From Sulfuriflexus sp. (lineage in GTDB: Bacteria > Pseudomonadota > Gammaproteobacteria > AKS1): DNA of 64,000 bases. Position 1 is the stretch's first letter. Each line of letters begins with the position of its first letter. The stretch covers positions 1-64,000 of the forward strand of contig JAGLUW010000019.1 of assembly GCA_023134145.1 (NCBI GenBank). Reading direction: 5' to 3'. Under the pieces are notes generated by a model, which saw only the letters and a list, made by a program, of their open reading frames with translations, was not told the origin of the DNA and did no database searches. Shown piece after piece: positions 1-64,000 of this stretch. The position numbers and the translations under genes were made by a program.

Positions 1-1060
1 CACGTGATTTATTCAACATATCAACGATATTCAAACCAGCATCTGCGAGTGCAGTTGAAATCTGTCCCACCATGTTCGGCACATTCGAATTCACGACACC
101 TAGGCGGAATCCACCACTACGCGGCATTTGTACTTCAGGGAAATTGACTGAATTGGTGATATTGCCATTTTCCAAATATTCTTTAACTTGCTCGGCGACC
201 ATGATGGCACAATTGTCTTCGGCTTCTTTAGTCGAAGCACCAAGATGTGGCAATGTAATGACACGTTCATGCTTCTTCAATAAGTTGCTTGGGAAATCAC
301 AAACGTAGGCATTTACCTTGCCTGATTTAATCCCTTCCGACACGGCTTCATCATCAACAATGCCATTACGTGCAAAGTTAAGGATGGTTACGTTGTCTTT
401 CATCATTTTCAGGCGCTCAGCATTGATGAGATTCTTTGTTCCCTCTACTAATGGCACATGGAAGGTAACGAAATCAACGCGTGACAATAAATCATCAACA
501 CTATTGGCTTTTTCAACTTCCGATGAAAGCTTCCAAGCACTTTGTATTGTGATGTCTGGATCGTAACCAATCACTTTCATACCTAAACGTAGTGCGACAT
601 TAGCAACCAAAATACCAATAGCACCTAAACCAATTACGCCTAAGGTACGACCTGGTAATTCAAAACCACCAAAGTTCTTTTTACCGGCTTCAACTTGTTT
701 GCTAATTTCATCGTCAGCACCTTCAAGTTCACGCGAAAAATCCCAGCCCTGACAAACATTACGTGCGGCTAATAACATACCGGCAACAACTAACTCTTTT
801 ACCGCATTTGCATTAGCACCGGGTGCATTAAATACAACTACACCTTTTTCGCTCATTTTATCAACGGGGATATTATTAACACCTGCGCCAGCACGACCAA
901 TTGCCTTGGTGTTATCAGCCAATTCCATATCATGCATCTTGAATGAACGTAATAATATTGCGTCTGGGCTACTCATTTCAGAAGCAACTTCATAGCTATC
1001 ACGTGGCAAACGCTCAAGGCCTGCGACAGAAATATTATTCAATGTCTGTATTTTGTACAT
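1..1060 (-). CDS. serA: D-3-phosphoglycerate dehydrogenase, cut by window edge
   Basis: Oxidises 3-phosphoglycerate to 3-phosphohydroxypyruvate, the first step of serine synthesis. The ORF track misses it because its stop lies outside the window. I read it from the ATG at 1060 (MYKIQTLNNISVAGL). It shows the NAD-binding stretch GRTLGVIGLGAIG, the downstream FVTFHVPL and LPHLGASTKEAE segments, and the first half of a C-terminal ACT domain (PNMVGQISTALADAGLNIV). About 353 residues are present, and the family's short ACT form is near 390, so only the end of the ACT domain is missing. It lies 85 bp downstream of serC, probably in the same transcript. Serine feedback through the ACT domain is known for the family but not shown here. 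Confidence 0.93.
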   Translation of the reverse strand, partial: MYKIQTLNNISVAGLERLPRDSYEVASEMSSPDAILLRSFKMHDMELADNTKAIGRAGAGVNNIPVDKMSEKGVVVFNAPGANANAVKELVVAGMLLAARNVCQGWDFSRELEGADDEISKQVEAGKKNFGGFELPGRTLGVIGLGAIGILVANVALRLGMKVIGYDPDITIQSAWKLSSEVEKANSVDDLLSRVDFVTFHVPLVEGTKNLINAERLKMMKDNVTILNFARNGIVDDEAVSEGIKSGKVNAYVCDFPSNLLKKHERVITLPHLGASTKEAEDNCAIMVAEQVKEYLENGNITNSVNFPEVQMPRSGGFRLGVVNSNVPNMVGQISTALADAGLNIVDMLNKSR

Positions 1061-1077
1061 ATTGTTTATATCCCACT

Positions 1078-1097
1078 ACATGGCACTGTTCGTGCCA
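1078..1097 (-). other. hairpin between serC and serA
   Basis: A perfect 6-bp stem (TGGCAC/GTGCCA, 5-nt loop) lies 18 nt upstream of the serA start. On the transcribed strand no U-run follows, so it is not a normal Rho-independent terminator. A similar hairpin with the same flank (ACATGGCAC on the plus strand) lies upstream of serC. Confidence 0.4.
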
Positions 1098-1145
1098 ATA
1101 TTATTTTTTATTATGTTGTAACTGTCTATGTGTTAAATAACTTTC

Positions 1146-2228
1146 TTAACCGTGGCGTTTTTCGAATTCAGCCATGAAAGAAATTAAACTATTCACACCT
1201 TCTTCTGGCATGGCGTTATAAATACTCGCACGCATACCGCCAACCGAACGATGACCTTTCAATGTCACTAAGCCATTTTCTTTGGCTTCAGCTAAGAACA
1301 CGCTATCTAATTCACTATCTGCAAGTGTAAACGTGACATTCATCCACGAACGTGATTTTTCTTCTACTGGGTTATTGTAAAAACCAGAGCCATCAATTGC
1401 AGAATATAAAGCGGCTGCTTTACGTTCATTAATTTCAGCCATGGCAGAAATACCGCCATTGCTTTTAAGCCAATCGAATACCAAGCCGGCTAAATACCAA
1501 CCGTATGTTGCTGGTGTGTTGTACATAGAATCATTATCAGCGTGTGTTTTGTAATCAAACATCGCTGGTGTGCCGTCAATTGAATTGCCGATCAAATCAT
1601 CACGTACAATCACAACCGTTAAACCAGCAGGACCAATGTTTTTCTGTGCACCGGCATAAATCACACCGTATTTACTCACATCAATCGGGCGCGATAAAAT
1701 GGTTGACGACATATCTGCAACAATTGGCACATCGCCTGTTTCAGGCAAGTAAGGGAATTCAACGCCAGCAATTGTTTCGTTTGGCGTAAAGTGCATGTAG
1801 GCCGCATCTTTATCTAAATTTAATTCAGATTGTGTTGGCGTAGTCATGAAGTTGCTGGCTTCTGTGCTTGCTGCAACATTCACATCACAGTAACGTTTTG
1901 CTTCGGCAATGGCTTTCTTTGACCATGCGCCAGTATAAATATAATCCGCTTTATTCTTACCTCGCAACAAGTTCATTGGCACCATTGCAAACTGTGAACT
2001 CGCGCCACCTTGCAAAAACAATACTTTGTAATTGTCAGGGATCGCCATTAATTCACGCAGATCCGCCTCTGCTTGAGCTGCGATTGACATGTATTCTTTA
2101 CCACGATGACTCATTTCCATCACAGACATACCACTGCCATTCCAATCGAGCATTTCTTCACGTGCACGTTCAAGTACTGCTTGAGGAATTGTTGCCGGAC
2201 CGGCACTAAAATTGTATACGCGTGCCAC
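1146..2228 (-). CDS. serC: phosphoserine aminotransferase
   Basis: PLP-dependent class V aminotransferase that converts 3-phosphohydroxypyruvate to phosphoserine using glutamate. The same enzyme usually also serves pyridoxine synthesis, and pdxJ is in this window. The 360-residue length is normal. It begins with the typical N-terminus NFSAGPA and carries the PLP lysine in [11 protein letters not shown] (K196). The start is GTG at 2228, supported by AAAGGAG six to seven bases upstream. It lies between gyrA and serA. The common gyrA-serC-pheA order is not followed here: serA comes next. Confidence 0.96.
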
Positions 2229-2277
2229 GGCACACTCCTTTATTTTTTAATGTTTAAATTACGTATGAATTATGTCC

Positions 2278-2295
2278 ACATGGCACTACGCGCCA
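2278..2295 (-). other. hairpin between gyrA and serC
   Basis: A 6-bp stem with one G-U pair (TGGCGC/GTGCCA, 3-nt loop), 15 bp after the gyrA stop and about 50 bp before serC. It matches the serC-serA hairpin in stem and flank, with an A-to-G change that keeps pairing. No U-run follows it in the direction of transcription. Confidence 0.4.
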
Positions 2296-2309
2296 GGCGA
2301 GAGATTATT

Positions 2310-4937
2310 CTATTCTTCTTCCGCATCGCTATTATCAGTGTCAGTTGATGCTTCCGTATTAGTGCTTTCTACAGCACTAGCACTTTCAGTTGTCGCATCA
2401 CCCTCTTCTGTTTGTACTTCTTCGATACGTTCAAGCCCTGATAGTGTTTGATCGGCACCCAATTTAATTAAGCGAACACCCTGTGTGTTACGACCAACAA
2501 TTGAAATCTCATCTGCCTTGGTACGAACCAATGTTCCGCCGCTGGTGATCAACATAATTTCATCACCCTCTTTCACCAAGGTTGCGCCAATCACATCACC
2601 ATTTCGCTCTGAGGTTTGAATCGCAATCACACCTTGACCACCACGACCATGTTGTGGGAAGTCTTCCATCTTGGTGCGTTTACCATAACCATTTACGGTT
2701 GCAGTAAGAACATATCCTTCTTCGGCAATAATTAATGATATTACTTTTTGCTCGTCGGCAAGTTTAATGCCGCGCACACCACAAGCAGTACGTCCCATTG
2801 GGCGCACTTTGTCTTCATTAAATCGAACTGACTTACCTGCACTAGTGAGTAACAACACATCTGAATCACCGTGCGTTATATCAACGCCAACGAGTTGATC
2901 GTTGTCACGCAATTCAATCGCAATAATACCGTTGGCACGTGGGCGAGAGAATTCTTTAAGGCTGGTCTTCTTCACTGTGCCGCTAGCCGTTGCCATGAAG
3001 ATGTACTTATCATCTTCGTATTCACGGATCGGTAGAATCGCATTAATGCGTTCGCCATCTTCAAGTGGTAATAAATTCACAATCGGACGACCACGTGAAG
3101 TACGACTTGCTAATGGTAATTCGTAAACTTTCTTCCAATACAATTTACCGCGACTTGAGAAGCACAACATAGTGTCGTGCGTACTGGCGATAAATAATTT
3201 ATCAACAAAGTCTTCTTCTTTAACCTTGGTCGCGGCTTTACCTTTACCACCACGACGTTGTGCAGTGTAAACAGATAATTGCTGCGCCTTGATGTAACCT
3301 TCATGCGAAAGTGTAACGACTACGTCTTCTTCACTGATTAAATCTTCGAGCGTTAGATCTTCTTGCGAATCGACAATTTCAGTGCGACGTTCATCACCGT
3401 ACTGCGCATTAATCGCTTCAAGCTCTTCACGAATAACTTCCATCAAACGTTCTGGGTTATTCAAAATTTCTAGGAACTCACGAATACTTTCAAGGATCTC
3501 GCTATATTCATTAAGTATTTTGTCTTGCTCTAACCCAGTTAAACGATGCAAACGCATTTCAAGAATCGATTGCGCCTGTGCTGGAGATAAATGGTAACCA
3601 TCATCAAGTAAGCCATAACAAGCATCGAGTTCATCAGGACGTGATGACTCTGCACCTGCAGCCCCTAACATACCGCTCACTTCATCTGATGACCAAGTCG
3701 TACCGATCAAACCTTGTTTTGCTTCAGCTGGCGTTTTAGACGATTTAATTAGTGCAATAACAGGATCGATATTTGCCAGCGCAACTGCAAGACCTTCCAA
3801 CACATGCGCACGCTCGCGTGCTTTGCGTAATTCAAAAATAGTACGACGTGTAACCACCTCACGACGGTGACGAATGAAGGCTTCAAGTAATTGCTTAAGA
3901 TTAAGTAATTTAGGTTGACCATCAACAAGTGCAACAGTATTGATACCGAACACACTTTGCATTTGCGTCTGTTTATAAAGATTATTCAGCACAACGTCGG
4001 TGACTTCACCACGACGTAGTTCGATGACCATGCGCATGCCGTCTTTATCCGACTCATCACGCAACGCGCTAATACCTTCAATACGTTTATCACGTACTAA
4101 TTCAGCAATTTTTTCAATTAAACGCGCCTTGTTAACCTGGTACGGCAACTCGGTGACTACAATAGTTTCTTTAGTGTTCTTTTCGTTAACTTCAATTTCA
4201 ACGCGAGCACGCACATAAATACGACCACGACCGGTACGGTAGGCTTCACGAATACCACGTGCGCCGTTAATGATCCCCGCTGTTGGGAAATCCGGCCCAG
4301 GGATATGCTGCATCAGGCTGGGGATATCCATTTCAGGATCATTTATCAACGCCAAACACGCATTAATGACTTCAGTTAAATTATGCGGCGGAATATTCGT
4401 CGCCATACCCACGGCAATACCGGTTGAACCATTAACCAACAGATTTGGGATCCGTGTTGGCATAACGATTGGTTCACGTTCGGTTTCATCGTAGTTGGGT
4501 CTAAAATCAACCGTTTCTTTATCGAGATCAGCCAATAATTCATGGGCGATCTTCGACATACGTACTTCGGTGTAACGCATCGCCGCAGGTGAATCACCAT
4601 CCACCGAACCGAAGTTCCCCTGCCCGTCTACTAGCATGTAGCGTAGTGAGAATGGCTGAGCCATACGAACAATGGTGTCATATACCGCAGAATCACCATG
4701 TGGATGATATTTACCAATCACATCACCGACTACACGAGCCGATTTTTTATAAGGTTTGTTGAAATCGTTGCCGAGTTGATTCATCGCGTATAAAACACGT
4801 CGATGTACTGGTTTGAGACCATCTCGGACATCAGGCAAGGCACGCCCAACGATGACGCTCATCGCGTATTCCATGTAGGAGGTACGGAGCTCATCCTCAA
4901 TATTTATGGGGAGTATTTCGCGGGCTATATCTTCCAT
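2310..4937 (-). CDS. gyrA: DNA gyrase subunit A
   Basis: Breakage-reunion subunit of gyrase (A2B2), which introduces negative supercoils. Its 875 residues match the family. The catalytic tyrosine is Y122 in [10 protein letters not shown]. The C-terminal beta-pinwheel carries the GyrA box QRRGGKG, which separates it from ParC. The quinolone-resistance region reads [10 protein letters not shown] with S83 and D87 at exact E. coli numbering, so it is wild type. The tail is acidic (SDAEEE), as in other gammaproteobacterial GyrA proteins. It stands alone between mtnA and serC, with its own 194-bp upstream region. Confidence 0.98.
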
Positions 4938-4962
4938 CAGACAGTGACTTTTATTTGCTATA

Positions 4963-5005
4963 ATTATAATTAATTCAGTAAGTTACGCCGACAAGAGCTT
5001 TGTCG
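4963..5005 (-). promoter_or_regulatory. candidate gyrA promoter with a palindrome at -35
   Basis: On the minus strand a perfect TATAAT (4963-4968) lies about 26 bp before the gyrA ATG. Around the expected -35 position is a perfect 6-bp inverted repeat, CGACAA-N5-TTGTCG (4989-5005). The -35 hexamer itself is poor: the best match, TTGTCG, sits 20 bp from the -10. The palindrome could be an operator or a supercoiling-sensitive element; this is inference. Confidence 0.35.
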
Positions 5006-5113
5006 CTCTCAAGCCAATCTAACCCCCGACCACAAGCCGATAATATTACCACAATACAGCCATAAAGGCACAGCAAATCAGGGTTTTAGGATGCTGTTAT
5101 TCGCCTAGAATAA

Positions 5114-5138
5114 GGCTAAAAAGATGGTTCTTTAAGCC
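5114..5138 (-). terminator. weak hairpin at mtnA stop
   Basis: GGCTTAAAGA-ACCA-TCTTTTTAGCC folds into an imperfect stem (outer GGCT/AGCC, inner AAAGA/TCTTT) that includes the mtnA stop codon. It is followed by TTATTCTA on the transcribed strand. The stem is AT-rich and the U-run poor, so termination strength is doubtful. Confidence 0.3.
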
Positions 5139-6175
5139 TGCATTAAAGCGGCTATTTTTGCTGCATTTGGCGCCTCAATAATACCTTTTTCGGTCACAAT
5201 AACGTCAATCAGGCTTGCTGGAGTCACATCAAACACCGGATTCCATGCCTCAGAGCCTTCAGCAGCCATCATTTGACCTGATAATTGCAGTAATTCATCG
5301 CCACTACGGTGTTCAATAGGTATAGATGCGCCATCAGGCACTGCCATATCAATGGTTGAGGTGGGTGCGACCACCATGACCTTAATACCGTGGTATTTGG
5401 CTTGAACTGCGCCAGCGAACGTACCTATCTTATTCGCCACATCACCATTGGCCGCAATACGATCTGAACCAACCACAAACCACTGCACCGAGCCTGCACT
5501 CATTAAGGCAGAAACCGCCCCTTCTGCCACCAAGGTCACTGGAATATTATCCTCTAACAATTCCCAGGCGGTTAAACGAGCTCCCTGCAACCAAGGACGC
5601 GTTTCATCTGCAAAAACTTTACTTAGCTTTTCTTGTTGCCACGCGCTGCGTATCACACCTAACGCGGTACCATAGCCACCTGTTGCCAAGGCTCCCGCAT
5701 TACAATGCGTTAACACGCCTGAACCTGATTCAATAAAAGCGGCGCCTAACTTGCCCATGGTTTTATTAGCGCGAATATCATCGTGATGAATTTTGTGTGC
5801 TGCAGCTAGTAAACGTTCAGTTGGATCGCCGTTGATTTCATTAATCAGATTTTGCATTTGATTGATGGCCCAAAATAAATTGATCGCAGTTGGGCGCGAG
5901 GCTAATAAGATTTTAAGATCATCTTGAATGGTTTGTTTCCAGTTTGATGTTGATTCCACATAACGCTGCCGCGCAGCCGTTACAACACCATAAGCAGCCG
6001 TAATACCAATCGCAGGTGCACCACGCACCACCATGTCGCGAATTGCATCAGCAATAGATTGCACAGTTGTTAATTTAATATATTTAGTTGTTGCAGGAAG
6101 AATCCGTTGGTCAAGCAATTCAAGGGTAGCATTACGCCAGACAATGGGTTGAATATTTTCTTGTTCAGTTTGCAT
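5132..6175 (-). CDS. mtnA: S-methyl-5-thioribose-1-phosphate isomerase
   Basis: Isomerises methylthioribose-1-phosphate to methylthioribulose-1-phosphate in the methionine salvage pathway; related to eIF2B-alpha. Visible signatures are VVRGAPAIGITAAYG, THCNAGALATGGYG with the catalytic-type cysteine, and GSDRIAANGDVANKIGT with the catalytic-type aspartate. The track start at 6190 is a TTG. I prefer the ATG at 6175 (MQTEQEN), giving 347 residues, though neither has a strong ribosome-binding site. No other methionine salvage gene is in the window. It is 33 bp downstream of rlmD and could be co-transcribed. Confidence 0.93.
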   Translation of the reverse strand: MQTEQENIQPIVWRNATLELLDQRILPATTKYIKLTTVQSIADAIRDMVVRGAPAIGITAAYGVVTAARQRYVESTSNWKQTIQDDLKILLASRPTAINLFWAINQMQNLINEINGDPTERLLAAAHKIHHDDIRANKTMGKLGAAFIESGSGVLTHCNAGALATGGYGTALGVIRSAWQQEKLSKVFADETRPWLQGARLTAWELLEDNIPVTLVAEGAVSALMSAGSVQWFVVGSDRIAANGDVANKIGTFAGAVQAKYHGIKVMVVAPTSTIDMAVPDGASIPIEHRSGDELLQLSGQMMAAEGSEAWNPVFDVTPASLIDVIVTEKGIIEAPNAAKIAALMQA

Positions 6176-6208
6176 TATTGTTTTTCTCAACTCTATATCT
6201 TTTAAACG

Positions 6209-7528
6209 TTAGACCTTCTCAAAGACGGCCATTGATTCAACATGCGAGGTATGCGGGAACATATCCATAATCCCCGCGCTACATAAACGATAACCTTGGT
6301 TCTTTACTAATTCACCTGCATCACGTGCGAGCGTTGCGATATTACAAGAAACATAAACAATTCGCTCAGGACCAATCTCTTTCATACGACTCACCACTTC
6401 AAGGGCACCCGTACGCGGCGGATCTAATAACATTCGGTCAATGCCTTTGATTTCTACAGGGATCTCTTTGGTTAAATCCGCAGCGAGATATTCAATATTT
6501 TTAATATTATTATTGCTGGCATTTTGCTTGGCACGATCTACTAATACGTCACTGCCTTCAATACCAATAACCTGTTCGCAACTTTTAGCTAGGGGTAAAC
6601 TAAAATTACCAATACCACAGAATAAATCTAAAACCTTACTATCTTTTTTTAGCTCAAGCAGCTCAATTGCCTGCTTGACCATTTTTTTATTCATGTCGGC
6701 ATTAACTTGCGTGAAATCTGTTGGCAGGAATTCATAACTTACATCATAATCAGGCAAGCTATAAACGAGCTGTGATTCTTCTGGCCACAATGGACTAGCT
6801 GTATCAGGACCTTTGGATTGTAACCAAATATGTAACCCTGTTTCTTGCGCAAAGGTCTTAAGCAATTCAATATCACTTGGTGATAGATCCTCTAGATTAC
6901 GAAATACTAAGGTAGTGTGGTTATCACCTACTGCCACTTCAATTTGCGCAATCTTCTGATAAGCGGCCATACTACGTATCAAGGCCTGTAGCTCTTCAAG
7001 GTGTTGGCCGACCGATTCATGCAACACCATGCAGACATTCATATCAGTTAGGTAACCGCTGCTTTTTTCACGAAAGCCAACTAATAGCTTGTCTTTCTTA
7101 ATAACAAAGCGCACACCAAGGCGTGCCTTACGTCGATAACCGACATTTTCTGTTGTCAGTGGTTGAATGATTTCAGGTATATCTAACTCGGCAAGGTGTT
7201 TGAATTGTTCAACCAATACAGATTGTTTGTGCGCCCGTTGCGACTCGGGTGACATGTGCTGAATACTACAGCCACCGCAAAGTAGAAAGTGAGGACAAAC
7301 AGGCTCAACACGTTCAGGTGAGGCCTTAATGATTTCAGTGACACAACCTTCGTCAAACTTAGCGCGACGAGAAGTATAAACAAACATCACATCTTCACCC
7401 GGCAATGCACCATCTATAAAGATAGTTTTGCCATCAAGGCGTGCAATACCTCGACCTTCATGTGAAATAGATTCAACAGTTGCTGCCACCGGTTCAGTTG
7501 GCAGTTTTTTTCTACGGCGACGCGCCAT
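6209..7528 (-). CDS. rlmD: 23S rRNA (uracil-1939-C5)-methyltransferase
   Basis: SAM-dependent methyltransferase that forms m5U1939 in 23S rRNA. At 439 residues it matches RlmD. Order of parts: an Arg/Lys-rich N-terminus, a TRAM domain (about 10-65), the 4Fe-4S cysteines in CPHFLLCGGC (C78, C84, C87) plus the one in MNVCMVLHE, a SAM-binding motif LDLFCGIGNFSLPLA, and the catalytic cysteine in VYVSCNIATLARDA. It is 18 bp downstream of cysM. The cysM-rlmD pair is a known gammaproteobacterial neighbourhood, often followed by relA, but here mtnA follows. Confidence 0.96.
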   Translation of the reverse strand: MARRRRKKLPTEPVAATVESISHEGRGIARLDGKTIFIDGALPGEDVMFVYTSRRAKFDEGCVTEIIKASPERVEPVCPHFLLCGGCSIQHMSPESQRAHKQSVLVEQFKHLAELDIPEIIQPLTTENVGYRRKARLGVRFVIKKDKLLVGFREKSSGYLTDMNVCMVLHESVGQHLEELQALIRSMAAYQKIAQIEVAVGDNHTTLVFRNLEDLSPSDIELLKTFAQETGLHIWLQSKGPDTASPLWPEESQLVYSLPDYDVSYEFLPTDFTQVNADMNKKMVKQAIELLELKKDSKVLDLFCGIGNFSLPLAKSCEQVIGIEGSDVLVDRAKQNASNNNIKNIEYLAADLTKEIPVEIKGIDRMLLDPPRTGALEVVSRMKEIGPERIVYVSCNIATLARDAGELVKNQGYRLCSAGIMDMFPHTSHVESMAVFEKV

Positions 7529-7546
7529 GCGTATTACCTCAAAAGA

Positions 7547-8440
7547 TTATTCGGCAGGAAAAACGCCAGTGGATAAATAACGATCACCACGATCGCAGAT
7601 AATCGTGACAATGACAGCATTCTCAACTTGCTTTGATAATTCCAACGCGGCCGCGACTGCGCCCCCTGATGAAATGCCAGCAAAGATCCCTTCTTCAGAG
7701 GCCAATGCTCGCGTGGTGTCTTCAGCATCTTGTTGATTGACGTCAATGATCTGATCAACACGTGCCGCATCATAAATTTTTGGTAGATATTCTTTTGGCC
7801 AGCGACGAATACCGGGGATTGCCGAACCTTCGGTTGGTTGCACACCGACTATTTGAATACCGTCATTTTTCTCTTTCAAAAAACGTGACGTGCCCATAAT
7901 GGTGCCTGTCGTACCCATTGAGCTAACAAAGTGGGTTATCTTGCCATCAGTATCGCGCCAAATCTCAGGCCCAGTACCTTCATAATGAGCCAGAGGGTTA
8001 TCTTGGTTAGAGAACTGATCAAGCACCTTACCTTCACCCGCGGCTTCCATTTCACGTGCCTTATCAATTGCCGCTTCCATACTACCTTCACGTGGCGTGA
8101 GAATAATTTCAGCACCAAAGGCCTTCATTACACCACGACGTTCAACACTCATGTGTTCAGGCATGACTAACTTCAATTTATAACCTTGCATAGCCGCCGC
8201 CATCGCAAGAGCAATACCGGTATTACCACTGGTTGCCTCAATCAAGCTATCACCCGGTTGAATGTCGCCACGTTCCTGAGCGTGTTTGATCATGCTCAAG
8301 GCAGGTCGATCTTTAACCGAACCGGCTGGATTGTTCCCTTCCAGCTTCACCAGCAAAATATTGCTCGTATCACCGGGCAGCCGCTGCAACCGCACCAGCG
8401 GCGTATTTCCAACAAAATTGTCTAATGTTAAGTAATTCAT
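7547..8440 (-). CDS. cysM: cysteine synthase B (O-acetylserine sulfhydrylase)
   Basis: PLP enzyme that makes cysteine from O-acetylserine and sulfide, or S-sulfocysteine from thiosulfate. At 297 residues it is the short CysM size. The PLP lysine is K43 in NNPAGSVKDRPA. The substrate loop is EATSGNTGIALA and the phosphate loop is GTTGTIMGTSR. CysM rather than CysK is preferred because of length, the RRWPKEYLPKI segment and the rlmD neighbour. It is divergent from the small HPt gene. Confidence 0.93.
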   Translation of the reverse strand: MNYLTLDNFVGNTPLVRLQRLPGDTSNILLVKLEGNNPAGSVKDRPALSMIKHAQERGDIQPGDSLIEATSGNTGIALAMAAAMQGYKLKLVMPEHMSVERRGVMKAFGAEIILTPREGSMEAAIDKAREMEAAGEGKVLDQFSNQDNPLAHYEGTGPEIWRDTDGKITHFVSSMGTTGTIMGTSRFLKEKNDGIQIVGVQPTEGSAIPGIRRWPKEYLPKIYDAARVDQIIDVNQQDAEDTTRALASEEGIFAGISSGGAVAAALELSKQVENAVIVTIICDRGDRYLSTGVFPAE

Positions 8441-8514
8441 CGATTCATTTTACCTTAAATTTCTCTAGCATGCAGGCCATGTCCACGGTATAAATACAGT
8501 TATCTTTGGTCAAC

Positions 8515-8859
8515 ATGAAAACAGATACGAATATGGACTCAGAAATTAAAGTCTACGACGAACAGCTTTCGCTGCAACTTGCCGGTGGCAATGAGGATTT
8601 AGCACAACAAATGCTTGAAATGTTGTTAAACGAGCTGCCGATACTACAAGCGAATATGAATGAAGTTTTCCAGGAAGGCGATAACGCTGCGCTCTACGAT
8701 AATGTCCACAAGATAAATGGTTCTAGTCGGTATTGTGGTGTGCCTGCCGTTGGCGAAGCTGCGAATAATCTTGAGTTATTGCTTAAAAATAATGACGATG
8801 ATCTTAAGGATGCGGTGAACGAATTGAATGTAGAAATTGAACGTCTACTGGCTCTTTAA
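8515..8859 (+). CDS. stand-alone HPt phosphotransfer protein, GacS/BarA-type
   Basis: A small soluble histidine phosphotransfer domain of about 114 residues. The phosphorylatable histidine is in YDNVHKINGSSRYCGVPAV (H65 from the ATG at 8515). HK-x-x-G followed by CGVP is characteristic of the HPt module at the end of GacS/BarA hybrid sensor kinases. There is no kinase, receiver or membrane part around it. The track start at 8506 is TTG; ATGs at 8515 and 8533 are better candidates, but none has a clear ribosome-binding site. It is divergent from cysM, and its stop codon interlocks with that of acpS on the other strand. It could be a remnant of gacS or a real orphan phosphorelay protein. Confidence 0.8.
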   Translation: MKTDTNMDSEIKVYDEQLSLQLAGGNEDLAQQMLEMLLNELPILQANMNEVFQEGDNAALYDNVHKINGSSRYCGVPAVGEAANNLELLLKNNDDDLKDAVNELNVEIERLLAL

Positions 8860-9242
8860 CTCACTTCTTGTAATAAGGTCACAAAAGCCACTGCGTGATC
8901 ATCTTCATCCGCAATACTGATATAACCCGCACCAATTCCTAACTCAGCAATTAATTCTTCAGCCCGAGAGAAATATTCTAAAGTAGGTTTCCCATTTTCA
9001 TCATGTCCTACACTGATATCACGCAAACTCATACCGCGACTAAAGCCAATTCCCATTGCCTTTGCAGTTGCTTCTTTGGCCGCAAATCGTTTAGCTAGAA
9101 AATGAGCCGGTCGAACAGATAGAGAATAATCTTCTAGTTCTGTATCACTCAAAATGCGCCGTGAAAACTTATCACCATGCTCATCAATGTTTTTTTGCAT
9201 GCGAGAAACACGTACGATATCTGTGCCGATACCATAAATCAT
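8856..9242 (-). CDS. acpS: holo-[acyl-carrier-protein] synthase
   Basis: Transfers 4'-phosphopantetheine from CoA to ACP, activating fatty acid synthesis. The 128-residue length is normal. Signatures: [14 protein letters not shown] at the N-terminus with the Mg-binding aspartate, and [16 protein letters not shown] with the catalytic-type glutamate. Its ATG overlaps the pdxJ stop by 4 bp, indicating translational coupling, and it ends the lepA-to-acpS run. Confidence 0.96.
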
Positions 9243-10003
9243 TGCTTAACCTGCAGCGTTAATAGCCGTGCTTCTTTCATTAAGCGTTTCATTTCACGTA
9301 CCGATTCTTGCAAGCCAACAAATACCGCGCGAGCAATAATTGCATGACCGATATTTAATTCACGTATTGGTAATAATGCCGCGATAGATTCCACATTATG
9401 ATAATGCAGTCCATGTCCTGCATTGACATGTAAACCTGCTTTTACACCCGCATCAACGGCTGCACATATCCGCTTATATTCCATATCTTTTTCCGCCGCA
9501 GTTTCTGCATCTGCAAAACGGCCTGTATGAATTTCAATAACCGGTGCGCCCGCTTCTGCTGAAGCATTAACTTGTTCAGGATCGGGATCAATAAATAAGG
9601 ATGTACGCACACCCGCATCCGTTAAACGTGAACAGGCATCTTTAATACGTGCTGCCTGACCTTTTACATCAAGGCCACCTTCAGTGGTTAATTCTTCACG
9701 GCTTTCTGGTACCAAACAACAGTCATCTGGCTTTATATCTTCCGCAATAGCCAGCATTTCATCAGTCACGGCCATTTCTAAATTCATACGTGTTTGCAAA
9801 ATATCTCGCAACATCACTACATCACGATCTTGAATATGTCGACGATCTTCACGCAAGTGTAATGTAATTGCATCAGCACCAGCCTGTTCGGCTTCAATCG
9901 CAGCTTGAATCGGATCAGGGTAACGAGTGCCACGTGCCTGACGTAATGTGGCAACGTGATCAATATTAACACCTAGTAAAATATCAGTGACTAAATCAGA
10001 CAC
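9239..10003 (-). CDS. pdxJ: pyridoxine 5'-phosphate synthase
   Basis: Condenses 1-deoxyxylulose 5-phosphate with 3-amino-2-oxopropyl phosphate to form pyridoxine 5'-phosphate, the last ring-closing step of DXP-dependent vitamin B6 synthesis. It has 254 residues. Family motifs: [28 protein letters not shown] and [14 protein letters not shown]. It sits 21 bp after recO and overlaps acpS by 4 bp. Confidence 0.97.
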
Positions 10004-10024
10004 CCTTTCTCTCCTGCTAACTAT

Positions 10025-10765
10025 TTATTGCGGCTCAATTAATGAACGGCGATTATACAACATTCGACTCTGTAATGGTTTATCGCCAATATAACCTTGT
10101 AAAACAGTTCGCATCAAACGCTTACAGTCTCGCAAGCTGTCTTTATCAGTTAATTCTTCATTCGCAAGTGCAATAAGGCTGCGTCCACTTAATTTAGGGC
10201 CGCTCGGAATACTTTCTGAATCGCAGGCAACTGGACCATGTTCTGGCACATAGTAATAACAACTATCATCCTTAATTGCTTCACCCGTATTCACATCATG
10301 ATCTAAGACCAATCCATAGCCCAGCTCTTGTAAAAGCTGTTTTTCAAATAAACGTAGACTGGTTTCTGCTACCTGACTATCGCTGCCGGCATCTCGCAAT
10401 GCAGTTAAAGCTTGTGCGTATGAAGTGAATAGTGCTTCATGAATATCTGCGGGCTTAAGTAAGCGGAAGATTAATTCGGTTAGGTAGTAAGCGCTGGCAT
10501 AAGAAGAACCTGCTAATGGCTTTACAAATTCGGCTGCTTCTACGTTTGTTAACGTTTGCAATTCCCCTCGCCCTGTCCATGAAATAAGTAACGGCTGGAA
10601 CACTTGCAGCAAGGCATTCATGCGAGACTTTGGTCTTCGCGCTCCGCGAGAAACCATAGCCACACGACCATGATTTGCAGAAAACACTTCAACAATCAAG
10701 CTGGTATTTCTAAAATTACGACGATGTAAAATAAAACAAGGCTGACATTCTATCCGGCTACTCAT
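10025..10765 (-). CDS. recO: DNA repair protein RecO
   Basis: Loads RecA with RecR in the RecFOR gap-repair pathway. It has 246 residues. The N-terminal OB fold is recognisable (CFILHRRNFRNTSLIVEVFS, then SRGARRPKS), and the helical C-terminal region contains FEKQLLQELGYG. Its ATG shares one base with the era stop (TAATG), so translation is probably coupled. Zinc-type cysteines as in some RecO proteins are not evident. Confidence 0.95.
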   Translation of the reverse strand: MSSRIECQPCFILHRRNFRNTSLIVEVFSANHGRVAMVSRGARRPKSRMNALLQVFQPLLISWTGRGELQTLTNVEAAEFVKPLAGSSYASAYYLTELIFRLLKPADIHEALFTSYAQALTALRDAGSDSQVAETSLRLFEKQLLQELGYGLVLDHDVNTGEAIKDDSCYYYVPEHGPVACDSESIPSGPKLSGRSLIALANEELTDKDSLRDCKRLMRTVLQGYIGDKPLQSRMLYNRRSLIEPQ

Positions 10766-11667
10766 TAGAAATCGTCAGTATAACCAAGGCTACGAAGTGC
10801 TCGCGCATCATCAGACCAGCCTTCCTTCACTTTTACCCATAGTCGAACGAAGACTTTTTGCCCTAGCATTTTTTCTAAATCTAAACGTGATTGGCGGCCA
10901 ATCTCTTTTAACATAGAACCATTCTTACCAATTACAATAGACTTCTGTCCATCACGCTCAACCCAAATAACAGCACCAACTTGTAGCATCCCCTTTTCAA
11001 CTGAGTATTCTTCTATCTCGACGGTTAATGCATAAGGCAGCTCTTTACCTAGGCGGCGGATTAATTTTTCACGAATCAATTCCGCAGCAATAAACCGCAT
11101 ACTGCGGTCAGTGACTTGTTCTTCATCATAGAAAAACTCAGCTTCAGGTAACATTGATTCTAAGGTTTTTTCTAATGTATCGACGTGATGACCTTTTGTT
11201 GCTGACAGAGGAATAATTTCACTTATGTTTTTCAACTCAGATAGCTTTTGCAATAGCGGCAGTAATGCTTCTTTTTTATCGAGCTTATCAATTTTATTTA
11301 CTGCAATGACTATTTTAGCTTCAGTATGTGAAATCCGTTCTACGACCAGGTCATCACCTTCAGTCCAGCCTGTACCATCAATGACAAAAACGATAACGTC
11401 GACATCGTGCACGGCTGTTTTTGCTGCCTGATTCATATAACGATTCATGGCATGCTTATTATCAATATGCATTCCTGGCGTATCAACAAAAATAAACTGA
11501 GTATCTTTGGTTGTCTTAATACCTAGAACACGGTGACGTGTTGTCTGCGGTTTGCGAGAAGTGATACAAAGCTTTTGTCCAACTAAACGGTTCAATAATG
11601 TCGACTTACCAACATTCGGTCTACCAATAAAGGCGACATAACCACAACGTTGCTTTGTTTTACTCAT
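10765..11667 (-). CDS. era: GTPase Era
   Basis: Ribosome-assembly GTPase that binds 16S rRNA near its 3' end. It has 300 residues. The N-terminal GTPase domain shows G1 (GRPNVGKST), G3 (DTPGMH) and G4 (NKID). The C-terminal KH domain includes VIGKNGSMLKEIG. The start overlaps the rnc stop by 4 bp and the end overlaps recO by 1 bp, which is the classic rnc-era-recO operon. Confidence 0.98.
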   Translation of the reverse strand: MSKTKQRCGYVAFIGRPNVGKSTLLNRLVGQKLCITSRKPQTTRHRVLGIKTTKDTQFIFVDTPGMHIDNKHAMNRYMNQAAKTAVHDVDVIVFVIDGTGWTEGDDLVVERISHTEAKIVIAVNKIDKLDKKEALLPLLQKLSELKNISEIIPLSATKGHHVDTLEKTLESMLPEAEFFYDEEQVTDRSMRFIAAELIREKLIRRLGKELPYALTVEIEEYSVEKGMLQVGAVIWVERDGQKSIVIGKNGSMLKEIGRQSRLDLEKMLGQKVFVRLWVKVKEGWSDDARALRSLGYTDDF

Positions 11668-12344
11668 TTCGCCACACCATTCAGTCGTTCTAATAATTGA
11701 CTCGCCGCTGCTTGTTCTGCTTTACGACGGCTACTACCCACTGCCGTAACAATATCACCGTCTTCTATTTTACATTCCACTGTAAATGTTTGCGCATGCG
11801 CCTTACCCGTCACATCCGTCACATCATAGCTCGGCAAAGGTAAATGTCTGGCTTGCATATATTCTTGAAGTTGGGTCTTTGGATCTTTGCCTATGGTTTC
11901 TGGAGAGGCCTTATCTAAACGGCTTGCCAATTGACTTAAAATCAAGCGACGACACGTTTCAATATCAGAGTCTAAATAAACGGCTGCTAGAACAGCCTCA
12001 AAAGCATCGGCAAGAATGGAATCACGACGAAAACCACCACTTTTTAACTCACCCGGCCCGAGCTTAAGGTAATCACCTAACGATAGATAACGAGCCAGCT
12101 CAGAAAGCGTTTCACCTTTTACTAAACTAGCCCGCAGCCGGCTCATTTCCCCTTCTGAACATTTAGGAAAACGTTGAAATAATTCTTCAGCAACCACCAT
12201 TCCAAGAATAGCATCACCAAGAAACTCGAGCCTCTCGTTATTTTGTTGCCCTACACTTCGATGCGTTAGCGCGTTAAGTAATAAAGCTTCGTCATTGAAA
12301 TTATATTCAATCTGCTTCATTAATATTGAAAGATCTGATGTCAA
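11664..12344 (-). CDS. rnc: ribonuclease III
   Basis: Endoribonuclease that cleaves double-stranded RNA, including rRNA precursors. It has 226 residues. The RNase III signature NERLEFLGDAILG carries the catalytic acidic residues (E40, D44 and neighbours). A C-terminal dsRNA-binding domain begins near PKTQLQEYMQA and ends with SSRRKAEQAAASQLL. It overlaps the upstream DUF4845 gene and the downstream era gene by 4 bp each. Confidence 0.98.
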   Translation of the reverse strand: MTSDLSILMKQIEYNFNDEALLLNALTHRSVGQQNNERLEFLGDAILGMVVAEELFQRFPKCSEGEMSRLRASLVKGETLSELARYLSLGDYLKLGPGELKSGGFRRDSILADAFEAVLAAVYLDSDIETCRRLILSQLASRLDKASPETIGKDPKTQLQEYMQARHLPLPSYDVTDVTGKAHAQTFTVECKIEDGDIVTAVGSSRRKAEQAAASQLLERLNGVAK

Positions 12345-12712
12345 TTCCTGGCCTCAGCTTCCTCATGAAATTCAGCTAACAGCGTAAGAGCTCCCATCAG
12401 AGGGGTTCGAACTGTATAGTCTATTTTAACAGTCACCACTCTACCTCGCTTACTAATTTTAATGTTTTTCTTCTTTATGATGCGAATATTATTTATACTC
12501 AATTTTCTATTTAATAATCTGCGAATTTCAATTTTTGATTTTTTATGGAGTCCCGTTTCTTTCGCCAGTGAATTCATGGATCCTTGCACATTAAAATTTT
12601 CCAAATAAATTGGGAATAACTTCAAACCCAAGAATACAAAAAAAGCTATCAAACTCAGAATTATTAACCACCCAACTGCAGTTACACCTTGTTGACGTTT
12701 TATGTTTCTCAT
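12341..12712 (-). CDS. DUF4845 family single-pass membrane protein
   Basis: A 123-residue protein of unknown function. A basic N-terminus (MRNIKRQQG) is followed by one hydrophobic segment (about 10-32, VGWLIILSLIAFFVFLG), then a basic soluble region rich in Ile and Lys. Position, length and the FPIYLENFNVQ segment match the DUF4845 proteins found between lepB and rnc in many Gamma- and Betaproteobacteria. The conserved place suggests a role tied to signal peptidase or RNase III, but none is known to me. Confidence 0.8.
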   Translation of the reverse strand: MRNIKRQQGVTAVGWLIILSLIAFFVFLGLKLFPIYLENFNVQGSMNSLAKETGLHKKSKIEIRRLLNRKLSINNIRIIKKKNIKISKRGRVVTVKIDYTVRTPLMGALTLLAEFHEEAEARN

Positions 12713-12745
12713 AAACTTATTCCTCTTCTACTTTTTATGTACTAA

Positions 12746-13543
12746 TCAGTTTAACGCTGTACCAATTCGATTCCAGCGAAATCTTTCCCCAGAAAGCCAG
12801 TCTTTACTTGCATCAGAGCTAAACCAAATGATTTGTGCCTTACCGACTAAATTACGTTCTGGTACAAAGCCCCAGCCACGACTATCATTACTATTGTCTC
12901 GATTATCCCCAAATGCGAGATAATGTCCATCTGGAACAGTAAATTCTATAACGCCACCGCGATCTTGTTGGCAGACATAAATCTCATGCTCAATACCCAA
13001 TAGGTTTTCTTTCATAATCGTGGCTGGCTGACGGAAGAAACCTGGACATTCTGCCGGAGCCATTCCAAGCACAGTCTGCTCTGCCTTCATGCCATTAATA
13101 TAGAGTGTTTTATTAACATATTTAACTTTATCACCTGGCACGCCAACGGTACGTTTAATAAAGTTAGTTTCATTATCTTCAGGATAGCGAAAAACAAACA
13201 CATCACCACGCTGCGGGCTTGCAACATCAAAAAGTTTCGTATCAATAACCGGTAATCTCACACCGTAGCTAAACTTACTAACCAAGATATAGTCACCAAT
13301 CAACAATGTTGGCTTCATTGAGCCCGATGGAATTTCATATGGTTCGCCAATAAATGAACGCAACACCAATACAATCAAAAACACTGGGAACAATGAATTG
13401 GCATATTCAATTACAACAGGCTCTTCTGGCTCTTCAAGCCCCGAGTTACCTCGGTGCTTGGCCCATAACATTTTGTCCAGCGCCCAAATCGAACCGCTCA
13501 CCAAGGTCAATACCACTAATACTACTTCAAAATCAAAGCTCAC
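12746..13543 (-). CDS. lepB: signal peptidase I
   Basis: Membrane-bound serine protease that removes signal peptides from secreted proteins. It has 265 residues. Two N-terminal hydrophobic segments (about 5-25 and 50-64) precede the periplasmic catalytic domain. The catalytic Ser is in PSGSMKPTL (S75) and the Lys in FIKRTVGVPGD (K130). The family box GDNRDNSNDSRGWGFVP is intact. It lies 16 bp downstream of lepA. Confidence 0.97.
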   Translation of the reverse strand: MSFDFEVVLVVLTLVSGSIWALDKMLWAKHRGNSGLEEPEEPVVIEYANSLFPVFLIVLVLRSFIGEPYEIPSGSMKPTLLIGDYILVSKFSYGVRLPVIDTKLFDVASPQRGDVFVFRYPEDNETNFIKRTVGVPGDKVKYVNKTLYINGMKAEQTVLGMAPAECPGFFRQPATIMKENLLGIEHEIYVCQQDRGGVIEFTVPDGHYLAFGDNRDNSNDSRGWGFVPERNLVGKAQIIWFSSDASKDWLSGERFRWNRIGTALN

Positions 13544-13559
13544 TTATTACACTCCATTT

Positions 13560-15359
13560 TTATTTCTTGCTAACGCCGAGTACGGCCATGAAGGCTTCCT
13601 GTGGAATTTCCACCGACCCAACTTGTTTCATTCGTTTCTTACCGGCTTTTTGTTTCTCTAATAATTTTCTTTTACGAGAAACATCACCACCATAACATTT
13701 GGCGGTTACATTCTTACGCAATGCTTTCACATTTGAACGGGCGATGACGTGCGTGCCAATCGCTGCTTGAATTGCAACATCGAACATTTGTCTTGGTATG
13801 ATCTCTTTCATTCGTTCAACCAAATCTCGGCCGCGCCCCTGCGCATGCTCACGATGCACGATCACTGCAAGCGCATCGACACCCTCACCATTAATCAATA
13901 CATCCAGCTTTACCACATCAGCTGCTTCAAAATGCGAGAAATGATATTCCATTGACGCATAACCACGACTTACTGATTTTAAGCGATCAAAGAAATCCAA
14001 TACCATTTCATTCATTGGCATTTCATAGGTCATAGTTACTTGGTTCCCCAAGTATTGCATGTTTTTTTGCACGCCACGCTTTTCAATACATAAGGTAATT
14101 ACATTACCCACATATTCTTGCGGCATAAGCAGGTTCGCAGAAATAATCGGCTCACGAATCTCATCAATATAATTTGCTTCAGGTAACCTTGATGGGTTAT
14201 CGATCTTGATAACCTCGCCTTTTGTAGTAAGTACCTCATAGATAACCGTTGGTGCCGTGGTTATTAAATCAATATCATATTCACGTTCAAGCCGTTCTTG
14301 GATGATTTCCATGTGCAACATGCCAAGAAAACCACAACGGAAACCGAAACCAAGTGCTTGCGAATTTTCAGGCTCATAAAATAGTGACGCATCATTAATG
14401 CTTAGTTTCTGTAACGCCTCACGGAAACTTTCATAGTCATCAGAACTAATAGGAAATAAGCCAGCGAAGACACGTGGCTGTACTTTTTCAAAACCAGGCA
14501 ATTGTTCTTCAGATGGTCGATCTGCTCGTGTAATCGTATCGCCAACGGGAGCGCCAGTAATATCTTTAATGCCCGCAACGATATAGCCCACATCACCCGC
14601 TTCAAGCGCATCGGTTACAACACGTTTCGGGGTAAATATTCCGACCATATCAACAAGAAAATCTCTGCCCGTCGACATGATGCGGATCTTATTCTTCGCC
14701 GACAAACGGCCATGAACAATTCTCACTAAAGAAACAACACCTAGGTAATTATCAAACCATGAATCAATAATTAACGCTTGCAACGGTGCATCGACATCCC
14801 CAACCGGAGCAGGAATTGTCTTAATCAATCGCTCCAACGTATCCTTAATACCAACGCCTGTTTTGGCACTAACTCGAATCGCATCTTCTGCTTCAATGCC
14901 GATAATTTCTTCAATTTCTTTTATTACCCGCTCAGGATCTGCGGCAGGTAAATCAATCTTGTTTAGAACCGGCATCACTTCAAGACCCAGTTCAATCGCG
15001 GTATAACAGTTCGCGACACTTTGTGCTTCCACACCTTGTGCAACATCAACTACCAATAGCGCGCCTTCACACGCCGATAGTGATCGCGATACTTCATAGG
15101 AAAAATCGACATGACCAGGAGTATCAATAAAATTAAGTCGATATGTTTCACCATCTTCCGATTTGAAATCCAAGCTTACGCTTTGCGCTTTAATAGTAAT
15201 GCCGCGCTCACGTTCGATATCCATCGAATCCAGCACTTGCGATTGCATTTCACGCTCAGATAAACCACCACAGTCCTGAATGAAACGGTCAGCCAAAGTG
15301 GATTTACCGTGATCAATATGGGCAATGATGGAGAAATTACGAATGTTCTCCATTTTCAT
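13560..15359 (-). CDS. lepA: elongation factor 4 (LepA)
   Basis: Ribosome-associated translational GTPase linked to back-translocation and initiation quality. It has 599 residues. G1 is [10 protein letters not shown], the switch region is RGITIKAQ, G3 is DTPGHVDF and G4 is NKID. The C-terminal domain is typical of LepA ([20 protein letters not shown]). The first ATG (15359) and a second two codons later are both possible starts. It heads the lepA-lepB-DUF4845-rnc-era-recO-pdxJ-acpS series. Confidence 0.98.
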
Positions 15360-15421
15360 GGATATAAGTACCTACGTAGGGATGTTGGCTTTGGAATTTC
15401 CCTTAGCCTTAATTACAAAAT

Positions 15422-15447
15422 CGGCGCTAGGTTAATAACCTGCGCCG
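15422..15447 (-). terminator. strong hairpin between the mucD operon and lepA
   Basis: On the minus strand CGGCGCAGGTT-ATT-AACCTAGCGCCG forms an 11-bp stem with one bulged A, followed by ATTTTGT. It lies after the glutaredoxin-like gene and before lepA, so it most likely ends the rpoE-mucD transcript. A TATAAT (followed by CCCC) lies just upstream of it, so it could alternatively sit in the lepA leader. The U-run is short. Confidence 0.6.
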
Positions 15448-15469
15448 TCCTGCTGGGGATTATAACTTA

Positions 15470-15733
15470 TTAAAGCGACTGGCTGAAATACATCTGCAAT
15501 GCCTGTGGATCTAGGAAATAATGGCAGATTTCGTGGTTTTCGTGCATCAAAACAGGTACTTTCGTGCCATATTCGTCAATTAAGGTCGAGTCTTCATTAA
15601 TATCGATAATTTTCAGCGTGAAATTCAACTCAGCACTAAATTTCTCTAATTCTACCTGCATATCTTCGCAAAGATGACATTCGCTACGACCATATAGGCT
15701 GAGCTCGATAGATGCCGCCAAATTACTCTTCAT
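15470..15733 (-). CDS. glutaredoxin-like thiol protein (DUF836 type)
   Basis: A thioredoxin-fold protein of about 87 residues from the ATG at 15733 (MKSNLAASIELSLYG). It contains a CxxC motif, SECHLCEDM, right after the first beta strand, and the cis-proline region TKVPVLMHEN. The size and the ELSLYGRSECHLC start match small glutaredoxin-like proteins (DUF836) often found beside mucD and lepA. The track start at 15766 would overlap mucD by 44 bp; the chosen start overlaps by 11 bp. The thiol substrate is unknown. It is the last gene of the sigma-E operon. Confidence 0.8.
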   Translation of the reverse strand: MKSNLAASIELSLYGRSECHLCEDMQVELEKFSAELNFTLKIIDINEDSTLIDEYGTKVPVLMHENHEICHYFLDPQALQMYFSQSL

Positions 15734-17147
15734 CCTTGATTTTGAGCGCCAAGAACAATGGTCCACTACGTGCGCGATGAACTAAAACAGGAATCGACTT
15801 GCCAGATGGCAGATCTCCAAGTAATTCATTAAATTGCTCAACATCCGTAACCGTAACGTTATTCAACATAGTAATAACATCACCTTTGCGAATACCAGCT
15901 TTCGCTGCAGCACCAGGATTGGCAGCAACCACTAATACACCACCTTCTGTAATATCTCGTTTTTGACGTTGTTTATTCGTTAAGTCAGTTACAACAACCG
16001 CAAGCCGATTTTGTTTCTCCGGTTTTGCTTTGCCTGCAGCAACCTGTATTTCATCATCTTCAGGTAACTCACCAATGGTAACTCGTAAATTTTTGCGTTC
16101 ACCTTTGCGTAAAACCTTAACCTTGGCTTCTTCTTCAACCGGCGTACGACCAACTAACGGTGGCAAGTCTTTCGAACGAACAACCTTCTCGCCATTAAAA
16201 CTTAAAATAATATCACCCACTTCAAAACCGGCATCCGCTGCGGGGCTATCTGGTAATACACGTGATACCAAAGCACCTCGCGGACGTTTCATACCAAATG
16301 ATTCCGCAAGATCTGAATTTACATCTTGAATCAACACACCTAACCAACCACGTGACACACGACCTTTATCGCGTAATTGATCTGCAACATTCATTGCTAC
16401 TTCAATCGGTATCGCAAAAGAAAGCCCCATAAATCCACCAGTACGACTGTAGATCTGTGAATTCACACCGACTACTTCACCTTTTAAATTAAATAGTGGT
16501 CCACCAGAGTTGCCGGGGTTGATCGCAACATCCGTTTGAATAAATGGCACATAATTTTCACGCGGCAAACTGCGACCTTTTGCGCTAACAATGCCTGCTG
16601 TGACTGAATAATCAAAACCAAAAGGCGAACCAATCGCCAATACCCATTCACCTACTTTTAATTGGCTTGATGAACCAATTTTTAAAACAGGTAAATCTTC
16701 TGCTTCAATTTTCAAAACGGCCACATCAGTACGTTCATCTGTTCCGATAACTTTTGCAGGGTATTCACGGCGATCATTTAAACGTACTAGCACTTCATCG
16801 GCACCGGCGACCACATGATTATTAGTAATTACATAGCCATCAGCTGAAACAATAAAACCCGAACCCAAAGATTTAGTCTCGGAATCCTGCTGCTTACCTT
16901 CTTCATCAAAAAAACGACGAAAGAAATCATTAAAGGGGCTGTCTTCTGGAAGATCTGGAATCTGAAAATTCTTTGGTAACTTTGAATGTTGCTTTACTTT
17001 TTGAGTTGTACTGATATTTACAACGGCTGCGCTATTCTTCTCAACCAAACCGGTAAAATCAGGAAAACCTCTTGCCTGTACTGAGGTGATCGTCATGGCT
17101 AGTAATATCACCAACCAACCAGATACATTTTTCATATGCTTTTTCAT
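15723..17147 (-). CDS. mucD: periplasmic serine protease, DegP/MucD family
   Basis: Envelope-stress protease and chaperone of the HtrA family. Its 474 residues begin with a signal peptide that ends near SVQARG. The protease triad is visible: H111 (ITNNHVVAG), D141 (RTDVAVLKIE) and S214 (INPGNSGGPLF). Two PDZ domains follow (about 260-350 and 385-470). A clear AGGAG precedes the ATG. In Pseudomonas the MucD homologue degrades misfolded envelope proteins and restrains AlgU. The position directly after rseC supports MucD over the other DegP paralogues. Confidence 0.95.
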   Translation of the reverse strand: MKKHMKNVSGWLVILLAMTITSVQARGFPDFTGLVEKNSAAVVNISTTQKVKQHSKLPKNFQIPDLPEDSPFNDFFRRFFDEEGKQQDSETKSLGSGFIVSADGYVITNNHVVAGADEVLVRLNDRREYPAKVIGTDERTDVAVLKIEAEDLPVLKIGSSSQLKVGEWVLAIGSPFGFDYSVTAGIVSAKGRSLPRENYVPFIQTDVAINPGNSGGPLFNLKGEVVGVNSQIYSRTGGFMGLSFAIPIEVAMNVADQLRDKGRVSRGWLGVLIQDVNSDLAESFGMKRPRGALVSRVLPDSPAADAGFEVGDIILSFNGEKVVRSKDLPPLVGRTPVEEEAKVKVLRKGERKNLRVTIGELPEDDEIQVAAGKAKPEKQNRLAVVVTDLTNKQRQKRDITEGGVLVVAANPGAAAKAGIRKGDVITMLNNVTVTDVEQFNELLGDLPSGKSIPVLVHRARSGPLFLALKIKDEE

Positions 17148-17190
17148 AACAACTCCTAAACTACAACAAACTACTCTAATATACTGATTA

Positions 17191-17622
17191 TCAATCTACA
17201 CGACGCAATACAATTGGTCGAAAACGTTCGCTACTATGTGCGATGGCTGAAAAATATTTAACATATATCAAACCCGAAGCTAAACCGATAATTCCAGAAA
17301 AAATCGAAACCAACTCTGATGCATAAAAATAGCTCATCGCCATTGGTAATGCCAACATCATAACAAGCGGGATGGCATAAACAATAACAGAACCTTGCAA
17401 TAAGGCATCGCTATTCAAGCCCAACACCACCTTATCACCAACGACTAAAGACAAATCAGTTTCAACAATCAACTGCTGCCTATTTCGAGAAAAGAATTTA
17501 CCTAATAGTGAAGTGCCACAACCACTCTTAGCTGAACAATGGCCACAATTTGATTCTGAATCTGTTTCGACACTGATTGCCTGACCACTAACATCGACAA
17601 CGATAGCTTGTTCTTCTATCAC
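17191..17622 (-). CDS. rseC: SoxR-reducing system / sigma-E regulator protein RseC (MucC)
   Basis: An inner-membrane protein of 143 residues. The N-terminal part has the cysteine cluster CGHCSAKSGCGTS expected of RseC, and two transmembrane segments follow (about 78-95 and 102-120). Family members modulate sigma-E or AlgU activity and, in enteric bacteria, take part in reducing SoxR. Its place between rseB and mucD is canonical. Its exact role here cannot be read from sequence. Confidence 0.9.
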   Translation of the reverse strand: MIEEQAIVVDVSGQAISVETDSESNCGHCSAKSGCGTSLLGKFFSRNRQQLIVETDLSLVVGDKVVLGLNSDALLQGSVIVYAIPLVMMLALPMAMSYFYASELVSIFSGIIGLASGLIYVKYFSAIAHSSERFRPIVLRRVD

Positions 17623-17632
17623 AACAAGTAAT

Positions 17633-18607
17633 TCACTTAGTATGAATAACCGAGCTACTTAATAGCTCTACTGTGGTTGCAGGAACTTCGCCAACAGCCG
17701 TAATGTGGTATTCACCCATCACTCGCCCATAAGCATTAACAGCCCCCATGCTAGTAGCGCCTTGCAAGGAGTCAGAACCCTTCGCGATATGTTCTATATA
17801 TACAGATACCCAAGCCAAACCATCGGTATAAACAAGATGCTCAACAGGAAGATTGGTTTCTGGGAGCTTATGCATATTGTGATGCGCCAACACAAATCCT
17901 TTAGGTTTATTTTTTACCTGCCAATTAGGATCAACGGGCACAGGTTCATCCTGAGCAGTTTCATCATCAGTTACCCAGGTGAATTCTCGCCCACTGATAT
18001 TCGGTTTAAGCAAATCACTATCGAGTGATTCATAAAGCTTAATGTCGGTAAACATAATCTGTTCTACCGCATTGCCATCGGGGTCTAATAATTCAGAGCG
18101 AAGTAATAATTCGAAGGCATCATCAATCCATAAACGGTAGCCATAACGAAACCGATCTTGGGGTTTAATTACAACACGTCTTGTTTCACGTGATGCAACA
18201 CGTTCATAACCTTCAAAACTAAAATCATAATAAGCATCAAGCTGATCTAACTCACTTGGAAAGGAAGGCAATTGTGTACCGGGCGTATTGTTATCGACAA
18301 CAACGGATTTGCTATCAGGGAGAATACAAGTGACTACTTTATTATTGCGAATGATTTCACGAGCAGAACCTGTCAGAGAAATCATCCGCTCATGTTCGCC
18401 TTTGTCATCGGCTTTATGAATAATCTTAACTGCTTCCATATCATTACCATGACGATATACAAAGGTACCTTCATAGTTAAGACTTTTACCTGCCGCAGTG
18501 ACGCGACCTAACCACTCTCGAACAGTATCGGAATCTATTTTCTCTGCATTGGCTGTCAGGCTGAAATTAAAAAACAGCAGAACAGAAATTAAAAAAACAC
18601 GTCTCAT
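17633..18607 (-). CDS. rseB: sigma-E regulatory protein RseB (MucB)
   Basis: Periplasmic protein of 324 residues that binds the periplasmic part of RseA and protects it from regulated proteolysis. It has a signal peptide (MRRVFLISVLLFFNFSLTANA). The MucB/RseB domain is recognisable from YEGTFVYRHGNDMEAVKIIH and DRFRYGYRLWIDD. Its start overlaps the rseA stop by 4 bp. In the family the large domain resembles lipoprotein-binding LolA folds and senses mislocalised LPS. Confidence 0.94.
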   Translation of the reverse strand: MRRVFLISVLLFFNFSLTANAEKIDSDTVREWLGRVTAAGKSLNYEGTFVYRHGNDMEAVKIIHKADDKGEHERMISLTGSAREIIRNNKVVTCILPDSKSVVVDNNTPGTQLPSFPSELDQLDAYYDFSFEGYERVASRETRRVVIKPQDRFRYGYRLWIDDAFELLLRSELLDPDGNAVEQIMFTDIKLYESLDSDLLKPNISGREFTWVTDDETAQDEPVPVDPNWQVKNKPKGFVLAHHNMHKLPETNLPVEHLVYTDGLAWVSVYIEHIAKGSDSLQGATSMGAVNAYGRVMGEYHITAVGEVPATTVELLSSSVIHTK

Positions 18608-19245
18608 CGACGAACACTGCTCCCATTCGGATTGTACTCAAGCACAACTGAATCATCTGTTTTCACTGAATGCTTATTACCATAGCTAACAATTTGTGCA
18701 AAAGGCATGGTGCCACGCACTGGCGTTGAGTAACCATTATGATTAACAAGGTAAGTATTTAATTTTGATGCTACTGAGGGCTTAGCTACTGACCAATTAA
18801 CGCCATTCACTGCAACTGGAATGACATTCTGATTTGCAATCGGAGCAGAAATGCTTGGTGCACTTGCCACTGTACCTGGGTTAAATAAATTCTGTTCTTC
18901 AGGTTGAACCATTAGTACTGCAACAGCCGCCACTGTGGCAGCAATCGCCATACCTGCGGCTTGTTTTAATACGGCAGGGAAAACTCTTTTTTTACGTTGA
19001 GGAGCGAATACCGTAGGTTCATTCGCCAGAGCTGCACTGATGCTTGCACTCAAGTCGATTTCATTATTCGCACCTTGCCCATTTAAAGAGTGACTAATCG
19101 AATGGTAATTTGCCCAACGTGAACGCAGTTCGTCATTAGCAAGAATATCACTAATCAATCTATCTGCTTCAGCGGCTTCAAGTTCGCCATCAACAAAGGC
19201 GGAAAGTTTTTCATCAATTTGATTTGTCATTAGCTCTGTACTCAA
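18604..19245 (-). CDS. rseA: anti-sigma-E factor RseA (MucA)
   Basis: Single-pass inner-membrane anti-sigma factor of 213 residues. The cytoplasmic N-terminus has the sigma-binding segment EKLSAFVDGELEAAEADRL. One transmembrane segment lies near 95-112 (AAGMAIAATVAAVAVLMV), and the rest is a periplasmic domain that is the likely RseB-binding and DegS/AlgW-cleavage part. It lies 7 bp after rpoE, as expected for co-synthesis of the sigma factor and its inhibitor. Confidence 0.93.
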   Translation of the reverse strand: MSTELMTNQIDEKLSAFVDGELEAAEADRLISDILANDELRSRWANYHSISHSLNGQGANNEIDLSASISAALANEPTVFAPQRKKRVFPAVLKQAAGMAIAATVAAVAVLMVQPEEQNLFNPGTVASAPSISAPIANQNVIPVAVNGVNWSVAKPSVASKLNTYLVNHNGYSTPVRGTMPFAQIVSYGNKHSVKTDDSVVLEYNPNGSSVRR

Positions 19246-19252
19246 CTTTTAC

Positions 19253-19843
19253 TCAATTTACTTCATCGTCCGAAATCAAAGGACGAATACGTGTTTCAAT
19301 CGCTTCTCGAGCCCTGAAGATACGTGATCTCACCGTACCCACTGGACAAGACATTGCATGTGCGATTTCGTCGTAACTGAGTCCTTCCAGTTCGCGTAAC
19401 ATAATGGCAGTGCGTAAATCTTCTGGCAGTGCCTTAATCGCGTCGTTTAATACTTCTTCAAGCTCATCCCGTTGAGCCAATTTATCCGGGGTATCATATT
19501 CCTTTAAGCCATGCGCCCCATCGTACTGCTCGGCATCCGATGCCTCGATATCGTCCTTAGGTGGACGGCGTCCCATCGCCACCAAATAATTCTTTGCCGT
19601 GTTAATCGCAATCCGATACAGCCACGTATAAAAAGCACTATCTCCTCGAAAGCCAGCCAGCGCACGGTATGCCTTAATAAAAGCTTCTTGCGCAACATCT
19701 TGGCATTCCGACTTGTCTCTCACATACCGCGAGATCAAATTTATTATCTTTTGCTGGTATTTCAATACCAACAGGTCGAACGCCTTTTTATCACCATTTT
19801 GGACACGCACTACTAAGGCGTAATCCACTTGCTTCTCGCCCAT
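19253..19843 (-). CDS. rpoE: RNA polymerase sigma-E factor (AlgU/RpoE)
   Basis: ECF sigma factor for envelope stress, 196 residues. Region 2 includes DVAQEAFIKAYRALAGFRGDSAFYTWLYRIAINTAKN (read in parts), with the typical MGRRPP linker start. Region 4 includes LRELEGLSYDEIAHAMSCPVGTVRSRIFRAREAI. The start codon has a GAGGGGA Shine-Dalgarno-like sequence upstream. The promoter region contains a sigma-E-type site, so autoregulation is likely. It is the first gene of rpoE-rseA-rseB-rseC-mucD-glutaredoxin. Confidence 0.98.
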   Translation of the reverse strand: MGEKQVDYALVVRVQNGDKKAFDLLVLKYQQKIINLISRYVRDKSECQDVAQEAFIKAYRALAGFRGDSAFYTWLYRIAINTAKNYLVAMGRRPPKDDIEASDAEQYDGAHGLKEYDTPDKLAQRDELEEVLNDAIKALPEDLRTAIMLRELEGLSYDEIAHAMSCPVGTVRSRIFRAREAIETRIRPLISDDEVN

Positions 19844-19896
19844 TTGGGCTTTCCCCTCTCGCCGCAGGTAGGTTTTCGAGTTATCTACCTGTTAAC

Positions 19897-19923
19897 TAGA
19901 CATTTTATCACCCAGATAGTTCG
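19897..19923 (-). promoter_or_regulatory. sigma-E-type promoter of rpoE
   Basis: On the minus strand GAACTA (-35), a 16-bp spacer and TCTAG (-10) match the sigma-E/AlgU pattern GAACTT-N16-TCTGA at the core bases GAACT and TCT. The predicted transcript starts about 45 bp before the rpoE ATG. This is what autoregulation would require. Confidence 0.65.
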
Positions 19924-19936
19924 CTCACTGGGTGAA
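19909..19936. other. 8-bp dyad in the rpoE-nadB divergent region
   Basis: TCACCCAG-N12-CTGGGTGA is a perfect inverted repeat. It encloses the -35 element of the candidate rpoE promoter and lies about 80 bp before nadB. Its position suggests an operator that could affect either gene; no regulator is identified. Confidence 0.45.
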
Positions 19937-20017
19937 TTTATTATATTCTCATGGTCATGTGATTCTTAAAACACAGTTTAGTCCATAAACATAAGAAAAT
20001 GTTCCATTATTAAGCCT

Positions 20018-21646
20018 ATGAGCAAAAAATACAGCAGTGATGTACTGATTATTGGTGGCGGCCTAGCGGGGCTGAGCACTGCCCTGCGCCTTGCTGATCA
20101 GATGAAAGTGGCCATTATTTCCAAAGGCCCTTTAACCGAAAGTGCCAGTTTATATGCCCAGGGCGGTATCGCTGCTGTTTTAGACCAAGAAGATTCCTTT
20201 TCGACGCATATTGAAGACACCCTCAATGCTGGCGGCGGCATATGCAATCCTGAAGTTGTTGAATCAGTCATTAAACGTGGCCCGCAAAATATCCAATGGC
20301 TCATCGAGCAAGGTGTTTTGTTTACTCGAGAATCAGGTGAAGATGGTTACGGTTGTTACCACTTGACCCGCGAAGGTGGGCATTCTCGCCGTCGTGTTAT
20401 TCACGCCAAAGATGCAACAGGCAAAGCCGTTGAAATGACATTAGGTGAAAAGGTTAAACATCATAAAAATATAACCGTATTTGAAGATCACATCGTGGTC
20501 GATCTGATCACCAGCGCAAAATTAGGCCAAACCGGTAACCAATGTCGCGGCGCATACATCTTAGAACGTAGTTCAGGAAAAGTGCATAGTTTTGCGGCAC
20601 GCTGTGTGGTGTTAGCAACCGGTGGAGCAAACAAGGTTTACCTTTATACAACCAATCCCGATGTTTCGACGGGTGATGGTATTGCTATGGCATGGCGCGC
20701 AGGTTGTCGTGTTGCCAATATGGAATTTATTCAATTCCACCCTACTTGCCTTTATCACCCCAAGGCCAAAACATTTCTCATGACCGAAGCCATTCGAGGC
20801 GAAGGCGGTAAACTTCGTCTACCCGATGGCTCATCGTTTATGGAACAATTTGATTCACGGGCAGAACTTGCGCCACGTGATGTTGTTGCCCGTGCCATTG
20901 ATCACGAGATGAAATGTCTCGGTATTGATCATGTATTACTCGATATTAGTCATAAGCCTGCGAACTTTATTCGCGCACACTTCCCTAATATTTATGCACG
21001 CTGTTTAGAGTATGGCTATGACATGACCAAAGATGCCGTGCCTGTCGTTCCCGCCGCACATTATACTTGTGGCGGTGTGATGACTGACATCAATGGCCGC
21101 ACTGATATCGACGGCCTTTATGCAATTGGTGAAACCGCTTGCACCGGTCTACATGGTGCAAATCGTCTTGCCAGTAACTCATTACTTGAATGTTTAGTTT
21201 TTTCTGAATCTGCTAGTAAAGATATTCTAGAAAAATTACCAACTTATATTTTAAGCAAACATCTTCCTGATTGGGACGAGAGTCGTGTAACTAATTCTGA
21301 TGAAGAAGTCGTTGTAAGTCATAACTGGGATGAGCTTCGTCGATTCATGTGGGACTACGTTGGCATCGTTCGCACCAATAAACGTTTAGAACGCGCCAAG
21401 AGCCGTGTTGATTTATTGCAACGTGAAATCGATGATTACTATGGTAACTTCCGCGTTACCAATGATTTACTTGAGCTGCGTAATCTAGCGCAAGTTGCCG
21501 ACATGATTATTCGTTGTGCCATGCAACGCCATGAAAGTCGTGGCCTGCACTATACGCTTGATTATCCTGAAACGATGGACAACTATACGCCCGACACAAT
21601 ACTTATTCCTGATAATTACTCACCTGATACGGCCATTAGCGCCTAA
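20018..21646 (+). CDS. nadB: L-aspartate oxidase
   Basis: FAD enzyme that oxidises L-aspartate to iminoaspartate, the first step of NAD synthesis. It has 542 residues. The N-terminal FAD-binding segment is [18 protein letters not shown], then [12 protein letters not shown], and the catalytic region is [10 protein letters not shown]-like ([13 protein letters not shown]). Further family motifs are RGEGGKLRL and [17 protein letters not shown]. It resembles SdhA but lacks the SdhA signature SHTVAAQGG. It is divergent from rpoE, as in Pseudomonas. Its 3' end overlaps ygfX on the other strand by 11 bp. Confidence 0.97.
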
Positions 21647-22112
21647 GCAACTTTTCTGGCTCGGCAGGTTTTGAAAGTCGCAGCCGACAGCGTAACTGCC
21701 TATGTGCTTCCTCTCCTAATGCATCTCTGAACAATGGCAAACTAATCCGCCTGTAAGAAGACCCTTCTATTTTAAAATTAAGAATAACCAGCAAAGGGTG
21801 TACATAACTGTCATCGCATAAATCAACATAGTGTTTACTTTGGTCGTGCAATATTAACGACCAATCGCCATCAGTAGATTGCGATATCTTAATCACACTA
21901 CTATTAGCTGATAACAGAATACATTTTCTGAAATAATAATATCCGCTATAGACAAGCACGGGGATAAATAGAAGTAATGTAAAACCAATAACAGGAATAA
22001 CAACCGCAACACTTAATCCTGCAATAATATGCAGTGCTAACAATAATGCTGCGAATGTTCGCGATGCTTTTGGTTCAAGGTGTAACGCCTTGTCGAATGG
22101 CTTCGATGACAT
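21636..22112 (-). CDS. YgfX/CptA family membrane protein
   Basis: A small inner-membrane protein of about 158 residues from the ATG at 22112 ([15 protein letters not shown]). Two adjacent hydrophobic segments (about 15-50) are followed by a soluble domain with [12 protein letters not shown] and [11 protein letters not shown]. This is the layout of YgfX, which in E. coli is encoded with SdhE and was described as a toxin acting on FtsZ and MreB; that role is disputed. Its start overlaps sdhE by 38 bp. The track start at 22139 would add nine residues without support. Confidence 0.78.
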
Positions 22113-22341
22113 GTTGTATGTGCGCCTCCTTGTGCACATGACGGCCCATTAAATATTCAAGTAACTCAGTATCAACGATATCGAGCAATTCAACAAAGGC
22201 CTGTTTCGATTCACTGCTTAATTGCGTATATCCATTTTCTAAGAAATTAGTTAACAATAAATCGAGTTCTAACATACCTCGACGACATTGCCATGCTAAC
22301 CGTGTTATCGACTCCGTTTCTTTCTCAACAGACTTTGTCAT
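22075..22341 (-). CDS. sdhE: succinate dehydrogenase FAD assembly factor
   Basis: A small soluble protein of 88 residues that promotes covalent attachment of FAD to SdhA. The conserved family motif is present as RLAWQCRRGMLELDLLL, including the RGxxE core. It starts within 1 bp of the sdhB stop, so it is the fifth gene of the sdh operon. The same family was earlier named CptB, antitoxin to YgfX/CptA. Confidence 0.92.
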   Translation of the reverse strand: MTKSVEKETESITRLAWQCRRGMLELDLLLTNFLENGYTQLSSESKQAFVELLDIVDTELLEYLMGRHVHKEAHIQHVIEAIRQGVTP

Positions 22342-23036
22342 TACACAGATTTCTTAACCATCATTTGTTTTATCTTACCAATAGCCTTGGTCGGGTTAAG
22401 CCCTTTCGGACAAACCTCCACGCAATTCATAATACTGTGACAACGAAATAATTTATACGCATCATCTAACATTTGTAAGCGTTTTTCAGTTGCCTGATCT
22501 CGACTATCTGCCAAGAAACGACTTGCCTGCAATAAAGCTGCTGGGCCAAGAAAACGTTCCGGGTTCCACCAGAATGACGGGCATGCCGTTGAACAACAAC
22601 CGCATAAAATACATTCATAAAGGCCATCTAATTGTTCACGCTGTTCAGGTGTTTGCAAACGTTCCACTTCTGGTTGTGGATCATTGTTCTGTAGCCATGG
22701 TTCAACCGCACGATACTGTTTGTAAAATTGCTCCATATCGACAATGAGATCGCGAATCACTGGCCGACCCGGTAAGGGACGCAGCGTCACCTTGCCGCCC
22801 AAACTAGCTAGAGAAGTCACACAAGCCAAACCATTACGACCATTGATACTCATCGAGTCTGAACCACACACGCCTTCACCACAGGAACGTCGAAAACCCA
22901 ATGTTTCATCTTGTTCTTTCAACAATAACAAGGCATCCAGCAACATCATGTCAGGAGGACAATCATCCAAGACAAAATCTTGCATGTAGGGCTTCGCATC
23001 TACATCAGGATTGTATCTATATATAGAGAAGTGCAT
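22341..23036 (-). CDS. sdhB: succinate dehydrogenase iron-sulfur subunit
   Basis: Carries electrons from SdhA to the quinone site. It has 231 residues. The 2Fe-2S ligands are in RRSCGEGVCGSDSMSING with the later GLAC. The 4Fe-4S and 3Fe-4S ligands are in CILCGCCSTACP and CHSIMNCVEVCPKGLNP. It immediately follows sdhA with no intergenic bases. Confidence 0.98.
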   Translation of the reverse strand: MHFSIYRYNPDVDAKPYMQDFVLDDCPPDMMLLDALLLLKEQDETLGFRRSCGEGVCGSDSMSINGRNGLACVTSLASLGGKVTLRPLPGRPVIRDLIVDMEQFYKQYRAVEPWLQNNDPQPEVERLQTPEQREQLDGLYECILCGCCSTACPSFWWNPERFLGPAALLQASRFLADSRDQATEKRLQMLDDAYKLFRCHSIMNCVEVCPKGLNPTKAIGKIKQMMVKKSV

Positions 23037-24842
23037 CTAGTACACCCGCTCTTTAGGTGGGAAGGTTTCCACACTTAGCGGTTTGGTATGTACCGGTTTA
23101 AAATCCAACTGACGCTCTTTCTTATAGAATAAACTGTGCTTAAGCCAATTAACATCGTTACGCTCAGGATAATCAATCCGTGAATGCGCGCCGCGGCTTT
23201 CCTTCCGCCCTAATGCCGCGCAGATAGTTGCTATCGCAACATCCATCAGGTTTTCTAATTCTAATGCCTCAATTCTTGCTGTATTAAATTGTTGACTATG
23301 ATCCGTTAATCGCACATCCGGTAAACGTTTTTCAAGTTCAACAACCTTTTGTAAACCCTCTTTAAGTACAGATTCAGTTCTAAATACGCCGCAATGTTCT
23401 TCCATAACCAGCTTCAATTTATTGCGCAAACTCGCGACTGATTCACCTTCACCTTTTTTATCCCAGCGTTGTAATCGCTGCATGGTTTTTTCAACCGCTG
23501 ATTCAGGCAAGTCACGATGATGCTGGTTCTCTGCAAGATATTCCATAATATGGTTTGCAGATGAACGACCGAATACCAAAATATCTAATAAGGAATTCCC
23601 ACCAAGACGGTTCGCACCATGAATCGACACACAAGCACATTCACCCGCCGCATATAAACCAGGCACTTCTTCTTCTGGCCCCGATGAAACCGGTACCACC
23701 ACCTGACCAAAACGATTAGTAGGAATACCACCCATCGTGTAATGCGCAGTGGGAAATACAGGGATCGGTTGTTCGGCGGGATCAATATTAAGAAATGATC
23801 GTGTTAGATCACAAATTCCTGGTAAACGCTTGTGCACGACGTCTTTACCAAGGTGATCGACCTTGAGTAAAATATGATCTTTATCTGGCCCGCAACCGCG
23901 CCCCTCTCGAATTTCTGTCGCAATCGCACGACTCACGACATCACGACTGGCAAGGTCTTTAGCCTTCGGTGCATAGTTCGGCATGAAGCGTTCGCCGTTA
24001 CCGTTGATAAGGTAACCACCCTCACCTCGAGCTGCTTCGGTAATTAACATACCCTTTCCGGCAATACCGGTTGGGTGGAATTGAAAGAATTCCATATCTT
24101 GTAGTGGAATGCCTGCACGCAAAGCCATGCCCATACCATCGCCAGTATTAATATGCGCATTGGTTGAAGTGCGAAAGATCTGTGCCGCTCCACCGGTTGC
24201 AATCAAGGTTGTCTTAGCTTCAATAACCAGAGGTTCACCCGTTGCGATATCCACAACTAACGCACCAAGAATATAACCGTCATCATCGCTAATGAGATCA
24301 ACTGAAAAATATTCATCAAAGAAGTGAGTACGTGCAGCAATGTTTTGCTGATAGAGCGCATGAATAATCGCATGACCGGTACGGTCTGCGGCAGCACAAG
24401 TTCGCGTAGCTTGATCACCACCAAAGTTTTGACTCTGCCCACCAAAGGGACGCTGATAGATCTTGCCATTTTCAAGCCGCGAGAATGGCACGCCAATATG
24501 TTCAAGTTCGTAAACAACACGAGGTGCTTCTCGACACATATATTCAATCGCATCTTGGTCACCAAGGTAATCACTGCCCTTGACCGTATCAAACATATGC
24601 CAATGCCAATTATCGTCTGTCACATTAGCAAGTGATGCATTCACACCACCCTGAGCCGCAACGGTATGCGAACGTGTTGGGAAAACTTTTGAAACGACAG
24701 CAACTCGCGCATCGGCCTGTGATAGTTCTAGTGCGGCACGTAGACCTGCACCGCCGGCACCAATCACCAAGGTATCAAATTTACGGCGAGGAATAGTCAA
24801 ACTGTCGCTCCAGTATTTATGAGTAATATTTTCAAAATCCAA
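23037..24842 (-). CDS. sdhA: succinate dehydrogenase flavoprotein subunit
   Basis: Catalytic subunit that oxidises succinate to fumarate with covalent FAD. The FAD-binding motif is [16 protein letters not shown], the FAD-linked histidine is in [16 protein letters not shown], and the active-site region includes [14 protein letters not shown] and [20 protein letters not shown]. The ATG at 24842 gives 601 residues but overlaps sdhD by 46 bp and has no good ribosome-binding site. A TTG at 24800 (before LTIPRRKFD) has GGAG seven bases upstream and overlaps the sdhD TGA, so it may be the true start (587 residues). Confidence 0.97.
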
Positions 24843-25144
24843 AGCATCATCGCTATCAAATACAATGCAAGCAACGACAACAGTAATGCACGAATTGCAA
24901 AGGGATGCACATAATCAACTAGCACATCACGAATCCCGACCCATGCATGCAAAAACAAACCAGCAAAAAACAATATCCATGTAATGGTAACAACAGGTGA
25001 ATAAATAAAAGCCTGCCATGCATCGAGGCTATCCACCTTTTGGAAAATCACCGCAACCGGCATCAATACAATAAATAATAATAGATACACCGCTGATGCA
25101 CGCTGCAACAGCCATGCTCTTAAACCTGTTAACACGCCACTCAT
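24797..25144 (-). CDS. sdhD: succinate dehydrogenase membrane anchor subunit
   Basis: Three-helix membrane anchor that with SdhC holds haem b and the quinone site. It has about 115 residues from the ATG at 25144 ([23 protein letters not shown]). This start overlaps the sdhC stop by 4 bp and removes 19 unlikely residues from the track ORF. The family segment [16 protein letters not shown] contains the haem-ligand-type histidine and the VDYVHP end of the helix. Confidence 0.94.
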
Positions 25145-25518
25145 AAACTGGCACCCACCATTACGGCAGATATAATCAGTGCGAGTACAATCACTAACCA
25201 TGCAGTGCTGCGTGCTTGTTGTTTCTCAATACCAATGTCGATATCCAACAACAGATAACGTATGCCCGCTAATAGGTGATGTAACAAAGACCAAACAAGC
25301 AATGCCAATATGATTTTGACAGGAATGCTATCAAGGTATTCGAGAATATGTGCAAGGCCAGCTTCGTTTTGTAAGGAACGTTCTAGTGCATAAATCAAAA
25401 ATGGCAAAACCAGAAACAACAACACACCAGTAAGCCGATGTGCAATCGACATAATCGCCGTAATGGGGAATCGAATCTGCATAAGATTCAAAAAAACAGG
25501 TCGTTTTTGCTTCAACAT
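25141..25518 (-). CDS. sdhC: succinate dehydrogenase cytochrome b556 subunit
   Basis: Integral membrane subunit of 125 residues with three hydrophobic segments. The signature SIAHRLTGVLLFL follows the N-terminal RPVFLNLMQIRFP, and the haem-ligand region is SLLHHLLAGIRYLLLD. It is the first gene of sdhCDAB-sdhE-ygfX, divergent from ygfZ. Confidence 0.95.
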   Translation of the reverse strand: MLKQKRPVFLNLMQIRFPITAIMSIAHRLTGVLLFLVLPFLIYALERSLQNEAGLAHILEYLDSIPVKIILALLVWSLLHHLLAGIRYLLLDIDIGIEKQQARSTAWLVIVLALIISAVMVGASL

Positions 25519-25607
25519 ACGTATGACAGTCTTTCCCTACATAAAGTGGACTAATACGAACTAGAAAAGCCATCTTAACTCGCACATCCTTACGGTGCAA
25601 TTAGTGC

Positions 25608-25634
25608 GTATATCTAGGTTTCACGATGATATAC
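25608..25634. other. inverted repeat between sdhC and ygfZ
   Basis: GTATATC-N13-GATATAC is a perfect 7-bp inverted repeat in the 152-bp divergent region. The arms are AT-rich and close to palindromic themselves, so chance is possible. It lies about 40 bp before ygfZ and 90 bp before sdhC, a plausible operator position. Confidence 0.25.
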
Positions 25635-25670
25635 TGACAATATTGAACGATATTTATCAGGACAACGTAA

Positions 25671-26720
25671 ATGAGTAATGAATGGGCAGACTTTCTGCAA
25701 ACACAGCACGCACACAGTGACGAAGTGGGCGTAAGCCATTTTGCAGATGATGCGGCAACCGCAGATAACGATACAAACTTCATTTGCGATCTATCTCAGA
25801 TCGGTATCCTGCGTATTAACGGTGATGATGCAGAAACATTTTTGCAAGGCCAGTTAAGCAATGATGTTAACGCCCTTGATGGCAAGCAAAGCCAACTCAG
25901 TAGTTATTGCAGTCCTAAAGGTCGAATTCTAGCGAGCTTTAGACTTTATCGTACCGGCGATGATTTTTATCTACTCATCCCTGCCGATACACTTGCCGCA
26001 ACACAAAAACGTTTACGCATGTTTGTTTTAATGTCTAAAGTGACGATTGATGATGTTAGCGATGAATTAATCCGTATCGGTATTAGCGGTGAAAAGGCCA
26101 ATGCCGCGCTCGAACAACTATCACTTCCAGTGCCCGCGACTGAAAATGGATTGGCGAGTAAAGATTCCGTACATATTCTTGCTATTCCAAGTGCACAAAC
26201 ACGTTACATACTTGTCGCCCCACTCGCTGCTGCGCCAGATATGTGGAACAGCTTAAAAGAACAACTCCCGGCCAAAGGCTATAACCATTGGAATTTAATG
26301 GATATTCAGCAGGGCATCCCCAGTATTGTTGCTGCCACGGTTGATGCCTTTGTCCCACAAATGGTCAACCTGCATGCCATAGATGGTGTCAGTTTCAGCA
26401 AGGGCTGTTATCCCGGCCAAGAAATTGTCGCCAGAATGCACTATTTAGGAAAGCTAAAACGCCGGATGTATCGAGCACATGTCGAGACAGATCAAGCACC
26501 TAAGCCCGGAGATACACTATTTTCAGCCGACAGTGACAGTGGCCAAGGTGCTGGGCAAATAGTCATGAGCGCCGCATTAGCTAATGGGCACTACGAAGTG
26601 CTCGCGGTTATGCAAATCAAAGCATATGAGGAAAGTGGCCTGCATTTACACAATAACGAGGGACCAAAGCTCGAACCCAGAGATATTCCTTACACAGTCT
26701 CACTTGAGCGTGAAAAATAA
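25671..26720 (+). CDS. ygfZ: tRNA-modifying / Fe-S maintenance protein YgfZ
   Basis: Folate-binding protein of the GcvT-like family that supports Fe-S cluster enzymes such as MiaB. It has 349 residues. The signature KGCYPGQEIVARMHYLGKLKR contains the conserved cysteine. The N-terminal folate fold is visible at GDDAETFLQGQLSNDV. An AGGA precedes the ATG. Its neighbour is the sdh operon, which encodes an Fe-S enzyme. It is the first of two plus-strand genes. Confidence 0.94.
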   Translation: MSNEWADFLQTQHAHSDEVGVSHFADDAATADNDTNFICDLSQIGILRINGDDAETFLQGQLSNDVNALDGKQSQLSSYCSPKGRILASFRLYRTGDDFYLLIPADTLAATQKRLRMFVLMSKVTIDDVSDELIRIGISGEKANAALEQLSLPVPATENGLASKDSVHILAIPSAQTRYILVAPLAAAPDMWNSLKEQLPAKGYNHWNLMDIQQGIPSIVAATVDAFVPQMVNLHAIDGVSFSKGCYPGQEIVARMHYLGKLKRRMYRAHVETDQAPKPGDTLFSADSDSGQGAGQIVMSAALANGHYEVLAVMQIKAYEESGLHLHNNEGPKLEPRDIPYTVSLEREK

Positions 26721-26819
26721 CTAAATCAACCTTTATTTTCTGCTCAAACTGCCGATAACAATAATAAGAATCTTAATTCCTTATTTTGAATGCGGATATA
26801 GTCCCAATCGGAGACAACA

Positions 26820-27650
26820 GTGGAAATGATTGAAGAGTTTTATACCGGTCTTATCGAAGACATTAGTAACAATAAACTCGAATTACCCACCCTTCCCGAG
26901 GTCGCGTTAAAGGTTCGCGAGACCGTCGAAGACGATAACGTCAATGCCAGAAAGGTTGCCGATGTTATCGGTAGTGATGCAGCTCTTTCTGCCCGCCTTA
27001 TCCAAGTTGCCAATAGTCCAATGTACCGCGGTAGTAGCCCAATAGAAGATATTCAAATGGCCGTAGCAAGAATGGGTTTTACGGTTACCCGTGATTTAGT
27101 TGTTGGTCTCGCTATGCGTCAAATGTTTCAAGCCACATCTGATGTTACTGACATACGTTTACGATTAAGTTGGGAACACAGCACACAAGTTGCCGGTTTA
27201 ACAACGATGTTATGTAAGCATTTCACTAAGCTCAAACCTGATCAAGCGATGCTTGCCGGATTAGTTCACGATATTGGTGTACTACCTATTTTAGTGCGCG
27301 CTGAAGAATATCCTGACCTCTTAGAAAATCCGGCACTACTTGACAGTTTAACCAGAGAATTGCATCCAAGACTCGGCACACTCATTCTTGACTCATGGGA
27401 TTTCCCACAAGAACTTGTTGACGTTGCTGCCCAACATGAAAATCTTGAGTATGATTCAGGCGACAAGATTGACTACGTTGATCTCGTTCAGGTTGCCAAT
27501 ATTCAGGCTCACCAAGGTAATAATCATCCATTAGCTAATGTTGATGTCAGTAAAATACCTTCATGTATCAAGCTTGGCATGACTGGTGAAGAACATGACA
27601 TTGGTGATATCGGAGATGCAGAAGAACTACAAGGTATTCTGGTCGCTTAA
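26820..27650 (+). CDS. HDOD domain protein
   Basis: A 276-residue protein made almost entirely of one HDOD domain, a HD-related signalling domain. Visible segments: LPTLPEVALKVRETVEDDN, the variable region DAALSARLIQVANSPMYRG, and MLAGLVHDIGVLPIL, where the HD motif is retained as HD. No receiver, GGDEF or EAL domain is attached. The GTG at 26820 has CGGAG six bases upstream; an ATG two codons later is also possible. HDOD proteins are often linked to motility, biofilm or stress signalling, but no specific target is suggested here. It ends one base from lysS on the other strand. Confidence 0.85.
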   Translation: MEMIEEFYTGLIEDISNNKLELPTLPEVALKVRETVEDDNVNARKVADVIGSDAALSARLIQVANSPMYRGSSPIEDIQMAVARMGFTVTRDLVVGLAMRQMFQATSDVTDIRLRLSWEHSTQVAGLTTMLCKHFTKLKPDQAMLAGLVHDIGVLPILVRAEEYPDLLENPALLDSLTRELHPRLGTLILDSWDFPQELVDVAAQHENLEYDSGDKIDYVDLVQVANIQAHQGNNHPLANVDVSKIPSCIKLGMTGEEHDIGDIGDAEELQGILVA

Positions 27651-27651
27651 C

Positions 27652-29190
27652 TCAATCCTCGGCGGCTTTATCGTCCACGTTCTTTGCATTCACATCAGCA
27701 CGTGCACGCATGTGAGGGAAAAGCAAAACATCACGAATCGATGCCGAATCTGTTAGCAACATAACCAAACGATCGATACCAATACCTTCGCCCGCTGTTG
27801 GTGGCAAACCATGTTCTAAGGCAACCACATAGTCGGCATCAAAGTGCATTGCTTCATCATCGCCCGCATCTTTTTGCTCTACTTGTTCACGGAAACGTGC
27901 AGCCTGATCTTCGGCATCATTTAATTCCGAGAAACCATTCGCAATTTCACGTCCACCGACAAAGAATTCAAAACGATCCGTCACAAATGAGTTTTCATTA
28001 TTGCGGCGAGCTAGTGGCGACACTTCCGCCGGATACGCTGTAATAAATGTTGGATTCTTTAATTGATGCTCAACAGTCTTTTCAAATATTTCAATCTGCA
28101 CCTTACCAAGACCATAGCTATCTTTTATATGAATATCTAAACCTTCAGCAATTTTACGCGCTGTATCAAGATCATTAAGTTGCACTTCAGTTAACTCTGA
28201 ATTGAAATGCAAAATAGATTCAATCACCGTCATGCGAATAAACGGACTACCAAAATCGTATTGCTCACCTTGATATTCAACCATCGGCGAACCTAACAAA
28301 TCTTCGGCAAGGCCACGTAACAATTCTTCAGTGATATTCATGAGATCATGGTAATCAGCATATGCCTCATAAAATTCAATCATGGTAAATTCGGGATTGT
28401 GTCGCGTCGACAAACCTTCATTACGGAAGTTACGATTAATTTCATAAACGCGCTCAAAGCCACCCACAACTAAACGCTTGAGATATAGCTCAGGCGCAAT
28501 ACGCAGATATAACCCCATATCAAGTGCATTATGATGTGTCTCAAATGGTCTTGCGGCGGCACCACCTGGAATGGCTTGCATCATGGGTGTTTCAACTTCC
28601 ATGAAGTCACGCTTGTTAAAGAAGTCGCGAATGTAACCAATGATTTTAGTTCGCATAACAAAGGTGTTACGCGAAACATCATTCATAATCAGGTCAAGGT
28701 AACGTTGGCGGTAACGTGCTTCTTGATCAACAAGACCATGAAATTTTTCTGGCAATGGGCGCAAGGCTTTTGTTAACAGACGAATGTTATCAACTTTAAC
28801 TGATAGCTCACCGGTCTTAGTGCGAAACAGAACACCTTCAGCGCCAATAATGTCGCCAATATCCCATTTCTTAAATTGCGTGTTATAAAAACCTTCCGCT
28901 AACGTATCGCGAGTAACATACAACTGCATTTGACCTGACATATCTTGCACATGCGCAAATGAAGCTTTGCCCATAATACGGCGTGTCATCATGCGGCCAG
29001 CAATCGAAACACGAATTCCATCTTGTTCCAATTTATCGCCATCAACATCATTGTACTTAGCATGTAACTCACCCGCCATCACATCGCGACGGAAGTCATT
29101 TGGAAAGGCAATCCCATCACCATCATTTCGTAATGTATTGAGCTTATCGCGGCGTTGGGTTATCTGTTCGTTTTCATCAATGTCAGTCAT
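27652..29190 (-). CDS. lysS: lysyl-tRNA synthetase, class II
   Basis: Charges tRNA-Lys. It has 512 residues. The N-terminal OB fold for anticodon binding is at about 65-160. Class II motif 1 ([10 protein letters not shown]), motif 2 ([16 protein letters not shown]) and motif 3 ([15 protein letters not shown]) are all present. It is downstream of prfB, the usual prfB-lysS pair. Confidence 0.98.
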
Positions 29191-29248
29191 GCTTTTTTCC
29201 GATTATGTCTAGCGTATCTATATAGTAACACGCGTTAAATTTGTCGTC

Positions 29249-30347
29249 TTACAAACCCTGTTTGAGGCTTGCTTCAATAAATTGGTCTAGTGAGCCGTCT
29301 AATACAGCTTGGGTGTTGCCTGTTTCTACGCCCGTGCGTAAATCTTTAATTCGAGATTGATCCAATACATAAGAACGGATCTGACTGCCCCAGCCAATAT
29401 CAGATTTAGTCTCTTCTACGGCTTGTTGGTCAACTGAACGTTTTTGCATCTCCATCTCATACAATTTAGCTTTAAGTTGCTTCATCGCCGTGGCTTTGTT
29501 CTTATGTTGCGAACGATCATTTTGACACTGAACGACAATGCCGCTCGGGTTATGCGTAATACGTACTGCCGATTCAGTACGGTTCACATGCTGACCACCT
29601 GCACCACTAGCACGATACACATCAATGCGTAAGTCTGCAGGATTAATATCAATCTCGATATTATCGTCAATTTCAGGTGAAACAAAAACTGCAGCAAAAG
29701 AAGTATGTCGGCGATTACCCGAATCAAACGGTGACTTGCGTACTAAACGATGCACACCGATTTCAGTTCTTAGCCAACCAAAGGCGTAAGGACCAATGAT
29801 TTGAATGGTTGCTGACTTAATACCCGCGACTTCACCAGCGGAAGCTTCAATAATCTCAACCTTAAAGTCATGTTGCTCCGCCCAACGTAGATACATACGC
29901 AATAACATTTCAGACCAATCTTGAGCTTCGGTACCACCAGAGCCAGACTGAATATCGAGAAAGGCATTATTGGGATCCATTTCACCGGAGAACATGCGTT
30001 GAAATTCAAGCTGAGCTAAATCTTTTTCTTGGGCGTCGAGATCTTCGACAACCGTATCTACCGTTTCTTGATCTTGCTCTGCTTCGGCAAGCTCCAGTAA
30101 TTCGCGCGCATCACTCAAACCACCCGTTAGGGCATCTAATGTATTTACAACTTGTTCGAGCATGGATCGCTCACGACCCAGTGCCTGAGCACGGTCTTGA
30201 TCATTCCAAATATCGGGGTCTTCGAGCTCGCGGTTAACTTCAGTTAGACGCTCTGACTTATTCTCGTAGTCAAAGGTACCCCCTAAGCTCATCGGAGCGT
30301 AGCAACATATCTTTGATTCGGGTGTAAATGAGATTTAGCTCTAACAT
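29249..30347 (-). CDS. prfB: peptide chain release factor 2, with programmed +1 frameshift
   Basis: Recognises UAA and UGA stop codons. The track shows only the second part, from 30292. The real start is the ATG at 30347 ([14 protein letters not shown]); 25 codons run to CTT, then an in-frame TGA (30272-30270), and a +1 shift enters the DYENKSERL frame. The joined product is about 365 residues, the same as E. coli RF2. The codon-recognition tripeptide SPF ([11 protein letters not shown]) and the catalytic GGQ ([14 protein letters not shown]) are present. This is autoregulation by termination efficiency, not a mutation. Confidence 0.97.
30269..30287 (-). promoter_or_regulatory. prfB programmed frameshift site
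   Basis: CTTAGGGGGTACCTTTGAC on the minus strand: an internal Shine-Dalgarno-like AGGGGG sits a few bases before the slippery CTT TGA C. E. coli has AGGGGGTATCTTTGAC, so the element is conserved almost base for base. Low RF2 leaves the UGA unread and favours the shift to GAC. Confidence 0.95.
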
Positions 30348-30425
30348 GGCGTCTTTATTATTGTCTTTTCAAAGCGCTAAATATTACTACAGAGCGTCCC
30401 CGCACTCCATATTAATTCAAGCATT

Positions 30426-32156
30426 TCAATAAAGCTCTACCTGCTCAACCATCAATTGAGCCGTCTTTCGCCCCTGGAATTCATTAACATCAAGTCGATA
30501 CGCTAATTTCACCCTGCTCGTACCGGCAGGCCAATCTTCATCTGTAATATTAAAGGCAATCGCATCAATACAACCTGAGTCATTCGGCAGACGTAGCATC
30601 ATTTTCAAGTGTTTTTCAGCGAGTATCTTTTTGCTGACGATCTCGAACTCACCGTCAAAAATCGGTTCGGGAAAACCCTGTCCCCACGGCCCGGCGTTTC
30701 GTAATTGCTCGGCAAATTCAAGCGACAATTCTTTTTCAGTCAATTCACCGTCACTGAGAATTAAACCTTCTAAATCATCATCTGAAAGTAATGCGCGTAC
30801 TTGTTGATCAAATGCTTGGCTAAAGAGCTGAAAATTTTCACGAGGTAAACTTAAACCTGCCGCCATTGCATGGCCACCGAACTTACTAATCAGTTCAGGA
30901 TGCTTTGCTGCAACAGCATCCAACACATCACGGATATGTAAACCAGGAATCGAACGAGCCGAACCTTTAATAGTGCCCGCCTCTTCACCCGGAGCAAAAG
31001 CAATTACTGGCCGATATAATTGTTCTTTAACCCGTGAAGCCAAGATACCAATCACACCTTGATGCCAGTTCTTATCAAAAAGACAAACGCCGACGGGTAA
31101 TTCATCACCCAACTCTAATTTTTCTAAAATAATAAATGCCTGCTGGCGCATATCAGTTTCAATATGTCGGCGTTGTTTATTTAAATTATCTAGCTCACTA
31201 GCAAGCTTGGCGGCCTTAACTGGATCATCTGTTAATAAACATTCAATACCCAATGACATATCTTCGAGACGACCCGCTGCATTTAAACGTGGCCCAACCG
31301 TGAAACCAAAATCAGATGCAACACACTGTGCCTGATTACGTTTAGCCACATGCAATAAAGCAGTGATGCCAGCACAACACTGCCCCTTGCGAACGCGTGC
31401 CAAACCTTGTGCAACCAGTATACGGTTGTTGTGTTCAAGCGGCACAACATCAGCGACCGTGCCCAACGCAACCAGATCTAATAGATTCGCTAAATTGGGA
31501 TCGGTAATTGAATTGGCTTCAAAATATTTTTGTTCACGTAATTCAGCACGCAGTGCCAACATCACATAAAAAGCCACGCCGACACCTGCCGTGCTTTTAG
31601 CAGGAAATTCATCGCCCACTTGATTTGGATTAACAATGGCATCGGCATTGGGTAATACGGCACCAGGTAGATGATGATCCGTCACGACAACTCGGACACC
31701 CGCTTGCTTTGCAGCGGCAACTCCTTCAACACTGGATATACCATTATCAACGGTGACAATAATATCGGGGGTTCTTTCTAGTGCTAATGCGACGATTTCT
31801 GGTGTCAGCCCATAGCCATAGCTAAATCTATTTGGCACTAAGTAATCAACATACTCTGCACCCATCATCCGCAAGGCACGTAACATCATTGCACAACTGG
31901 TTGCACCATCGGCATCAAAATCAGCAACGATCATTATCTTCTGTTGTTGCTGTATTGCGCCAGCAAGTATTTCTACAGCTTGTTCAATACCCAATAGGTT
32001 CGTGTAAGGTAATAATTGTTTTAAAGAATATTCTAGCTGCTCAGTTTGAGTGATATCACGGCCTGCATAGATATGTTTCAGCATTGCATGGTGTATGGAG
32101 CGCAATTCCACATTGGGTGGACTTCGTCTTACTATGTGCTTATTCGCCGTAGTCAA
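30426..32156 (-). CDS. recJ: single-stranded-DNA-specific exonuclease RecJ
   Basis: 5'-3' exonuclease acting in recombination and mismatch repair. It has 576 residues. The DHH-family motifs are present: MIVADFDADGATSC (motif I), VTVDNGISS, VVTDHHLPGA (the DHH motif), and the C-terminal DHHA1 segment SGCIDAIAFN region with KFGGHAMAAGLSL. It lies between prfB and the RpfE-like gene, 5 bp after the latter. Confidence 0.97.
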   Translation of the reverse strand: MTTANKHIVRRSPPNVELRSIHHAMLKHIYAGRDITQTEQLEYSLKQLLPYTNLLGIEQAVEILAGAIQQQQKIMIVADFDADGATSCAMMLRALRMMGAEYVDYLVPNRFSYGYGLTPEIVALALERTPDIIVTVDNGISSVEGVAAAKQAGVRVVVTDHHLPGAVLPNADAIVNPNQVGDEFPAKSTAGVGVAFYVMLALRAELREQKYFEANSITDPNLANLLDLVALGTVADVVPLEHNNRILVAQGLARVRKGQCCAGITALLHVAKRNQAQCVASDFGFTVGPRLNAAGRLEDMSLGIECLLTDDPVKAAKLASELDNLNKQRRHIETDMRQQAFIILEKLELGDELPVGVCLFDKNWHQGVIGILASRVKEQLYRPVIAFAPGEEAGTIKGSARSIPGLHIRDVLDAVAAKHPELISKFGGHAMAAGLSLPRENFQLFSQAFDQQVRALLSDDDLEGLILSDGELTEKELSLEFAEQLRNAGPWGQGFPEPIFDGEFEIVSKKILAEKHLKMMLRLPNDSGCIDAIAFNITDEDWPAGTSRVKLAYRLDVNEFQGRKTAQLMVEQVELY

Positions 32157-32161
32157 GGCAA

Positions 32162-33196
32162 CTACAGTCCGTTTGCTAAGGCAGTCACTGAGATTTTTCT
32201 CGTCCAGAAACGAACTCTGTCTTTTCTTCGTAACTCCAACTTCTGTCGACCTGTAATCAACACTAGCGATTCGAGCGTTTTATTTTTCAATGCGTCCAGC
32301 GCCGGTATGAACCATTCTTTCTCAACGTCCTGAAGTCGGTTCACATACATATCGACTTTCCCTCTCCCTTGATAATCGGCAAGCGAGTCAAAACAAATCA
32401 ACGAATGTTCTTCGTCAGGCAAATCACTATAGCTAGAAACCGATAGAGACATAGGAATATTTACACAGTGGGCCAAGCCTTTTACAAAAGGGTTGCTCGA
32501 TACGACATGTGTCACGCTACTAAATAATTTTTTGGGGAGTGTGCCGCCACCCCACAACCATAATCCGTTTATTTCTGGCTGGCCTATATAACCGCGATTC
32601 GTATTTACTTTGCTTTGCGTCATCTGCATCTGGATTTCATTTAGCAATAATCTCCATTTTGCACCCTCAACGCCCTCAGGTAAGCTTGGTAGAATATTTT
32701 TTTCGACCACCTCGTTCAACGGAACAAATTTTACCTTCGGCTTATAATCAGATCTAATGTAAATCGATGAATCTAGGCTTAAATAAATATCTAGGCCCGC
32801 ACTACCAATTAACTCTTTTAATTCGTCAACAAACTGCTGAAGATCTTTTCGCGTAATCTCGAGATGGCTTCGATCAAATAATAAGACATGATCAAGATCT
32901 GGGCGTAAATGAACTGGCTCTGCGCACATCCAATAGCCAGAACTGGCTGTGACACCACCACCATGAGCCTGAATAGCCCCGACTGGAATATCATCTGATT
33001 CCGTAACATTAAAACCAAATAATTGGCTTAAAGTTATTTTCTGACACAAGACATCTTCTTTATCACCTGCAGAAAAAATCTTTCGTAAATGTGACAACGA
33101 ATCACCAGCCTTTTTCAGGCCGACAGGAAGTTCTTCAAGCTCACTCTCTGAAAGACATGGAGATGGCAAAACCAATGTTAGATTTGATGCCGCCAC
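32162..33196 (-). CDS. RpfE-type regulatory / phosphoglycerate mutase-like protein
   Basis: A 344-residue protein resembling the conserved family found next to recJ in many Gamma- and Betaproteobacteria. It is annotated as cofactor-independent phosphoglycerate mutase-like or as RpfE after Xanthomonas. Recognisable segments are the N-terminal LVLPSPCLSESE, WMCAEPVHLRPDLDHVLLFD and GLWLWGGGTLPK. I cannot identify catalytic residues, so enzymatic activity is unproven. The RpfE-recJ and prfB-lysS pairs both occur in the Xanthomonas rpf cluster (from memory), but the DSF genes rpfF, rpfC and rpfG are absent here. Confidence 0.65.
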   Translation of the reverse strand: MAASNLTLVLPSPCLSESELEELPVGLKKAGDSLSHLRKIFSAGDKEDVLCQKITLSQLFGFNVTESDDIPVGAIQAHGGGVTASSGYWMCAEPVHLRPDLDHVLLFDRSHLEITRKDLQQFVDELKELIGSAGLDIYLSLDSSIYIRSDYKPKVKFVPLNEVVEKNILPSLPEGVEGAKWRLLLNEIQMQMTQSKVNTNRGYIGQPEINGLWLWGGGTLPKKLFSSVTHVVSSNPFVKGLAHCVNIPMSLSVSSYSDLPDEEHSLICFDSLADYQGRGKVDMYVNRLQDVEKEWFIPALDALKNKTLESLVLITGRQKLELRRKDRVRFWTRKISVTALANGL

Positions 33197-33219
33197 AATA
33201 TATCGTTCTATCTTATCCG

Positions 33220-34299
33220 TTACACCATGTTATCAAGAATTGCGCGCTTGACGGCATCAAGCTCGGCATCAACTGTAATTAATGCACGCGTACTTTGTTT
33301 GATCGCTGTATCAGGATCTTTCAGACCATGACCTGTTAGGGTACAAACGATTTTACTGCCTTCTGGTATTTTTCCAGATTCAATATCACGTAAAGCACCA
33401 GCAAGTGATGTCGCAGAAGCAGGTTCACAGAAAACACCTTCTCTTTCTGCAAGTAGTTTTTGTGCAGCAAGAATTACCTCATCACTGCATTCATCAAACC
33501 AACCTTCTGATTCCTCACGAACAACCCACGCTTTATCCCAGCTTTGTGGATGACCAATACGAATTGCAGTTGCAACTGTTTCTGGATTATCTACCATTTC
33601 ACCGCGCATAAATGGCGCTGAACCAGCTGCTTGATAACCAACCATCTTCGGACGATTGTTCACAACACCGTGTTCGAAGTATTCTGTGTAGCCCATCCAG
33701 TGTGCAGTAATGTTACCGGCGTTACCTACTGGCAAGCAGTGAAAATCTGGTGCGAAACCAAGCTCTTCTACAATTTCAAATGCCGCTGTCTTCTGACCTT
33801 GCAAACGATATGGATTGATAGAATTCACAATGGTTACTGGTGCATGTTCGGCAACGTCTTTAACCAGTTGCATGCCTTCATCAAAGTTGCCTTTGATTTG
33901 AATAACAACCGCACCGTGCATCATCGCTTGTGACAACTTACCTAAAGCAATCTTGCCTTCAGGAATCAAAACAAAAGCAGTGATACCTGCACGTGCTGCA
34001 TAAGCTGCCGCTGCTGCTGAAGTATTACCTGTTGAAGCACAAATAATTGCGGTACTGCCCTCTTCAACCGCCTTGGTCACCGCCATGGTCATGCCACGAT
34101 CTTTAAAAGAACCGGTTGGGTTAAGACCTTCGTATTTAACGTAAATATCAACATCTTTACCAATGATGCTTGGAATGTTATTCAAGCGAATCAGTGGCGT
34201 GTTTCCTTCACCAAGACTAATCAATCGCGTGTCATCAGAAACAGGCAAGCGATCACGATACTTAGCAATTAATCCGGTATAGCGTTCACGAAATGGCAT
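33220..34299 (-). CDS. thrC: threonine synthase
   Basis: PLP enzyme that converts phosphohomoserine to threonine. It has 359 residues, the short form. The PLP lysine is in LNPTGSFKDRGMTMAV, the phosphate-binding region is STGNTSAAAAAYAARAG, and LPVGNAGNITAHWMGY is typical. It lies 24 bp downstream of hom, forming a threonine-branch pair. Confidence 0.97.
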   Translation of the reverse strand: MPFRERYTGLIAKYRDRLPVSDDTRLISLGEGNTPLIRLNNIPSIIGKDVDIYVKYEGLNPTGSFKDRGMTMAVTKAVEEGSTAIICASTGNTSAAAAAYAARAGITAFVLIPEGKIALGKLSQAMMHGAVVIQIKGNFDEGMQLVKDVAEHAPVTIVNSINPYRLQGQKTAAFEIVEELGFAPDFHCLPVGNAGNITAHWMGYTEYFEHGVVNNRPKMVGYQAAGSAPFMRGEMVDNPETVATAIRIGHPQSWDKAWVVREESEGWFDECSDEVILAAQKLLAEREGVFCEPASATSLAGALRDIESGKIPEGSKIVCTLTGHGLKDPDTAIKQSTRALITVDAELDAVKRAILDNMV

Positions 34300-34323
34300 T
34301 TTTAAATACTCCGTTAAAAATTC

Positions 34324-35640
34324 TTAATCTGCATCAAGGGCTTCAAGACGAATACGAACAACGTCATTTTGAATGCTCTCGAGTGCTTCAATTTGTTTAA
34401 TCGCTGCATTCATTTGTTTTTCACGAATGCGATGGGTCAATAAAATAATTGGCACGGATGTTTCATCTTGCGCGGGTTCTTTTTGTAAAATTGCTTCAAT
34501 GCTAATTTCACTTTCACTTAAAATCCGCGTCACATCTGCCAGCACACCTGGTTCATCACTTGCTTGCAGGCGTAAGTAATAAGCTGTTTCAATTTCATCC
34601 ATTGGTAAAATGGGTGTATCTGAAAGCGCATCTGGTTGGAATGCCAAATGAGGAACCCGGTTTTCCGGATCAGCCGTTAATGCGCGAACTACATCCACAA
34701 TATCTGCAACGACAGCTGAAGCAGTTGGGTCTGCACCCGCACCTGCACCGTAATAAAGTGTTGGGCCAACCGCATCGCCCTTTACTACTATGGCATTCAT
34801 GACACCATCAACATTGGCAATCAAACGACGCTTTGGAATCAGCGTTGGGTGTACACGCAACTCAATACCATCATCAGTACGACGCGTTACGCCAAGATGC
34901 TTAATGCTGTAACCAAGCTGAGTTGCATAGTCCACATCTTCACTGGTTATTTTACCAATACCTTCTGTGTAGGCTTTTTCAAACTGCAAAGGAATACCAA
35001 ATGCAATCGATGCCAGAATAGTTAGCTTATGCGCTGCATCAATACCTTCAACATCAAAAGTTGGATCGGCTTCAGCATACCCAAGTGCTTGTGCTTCAGC
35101 TAATACATCAGCGAAGTCACGACCCTTGTCACGCATTTCGGTAAGAATAAAATTACCCGTACCGTTAATGATGCCGGCTAACCACTCAATTGAGTTACCA
35201 GCCAAACCTTCACGAATAGCTTTAATGATCGGAATACCGCCCGCAACTGCTGCTTCAAAAGCAACCACCACACCTTTTTCCTGTGCGGCTTTAAAAATTT
35301 CATTACCGTGAATGGCAATAAGTGCTTTGTTCGCAGTGACGACATGTTTGCCATTGGCTATAGCTTGCATAACCAATTCACGTGCTGGTTCATAACCACC
35401 GATGAGCTCAACAACGATATCAATTTCTGGATCGTTAACGACATCAAAGGCATCAGCAGTAATTTTAATATTTTCGGTAGAACAAATACGTGGTGAATCG
35501 AGATTACGTGCTGCTGCATGTGACACTTCAATACCACGACCTGCGCGACGCGTAATTTCTTCTGCATTACGTGACAGTACATTGACTGTGCCACAGCCAA
35601 CGGTTCCCAATCCTAATAGACCGACTTTAACGGGTTTCAA
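34324..35640 (-). CDS. hom: homoserine dehydrogenase
   Basis: Reduces aspartate semialdehyde to homoserine for threonine and methionine synthesis. It has 438 residues. The N-terminal NAD(P) site is [14 protein letters not shown]. The catalytic region contains [11 protein letters not shown] and the lysine in [22 protein letters not shown]-terminal ACT domain (about 355-430, [17 protein letters not shown]) suggests threonine feedback. It is the stand-alone form, without aspartokinase. It overlaps the alaC stop by 4 bp. Confidence 0.98.
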
Positions 35641-36884
35641 ACTTCTTCTCCTGCTGCTTGCAGCGTATTGTCTTTCTTAAACATCGCGCGTAAACCACGA
35701 ATTGCCTGACGCGTGCGATGTTCATTTTCAATCAAACTGAAACGAACATGATCATCACCGTACTCACCAAAACCAACACCCGGTGACACAGCAACCTTAG
35801 CTTCTTCTAATAACTTTTTCGTAAACTCTAAAGAACCTATTTTACGATAGGCTTCGGGTATCTGCACCCAAACAAACATGGTTGCCTTCGGTGGTTCAAC
35901 ACTCCAACCAATTGAATTAAGTCCTTCACATAAAACATCACGTCGACTGCGATACATATCACAAATTTCTTGCACGCAATCTTGCGGGCCTTCTAATGCT
36001 GAAATAGCCGCGACTTGAATCGGTGTAAACATGCCATAGTCGTGGTACGACTTCATGCGCGCTAAAGCGGCAACTAACTTTTCATTACCGCACATAAAAC
36101 CAACACGCCAACCAGGCATATTGTAAGTCTTCGATAGTGAATAAAATTCAACAGCTACTTCTTTGGCACCCGGCACTTCTAAAATTGATGGTGCTTTATA
36201 ACCATCAAACACGATCTCAGCATAGGCAATATCATGCACAACCCAAATCTGATGTTCCTTAGCAATCGCGATAACCTTTTCAAAGAACTCCAACTCTACA
36301 CAACCGGTTGTTGGGTTGCCGGGGAAATTTAAAATCAGCATCTTTGGCTTAGGCCAAGAATTTTTAATCGCGGCTTCCAATTCAGCAAAGAAATCAACAC
36401 CGGGTACTAATGGGATATGACGAATATCTGCGCCAGCAATCACAAAACCATAGGTGTGAATTGGATAACATGGATTCGGTACCAATACCGCGTCACCCGG
36501 CCCAACAGTAGCCAGAGCTAAATGCGCCAAACCTTCTTTCGAGCCAATCGTAACAATCGCCTCTTTATCCGGATCAAGGTCAACATCGTACTTATCTTTA
36601 TACCAGCGGGTTATGGCTCGACGCAGACGCGGAATACCACGTGACATGGAATAACGGTGGGTATCTTTGCGCTGAGCCGCTTCGACGAGTTTCTCAACAA
36701 TATGGTCAGGCGTAGGTTGATCTGGGTTACCCATCCCAAAATCAATAATATCTTCACCGCGCGCACGTGCCTGAGCCTTTAATTCGTTAACGATATTAAA
36801 GACATAAGGAGGTAATCGCTTAATTCTGGGGAATTCTTCTTCCAAGGCCGTAATCCACTCTGAGTCCCGCAGGACATTTGTCAT
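35637..36884 (-). CDS. alaC: glutamate-pyruvate aminotransferase AlaC
   Basis: PLP-dependent class I aminotransferase that makes alanine. It closely resembles E. coli AlaC (YfdZ): [25 protein letters not shown], the PLP lysine in [15 protein letters not shown], and [18 protein letters not shown]. The track start at 36926 is the TTG of a good -35 box, so it cannot be right. I use the ATG at 36884, though that leaves a very short leader and no ribosome-binding site. A TTG at 36845 (before [10 protein letters not shown]) is a realistic alternative and fits the family N-terminus better. It heads the alaC-hom-thrC-rpfE-recJ series. Confidence 0.92.
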
Positions 36885-36897
36885 CAATAGGTCGAGC

Positions 36898-36926
36898 AAG
36901 ATAAGGCTCAACGGCGATATTGTCAA
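36898..36926 (-). promoter_or_regulatory. sigma-70 promoter of the alaC-hom-thrC operon
   Basis: TTGACA, a 17-bp spacer and TATCTT on the minus strand. The -35 is a perfect consensus and the -10 matches 4 of 6 bases. The predicted start is about 36890, only a few bases before the ATG at 36884. Confidence 0.7.
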
Positions 36927-37000
36927 TCGAAACAGACCCTATTTTGGCCAATTTTCCCAGTAAATATAACATCATACGGTGTTTTAAGCACTTATCGATA

Positions 37001-37033
37001 AATTCACTTTGAATTCACTTTGAATTCACTTTT
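37001..37033. repeat. three tandem 11-bp repeats
   Basis: AATTCACTTTG occurs three times head to tail (the last copy ends in T). A period of 11 bp puts each copy on nearly the same face of the helix. It lies in the alaC-Mth938 divergent region, about 75 bp upstream of the alaC promoter and 65 bp before the plus-strand gene. Confidence 0.7.
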
Positions 37034-37487
37034 AAACAGGTGCTGCCGTAGTAAAAATACAGTAGCATGCGCACAGTTTAGTGAAACCTCGGACACCTCA
37101 TGAAATTACATCACAACAACCAAGATGGCCTGAATATAATCAAGGCCTACACTGAAAATAGTGTATCCATTAATGAGGAAATCTACGCTCGTAGCGTTAT
37201 TGTGCAAGCCCACTACCTTGAATCAGCGTGGGCACCTCAAAGTATTGATGAACTGGATGGTGCGGCAATCCGAGAACTTGCCAAACTTGATACAGAGATT
37301 ATTCTCTTAGGCACCGGACAGAAACAACGTTTTCCTGATCGTCGGTTATTTGTACCTTTGTATGATCGAAATATTGGTATTGAAGTGATGAATACGCCAG
37401 CAGCGTGTCGTACTTATAATATTTTGTTAGAAGAAGGTCGTGCTGTTACTGCTGCGTTGTTAATAGATTAAAAGAACACCTGTTTAA
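37032..37487. repeat. 11-bp inverted repeats flanking the Mth938-like gene
   Basis: TTAAACAGGTG at 37032-37042 and its exact complement CACCTGTTTAA at 37477-37487 bracket the gene. The right copy is part of a smaller palindrome, CCTGTTTAACAGG. No transposase or target duplication was seen, so a mobile origin is only a possibility. Confidence 0.3.
37100..37471 (+). CDS. Mth938-like domain protein (DUF498/NDUFAF3 family)
   Basis: A soluble protein of 123 residues. The family's beta-alpha fold is recognisable from ARSVIVQAHYLESAWAP, IILLGTGQKQRFPDRRL, IGIEVMNTPAACRTYNILLEEGRAVTAALLI. Human NDUFAF3 in this family helps complex I assembly; bacterial members have no proven role. It is a single gene, divergent from alaC and convergent with the orphan membrane protein. 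Confidence 0.88.
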   Translation: MKLHHNNQDGLNIIKAYTENSVSINEEIYARSVIVQAHYLESAWAPQSIDELDGAAIRELAKLDTEIILLGTGQKQRFPDRRLFVPLYDRNIGIEVMNTPAACRTYNILLEEGRAVTAALLID

Positions 37488-37533
37488 CAGGCTCAAGAAA
37501 GGCGAACGATAATCATAGTGCCCTCCCCTCGGT

Positions 37534-37953
37534 TTATTCTATATCCACCTGCGTCTTCCTATTGGCGATATACCAAAATGCCAGTGAAACCGAAACAGAA
37601 AAATAGGCCATTAATAAATAAAATGTCCAGCTTCCAAAATTATAATTCAAGGCGGCAACAACTATCGTCGGGATGATACTTACAAGTGCGGTTGCATAAA
37701 CATTATTTTTATTAAACTCAATTAAAACCAAATAAGCAGGAAGACCATAGACAATAGTGAATATATAACTGATTACTATGCCATACATAGCTATTAGTAA
37801 GCCTAATCGATACATATCGAATATATCCGTTTGGCTTTCTCGAGTAACGACAACAAACACGGTGATAGCAATAAGCATGGCAGGCACTGTCGACAGAGGT
37901 CCCACCAAAACTGCCAATACCATTTTCCTAGTAGCCTTTGAGAAGGTATGCAT
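37534..37953 (-). CDS. hypothetical four-helix membrane protein
   Basis: A 139-residue protein that I do not recognise. Four hydrophobic segments can be seen (about 10-35, 48-72, 80-100 and 105-130), linked by short polar loops, ending in NRKTQVDIE. It starts 3 bp after the DUF4166 stop, so it is the last gene of the five-gene cassette. It has no conserved motif that I can name. Confidence 0.7.
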   Translation of the reverse strand: MHTFSKATRKMVLAVLVGPLSTVPAMLIAITVFVVVTRESQTDIFDMYRLGLLIAMYGIVISYIFTIVYGLPAYLVLIEFNKNNVYATALVSIIPTIVVAALNYNFGSWTFYLLMAYFSVSVSLAFWYIANRKTQVDIE

Positions 37954-37956
37954 TAT

Positions 37957-38556
37957 TTAATCTCCACTACAATTAGTTAACTTTCTTGTCTCAAATTCTC
38001 CAGCATAGCGATATACCTGCCCGAACAATGGATGGTGTAACCGAAAGTCCATCGCGAAATGTGTCGCATCCAACTCAGATTCAACAATCGTGGTATGACC
38101 AAGCATTAACCACTCCGGTAATGGTAAGCGTATACGGCCCAGCTGAATAACATAATGTATGCCTTCATAATACAACTTATTCTCCTTTACATAGACGGCC
38201 ATGCGTAAACCTAGAAATGGATTCACGTATTCGATAAGTTGATTGCCACCTGCATAAACCCAACAACTTTTGAATAAGATAGTTTCACCATCAGGGAACC
38301 TCAGTGTACGTTCCCAATATTGAATTTCACCTTTCATTATTTTTTTAACTGTTGCGGGAATCATTTTTCCACGTCGATTAAGTAACGCACCAAATAAATG
38401 TAATACGTTCAGAAAAATCTGCATCGCACGTGGATATTCAATATCTAAGACACCAACATCTGTATTAACGCTTGTCTGATAGTGCGCGAGTAATGTAGGC
38501 GGTAACTCTTCCCATTGTTTACCCAATGCTTGATACATAATATTTTTTTCACTCAC
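37957..38556 (-). CDS. DUF4166 domain protein
   Basis: A 199-residue protein matching DUF4166 in size and pattern: QALGKQWEELPPTLLAHYQ at the N-terminus, then FGALLNRRGKMIPA and WERTLRFPDGETILFKSCWVY. No transmembrane segment or signal peptide is evident. DUF4166 proteins often occur near or fused to NAD(P)-binding SDR proteins, as here, but their activity is unknown to me. It lies 10 bp downstream of the DUF2269 gene. Confidence 0.8.
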   Translation of the reverse strand: MSEKNIMYQALGKQWEELPPTLLAHYQTSVNTDVGVLDIEYPRAMQIFLNVLHLFGALLNRRGKMIPATVKKIMKGEIQYWERTLRFPDGETILFKSCWVYAGGNQLIEYVNPFLGLRMAVYVKENKLYYEGIHYVIQLGRIRLPLPEWLMLGHTTIVESELDATHFAMDFRLHHPLFGQVYRYAGEFETRKLTNCSGD

Positions 38557-38566
38557 CTATCACCTC

Positions 38567-39031
38567 CTAAGCGAATTTATAAACCATCAGTAGAACAATC
38601 AGTACCATTGAAATAAATGCTGGCACACCCAACCAAAACCAATAATGAACATATCGCCAGTATTGTTCAGGTAAAGCGCAGCCAGACATATTGGCCTGCT
38701 CAGATAGTTCTTGCATACGGATCTGCAACCACAACACCGGAATCCAACAAGCTCCAGCCAACGCATATAACAATAAGCTCGTCATTACCCATGGCGTTGT
38801 ATACGGAATATCCAGCAACAACAACATGCCCACTCCCGTCATAGGTTGAATCAAGATAGACGGCGTAGTGAACAACCAATCAGCCAACACAACTTGCCGA
38901 TTAGTCGCCGCGATATGCACGACATTTCCACTGCGATCAGACATCCATTTATACCAAGCACTCCCTAAGCCGATTCCAAACAGCACGACCATACTGAGTA
39001 AATGTATGGTCTTCAGGCTAAGGTAAATCAT
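38567..39031 (-). CDS. DUF2269 family integral membrane protein
   Basis: A 154-residue protein with four hydrophobic segments (about 5-25, 45-72, 80-103 and 130-152). The beginning LSLKTIHLLSMVVLFGIGLG and the segment ADWLFTTPSILIQPMTGVGMLL fit DUF2269. The conserved histidine in the first helix (KTIHLLS) could bind a cofactor, which is inference. Its start overlaps the SDR gene by 14 bp. Confidence 0.82.
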   Translation of the reverse strand: MIYLSLKTIHLLSMVVLFGIGLGSAWYKWMSDRSGNVVHIAATNRQVVLADWLFTTPSILIQPMTGVGMLLLLDIPYTTPWVMTSLLLYALAGACWIPVLWLQIRMQELSEQANMSGCALPEQYWRYVHYWFWLGVPAFISMVLIVLLMVYKFA

Positions 39032-39839
39032 GAGGCATCCTCCCGAGTAGTTCGCTTAGCTGCTGTACATCTGCCGTATTACCTTGTTGAAGCATGCGCA
39101 AATTATCAGGGTGCAGCAGCGGGACAACAAAATGACCAAGGTAAGAAAGTACCAACATCAACTTGAATGGAACGGAAAGAGTGTTCGCCGTATTTTTACC
39201 GGCTTTGAGACGTAACCGTTGCAGCCAACCAGAAAAACTAATGACACGAGGACCAACAATATCAATAGTGCGTCGTGTCGATGTCGCATCTATGCAAGCC
39301 AACACCGCATCCACCAAATCTGTGATATGCACGGGCTGAATTAATTGCGTGCCCTGCTCAACCACTGGTATCAATGGTAAATTTGCCATTTGTTTAAATA
39401 ACGCAGTACTCTTTCCCCCAGTTCCGTACACCAGTGAAGGACGCAAAACAAACCACTCTAACGGTAAGCTACGCAAGAGATCATCGGCCGATTTTTTGCT
39501 TAACTGATATGGTGTGAATGCCTCATCATCAGCACCTAATGATGAAATTTGGACAACACGTTCTACACCTACCTCCACACAAGCGTGAAACAATGCGACC
39601 GGTGCCTGTGTATGTAAAATATTAAATGTTTGTCCGCGTGTCTCAGCAATAATCCCAACACTATTAATGACTACTTGGACCCCTTGCAAATAAGGCAACC
39701 AGTCGTCTGCTTTTAGTAAGTGATTAAAATCCATACCGCGACTACGACTAGCAATAATCAACTCATGTCCGGCCAGTTCTAATGCTGTAGTGATATGGCT
39801 ACCAATAAATCCACTACTACCTGTTAGCAAAATTTTCAT
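39018..39839 (-). CDS. NAD(P)-binding atypical SDR protein
   Basis: A 273-residue Rossmann-fold protein of the extended/atypical short-chain dehydrogenase group. The nucleotide-binding motif is LLTGSSGFIGSHI, the active-site type YxxxK is present as YQLSKKSADD, and VVQISSLGAD precedes it. The C-terminal part is hydrophobic (VPFKLMLVLSYLGHFVVPLL), which suggests membrane contact. The substrate is unknown. It is translationally coupled to both neighbours (4-bp and 14-bp overlaps). Confidence 0.85.
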   Translation of the reverse strand: MKILLTGSSGFIGSHITTALELAGHELIIASRSRGMDFNHLLKADDWLPYLQGVQVVINSVGIIAETRGQTFNILHTQAPVALFHACVEVGVERVVQISSLGADDEAFTPYQLSKKSADDLLRSLPLEWFVLRPSLVYGTGGKSTALFKQMANLPLIPVVEQGTQLIQPVHITDLVDAVLACIDATSTRRTIDIVGPRVISFSGWLQRLRLKAGKNTANTLSVPFKLMLVLSYLGHFVVPLLHPDNLRMLQQGNTADVQQLSELLGRMPHDLP

Positions 39840-40213
39840 TTGCTCGCCGCTTCAGCATGTAATGATTTATTATGCACTGCACGGTTACGCCATTTTGCGA
39901 TAGCGATTATATTAAGCAGATGCAGTGCTCCTAACACCAGCAATACAACACCAATTTGTCCACTCAAAAACTCAATGCAGACTCGTAATGTTTCTATATT
40001 CTTGTGGGTTTTCAATGCAAGAAGAATGTAGCCCAAATTCAGCAAATAAAAGCCAACCACAAGTAAATGATTAACCGACTCGGCTAAGGTTTCATTGCCA
40101 TCAAAACTGTCTACCAAAAACACTTGGCCATTTTTGCTCAAGGTGCGTGCGACCCATATGGTCATTGCAATACTGATAACAATGTAAACTGCGTACGTAA
40201 ATTCAATCATCAT
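39836..40213 (-). CDS. conserved small integral membrane protein
   Basis: A 125-residue protein with three hydrophobic segments (about 3-20, 48-66 and 84-108). The middle part VDSFDGNETLAESVNHLLVVGFYLLNLGYILLAL (read in parts) looks strongly conserved, and I believe similar proteins occur in distant phyla, but I cannot name the family. It is the first gene of the cassette, with AGGAG six bases before its first ATG. The 157 bp upstream hold the direct repeats described separately. Confidence 0.75.
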   Translation of the reverse strand: MMIEFTYAVYIVISIAMTIWVARTLSKNGQVFLVDSFDGNETLAESVNHLLVVGFYLLNLGYILLALKTHKNIETLRVCIEFLSGQIGVVLLVLGALHLLNIIAIAKWRNRAVHNKSLHAEAASK

Positions 40214-40267
40214 TTTTAACTCCTATGTCATTGGTTAACTCTCATGACTAAAGTTACGGATGATTGG

Positions 40268-40362
40268 ATATAATCGCTTCCAAAATGATAAAAGATGAAT
40301 AGAAAAAGATTAAGTCATCTTCATTCAATGACTTGGAGTATTCCATAATGATAAAAGAAGAA
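40268..40362 (-). promoter_or_regulatory. paired 22-bp direct repeats, candidate AraC-type operators
   Basis: TTCCA(A/T)AATGATAAAAGA(T/A)GAA occurs at 40278-40299 and 40341-40362 with only two differences. The copies are exactly 63 bp apart, close to six helical turns. They lie between the AraC-type gene and the cassette it precedes. On the minus strand TTATAT (40273-40268) lies 4 bp after the proximal copy, so that copy would cover the -35 region, as AraC-type activators often do. Confidence 0.6.
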
Positions 40363-40370
40363 GATAGTGA

Positions 40371-41378
40371 CTAATTTAATACCGTTTTTCGGTAATTTCC
40401 CGGAGACTCCCCGGTTATTTCCTTAAAGGCTGCATAGAAATTAGATTGTGACTTAAAGCCAACCTCCATACTGATCGATAAAACCGATGCATCGGCTTCT
40501 GTTTTTAGTAATTGTTTGGCCGCCTCTATGCGCTGCAGACGAATATATTGCGAAAAACCCATGTCATACTGAGAATTAATCAACTCTGATAACTGGTGAG
40601 GAGAGATATTCATTGCACCAGCCAACAACGCTAGGCTCAGATTCTCATTCTGGTACATCTTGGAAGCGGTGAGGTATTCATTAAGCGCCTGTTTGCAGGC
40701 CTCAACATCGAGGTTAGCCAATGTAGAGTTTGAATAACCTAATCTCACCACCTCATCAATTTCACTCAATACATTGGGGAACACAATGAGCGTCCCCGTA
40801 ACCAGAATCAAACTCAGCCCAATCCCCGTGGTGTAAAAATGATAAAAATAAGCGACATCAATATAAGTCGCGGCAAAACCAAGGATCAATACGAAAATAG
40901 CGACGACAGTAAAAAATGTAAAGAAAATAAAAACCAAACCAAATCGTTTACGTACGCCCCTAAGGTTATAAGCAATATTGGTTAACCAAAGACAGTAACC
41001 CGTGCCAATTAGAAAGGCAGTGGGTACGGTTACTTCACGTGGTGCTATAAACGCTAATGGTAAAGGTAAGAAATGCAGTAAATGGTAAAGTTTAACGCTG
41101 AGTTCAGGAAATAAAATAGCTCGGCTAAAAAAATAAAACATGGGTGGTAGAAAAAGAATTAAAAGCCGGTAATCAACGGTAGATAAAGGATCTACACCTG
41201 CAGTATAAAAGTAATAATGGTGATACTGCGCCAGCGCTAATCCCCCTAATAACCCCACACAAGAGCAAAGCGTCATCCAGCCCTTATTCACATGCTTAAT
41301 AAAGAATAAATAAGAAACACATAGCGTTATCGCAATAATGATCGAAAAACCGATATTGAAGATACTAATAATTTCCAT
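40371..41378 (-). CDS. membrane-anchored AraC family transcription regulator
   Basis: About 335 residues from the ATG at 41378 (MEIISIFNIGF). The track start at 41399 is GTG. The N-terminal two-thirds hold about seven hydrophobic segments (roughly 1-220), and the C-terminal 100 residues are an AraC DNA-binding domain with two helix-turn-helix units (LSLALLAGAMNISPHQLSELI, and VLSISMEVGFKSQSNFYAAFKE). Regulators of this kind probably read a signal in or near the membrane. The cassette downstream on the same strand is its likely target, and the 22-bp repeats lie between. Confidence 0.9.
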   Translation of the reverse strand: MEIISIFNIGFSIIIAITLCVSYLFFIKHVNKGWMTLCSCVGLLGGLALAQYHHYYFYTAGVDPLSTVDYRLLILFLPPMFYFFSRAILFPELSVKLYHLLHFLPLPLAFIAPREVTVPTAFLIGTGYCLWLTNIAYNLRGVRKRFGLVFIFFTFFTVVAIFVLILGFAATYIDVAYFYHFYTTGIGLSLILVTGTLIVFPNVLSEIDEVVRLGYSNSTLANLDVEACKQALNEYLTASKMYQNENLSLALLAGAMNISPHQLSELINSQYDMGFSQYIRLQRIEAAKQLLKTEADASVLSISMEVGFKSQSNFYAAFKEITGESPGNYRKTVLN

Positions 41379-41528
41379 ATCACGAGTATAAAGTGACACA
41401 GATTAATTCTCTACCAATAAACAGTTCAATATTTGTCAATTCATTCGACAATTATACGTCCTTCCGTTAATTCATGATTTAAATACACATCATCGCTGAT
41501 TCGTCGCCTGCTGTAGAAATAACTAAAT

Positions 41529-41556
41529 AAAAAGGCGGCCATTTGGCCGCCTTTTT
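41529..41556 (-). terminator. Rho-independent terminator of rpoS
   Basis: GGCGGCC-AAAT-GGCCGCC followed by TTTTT on the minus strand, with AAAAA before it: a perfect 7-bp GC stem extended by A-T pairs. It lies 20 bp after the rpoS stop and separates rpoS from the AraC-type gene. It would work in both directions. Confidence 0.92.
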
Positions 41557-41575
41557 ATAACTATCAATATTGTAA

Positions 41576-42583
41576 TCAATCTTCTCTAAACAAAGCATCA
41601 ATCGAATAACCATCACGTTCCAATACTTCTCGTAAACGTCTTAAGGCTTCAATCTGAATCTGACGAACACGTTCACGTGTTACACCAATTTCATTACCCA
41701 CTTCTTCAAGAGTAGAAATTTCATAGCCATGTAAACCAAAGCGACGTTCAACAACTTCACGTTGTTTGTCGTTTAGTTGATCAAGCCAACCATCAATCCG
41801 ACCTTTGACATCATTGTTCTGTAATAAACCCGCTGGATCATTTAGACCTTCGTCACGAATTGAATCAACCACGGTCGCATCGGAATCACGTCCTAATGGT
41901 GTATCAATAGAAGTAACGCGCACATTCAAGCCCATCATGCGTTTTACATTTGCAATCGGCTTATCAAGCATTCGTGCTACATCTTCAGGTGTTGGCTCGT
42001 GTGATAGTTCTTGGGTTAGTTTACGCGCGGCACGCAGGTAAACATTCATTTCTTTCACAACATGAATCGGCAGGCGAATCGTTCGCGTCTGGTTCATGAT
42101 GGCGCGTTCAATTGTTTGACGAATCCACCATGTTGCATAAGTAGAGAAACGGAAACCACGTTCAGGGTCGAATTTTTCAACCGCTCTTATCAGCCCGAGA
42201 TTACCTTCTTCGATAAGGTCGAGTAGCGCAAGGCCACGATTCATATAACGACGAGCAATCTTAACCACTAAGCGAAGGTTACTCTCGATCATGCGAGTAC
42301 GGCCGGCTTCTTCGCCACGCTGTACCATTCTCGCGTAATACACTTCTTCTTCTGCAGATAATAATGGGGAAGCACCTATTTCGCTTAAGTACAGACGCGT
42401 TGCATCTGCCTCAGCCGGCCTCCCTGCACGTTTGGCCTCTTTCGGCTTAGCTTTAGCCTTAACAGGTGCTGGCTTTTCTACTTCTAATTCCTTTTCGATA
42501 GAATCAACGTTCACATTACTACCCTCCATAACGTCTGGTAACGCATCACTGGGTGCTGGCGTACTAGACTTTTTGCGCGGCAT
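41576..42583 (-). CDS. rpoS: RNA polymerase sigma factor RpoS
   Basis: Stationary-phase and general-stress sigma factor, 335 residues. Region 1.2 is [21 protein letters not shown]. Region 2 includes [55 protein letters not shown] (read in parts), and region 4 includes [20 protein letters not shown] Lys/Ala/Pro-rich N-terminal extension of about 50 residues precedes region 1.2. It follows nlpD, the conserved order, and has AAGGAG before its ATG. Confidence 0.98.
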
Positions 42584-42619
42584 ATTCTGAATCTCCTTGA
42601 AAATAGCTAAATCTATATA

Positions 42620-42646
42620 ATAGACCTAGCCTGACACTCTCCGTTC
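42620..42646 (-). promoter_or_regulatory. possible sigma-E-type promoter of rpoS
   Basis: GAACGG-N16-TCTAT on the minus strand shares the GAAC and TCT cores and the 16-bp spacer with the rpoE promoter in this window. The predicted start is about 30 bp before the rpoS ATG. TATTAT overlaps the -10, so a sigma-70 promoter is an alternative. Confidence 0.3.
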
Positions 42647-42752
42647 AATGACACTATCAACCGTGTCCCATTTTCTACCAGAATGACGCTCGTTTTTTCT
42701 TCTTAATATTATTATCGACCTGTTTGAAGAACCCTGCACCTAGGTGCCATTA

Positions 42753-43568
42753 TCACCGGCGTTTAGGCAGGTAACGGAGCGGATTAACTGGGTTTCCATC
42801 ACTGCGTATCTCAAAATGCAATTTGACCCGATCTGTGCCACTTCGTCCCATTTCAGCAATCTTCTGTCCCTGTTTTACTGCCTGTCCTTCCTTAACAAGT
42901 AACTTTCGGTTATGTGCGTAAGCACTTAAAAACCTTTCATTATGTTTGACAATAATAAGCCTACCATAGCCCCTAAGTCCACTCCCGCTGTAAACAATTC
43001 TGCCCGCCGCTGTGGCCTTGATTGTCTGGCCGAGGCGCCCAGCGATATCCACGCCCTTCTGAGTGGCAGATTTTTTAGAAAACTTCTTAATAATCATGCC
43101 TTTGGCAGGCCACCGCCACTTAATCTTGCCTTTAACTAATCCCTTTTTAGAGGCGATTTTAGACCTGTTTTTAACTGATTTTTTATTACTTTTCAGCTTA
43201 TTAGAGGATCTTTTTATTGTAGTTTTTGAAGTTTTTTTCCTAACTTGAGCTTTTTTGCTCGATTTTGACCGTGTCGCGACCCGTTTTTTAGAACCTTTAA
43301 GACGGATTTTTTGACCCACAAAGATCGTATATGGGGCACGAATCCGATTCCAACGAGCCAGCGAGCGATAATCTTTGCCATGTTGAAAGGCGATCGAATA
43401 GAGGGTTTCACCACGTCGAACTTTATGAATTTTGGCTGAGCTATGTTTTGCGGCTCGAGCATGTTTAGAGACAGGCGCAAGGCTAGTTTGCCCACCGCAG
43501 CCCTGTAGCAATAGAGCACTGCAGAAGATAACTACCGAAAATAGTGTCGAAAACCTAACCACGCCCAC
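42753..43568 (-). CDS. nlpD: NlpD-type LysM/M23 lipoprotein
   Basis: Outer-membrane lipoprotein that activates cell-division amidases (AmiC in E. coli). It has 271 residues. The lipobox is LLLQGCGG. One LysM domain follows (about 48-92, [19 protein letters not shown]), then a very basic Lys/Ser linker (about 93-145), then a C-terminal M23 domain. The metal-binding HxxxD site is degenerate (KGVDIAG in place of HxGxD), as in E. coli NlpD, so it is an activator rather than an enzyme. It overlaps pcm by 14 bp. Confidence 0.95.
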
Positions 43569-44220
43569 CTAACAATGGAACAAAACTAACCAAATCGAGT
43601 GTTTTAGAATCAAAACCCTCTTCTGTTCGCGTGACAACCAGTAAATTCTGTGAGCCTTCTTGTTCACCAACAGGGATAACCAACCGACCACCGACTTTAA
43701 GCTGATCAAATAAAGGCTTTGGTACCTTTGCCGGTGCGGCTGTGACGATAATGCCATCATAGGGTGCGTAATCATCCCAACCCCAATTACCATCACTGTG
43801 TTTTAAGCGTATGTTACGCAGCCCAAGCTCTTGAAAACGCAACCTAGCTTGTTGTTGCAGCGCTTCAATACGCTCAACGCTATACACACGCTTTACCAAA
43901 CGAGACAACAATGCTGTTTGATAACCTGAACCTGTACCTATTTCTAGCACCTTCTCCAATGGCCCACCATCAAGTAGCGCTTCAGTCATACGCGCTACAA
44001 TATAAGGCTGAGAGATAGTCTGGCCTAGACCAATCGGTAATGCGGTATCTTCATAGGCACGTGTTGCCATCGCCTCGTCAACAAAGATATGCCGTGGTGT
44101 GCTGCGCATAACTTCAAGCACAGATTCATTTTGAATATTTTTATCGCGTAAACGATCAATTAATCGATCACGCGTACGCTGCGAGGTCATGCCGATACCT
44201 TGATGTCGCAGGTCATTCAC
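43555..44220 (-). CDS. pcm: protein-L-isoaspartate O-methyltransferase
   Basis: Repairs isoaspartyl damage in proteins using SAM. It has 221 residues. The SAM site is [15 protein letters not shown]. The N-terminal substrate segment [39 protein letters not shown] (read in parts) is characteristic. It overlaps surE by 4 bp and nlpD by 14 bp. Confidence 0.97.
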
Positions 44221-44969
44221 GGCTTAACACCTTTCAACCAACTAGCGACTACTTCGAGTGATTCATAGTGCGTCATATCTATTTGTAACGGACTCACCGA
44301 GACACTGTCATTAGCGATGGCATGAAAATCAGTGCCTGGCCCTGCATCTTGTTCTTCTCCAGGCGGGCCAACCCAAAAAATAGGCTTACCGCGTGGATCT
44401 TTATCACGATAAACAGGCTCGGCTTTATGTCGATGCCCTAAACGAGTCGCAATAAAACCTTTAATAGAAGACCAAGGTAGATCAGGTACATTAATATTGA
44501 GGATGGTATTGGCAGGCAGCGGTTCATGAGCAAGTTGCTCAATGATAATTTCCACTGCTTGTGCAGCAGATTCGTAGTGCCGGAATGAATCGCCACAAAG
44601 CGATACCGCAATCGCCGGCAAGCCTAAAAAACGCCCTTCCACTGCCGCTGCAACCGTACCTGAATACAGTACATCATCACCCAAATTAGCACCGGCGTTG
44701 ATACCTGCAATAACCATATCGGGTTCTTCATCGAGTAAACCAGTAATCGCGAGGTGAACACAGTCTGTTGGCGTACCTTCCACACTAATAAAACCATTAT
44801 CTGTCTCAGTAGCACGCAGTGGGCTGTCCAAGGTCAGTGAATTACTTGCCCCGCTCCGGTTTCGGGCAGGTGCAACCACTGTTATTTCAGCCTTATCCTT
44901 AAGTGCTTTGTAAAGGCAGGCAATTCCCGGTGCCAAATAGCCATCATCATTACTTAACAAAATACGCAT
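44217..44969 (-). CDS. surE: 5'/3'-nucleotidase SurE
   Basis: Metal-dependent nucleoside monophosphatase and exopolyphosphatase linked to stationary-phase survival. It has 250 residues. The metal-binding N-terminus [28 protein letters not shown] and [21 protein letters not shown] are all intact. It is first in surE-pcm-nlpD-rpoS and divergent from the Smr gene. Confidence 0.97.
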
Positions 44970-45057
44970 ACGATCAGAATACCAGAGTCAGTTTATCTTA
45001 TACAGTCAAAGACTTATGCTAACATTATCATCAATTTGAAGTATCTATAGTAATAAT

Positions 45058-45600
45058 ATGGCTGACAAACCAACAATTTCCGAAGACGATAAGGCTTTAT
45101 TTCTCGAGCAGGCAAGCGGTGCTCGAAAATTGGAACATAACAAGGTTAATCACCCCACTACACCTGTAAAACCCATCCCTGTACAACGTATCCCTGATGA
45201 AAAGCAGGTACTTGATGATATGTTTTCAGACGAAAGTTATACAGCAGAAGTTGAAACAGGTGATGAGTTGTTTTTTTATCGTGAAGGCCTGCAGCAGAAA
45301 CTATTAAAACAACTGCGCCGCGGTCAGCTCAGTGTCACTGCAGAACTTGATCTACATGGTTATATTGTTGCCGATGCACGCATCGCATTAACGGAATTTC
45401 TGAAAGATTGCCGCCGACATGGCGATCGTTGTGTGCGTATTGTGCATGGTAAGGGGCACGGCTCAAGACAAAAATTGCCTGTGCTAAAAAACAAGGTTAA
45501 CTCGTGGTTGCAACAACGCGATGAGATTCTTGCCTTTTGTTCTGCTCGACCAGCCGATGGTGGTACTGGCGCAGTTTATGTTTTATTGAAACGGTCGTAG
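45058..45600 (+). CDS. Smr domain protein (SmrA/YdaL type)
   Basis: A 180-residue protein whose C-terminal half is a Smr domain. The signature is ELDLHGYIVADARIALTEFL followed by VRIVHGKGHGSRQKLPVLKNKVNSWL and the end HPADGGTGAVYVLL-like (ARPADGGTGAVYVLL). The N-terminal 90 residues are polar and low in structure. Stand-alone Smr proteins can have nuclease activity; RNA or DNA targets are unknown here. It sits alone on the plus strand between surE and truD, whose 3' end it overlaps by 25 bp. Confidence 0.92.
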   Translation: MADKPTISEDDKALFLEQASGARKLEHNKVNHPTTPVKPIPVQRIPDEKQVLDDMFSDESYTAEVETGDELFFYREGLQQKLLKQLRRGQLSVTAELDLHGYIVADARIALTEFLKDCRRHGDRCVRIVHGKGHGSRQKLPVLKNKVNSWLQQRDEILAFCSARPADGGTGAVYVLLKRS

Positions 45601-46643
45601 TCTTTCGCATCAAACAATTCACGGATTATAGATGTCGCGTAACAACCTGCGGGTAAATTGAAATTAATACTTACGCCCGCATCATTTTTTTCGAATAAAA
45701 ATTCTTCAGGGATTAAACGCAGAGCTCGCCGCTCCATTTTTAAACCGGCCTTTTCAAGTCCTGCGCACCAATCAGGAAAATCGATTGGCAGCTGTTCTTC
45801 CAATATTTTTATCTCACCCGTAACGGGTAAATCACCCTGCCCCCATAACGGTGCAGTCGGATGGATCTCTCCGGCAACAAGACGCTGCTCAAACTCATCA
45901 TTCAATTCATCGACAGGAAAAAATCCACGCTTACCGGTTCGCAGACAAATATCACCAAGCTGCAAGGTATTCCAACTTCCTGACTCTACACGTTGAGCTA
46001 AGATATGATTAAACAACATAGAACGAGCTGACGATAAATAGATTGAACGCTGATGGCGTTTTATACGGCGATCACCTGCAAACATTGCCTGCGCTTTATT
46101 TATATTCGCCCCACTATGCCCAAATCGTTGGCTGGCAAAATAGTTAGGCACACCGTGTTGCGTAATCGCCTTGGCGCGTTGAGCCAATAATTCAGCATCG
46201 ACATTAATATCTCTAATCTGAATTTTAAATTGATTACCTAGCAAAGTGCCGCGACGTAATTTACGTGAATGTCTCTTTGTTTCAAGGATTTCTATTTCAT
46301 CATTAGCCAGTGACTGCCAATCAGGTTCGTCCGTTACCCCTGGCAGATGTACGCTAAACCACTGCGTAGTCAGTGCATGTCGATCTTTCATGCCTGCATA
46401 GCTAACAGCCATCGATTTAACATTGGCTAATTTTTGTAACTGCTTGGCAACATAATCAGTATTGGTATGACGTTTACGAATCTTTAACCAAACATGCTCA
46501 CCTTCACCATCAGGTTCAAGCAAGGGGATTTCATTTACAATATAGTCTTCGGCATGTTCGCGAAGTATGCCATTGGCAATCGGCCCACCATGGGCATAAG
46601 GGGTATGCAATGCAATCGCAATGCATTCATCAAGTGTTTTCAT
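45576..46643 (-). CDS. truD: tRNA pseudouridine(13) synthase
   Basis: Forms pseudouridine at position 13 of tRNA-Glu and others. It has 355 residues. The catalytic aspartate is in SYAGMKDRHALTTQWF. VPNYFASQRFGHSGANI and the TRUD insertion (about 150-300) are typical. It lies 30 bp downstream of ispF. In many relatives surE follows truD directly; here the Smr gene intervenes on the other strand. Confidence 0.96.
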   Translation of the reverse strand: MKTLDECIAIALHTPYAHGGPIANGILREHAEDYIVNEIPLLEPDGEGEHVWLKIRKRHTNTDYVAKQLQKLANVKSMAVSYAGMKDRHALTTQWFSVHLPGVTDEPDWQSLANDEIEILETKRHSRKLRRGTLLGNQFKIQIRDINVDAELLAQRAKAITQHGVPNYFASQRFGHSGANINKAQAMFAGDRRIKRHQRSIYLSSARSMLFNHILAQRVESGSWNTLQLGDICLRTGKRGFFPVDELNDEFEQRLVAGEIHPTAPLWGQGDLPVTGEIKILEEQLPIDFPDWCAGLEKAGLKMERRALRLIPEEFLFEKNDAGVSINFNLPAGCYATSIIRELFDAKDYDRFNKT

Positions 46644-46673
46644 CGTGATGTTCTTTAATCCAGAAAAACTATT

Positions 46674-47141
46674 TTAGTCCAACAAGACAACTGCCATTGC
46701 GGCAATGCCTTCACCTCGTCCGGTGAAGCCCAACTTCTCTGTCGTCGTTGCTTTTACATTGATGCGTTCCAAATCAACATCGAGATCGGCAGCAATATTT
46801 TCACGCATAGTATCAATGTAACTAGCAAGTTTAGGCGCTTGTGCAATAACGGTACTATCTAGGTTTACAACCTTCAAACCTTGCTCTGCCACTAAGCTAA
46901 TCACTTTACGTAGCAAGTCACGGCTATCCGCACCGGCAAAAGCAGGATCGGTATCAGGAAAATGGTCGCCGATATCACCCAGAGCCGCTGCCCCCAGCAA
47001 AGCATCACAAATAGCATGCAATAAAACATCCGCGTCAGAATGTCCTGCTAGACCTTTATCATACGAGACTGTGACACCACCCAATATCAGTGGTCGCCCT
47101 TCAGCAAAGGCATGCACATCATAACCTTGACCAATACGCAT
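46674..47141 (-). CDS. ispF: 2-C-methyl-D-erythritol 2,4-cyclodiphosphate synthase
   Basis: Fifth enzyme of the MEP isoprenoid pathway. It has 155 residues. Zn-binding residues are in [11 protein letters not shown] and [22 protein letters not shown], and the C-terminal signature [22 protein letters not shown] is present. It is separate from ispD (3 bp apart), not fused. Confidence 0.98.
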
Positions 47142-47144
47142 AGA

Positions 47145-47864
47145 CTATTCCTGTTCGTTACTATTTTTTTCAATTAGATAGAATTCAGCTAATGCCAAAT
47201 CTTCTGGTCGCGTTATTTTTATATTACCGGCATGCCCTTCAAGCATTAAGGGAGCATAACCTGCATGCTCAATGGCAGAGGCATCATCAGTAACCAAATA
47301 GCCATCAGCCAGTGCACTATTCAACGCATCACGTAACATGCCATAACGAAACATCTGTGGTGTTAATGCGCGCCAAAGATATTCACGATCCACGGTTGAT
47401 TCAACCACATTAACAGAATCAACCTTTTTAATCGTGTCATGTACAGGCACACCCAATAGACCACCTACCGGATGTGTTGCCATAGTGATTAATAATTTAT
47501 CGAGGTCACTCCTATTAAGACAAGGCCGTGCTGCATCATGCACCAGCACCCAGTCATGATCATCTGCTAGTTCTTTCAAACCAGTTAATGCATTCAATAC
47601 CGAATGACAACGTTCCACACCGCCTTCGACTGTAATAACAGGGCGCTCAGTTTTAAAGTGAAGCTTTGGCCAATACTTATCATCTGCCGAAATGGCTACA
47701 ATGACGCCACTAATACGTGGATGACGGGTAAAACAATCGAGTGTATGTTCCAGTACTGTTTTACCATTTAATGGTAAATACTGTTTGGGACGATCCGCAT
47801 TCATTCGCGAACCAATACCGCTAGCGGGAATAATGACCCAAAATTTTTGCTCTACAACTGTCAT
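47145..47864 (-). CDS. ispD: 2-C-methyl-D-erythritol 4-phosphate cytidylyltransferase
   Basis: Couples CTP to methylerythritol 4-phosphate in the MEP pathway. It has 239 residues. The nucleotide-binding start reads IPASGIGSRMNADRPKQYLPL, where many family members have AAGxGxRM. WVLVHDAARPC is the CTP/Mg site. The C-terminal end is KITRPEDLALAEFYL. It overlaps ftsB by 4 bp. Confidence 0.97.
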   Translation of the reverse strand: MTVVEQKFWVIIPASGIGSRMNADRPKQYLPLNGKTVLEHTLDCFTRHPRISGVIVAISADDKYWPKLHFKTERPVITVEGGVERCHSVLNALTGLKELADDHDWVLVHDAARPCLNRSDLDKLLITMATHPVGGLLGVPVHDTIKKVDSVNVVESTVDREYLWRALTPQMFRYGMLRDALNSALADGYLVTDDASAIEHAGYAPLMLEGHAGNIKITRPEDLALAEFYLIEKNSNEQE

Positions 47865-48151
47865 TTTTTGTCTGGCTTATCTTGTTCGATAATTTGGAAG
47901 AAGGTTTCATCTTTCTTGATCATGCCAAGTTCATTGCGTGCACGTTCTTCAATTGCACCTAGACCTTGTTTGAAATCTTTCACTTCAGCTTCTAATGCGG
48001 CATTACGTTCATTAAGACGCGCATTTTCAGCTTGCTGTTGTTCTATTTGTTGCTGAAGCTTTCTAACGTCGACAAGCCCTCCCTCACCAAACCACAGCGT
48101 TAGCTGCAGCGTGATGAATAAAACAAGTAAGCCTGCAAAGAGCAATTTCAT
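47861..48151 (-). CDS. ftsB: cell division protein FtsB
   Basis: A small bitopic division protein that forms a complex with FtsL and FtsQ. It has 96 residues. One transmembrane helix (about 3-20, LLFAGLLVLFITLQLTLWFG) is followed by a coiled coil (about 30-65, rich in Gln, Glu and Asn) and the ARNELGMIKKDETFFQII end typical of FtsB. The eno-ftsB-ispD-ispF order is conserved. Confidence 0.95.
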   Translation of the reverse strand: MKLLFAGLLVLFITLQLTLWFGEGGLVDVRKLQQQIEQQQAENARLNERNAALEAEVKDFKQGLGAIEERARNELGMIKKDETFFQIIEQDKPDKK

Positions 48152-48173
48152 ACTTGCTTGGGAGTTCCTTTCC

Positions 48174-49487
<1,314 letters not shown>

Positions 49488-49522
49488 TTAATAAGTAGTA
49501 AAATCGTTCTTATATATTTAGT

Positions 49523-52002
<2,480 letters not shown>

Positions 52003-52054
52003 TTAATTGGAATTTCCCGTCGTTGTGTGAGCAAAAATTGCATTGCTGGACGGG

Positions 52055-52060
52055 ATTATA
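52055..52060 (-). promoter_or_regulatory. candidate -10 box of pyrG
   Basis: A perfect TATAAT on the minus strand, followed by a GC-rich CCCGTCC, lies about 53 bp before the pyrG ATG. The 17-bp-spaced -35 (TATTTA) is poor. A GC-rich discriminator of this kind is often seen in growth-controlled promoters, which is inference. Confidence 0.4.
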
Positions 52061-52146
52061 TGCTACCAGCCTGCCCCTAAATACTCAATGAGCATAAGCC
52101 ATTCTAGTGATGGTTTTTACAAAATAAATGACAATCTGTTGAATAT

Positions 52147-52164
52147 AGCCAAGCTTACTTGGCT
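52147..52164 (-). other. hairpin over the tilS stop codon
   Basis: AGCCAAG-TAAG-CTTGGCT is a perfect 7-bp stem whose loop contains the tilS TAA. No U-run follows, so it may stabilise the transcript end rather than terminate. Confidence 0.4.
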
Positions 52165-53501
52165 GGTTGCCAATCGAGCTCAAAACCCGACATTTTTCCA
52201 GTGGCCACAAATGGCTCACAAATACACAGCCCAGGGACGGCTGCCAGCTCATTATCAACGTAAAGTAAGGGTGTTCTATTACGCTGCCAAGGGGGAATTC
52301 CAGCCTTTTGGAAGAGCTTTTTCAGGCTTGTGTGGTGACTTTTGCCTTGTGGTCGGCAATTCTCGCCACCATGACGAAATCGCAGCTCTATTTGATTATC
52401 TGAGTGTCCAGCAAGAGAAACTCCTTGCCCCGTCACTGAATACGACAGCAAGGTACCAGCATAATTGGGTAAAACCAGTGCGTGGCCGGGTTGCCAGTCA
52501 AGCCGAAGGCTATTATCGACCTCAGACAACGGCGACATAGCATAAAGCCGATCTCGGTAACGTCGCACCTCAACACCTTGCCATGAAATACAGGGATTAC
52601 GGTCCACTGCAGCATTAAACATATCGCGCTGTAATTGTTCCAACTGGCGTGCCGATGGCAGATTCATCCCCTGCCCGCTCAACCAATGCCGCAACACGTT
52701 ACGTTGCCGTGCTGCTGATAACTCGGCCAAGCCCAGCATTGCTAAACTGCCTGCTGAATCCAATAGGCCTTCACTATCTTGCTCTGCCAATTCAACCAGC
52801 AACTGCTGCGTTTCTGCTTGCTGGGCTGCCACTCTCGATACGGTGGTATCTAATGATGGCCAACGCTTGCGCAATTTAGGCATCACATCATGTCGCAACA
52901 TATTACGGTCAAAGCGACGTTGTTGGTTAGAAGGATCTTCTGTCCATTTTAAATTCTGCTGCTCGGCATAATTCTGTAAATCTGGATAACTTGTATTTAA
53001 TAACGGCCGACACAAATGCCCTTTTCCGAGACTTGTGATTTGAGGCATCGCAGACAATCCTCGTGGACCAGCGCCACGAAGTAATTGTAAAAATAATGTC
53101 TCGGCCTGATCGCGAGCATGTTGCGCGGTTAATAAGATTTCATTCTCAGAAATTAATTCGATGAATGCCGCATAACGCGCATCACGTGCTGCGGCTTCAG
53201 GACTTTCACCTTTCGCGGCTCGTGCATTAACTTTTAAAATTGTTAAGGGGATATTTAAATCGTCACAGATAGTTTGGCAATGTTTTATCCAATCTTGTGA
53301 GTCTGACTGTAAACCATGATCAACATGGACAGCACGTAGATCATCAATATTAAGATCTTCTCTACATACTGACATAGCATGTAAAAGAACATGCGAATCC
53401 ATTCCACCGCTAAATGCTATCCAACAACATGTGGGCTGCACCGATAGGCCAGCACTGCATAAGCGAATCGCATCATGCAGCTGCCGAGGTGTAAAAGACA
53501 T
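52155..53501 (-). CDS. tilS: tRNA(Ile)-lysidine synthase
   Basis: Converts the wobble cytidine of tRNA-Ile(CAU) to lysidine. It has 448 residues. The ATP PP-loop is present as IAFSGGMDSHVLLHA. The N-terminal domain also shows ATAQHARDQAETLFLQLLRG-type residues (TAQHARDQAETL). The C-terminal domain FRHGGENCRPQGKSHHTSLKKLFQ matches TilS. It lies 10 bp downstream of accA, a conserved pair. Confidence 0.96.
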   Translation of the reverse strand: MSFTPRQLHDAIRLCSAGLSVQPTCCWIAFSGGMDSHVLLHAMSVCREDLNIDDLRAVHVDHGLQSDSQDWIKHCQTICDDLNIPLTILKVNARAAKGESPEAAARDARYAAFIELISENEILLTAQHARDQAETLFLQLLRGAGPRGLSAMPQITSLGKGHLCRPLLNTSYPDLQNYAEQQNLKWTEDPSNQQRRFDRNMLRHDVMPKLRKRWPSLDTTVSRVAAQQAETQQLLVELAEQDSEGLLDSAGSLAMLGLAELSAARQRNVLRHWLSGQGMNLPSARQLEQLQRDMFNAAVDRNPCISWQGVEVRRYRDRLYAMSPLSEVDNSLRLDWQPGHALVLPNYAGTLLSYSVTGQGVSLAGHSDNQIELRFRHGGENCRPQGKSHHTSLKKLFQKAGIPPWQRNRTPLLYVDNELAAVPGLCICEPFVATGKMSGFELDWQPAK

Positions 53502-53511
53502 AGTGGAGGTC

Positions 53512-54471
53512 TTACTGTTCCTGATAGTTACCGAAACTCGATAACCGTTCGTAACGTTGTTCTAAAAGGCGATCAATCGGCATGCGTGCAATCCCGTCAA
53601 GCGATTCAACTAAAGAATGCTTCAAAGTACGCGCCATGGTTGCAACATCGCGATGCGCACCACCTAATGGTTCTGGAATAATTGAATCGATCAATTCAAG
53701 TTCTTTCAAACGTTGTGCTGTAATGCCCATTGCTTCGGCTGCATCAGAAGCCTTGTCTGCACTCTTCCAAAGAATGGAAGCACAACCTTCAGGCGAGATA
53801 ACCGAATAAGTACTGTACTGCAACATTTGCACACGATCACCAACACCGATCGCCAATGCTCCACCTGAACCACCTTCACCAATCACTGTACAAATAATCG
53901 GTGTCTTGAGTTCAGACAAAACAAATAGGTTACGTGCAATCGCTTCACTCTGGCCGCGTTCTTCTGCGCCAATACCGGGGTAAGCACCTGGGGTATCAAT
54001 GAAGGTCAATATAGGTAAACGAAAACGCTCGGCCATTTCCATTAAGCGTAATGCTTTACGATAACCTTCAGGTCGTGGCATACCAAAGTTACGACGAATT
54101 TTTTCTTTAGTGTCTCGACCTTTTTGCTGACCAATCACCATCACGGGACGATCATCTAAACGAGCAACACCACCCACGATCGCATGATCATCAGCATAGG
54201 CACGATCACCATGCAACTCTTCAAAGTCTTCAAAGATATGTTCAATATAATCGAGTGTATAAGGACGCTGTGGATGACGAGCAAGTTGAGAAACCTGCCA
54301 CGCATCAAGGCCACTGAAAATCGATTCTGTTAGAGACCGACTCTTGTCTTGTAAGCGACTAATTTCATCACTGATATTAATTTCAGTGTCATCACCCACG
54401 TAACGGAGTTCTTCGATTTTCGCTTCAAGTTCAGCGATAGGCTGTTCAAATTCAAGAAAATTTAGATTCAT
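53512..54471 (-). CDS. accA: acetyl-CoA carboxylase carboxyltransferase subunit alpha
   Basis: With AccD transfers CO2 from biotin to acetyl-CoA to form malonyl-CoA. It has 319 residues. Typical segments: [59 protein letters not shown] (read in parts) and [16 protein letters not shown]. It lies between dnaE and tilS. Confidence 0.98.
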
Positions 54472-54528
54472 AACTGTAAAATACCGGATATCAGCGCAAA
54501 GGGCAAAATACGCGACTTAAATATAAGC

Positions 54529-57500
54529 TTAATAAAGGAGTTTAACACACTCATCACCCACTAATTTACGTAGGTTGTGCAATAATTCATCAGTTGGGCG
54601 GATTTTCCACTCCTCACCTAGTAGTAAGCGCGTTGAGGCATCCGAACGCTGATAATCAAGGCAAACTGGGCATTGGCCATTTTTATGCGGCGCTAATATT
54701 TGTTCAAGGGAATCCATAAAACCATTACCGGCTTTATCTTCGGGTAATTTAATTAACAGCTGGCGAGCGTAATTTTCTCGAGCTTGATCAATATCGTAAA
54801 TCTGCGTGGCACGCATGCGCAAACCACCGCTGTAATCATCTTCCGTAATAGGTCCCTTGATCACCAGTAAACGATCTTTAGCAATCAAATCTTGGAACTC
54901 GGCATAGACATCGGTAAAGGCTGCCACCTCAAGTCGACCACTACGATCATCCAAGGTCATAAAACCTATTCGCCCACCCGTCTTGGTATTACGCGTTTGC
55001 AAGGCAACCACTAAACCCGCAACTGTTTGTTCTTGCTTGTTCCGTGAAGGCTGCACGTTAGCAAGGCGCGTTGAAATAAAACGCGTCAGTTCTTTTTCAT
55101 ATTGTGCAATCGGGTGGCCGGTTAAATATAAACCGAGTGTTTCTTTTTCTGCTTCGAGGCGTTCTTTCTCCGTCCAATCTTCTTGCTCTTCAACCGTAAT
55201 GGCTTGTGCTTCTTCGGCTGGGCCACCGAACATATCATTTTGACCACGTGCTTGATCTTTTGAATATTGCTCAGCACTTTGTAACGCCAAACTGAGAGAC
55301 GCCATTAAGGTAGCACGGTTTGGACCAAGACCATCCAGCGCACCAGCACGAATCAATGCTTCTAAAACACGACGATTAAGTTTGCGCGCATCAATACGAC
55401 GACAAAAATCAAAGATGTCACTGAACAAACCATTTTCAGTACGTTCTTTAATAACACTTTCTAATGCGCCTTCACCAACGCCTTTAATCGCACCGAGACC
55501 ATAGAAAATATCAGTCTCGCCACTTGACTGGAATTTGTACCCACAAGTATTCACGTTGGGCGGCAATACTTTCAATTTCATGGTGCGACATTCATCAATC
55601 AACATCACAACCTTGTCCGTGTTATCCATATCAGAAGAAAGTACTGCCGACATAAATGCTGCGGGATAATGTGCTTTAAGCCAAGCAGTTTGGTACGAGA
55701 CTAATGCGTAAGCTGCAGAATGTGATTTGTTAAAACCATAACCGGCAAATTTTTCCATCAGGTCAAATAGATCACCTGCTTTCTTTTCATCAAAACCTAA
55801 CTCGTTTGCGCCCGACATAAAGATGCCACGCTGCTTAGCCATCTCTTCGGGTTTTTTCTTACCCATAGCACGACGTAACAAATCAGCACCACCCAGAGAG
55901 TAGTTACCAATAATCTGAGAAATCTGCATTACTTGTTCTTGATAAACAATGACGCCGTAGGTAGGCCCTAATACTTCTTCTAGTTCCACAAAAGGATATT
56001 CTACTTTTGCACCGTGTTTACGATTGATAAAATCATCAACCATACCTGACTCAAGTGGGCCCGGCCGGAACAACGCCACCAAGGCAATAATTTCTTCAAA
56101 GTTATCTGGCTTAAGTTTCTTAATCAGTTCCTTCATGCCACGTGATTCCAACTGGAATACCGCGGTAGTTTCACATCGTTTCAACAGTGCGTATGTTGCT
56201 GGGTCATCTGTTGTTAGTTGTTCTAACACCAAGGCAGGCTCACCTACGCGTTCACGATCCCGATTAATCGTTTTTACTGCCCAATCAATAATCGTTAGTG
56301 TCCGTAGGCCCAAGAAATCAAACTTAACTAAACCAATAGCTTCAACATCATCTTTATCGAGTTGCGAAACAATACTTTCTGAACCTTGCTCACAGTACAG
56401 TGGCAAGAAGTCAGTTAGTGCTGTTGGGGCAATAACAACGCCACCCGCATGTTTACCTGCATTCTTAGTAATACCCTCTAATGACAAAGCCAAATCAATC
56501 AGCTCATGTACATCATCATCTTGTTCATAACGGCGGCGTAGTTCTTCTTCTTGTTCAAGTGCTTTTGTTAAGGTGATACCAATTTCAAATGGAATTAGTT
56601 TTGCGATGGGATCAACAAAACCATAAGGCTGGCCTAATGCGCGACCTGCATCGCGGATCACCGCTTTCGCGGCCATAGTGCCATAAGTGATAATTTGCGA
56701 AACCTTGTCACGGCCATAAGTACGCGCAACATAATCAATGACCTTGTCACGCCCATCCATACAGAAATCGACATCGAAATCTGGCATGGAAACACGTTCA
56801 GGATTAAGGAATCGCTCAAACAGCAATTCATACTTCATCGGATCGAGATCAGTAATAAACAAGGCGTAAGCAACAATAGAACCCGCACCAGAACCACGAC
56901 CGGGCCCGACTGGAACATCATTATTTTTCGCCCATTTAATAAAGTCGGCAACAATCAAAAAATAACCGGGGAAACCCATTTCGATAATGACATCGAGCTC
57001 TACTTTCAAGCGGTCAAAATACTCTTTGCGTTTTTCATCACTGAATTCACCCGCAATAGACCCAAGCTGCACAATGCGTTTTTCTAAACCTTGTTCAGAC
57101 TCTTGAATCAAAAACTGATTTATATCAAGGCCTTCAGGGACAGGAAAATCAGGTAAGAAATAGGTGCCTAATTGAAGCTCAATATTACAACGCTTTGCAA
57201 TAAGCAGACTATTCTCAATCGCTTCTGGAATATCAGAAAACAATTCGCACATTTCTTCAGGACTACGCAGATATTGTTGATCACTATACAAATGTGTTCT
57301 ACGAGAATCATTAAGCGCATGCCCATCATGAATACACACTCGAGCCTCATGTGCATCAAAATCAACTTGTTCAATAAAACGAACATCGTTAGTTGCGACA
57401 ACAGGCAGATTTTTTTCTGCCGCTAATGTCATTGCGGCGTGCAGGTAATTCTCTTCGCTCTCTCGACCAGAGCGTTGAAGTTCAAGATAAAAACGATCCG

Positions 57501-57984
57501 GAAATAATTTATCCCAAGCATCAGCCAATTTAGATGCCTCGACAGTATCACCAGCAAGTAATGCTTGACCGATATCACCACCACGCCCCGCCGAAAGTGC
57601 AATCAATCCATCCGTGCTACCGGTTAGCCATTCCTTTTCAATCATCGGCACACCACGGTGCTGCCCTTCTAAATAGCTACGTGTAATTAGCCGGTTGATG
57701 TTTAAATAACCTTCGTGGTTTTGACACAGCAAGATAATCCGCGATGGCGGGATGCGTTCACTTTCTGGGTGAATCAACATCTCAACACCAATAATTGGTT
57801 TAATACCGGCCGCTAACGCAGCACGATAAAACTTCACCATTGCAAATAAATTAGATTGATCCGTCAGCGCAACCGCAGGCATATTTAAATTAGCCACCGT
57901 CTGCATTAATGGTTTAATACGCACTAAGCCATCTACCAAAGAAAATTCGGTATGCAGATGCAAATGAACGAAATTACTTTGCAT
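54529..57984 (-). CDS. dnaE: DNA polymerase III subunit alpha
   Basis: Catalytic subunit of the replicative polymerase. It has 1151 residues. The PHP domain begins HLHLHTEFSLVDG. The polymerase active-site aspartates are in PDFDVDFCMDGRDKVI, and GPGRGSGAGSIVAYAL precedes them. The thumb/finger region includes GYGFNKSHSAAYALVSYQTAWLKAHYPAAFM (read in parts). An OB fold (about 985-1060, TVAGLVVALQTRNTKTG) and a C-terminal domain follow. It is the DnaE1 type, 12 bp after rnhB. Confidence 0.98.
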   Translation of the reverse strand: MQSNFVHLHLHTEFSLVDGLVRIKPLMQTVANLNMPAVALTDQSNLFAMVKFYRAALAAGIKPIIGVEMLIHPESERIPPSRIILLCQNHEGYLNINRLITRSYLEGQHRGVPMIEKEWLTGSTDGLIALSAGRGGDIGQALLAGDTVEASKLADAWDKLFPDRFYLELQRSGRESEENYLHAAMTLAAEKNLPVVATNDVRFIEQVDFDAHEARVCIHDGHALNDSRRTHLYSDQQYLRSPEEMCELFSDIPEAIENSLLIAKRCNIELQLGTYFLPDFPVPEGLDINQFLIQESEQGLEKRIVQLGSIAGEFSDEKRKEYFDRLKVELDVIIEMGFPGYFLIVADFIKWAKNNDVPVGPGRGSGAGSIVAYALFITDLDPMKYELLFERFLNPERVSMPDFDVDFCMDGRDKVIDYVARTYGRDKVSQIITYGTMAAKAVIRDAGRALGQPYGFVDPIAKLIPFEIGITLTKALEQEEELRRRYEQDDDVHELIDLALSLEGITKNAGKHAGGVVIAPTALTDFLPLYCEQGSESIVSQLDKDDVEAIGLVKFDFLGLRTLTIIDWAVKTINRDRERVGEPALVLEQLTTDDPATYALLKRCETTAVFQLESRGMKELIKKLKPDNFEEIIALVALFRPGPLESGMVDDFINRKHGAKVEYPFVELEEVLGPTYGVIVYQEQVMQISQIIGNYSLGGADLLRRAMGKKKPEEMAKQRGIFMSGANELGFDEKKAGDLFDLMEKFAGYGFNKSHSAAYALVSYQTAWLKAHYPAAFMSAVLSSDMDNTDKVVMLIDECRTMKLKVLPPNVNTCGYKFQSSGETDIFYGLGAIKGVGEGALESVIKERTENGLFSDIFDFCRRIDARKLNRRVLEALIRAGALDGLGPNRATLMASLSLALQSAEQYSKDQARGQNDMFGGPAEEAQAITVEEQEDWTEKERLEAEKETLGLYLTGHPIAQYEKELTRFISTRLANVQPSRNKQEQTVAGLVVALQTRNTKTGGRIGFMTLDDRSGRLEVAAFTDVYAEFQDLIAKDRLLVIKGPITEDDYSGGLRMRATQIYDIDQARENYARQLLIKLPEDKAGNGFMDSLEQILAPHKNGQCPVCLDYQRSDASTRLLLGEEWKIRPTDELLHNLRKLVGDECVKLLY

Positions 57985-57996
57985 TAGTTAGCCATC

Positions 57997-58578
57997 TCAG
58001 CGCTGGTTAATGATTTTCGCGACAGGCCCAAAACTGAGCCGATGTATTGGTGTTATTCCGAGATCTAATAGCGCCTGCATATGTACTTTGGTTGGGTAAC
58101 CTTTGTGCTTAGCAAAGCCATAACCGGGATATTGCACATCCATTTCAAGCATTTCCGAGTCACGTGCAACCTTAGCGATAATTGATGCCGCACTGATACA
58201 GGCAATCTTTTGATCACCCTTAATAATAGCTTCACTGCTGCAACTTAGTTCAGGACAACGATTACCATCAATTTGCGCATGCTGCGGCTGTATAGATAAG
58301 GCTTCAACTGCACGACGCATTGCCAATAAGCTCGCATGAAGAATATTTATATCATCAATTTCTTCTATTTCGGCGCGCCCCAATGCCCAGCACAATGCCT
58401 TTTCACGTATTTCAATATCGAGCTTATTGCGTTTTGTTTCCGACAATTTTTTCGAGTCGGCTAAACCTTCAATCGGCTGCTTAGGATCCAAAATAACGGC
58501 AGCAGCTACAACAGGGCCGGCTAATGGACCGCGCCCAACTTCATCAACGCCCGCAATAAGAAATGATGATTCAGACAT
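57997..58578 (-). CDS. rnhB: ribonuclease HII
   Basis: Removes RNA from RNA-DNA hybrids and single ribonucleotides from DNA. It has 193 residues. Catalytic acidic residues lie in [17 protein letters not shown] (D and E), in LADSKKLSE and in the later DGNRCPEL (D). [19 protein letters not shown] is typical of the C-terminal part. It overlaps lpxB by 8 bp and precedes dnaE. Confidence 0.97.
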
Positions 58579-59725
58579 TTGGAGTACTCTTTTTACTTTT
58601 AATTAAATTAATCACCGCATCAGCCGCTTGCTTATCCGTGTTTTGACGTAAAGTATGGTGAATATCAGTAAAACGACTTGTGATACGGCTCACTTCATCT
58701 GGATCATTTAAATATTGGAGTAACTTCTCGCCCATAACATCCGGCTGAGCTGCGCCTTGCATATATTCAGGTACTAAGGCTTCGCCAGCAAGAAGGTTTG
58801 GCAAGGAGTAATTTTTAACCCGTACCCATGTCTTTAGAATGATGTAGTTCAACCATGACAAACGATAGGCAACCACCATTGGTCGTTTTACCAACATCGC
58901 TTCTAATGTTGCTGTTCCTGATGCCATTAAAATAACATCCGCTGCGCCCATCACTTCACGTGCTTGGCCATCAATAAAAGTTAAAGGTAATTTTTTCACC
59001 AAGTCACCACCAAATTTAATGAATACGTCACGTACAACTTGGTTTGCAAATGGGATAACAAAGTGAATATCTTTGCGTTGTTGATAGCAGTAGTTTGCCG
59101 TCTTCAAAAATGTTTCCGCAAGATGCCTAACTTCACTAACTCGACTACCTGGCAGCATTGCAATAATCGTCGCATTTTCTGGTAAATTTAAATTAACTCG
59201 CGCAGGTGCTTTATCTGTTGCCAAGGGAATTTGATCAGCAAAGGGATGGCCGACAAATTGTACGGGCACATCATGCTCACGATAGAACTCCGCTTCAAAA
59301 GGAAATAAAGCCAATACACAATCAACCGCTCGTGCGATTTTCCGAACGCGATAGCGACGCCACGCCCATACCTGTGGACTCACGTATTGAATTGTTGGAA
59401 TACCCTTCTCGCGAAGTTGTTCTAATAAGGTAAGATTAAAATCAGGTGCGTCGATACCAATAAAGGCATCGGGCGGATTAGCAATAAAATGATCTCGGAG
59501 TTGATTACGGATCGCGCGAAGTTCTCGGTAATTAGCGAGAGCCTCAACAAGACCAATAATGGATAATTTCTCAGAAGGAAATAAGGCTTTGCAGCCTTCA
59601 CGAATCATATTAGGGCCAGCAACACCTTCGGACTGAAGATCTGAAGTTGAATTATTTAGCGCTTTAATCAGACCTGCACCAAGCAAGTCTCCAGATGATT
59701 CCCCCGCAACAAGACCAATACGCAT
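58571..59725 (-). CDS. lpxB: lipid-A-disaccharide synthase
   Basis: Glycosyltransferase that joins lipid X and UDP-2,3-diacylglucosamine. It has 384 residues. Family motifs: [60 protein letters not shown] and [21 protein letters not shown]. It is 3 bp after lpxA. Confidence 0.97.
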
Positions 59726-59728
59726 AAC

Positions 59729-60505
59729 TTACCTTACGATACTTCGTTCAGCATTGCGTATGAACTTAACGAAGTTCTCAACTTCCGCGCACTTCATATC
59801 TTGTTCTTGAAGCTGTTCAACTGCTTCGGTTAATTTCATGCCCGAAGTATAAATATCACGATAAGCATTCTTTAATGCGCGAATTGAATCCGCAGAAATA
59901 CCGCGACGTTTCAGCCCGACACTATTTAGGCCTCGCGCTTCAGCTGGGTTTCCAGTCACAATCATATAAGGTGGTACATCTTTATTAACACCACTGCCCA
60001 TACCACAAAAACTATAAGCACCTACCTTTACAAATTGATGAATTAAAGCGAAACCACCCAAGGTGACGTAATCTTCAATGACAACATGGCCGCCTAATGA
60101 AGCACCATTAGCAAAAATCACCTCGCTACCTACTTGGCAGTCATGCGCAATATGTGAATACGCCATAATAAAATTACTATTAGCAACTCGTGTAATACCA
60201 CCACCGTGTTCTGTACCACGACTCATAGTACAATTTTCACGAATGATATTATCATCGCCAATTTCAAGGCGTGTCGGCTCACCTTTGTAACCCATATCTT
60301 GTGGCTCTTCGCCTAGCGAAGAGAATTGAAATATTTTGTTACGTTTACCAATTTTTGTTGGTCCATTAATAACAACATGTGGACCAATCCATGTCCCTTC
60401 ACCAACTTCAACACCATCACCGATAATTGAAAAAGGACCAACACTCACGCCATCAGCAATACTTGCTGATGAACTAATAAGTGCATGAGGACTTATTAAA
60501 CTCAT
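59729..60505 (-). CDS. lpxA: UDP-N-acetylglucosamine acyltransferase
   Basis: First enzyme of lipid A synthesis. It transfers a 3-hydroxyacyl chain from ACP to UDP-GlcNAc. It has about 258 residues from the ATG at 60505 ([19 protein letters not shown]), which overlaps the fabZ stop as ATGA; the track start at 60523 adds six residues. A left-handed beta-helix made of hexapeptide repeats is followed by the active-site histidine in [13 protein letters not shown]. The C-terminal helical part begins near [11 protein letters not shown]. Confidence 0.97.
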
Positions 60506-60945
60506 ATATCTCTTTGCGCACACATAATTTCAGCCGTTGTAACAAGCTTACCGTCAACTTTTGCTTCGGCATTGAATTTCCAAATACCGCGCTTTTCTTT
60601 TATTAACTCAACATGTAGTTGCATTTGATCGCCTGGTTTAACTGGCGCTTTAAATCGCGCTTTATCAACACCAACGAAATAATAAAGCGAATCACCATCG
60701 GGCAATGATTCGGTCGTAATATAAGAAAAGATGCCCGTCGCTTGCGCCATGGCTTCAAGTATCAAAACACCCGGCATAACAGGATGATGTTCAAAGTGAC
60801 CAACGAAATAAGGCTCGTTGTAACTAACATTTTTAAGTGCTGTTAGAAACTCACCCGGCGTATAATCCAATACACGATCAATCAATAGAAACGGGTACCG
60901 ATGTGGTAAATGTTTCATTACCTCATGAATATCAAGGGTCGGCAT
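60502..60945 (-). CDS. fabZ: 3-hydroxyacyl-ACP dehydratase FabZ
   Basis: Hot-dog fold dehydratase of the fatty acid cycle, 147 residues. The N-terminal part is [14 protein letters not shown]. The catalytic histidine is in [23 protein letters not shown] (read in parts), with the glutamate in LILEAMAQ. Its location between lpxD and lpxA links fatty acid and lipid A synthesis, since both pathways use 3-hydroxyacyl-ACP. Confidence 0.98.
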
Positions 60946-60976
60946 ACTTTTAAAACCTCTATAAAATACTACGTGA

Positions 60977-61993
60977 TTATTTATTGTCGAATTTCTTTTC
61001 GATTCGCTTCAATCTCTTCGCCATGTCATCAAGCTGACGGAAGCGAACAAAATTTCGTTGCCATTTTGCATTTTCTTGCAAAGGCGTCCCCGATGAATAA
61101 GCACCAGACTGACTAATGGATTGTGTCACAAGCGATGTCGCGGTAATGTGAACATTGTCTGCTATTTCAAGTTGTCCAGTAATGCCAACGCCACCAGCAA
61201 TCGTACAATAACGACCAATTACCGTACTACCTGCAATACCCACGCAACCGGCAATGGCTGTATGGTCACCAATGATAACGTTGTGCGCAATTTGAATCTG
61301 GTTATCCAGCTTCACGCCATTACCAATAACCGTATCATCTAAGGCACCACGATCAATTGTCGTATTAGCACCAACCTCAACATCATCACCAATAACAACT
61401 TTTCCAAGTTGTGGGATTCTTACCCAACGCCCTTGGTCATTGGCAAAACCAAAACCATCACTACCTATAACGGCACCCGAGTGTATCAAGGCATCGTTAC
61501 CAATAATGGTTTTATCATTTAGAGTTACATTGGCATGCAATAGAGAATTCTCACCAACAACACAGTCTTTACCGATCGTGCATGAAGCGCCAATCATGAC
61601 ACCTGATTTAATTTCAGCTCCAGCTGCAACAACACTTTGAGCACCAACATACGCACTAGGATCTATACTTGCGGTAGGATCGACACTGGCATCTTTGTGT
61701 ATACCAGATAGTTTTTCAGGAAGATTTAGTTTTTCAGCAATTAAGGCAAAAGCTAATTGTGGATTTTCGACAACGATACTATTTGTTGGAGATAAATCGA
61801 CATGCTGAGTTGAGAGTATAACTGCACCCGCATTGGTATCAACAAGTGCTTGATTATGCTTACCGCTAGCGTAAAAACTTATTTGCGAGTGCTCAGCTGA
61901 AATAAGCGAAGCCACATTATCGATAACACAGGCCTCATCACCTTCAACTTTGCCGCCGACATGCTCAGCTAGTTCTGCAAGTGTATGTGACAC
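60977..61993 (-). CDS. lpxD: UDP-3-O-(3-hydroxyacyl)glucosamine N-acyltransferase
   Basis: Third enzyme of lipid A synthesis, 338 residues. An N-terminal uridine-binding domain (about 1-100, with [13 protein letters not shown]) is followed by a hexapeptide-repeat beta-helix with the active-site histidine region [26 protein letters not shown] (read in parts). A C-terminal helix ends [15 protein letters not shown]. It follows skp by 20 bp. Confidence 0.97.
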
Positions 61994-62013
61994 CGTAGTT
62001 TATCCTGTGGTAA

Positions 62014-62532
62014 TTATTTTCCAGCTTTGGCTTCTGCTTGCAGTCGCTTAAGAATTTTCTTAGTTAAATCAACTTTTGGATCTGCGTAGGCAATACCTTC
62101 ATAAAGAATCAAATCAAATTTTTCTTCTTTACCGATCTTAGTGATCGCTTCATTAACAAAACGTAATAATTTACCGCGTTCTTCATTACTACGGAAAGTT
62201 CGGTCTTCGCGTAATTCATCATAGCCACGACGTAATTCACGTTTACGGCCTACAATGTCACGTTCTAATTTACGACGCTCGCCTTCGGCCATTACCGCAC
62301 CATCACGAACAAGTTTGTCTTCAAGACCCTTGATCGACTTCTGTTCCTTCATTAATTTGCCATCACGTGTGGCAAATTCTTGCTCAAGACGCTTCAATGC
62401 CAACTTTGATTGAGGTGCTTCTTCCAGCAAACGATTAGGGTTAACGACGCCAATACGTAGCTCTTGCGCGGCCGCAAATGAAGGTAACATCGCTAACATG
62501 GCGACGCATATAACTTTTTTCAATGTATTCAA
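62014..62532 (-). CDS. skp: periplasmic chaperone Skp/OmpH
   Basis: Periplasmic chaperone that holds unfolded outer-membrane proteins for BamA. It has about 172 residues from the TTG at 62532. That start gives a clean signal peptide, MNTLKKVICVAMLAMLPSFAAAQ, and has CGGAG seven bases upstream. The track start at 62649 would overlap bamA by 74 bp; the ATG at 62574 is the other option but puts 14 polar residues before the signal peptide. The mature part is a coiled-coil-rich, basic OmpH domain (LRIGVVNPNRLLEEAPQ to KKILKRLQAEAKAGK). Confidence 0.93.
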   Translation of the reverse strand: MNTLKKVICVAMLAMLPSFAAAQELRIGVVNPNRLLEEAPQSKLALKRLEQEFATRDGKLMKEQKSIKGLEDKLVRDGAVMAEGERRKLERDIVGRKRELRRGYDELREDRTFRSNEERGKLLRFVNEAITKIGKEEKFDLILYEGIAYADPKVDLTKKILKRLQAEAKAGK

Positions 62533-62575
62533 TGCTCTACTCCGGCATCTATGTGTATTTTCAGAGTCTATCATA

Positions 62576-64000
62576 TTAGAAACCACTACCGAAATTAAAC
62601 TGGAAGGTCTTAGTTTCATCATTTTCTTGCTCATTAAACGGCGTGGCAAGACTCACACTCAAAGCACCAAAGGGTGAAAGCCATGTTACGCCCAGCCCTG
62701 CTGCAAAACGGATGTTATTAATCTCAAAATCTTCGTCTGAAGAGCCTGAGCCAAATACATTGCCGCCATCAACAAAGGTGCTAAAACGCCATGCATTCGT
62801 ATCTTTCACAAATGGCACGGGGAAGATTAATTCAGCACTACCCACCAATTTAAGGTCACCACCGATAGGGTCATTATTATTAACACCGCCAATAATACGC
62901 GGTCCTAATGTATTCGCTTCATAACCACGTACTGAGCCATTACCACCTACTAGATAGTTTTTAAAGAATGGCAAAACAGGTGTATCACCGTAACCATCGC
63001 CATAACCCACATCTCCACGGAATGACAACGTTAGATTACGTGTCAATGGGACATAACGTCGAGCAGTATAATTAAGTTTGTAGTACTCCAGATCACTACC
63101 AGGAACAGCAACCTCTGCAGATACACGTTGTAAGCCACCACGTGTTGGGAACACCGTTTTATTACGAGTGTCTTCCGCATAACTACCGGTAACAACAAAA
63201 CTATTAAATGTCGCCGAATCAGAACCTGTTACAGGTGTAGGATCATAACTGCTATCTAAACCGGCTAATTCATTACGAAATCTATCTGGTGTACTCAATG
63301 ACGTTTTAATAACATCTCGCTGGTAATTTACACGTAATGTAATACGCTCAATATCAGTAATTGGGATGCCGTATGTTACGCCAGCAGACAAAAGATCCGA
63401 TGAATAACTTGCTAAGTTCGAATCACTCGCATCTGATTCGCGGAATGAAATATTAAAACCACGACTCACACCATCTTCCGTGTAATAAGGATTAACATAA
63501 GAAGCACGATAAACACGATTGGTTTCACTGGTATCAAAACCAACACTAACTCGCTTACCACTACCTAAGAAATTATTTTGCGAAACACTGGCATTCAAAA
63601 TCAAACCTTGCGAATCTGAGAAACCGACACCGGCCAATAAATTACCAGAGGCACGTTCTTTAACTGTGTAATTAACATCAACTTGATCAGTCGTACCTGG
63701 TACCGCAGGCGTTTCAACCTCAACGTCTTCAAAGTAGCCTAACCTTCTTAGACGACCTTGTGACTTTTCAATATTGTCGGTTGAAACCCATGCACTTTCA
63801 AATTGACGCATTTCACGGCGTAACACTTCATCACGTGTACGCGTATTACCTGTGTAATTAATTCGTCTTACATAAACACGTTTACCTGGGTCAATAAAGA
63901 AAGTCAGGTTAACCTCTTTCTTACCTTCAACCACTTCAGGCACAACATTCACGTTAGCAAAAGCATAACCATTATTACCTAATTGGCGAGTAATATTCTC
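62576..64000 (-). CDS. bamA: outer membrane protein assembly factor BamA, cut by window edge
   Basis: Central beta-barrel of the Bam complex that inserts outer-membrane proteins. The track begins at an internal Met (63952), but the frame continues to 64000 (ENITRQLGNNGYAFANVNVV), so the N-terminus lies outside. The window holds the last POTRA domain (KRVYVRRINYTGNTRTRDEVLRREMRQFE, read in parts) and the whole 16-strand barrel. VRGYEANTLGPR is the VRGF/Y-type L6 motif, and the protein ends in FQFNFGSGF with a terminal Phe, the outer-membrane protein signal. It is upstream of its partner chaperone skp. Confidence 0.97.
   Translation of the reverse strand, partial: ENITRQLGNNGYAFANVNVVPEVVEGKKEVNLTFFIDPGKRVYVRRINYTGNTRTRDEVLRREMRQFESAWVSTDNIEKSQGRLRRLGYFEDVEVETPAVPGTTDQVDVNYTVKERASGNLLAGVGFSDSQGLILNASVSQNNFLGSGKRVSVGFDTSETNRVYRASYVNPYYTEDGVSRGFNISFRESDASDSNLASYSSDLLSAGVTYGIPITDIERITLRVNYQRDVIKTSLSTPDRFRNELAGLDSSYDPTPVTGSDSATFNSFVVTGSYAEDTRNKTVFPTRGGLQRVSAEVAVPGSDLEYYKLNYTARRYVPLTRNLTLSFRGDVGYGDGYGDTPVLPFFKNYLVGGNGSVRGYEANTLGPRIIGGVNNNDPIGGDLKLVGSAELIFPVPFVKDTNAWRFSTFVDGGNVFGSGSSDEDFEINNIRFAAGLGVTWLSPFGALSVSLATPFNEQENDETKTFQFNFGSGF

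Follow-up and report, generated by a model that had tools for sequence, protein, structure and literature searches.

A recurrent SDR-DUF2269-DUF4166 gene set behind a seven-helix AraC-type regulator with a predicted operator in Sulfuriflexus

Introduction

The membrane one-component regulators ToxR, TcpP and CadC carry a membrane sensor and a DNA-binding domain on one chain, in which one helix is joined to a winged helix. The described proteins closest to the gene products considered here are the NDUFA9/39-kDa subunit of complex I, the protoporphyrinogen oxidase/dehydrogenase HemJ (PF03653) and the calycin-like barrels of the nitrobindin/FABP type. DUF2269 and DUF4166 are themselves widespread families of unknown function. 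No mention of DUF4166 was found in the literature searched, and DUF2269 was mentioned there only twice, in passing. A distant similarity of DUF2269 to the membrane domain of PuuD, an oxidase, is on record (PMC4562309).

We analysed a stretch of 64,000 nucleotides from Sulfuriflexus sp. (GenBank assembly GCA_023134145.1, contig JAGLUW010000019.1, positions 1 to 64,000; hereafter the window) in which genes for an SDR, a DUF2269 protein and a DUF4166 protein lie behind the gene for an AraC-type regulator. The source genome is a draft, 89% complete. Genes of the cassettes compared were mapped as open reading frames with BLAST or HMM labels rather than from curated annotation, and tallies for the class (369 genomes) are samples from a larger group.

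Results

All genes of the cassette lie on the minus strand. The regulator gene (40371-41378) encodes a protein with about seven N-terminal membrane helices and a C-terminal HTH_18 domain; its frame can also be read from a GTG at 41399 (40371-41399), and the ATG at 41378 matches the starts of homologues. A 157-bp gap containing a predicted operator leads to five genes, which encode a 125-aa small membrane protein with about three hydrophobic segments (39836-40213), a 273-aa NDUFA9-like atypical SDR (39018-39839; Pfam Epimerase PF01370, E 1e-17), a four-helix DUF2269 membrane protein (38567-39031; PF10027, E 8e-52), a DUF4166 protein predicted to form a calycin-like barrel (37957-38556; PF13761, E 2e-28) and, at the 3' end, a 139-aa membrane protein (37534-37953). 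With this gap and its predicted operator in between, the AraC gene need not share the transcript of the five genes, and the two are probably separate transcription units. On its other side, a strong intrinsic terminator behind rpoS (41527-41558, minus strand; 14-pair stem and T run) separates rpoS from the AraC gene. A sequence-only reading of this DNA had described the five genes as overlapping by 4 and 14 bp and otherwise separated by 10 and 3 bp; these values proved exact, as did the coordinates. It had also named the cassette as the sole part of the window not made of core genes; consistent with this, the remaining open reading frames of at least 190 aa read as housekeeping when judged by eye, and they include gyrA, lepA, rpoE, nadB, thrC, eno, pyrG, dnaE, lpxA/B/D and bamA. 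Pfam profiles confirmed the proposed identities of the DUF4166, DUF2269, epimerase-type SDR and AraC HTH proteins.

Among loci fetched around DUF4166, we found SDR, DUF2269 and DUF4166 genes together at 12 loci in 11 gammaproteobacterial genomes, bearing out the earlier statement that these families recur together. DUF4166 itself was present in 28 of the 369 class genomes, and seven further DUF4166 loci carried an SDR-like stretch. Since DUF2269 was limited to 35 of 185 genomes and mostly single-copy in them, this rate of adjacency is far above chance. The SDR/DUF2269/DUF4166 cassette is a genuine recurrent system, with its recurrence and gene order established by sequence comparison. A commoner core consists of SDR and DUF2269 without DUF4166: the SDR adjoins DUF2269 in about half of 30 DUF2269 loci and is there often fused to DoxX_3.

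The cassette had been proposed as a unit of five genes, of which the SDR, DUF2269 and DUF4166 genes stand as the conserved part; the five-gene unit was rejected on account of the two small genes, whose products matched no Pfam family. The 139-aa gene was absent from all other cassettes and found only weak matches among 185 genomes. It had been singled out as having no recognisable family, and it is a lineage-specific passenger outside the conserved unit. At the corresponding position behind DUF4166, congener G003 has an apparently frameshifted DCC1-like gene. The 125-aa gene occupies a variable slot between regulator and SDR, filled by the same type in the window and L051, by a 115-aa type in L035, L042 and L010 and by a DCC1-like thiol-disulfide oxidoreductase in L034, and empty in L037. 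A 79-81% relative of the 125-aa protein is encoded in G003, and relatives of this type lie away from cassettes in genomes G161, G246 and G015, that of G161 directly behind a cassette-type MarR gene.

In the window, the cassette sits between rpoS and a DUF498 gene. This interval holds a chemoreceptor gene and a nucleotidyltransferase-like gene instead in congener G001 (L065), and a gene for a 1106-aa hybrid histidine kinase in congener G002 (L066); neither genome had DUF4166 or a full-length match to the window AraC protein. The site behind rpoS into which the cassette is inserted is thus a variable one. In the third congener, G003 (L009, L051), the cassette has another location, close to a gene for carbonic anhydrase. 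It is therefore an accessory element whose chromosomal site differs between genomes, the rpoS-DUF498 interval of the other two congeners being filled with unrelated genes. A related cassette (L035) adjoins a phage-type integrase gene. Plasmid mobility of the full cassette was rejected because DUF4166 appeared in only 2 plasmid records; annotations do place the SDR-DUF2269 pair on plasmids in Azospirillum, Pseudoroseomonas and Bosea.

The window regulator matched HTH_18 (PF12833, E 3e-22) and HTH_AraC (E 3e-12), both above Pfam cut-offs; it has the C-terminal double helix-turn-helix domain of AraC/XylS regulators. In an AlphaFold model (pLDDT 81), its N-terminus folds into about seven bundled helices, of which one is short or broken; together with the HTH_18 match, this agrees with the sequence-only reading of an AraC-type protein with about seven membrane segments preceding the cassette. 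The sensor domain had no significant fold match (best E 0.02, TM about 0.5-0.6), and homology to GPCRs or adiponectin receptors was dismissed as not significant, a generic similarity of helix bundles. Genes of the same type (hereafter AraC-7TM) stand directly before seven related cassettes (L010, L035, L037, L040, L041, L042, L051), with products 36-82% identical to the window protein; at L040, DUF4166 and a YfcH-type SDR follow. Across the class, same-type proteins were encoded in 13 of 369 genomes, nine of which have DUF4166 (overall 28 of 369), and three of the four genomes without DUF4166 belong to one genus. Two same-type genes precede fatty-acid desaturase genes: at L179 a desaturase operon, the gap before which has a half-site and lacks a fitting -10, and at L182 a desaturase gene and then an SDR relative, with the operator absent. 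These neighbours lend indirect support to a lipid or envelope signal for the regulator. At L180 and L181, same-type genes lie before hydrolase and ABC-transporter genes, not lipid enzymes.

At ten loci with cassette genes, a MarR-type regulator takes the place of AraC-7TM. This protein is nearest to CudC, far under the CudC cut-off, and a TTTCTGTnnnnACAGAAA-type palindrome lies 13-49 bp before the MarR start at all ten loci, with one arm base changed in three. As many sets of the same enzymes use a MarR-type regulator, the signal of the AraC protein need not reveal the substrate of the enzymes.

Between the AraC gene and the operon lie two direct repeats of TATCAWWYYGGAAG. In the window gap they form a 14-bp direct repeat on the minus strand, with TATCATTATGGAAT at 40353-40340 as the predicted distal half-site and TATCATTTTGGAAG at 40290-40277 as the predicted proximal one, in the -35 position. 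Repeats are spaced by 63 bp (six DNA turns) in the window, L009/L051 and L040, and by 32 bp (three DNA turns) in L010, L035 and L042. An operator matrix trained only on L035, L042 and L010 found both sites in all three held-out gaps (window, L009 and L040), and neither score was reached by any of 1000 dinucleotide shuffles; the window and L009, as congeners, count as one case and L040 as an independent one. One strong site only was found in L037, and a weak match only in L041. A -10-like hexamer follows 20 nt behind the GGAAG/GGAGT of the proximal site in all eight gaps examined. It reads TAACTT in the window (40251-40256, minus strand), TAATTT in L009, TATGCT in L035, L042 and L040, TAGCTT in L037, TGTAAT in L041 and GACACT in L010, and is thus TAnnnT-like in most of the eight. 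Locus L036, read by eye and found afterwards, has GATCATTTAGAAC and TATCAAAATGGAAG at a spacing of 32 bp, followed by TAATGT at the distance seen in the other gaps; the AraC gene of that genome is on a different contig (L178).

Within the window's genome, the strict half-site pair occurs only at this cassette. A search of that genome for further regulon members with the strict half-site pattern gave background singles only, the reversed pattern being equally frequent, and in G246 (L123) a half-site close to the gene of the 125-aa type had no partner at 32 or 63 bp and no fitting -10, and so was left unassigned. A consensus promoter scan of the region returned fewer matches than shuffles. Collectively, the direct repeats are likely to be an AraC control element. 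Together with the -10-like hexamer, they have the geometry expected of an AraC-type activator that binds direct repeats and contacts RNA polymerase at -35, a conserved arrangement of sites that would argue for activation rather than repression. The regulatory part of our reading is, as a prediction from DNA sequence, well supported.

Profile scores place the DUF2269 protein (175.8 bits versus a gathering threshold of 28) and the DUF4166 protein (99.7 bits versus 23) firmly in their families. Most of the 29 PDB sequence matches of the SDR are NDUFA9/39-kDa complex I subunits; DUF4166 and DUF2269 had no credible PDB sequence relatives. The SDR alignment conserves the glycine motif, R32, S99 and K115, and Y111 nearly so. 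The window SDR is without the C-terminal DoxX_3 domain found in many relatives, and no complex I genes lie near the SDR gene in the window.

Profile comparison of DUF2269 with HemJ gave a collinear, full-length alignment (E 2.5e-4 or 4e-5, probability 43%, from shallow profiles) that pairs H10 of DUF2269 with H7 of HemJ, the invariant first-helix histidine. Reversed HemJ, the AraC membrane domain and DoxX, used as negative controls for the DUF2269 profile, gave E > 0.5. In the Pfam search PF10027 alone was matched, without PF03653. This similarity, although weak, suggests that DUF2269 is distantly HemJ-like, and the distant similarity to the PuuD membrane domain points the same way. DUF2269 was rejected as the HemJ of this genome, which has a separate HemJ gene elsewhere.

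The AlphaFold model of DUF4166 (pLDDT 92.9) has about 11 strands. The solved structures closest to it in fold are Rv0813, Rv2717c, FABP3 and nitrobindin, lipid- and heme-binding calycin-like barrels; the TM-scores are modest (about 0.36-0.53), and Pfam gave no nitrobindin or FABP family match.

Discussion

We assign a probability of about 0.48, close to even, to the reading that a membrane one-component activator drives a membrane redox module that depends on NADPH and probably has lipid acyl chains as its substrate. AraC-7TM would sense membrane state through its seven-helix domain and bind two direct half-sites separated by six helical turns, with the proximal one at -35; its single target would be the promoter of the adjoining operon, which it would activate. 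The conserved products would form a module at the membrane surface in which the NDUFA9-like SDR would bind NADPH, the HemJ-like DUF2269 may hold heme or quinone, and the calycin-like DUF4166 would supply a likely hydrophobic pocket. The substrate of this module, which it would probably either oxidise or reduce, would be hydrophobic and membrane-bound, a lipid acyl chain being the likeliest. The sensed signal, the cofactors and the substrate are what we infer; an oxidoreductase function is plausible, and we hold the regulation with much more confidence than the chemistry. A membrane-lipid substrate is favoured because of the desaturase loci and the DUF4166 fold. The weak HemJ link, the modest DUF4166 TM-scores and the lack of a significant fold match for the AraC sensor count against this reading as a whole, as does the position of some same-type AraC genes before hydrolase and ABC-transporter genes. 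More broadly, seven-helix AraC proteins might be a class of bacterial single-protein receptors for membrane state, with a seven-helix bundle directly attached to a transcription factor, that governs several kinds of lipid-modifying operon, one of them, SDR-DUF2269-DUF4166, encoding an undescribed NADPH-dependent acyl-chain or lipid redox complex; we regard this extension as doubtful.

Kinship to NDUFA9 and HemJ would equally allow a quinone-side redox role. The SDR of such a respiratory module would pass NADPH electrons via DUF2269 to the quinone pool, or reduce quinone itself; DUF4166 would play an accessory part, and the AraC protein would sense quinone redox state. That NDUFA9 is a complex I subunit and that many of the SDRs bear a DoxX_3 domain fit this proposal; however, no respiratory genes were present in the cassettes examined, and the DUF4166 protein and the desaturase genes found behind same-type AraC genes speak for lipids. 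We modestly favour the lipid reading and consider the quinone-side module rather unlikely. SDRs often reduce carbonyls, and the cassette could instead be a stress-induced system, under an AraC or a MarR protein, that detoxifies or repairs hydrophobic compounds which are reactive or oxidised, rather than one for biosynthetic lipid modification. MarR-type regulators with a promoter palindrome over the same enzymes in other genera agree with this role, as do DCC1-like thiol-disulfide oxidoreductases beside several sets, but the cassettes have no recurring genes for stress response or efflux, and we judge it improbable, at about one chance in a handful. The idea that passengers came together by chance in this variable interval, with no common control or function, could draw on the unrelated cargo between rpoS and DUF498 in two congeners and on the 139-aa passenger, but is very improbable given a gene set, order and operator conserved across genera at differing chromosomal sites, and is largely contradicted by the held-out operator test.

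DUF2269 and DUF4166 hereby gain a set of partners and a predicted promoter switch, along with a fold or a distant relative. The conserved control site makes the AraC-7TM switch directly testable, and the predicted operator offers a simple reporter with which to screen for the signal of the seven-helix membrane regulator. If the lipid reading is true, the regulator would provide a one-protein route from membrane state to the expression of lipid-modifying genes.

The cassette resembles several known systems in part. Like NDUFA9, to which its closest solved sequences belong, the SDR has a glycine-rich NAD(P)-binding motif and the same order of conserved blocks; unlike NDUFA9, it is encoded outside complex I genes, with DUF2269 and DUF4166, nearly all cassette SDRs have a Tyr-Lys pair, and many relatives carry DoxX_3. 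DUF2269 shares with HemJ a four-helix membrane protein of about 150 aa and an aligned first-helix histidine, whereas it lacks the PF03653 match and most invariant HemJ residues, in a genome with its own HemJ. Nitrobindin/FABP-type calycin-like barrels are the nearest solved folds to the DUF4166 model, at modest TM-scores and without a sequence-family match. As in ToxR, TcpP and CadC, sensor and DNA-binding domain are joined on one chain, but a seven-helix sensor and an AraC HTH replace the one helix and winged helix of those proteins. The MarR-controlled SDR(-DoxX)-DUF2269 sets of other genera (L034, L038, L039, L043, L132, L133) share the enzyme set and order and in part DUF4166 and DCC1-like genes; in them, a MarR protein nearest to CudC and a TTTCTGTnnnnACAGAAA palindrome over the promoter stand in place of the AraC-7TM activator.

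Regulators and flanking genes of the cassette

A conserved palindrome, TTTCTGTnnnnACAGAAA, overlies the putative promoter of all MarR-type cassette regulators examined, these being the regulators that replace the membrane-anchored AraC-type protein (AraC-7TM) in many related gene sets. The palindrome was located upstream of the MarR gene at loci L034, L038, L039, L043, L048, L049, L122, L125, L132 and L133. At L122 (3544-5099), the cassette-type MarR gene is directly followed by a relative of the 125-aa protein, the first small membrane protein of the window operon, and by a weak DCC1-like match, a gene order that suggests the 125-aa protein is part of the same network. A further gene of the 125-aa type, unlinked to a cassette, resides in genome G246, where an AraC gene is also present. 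A high-scoring AraC-type half-site, a predicted operator element, lies about 140 bp upstream of this unlinked gene (L123, 3731); neither a partner at 32 or 63 bp nor a fitting -10 hexamer was found for it. In the congener G003, the stretch behind DUF4166 (L009, 4592-4924) occupies the place of the 139-aa gene at the 3' end of the window operon and reads as a frameshifted gene for a DCC1-like thiol-disulfide oxidoreductase.

Elsewhere, DUF4166 or DUF2269 genes adjoin another Rossmann partner, a saccharopine-dehydrogenase-type NADP-binding protein (L129, 4556-6264; L131, 3124-5317; L183, 1831-3420). Additionally, a 664-aa ORF adjoining a DUF4166 stretch carries DUF2269 as its C-terminal portion (L050, 6312-8850).

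Genomic contexts

AraC-7TM genes of the same type also precede fatty-acid desaturase genes (L179, 1839-4972; L182, 3406-6468), with an SDR relative behind the desaturase gene of L182. Within one genus (L180, L181 and L182, from G352, G257 and G145, respectively), the gene sets that follow this regulator differ, comprising a hydrolase and an ABC transporter or a desaturase and an SDR.

The interval from rpoS to the DUF498 gene (window 37100-41576; L065 and L066 in genomes G001 and G002) is a variable site within the genus, with alternative cargo consisting of a chemoreceptor and a nucleotidyltransferase-like gene, a hybrid histidine kinase, or the cassette. One phage-type integrase gene and one ParB-type gene, located near two cassettes (L035, 6260-7357; L042, 5393-6247), hint at cassette mobility.
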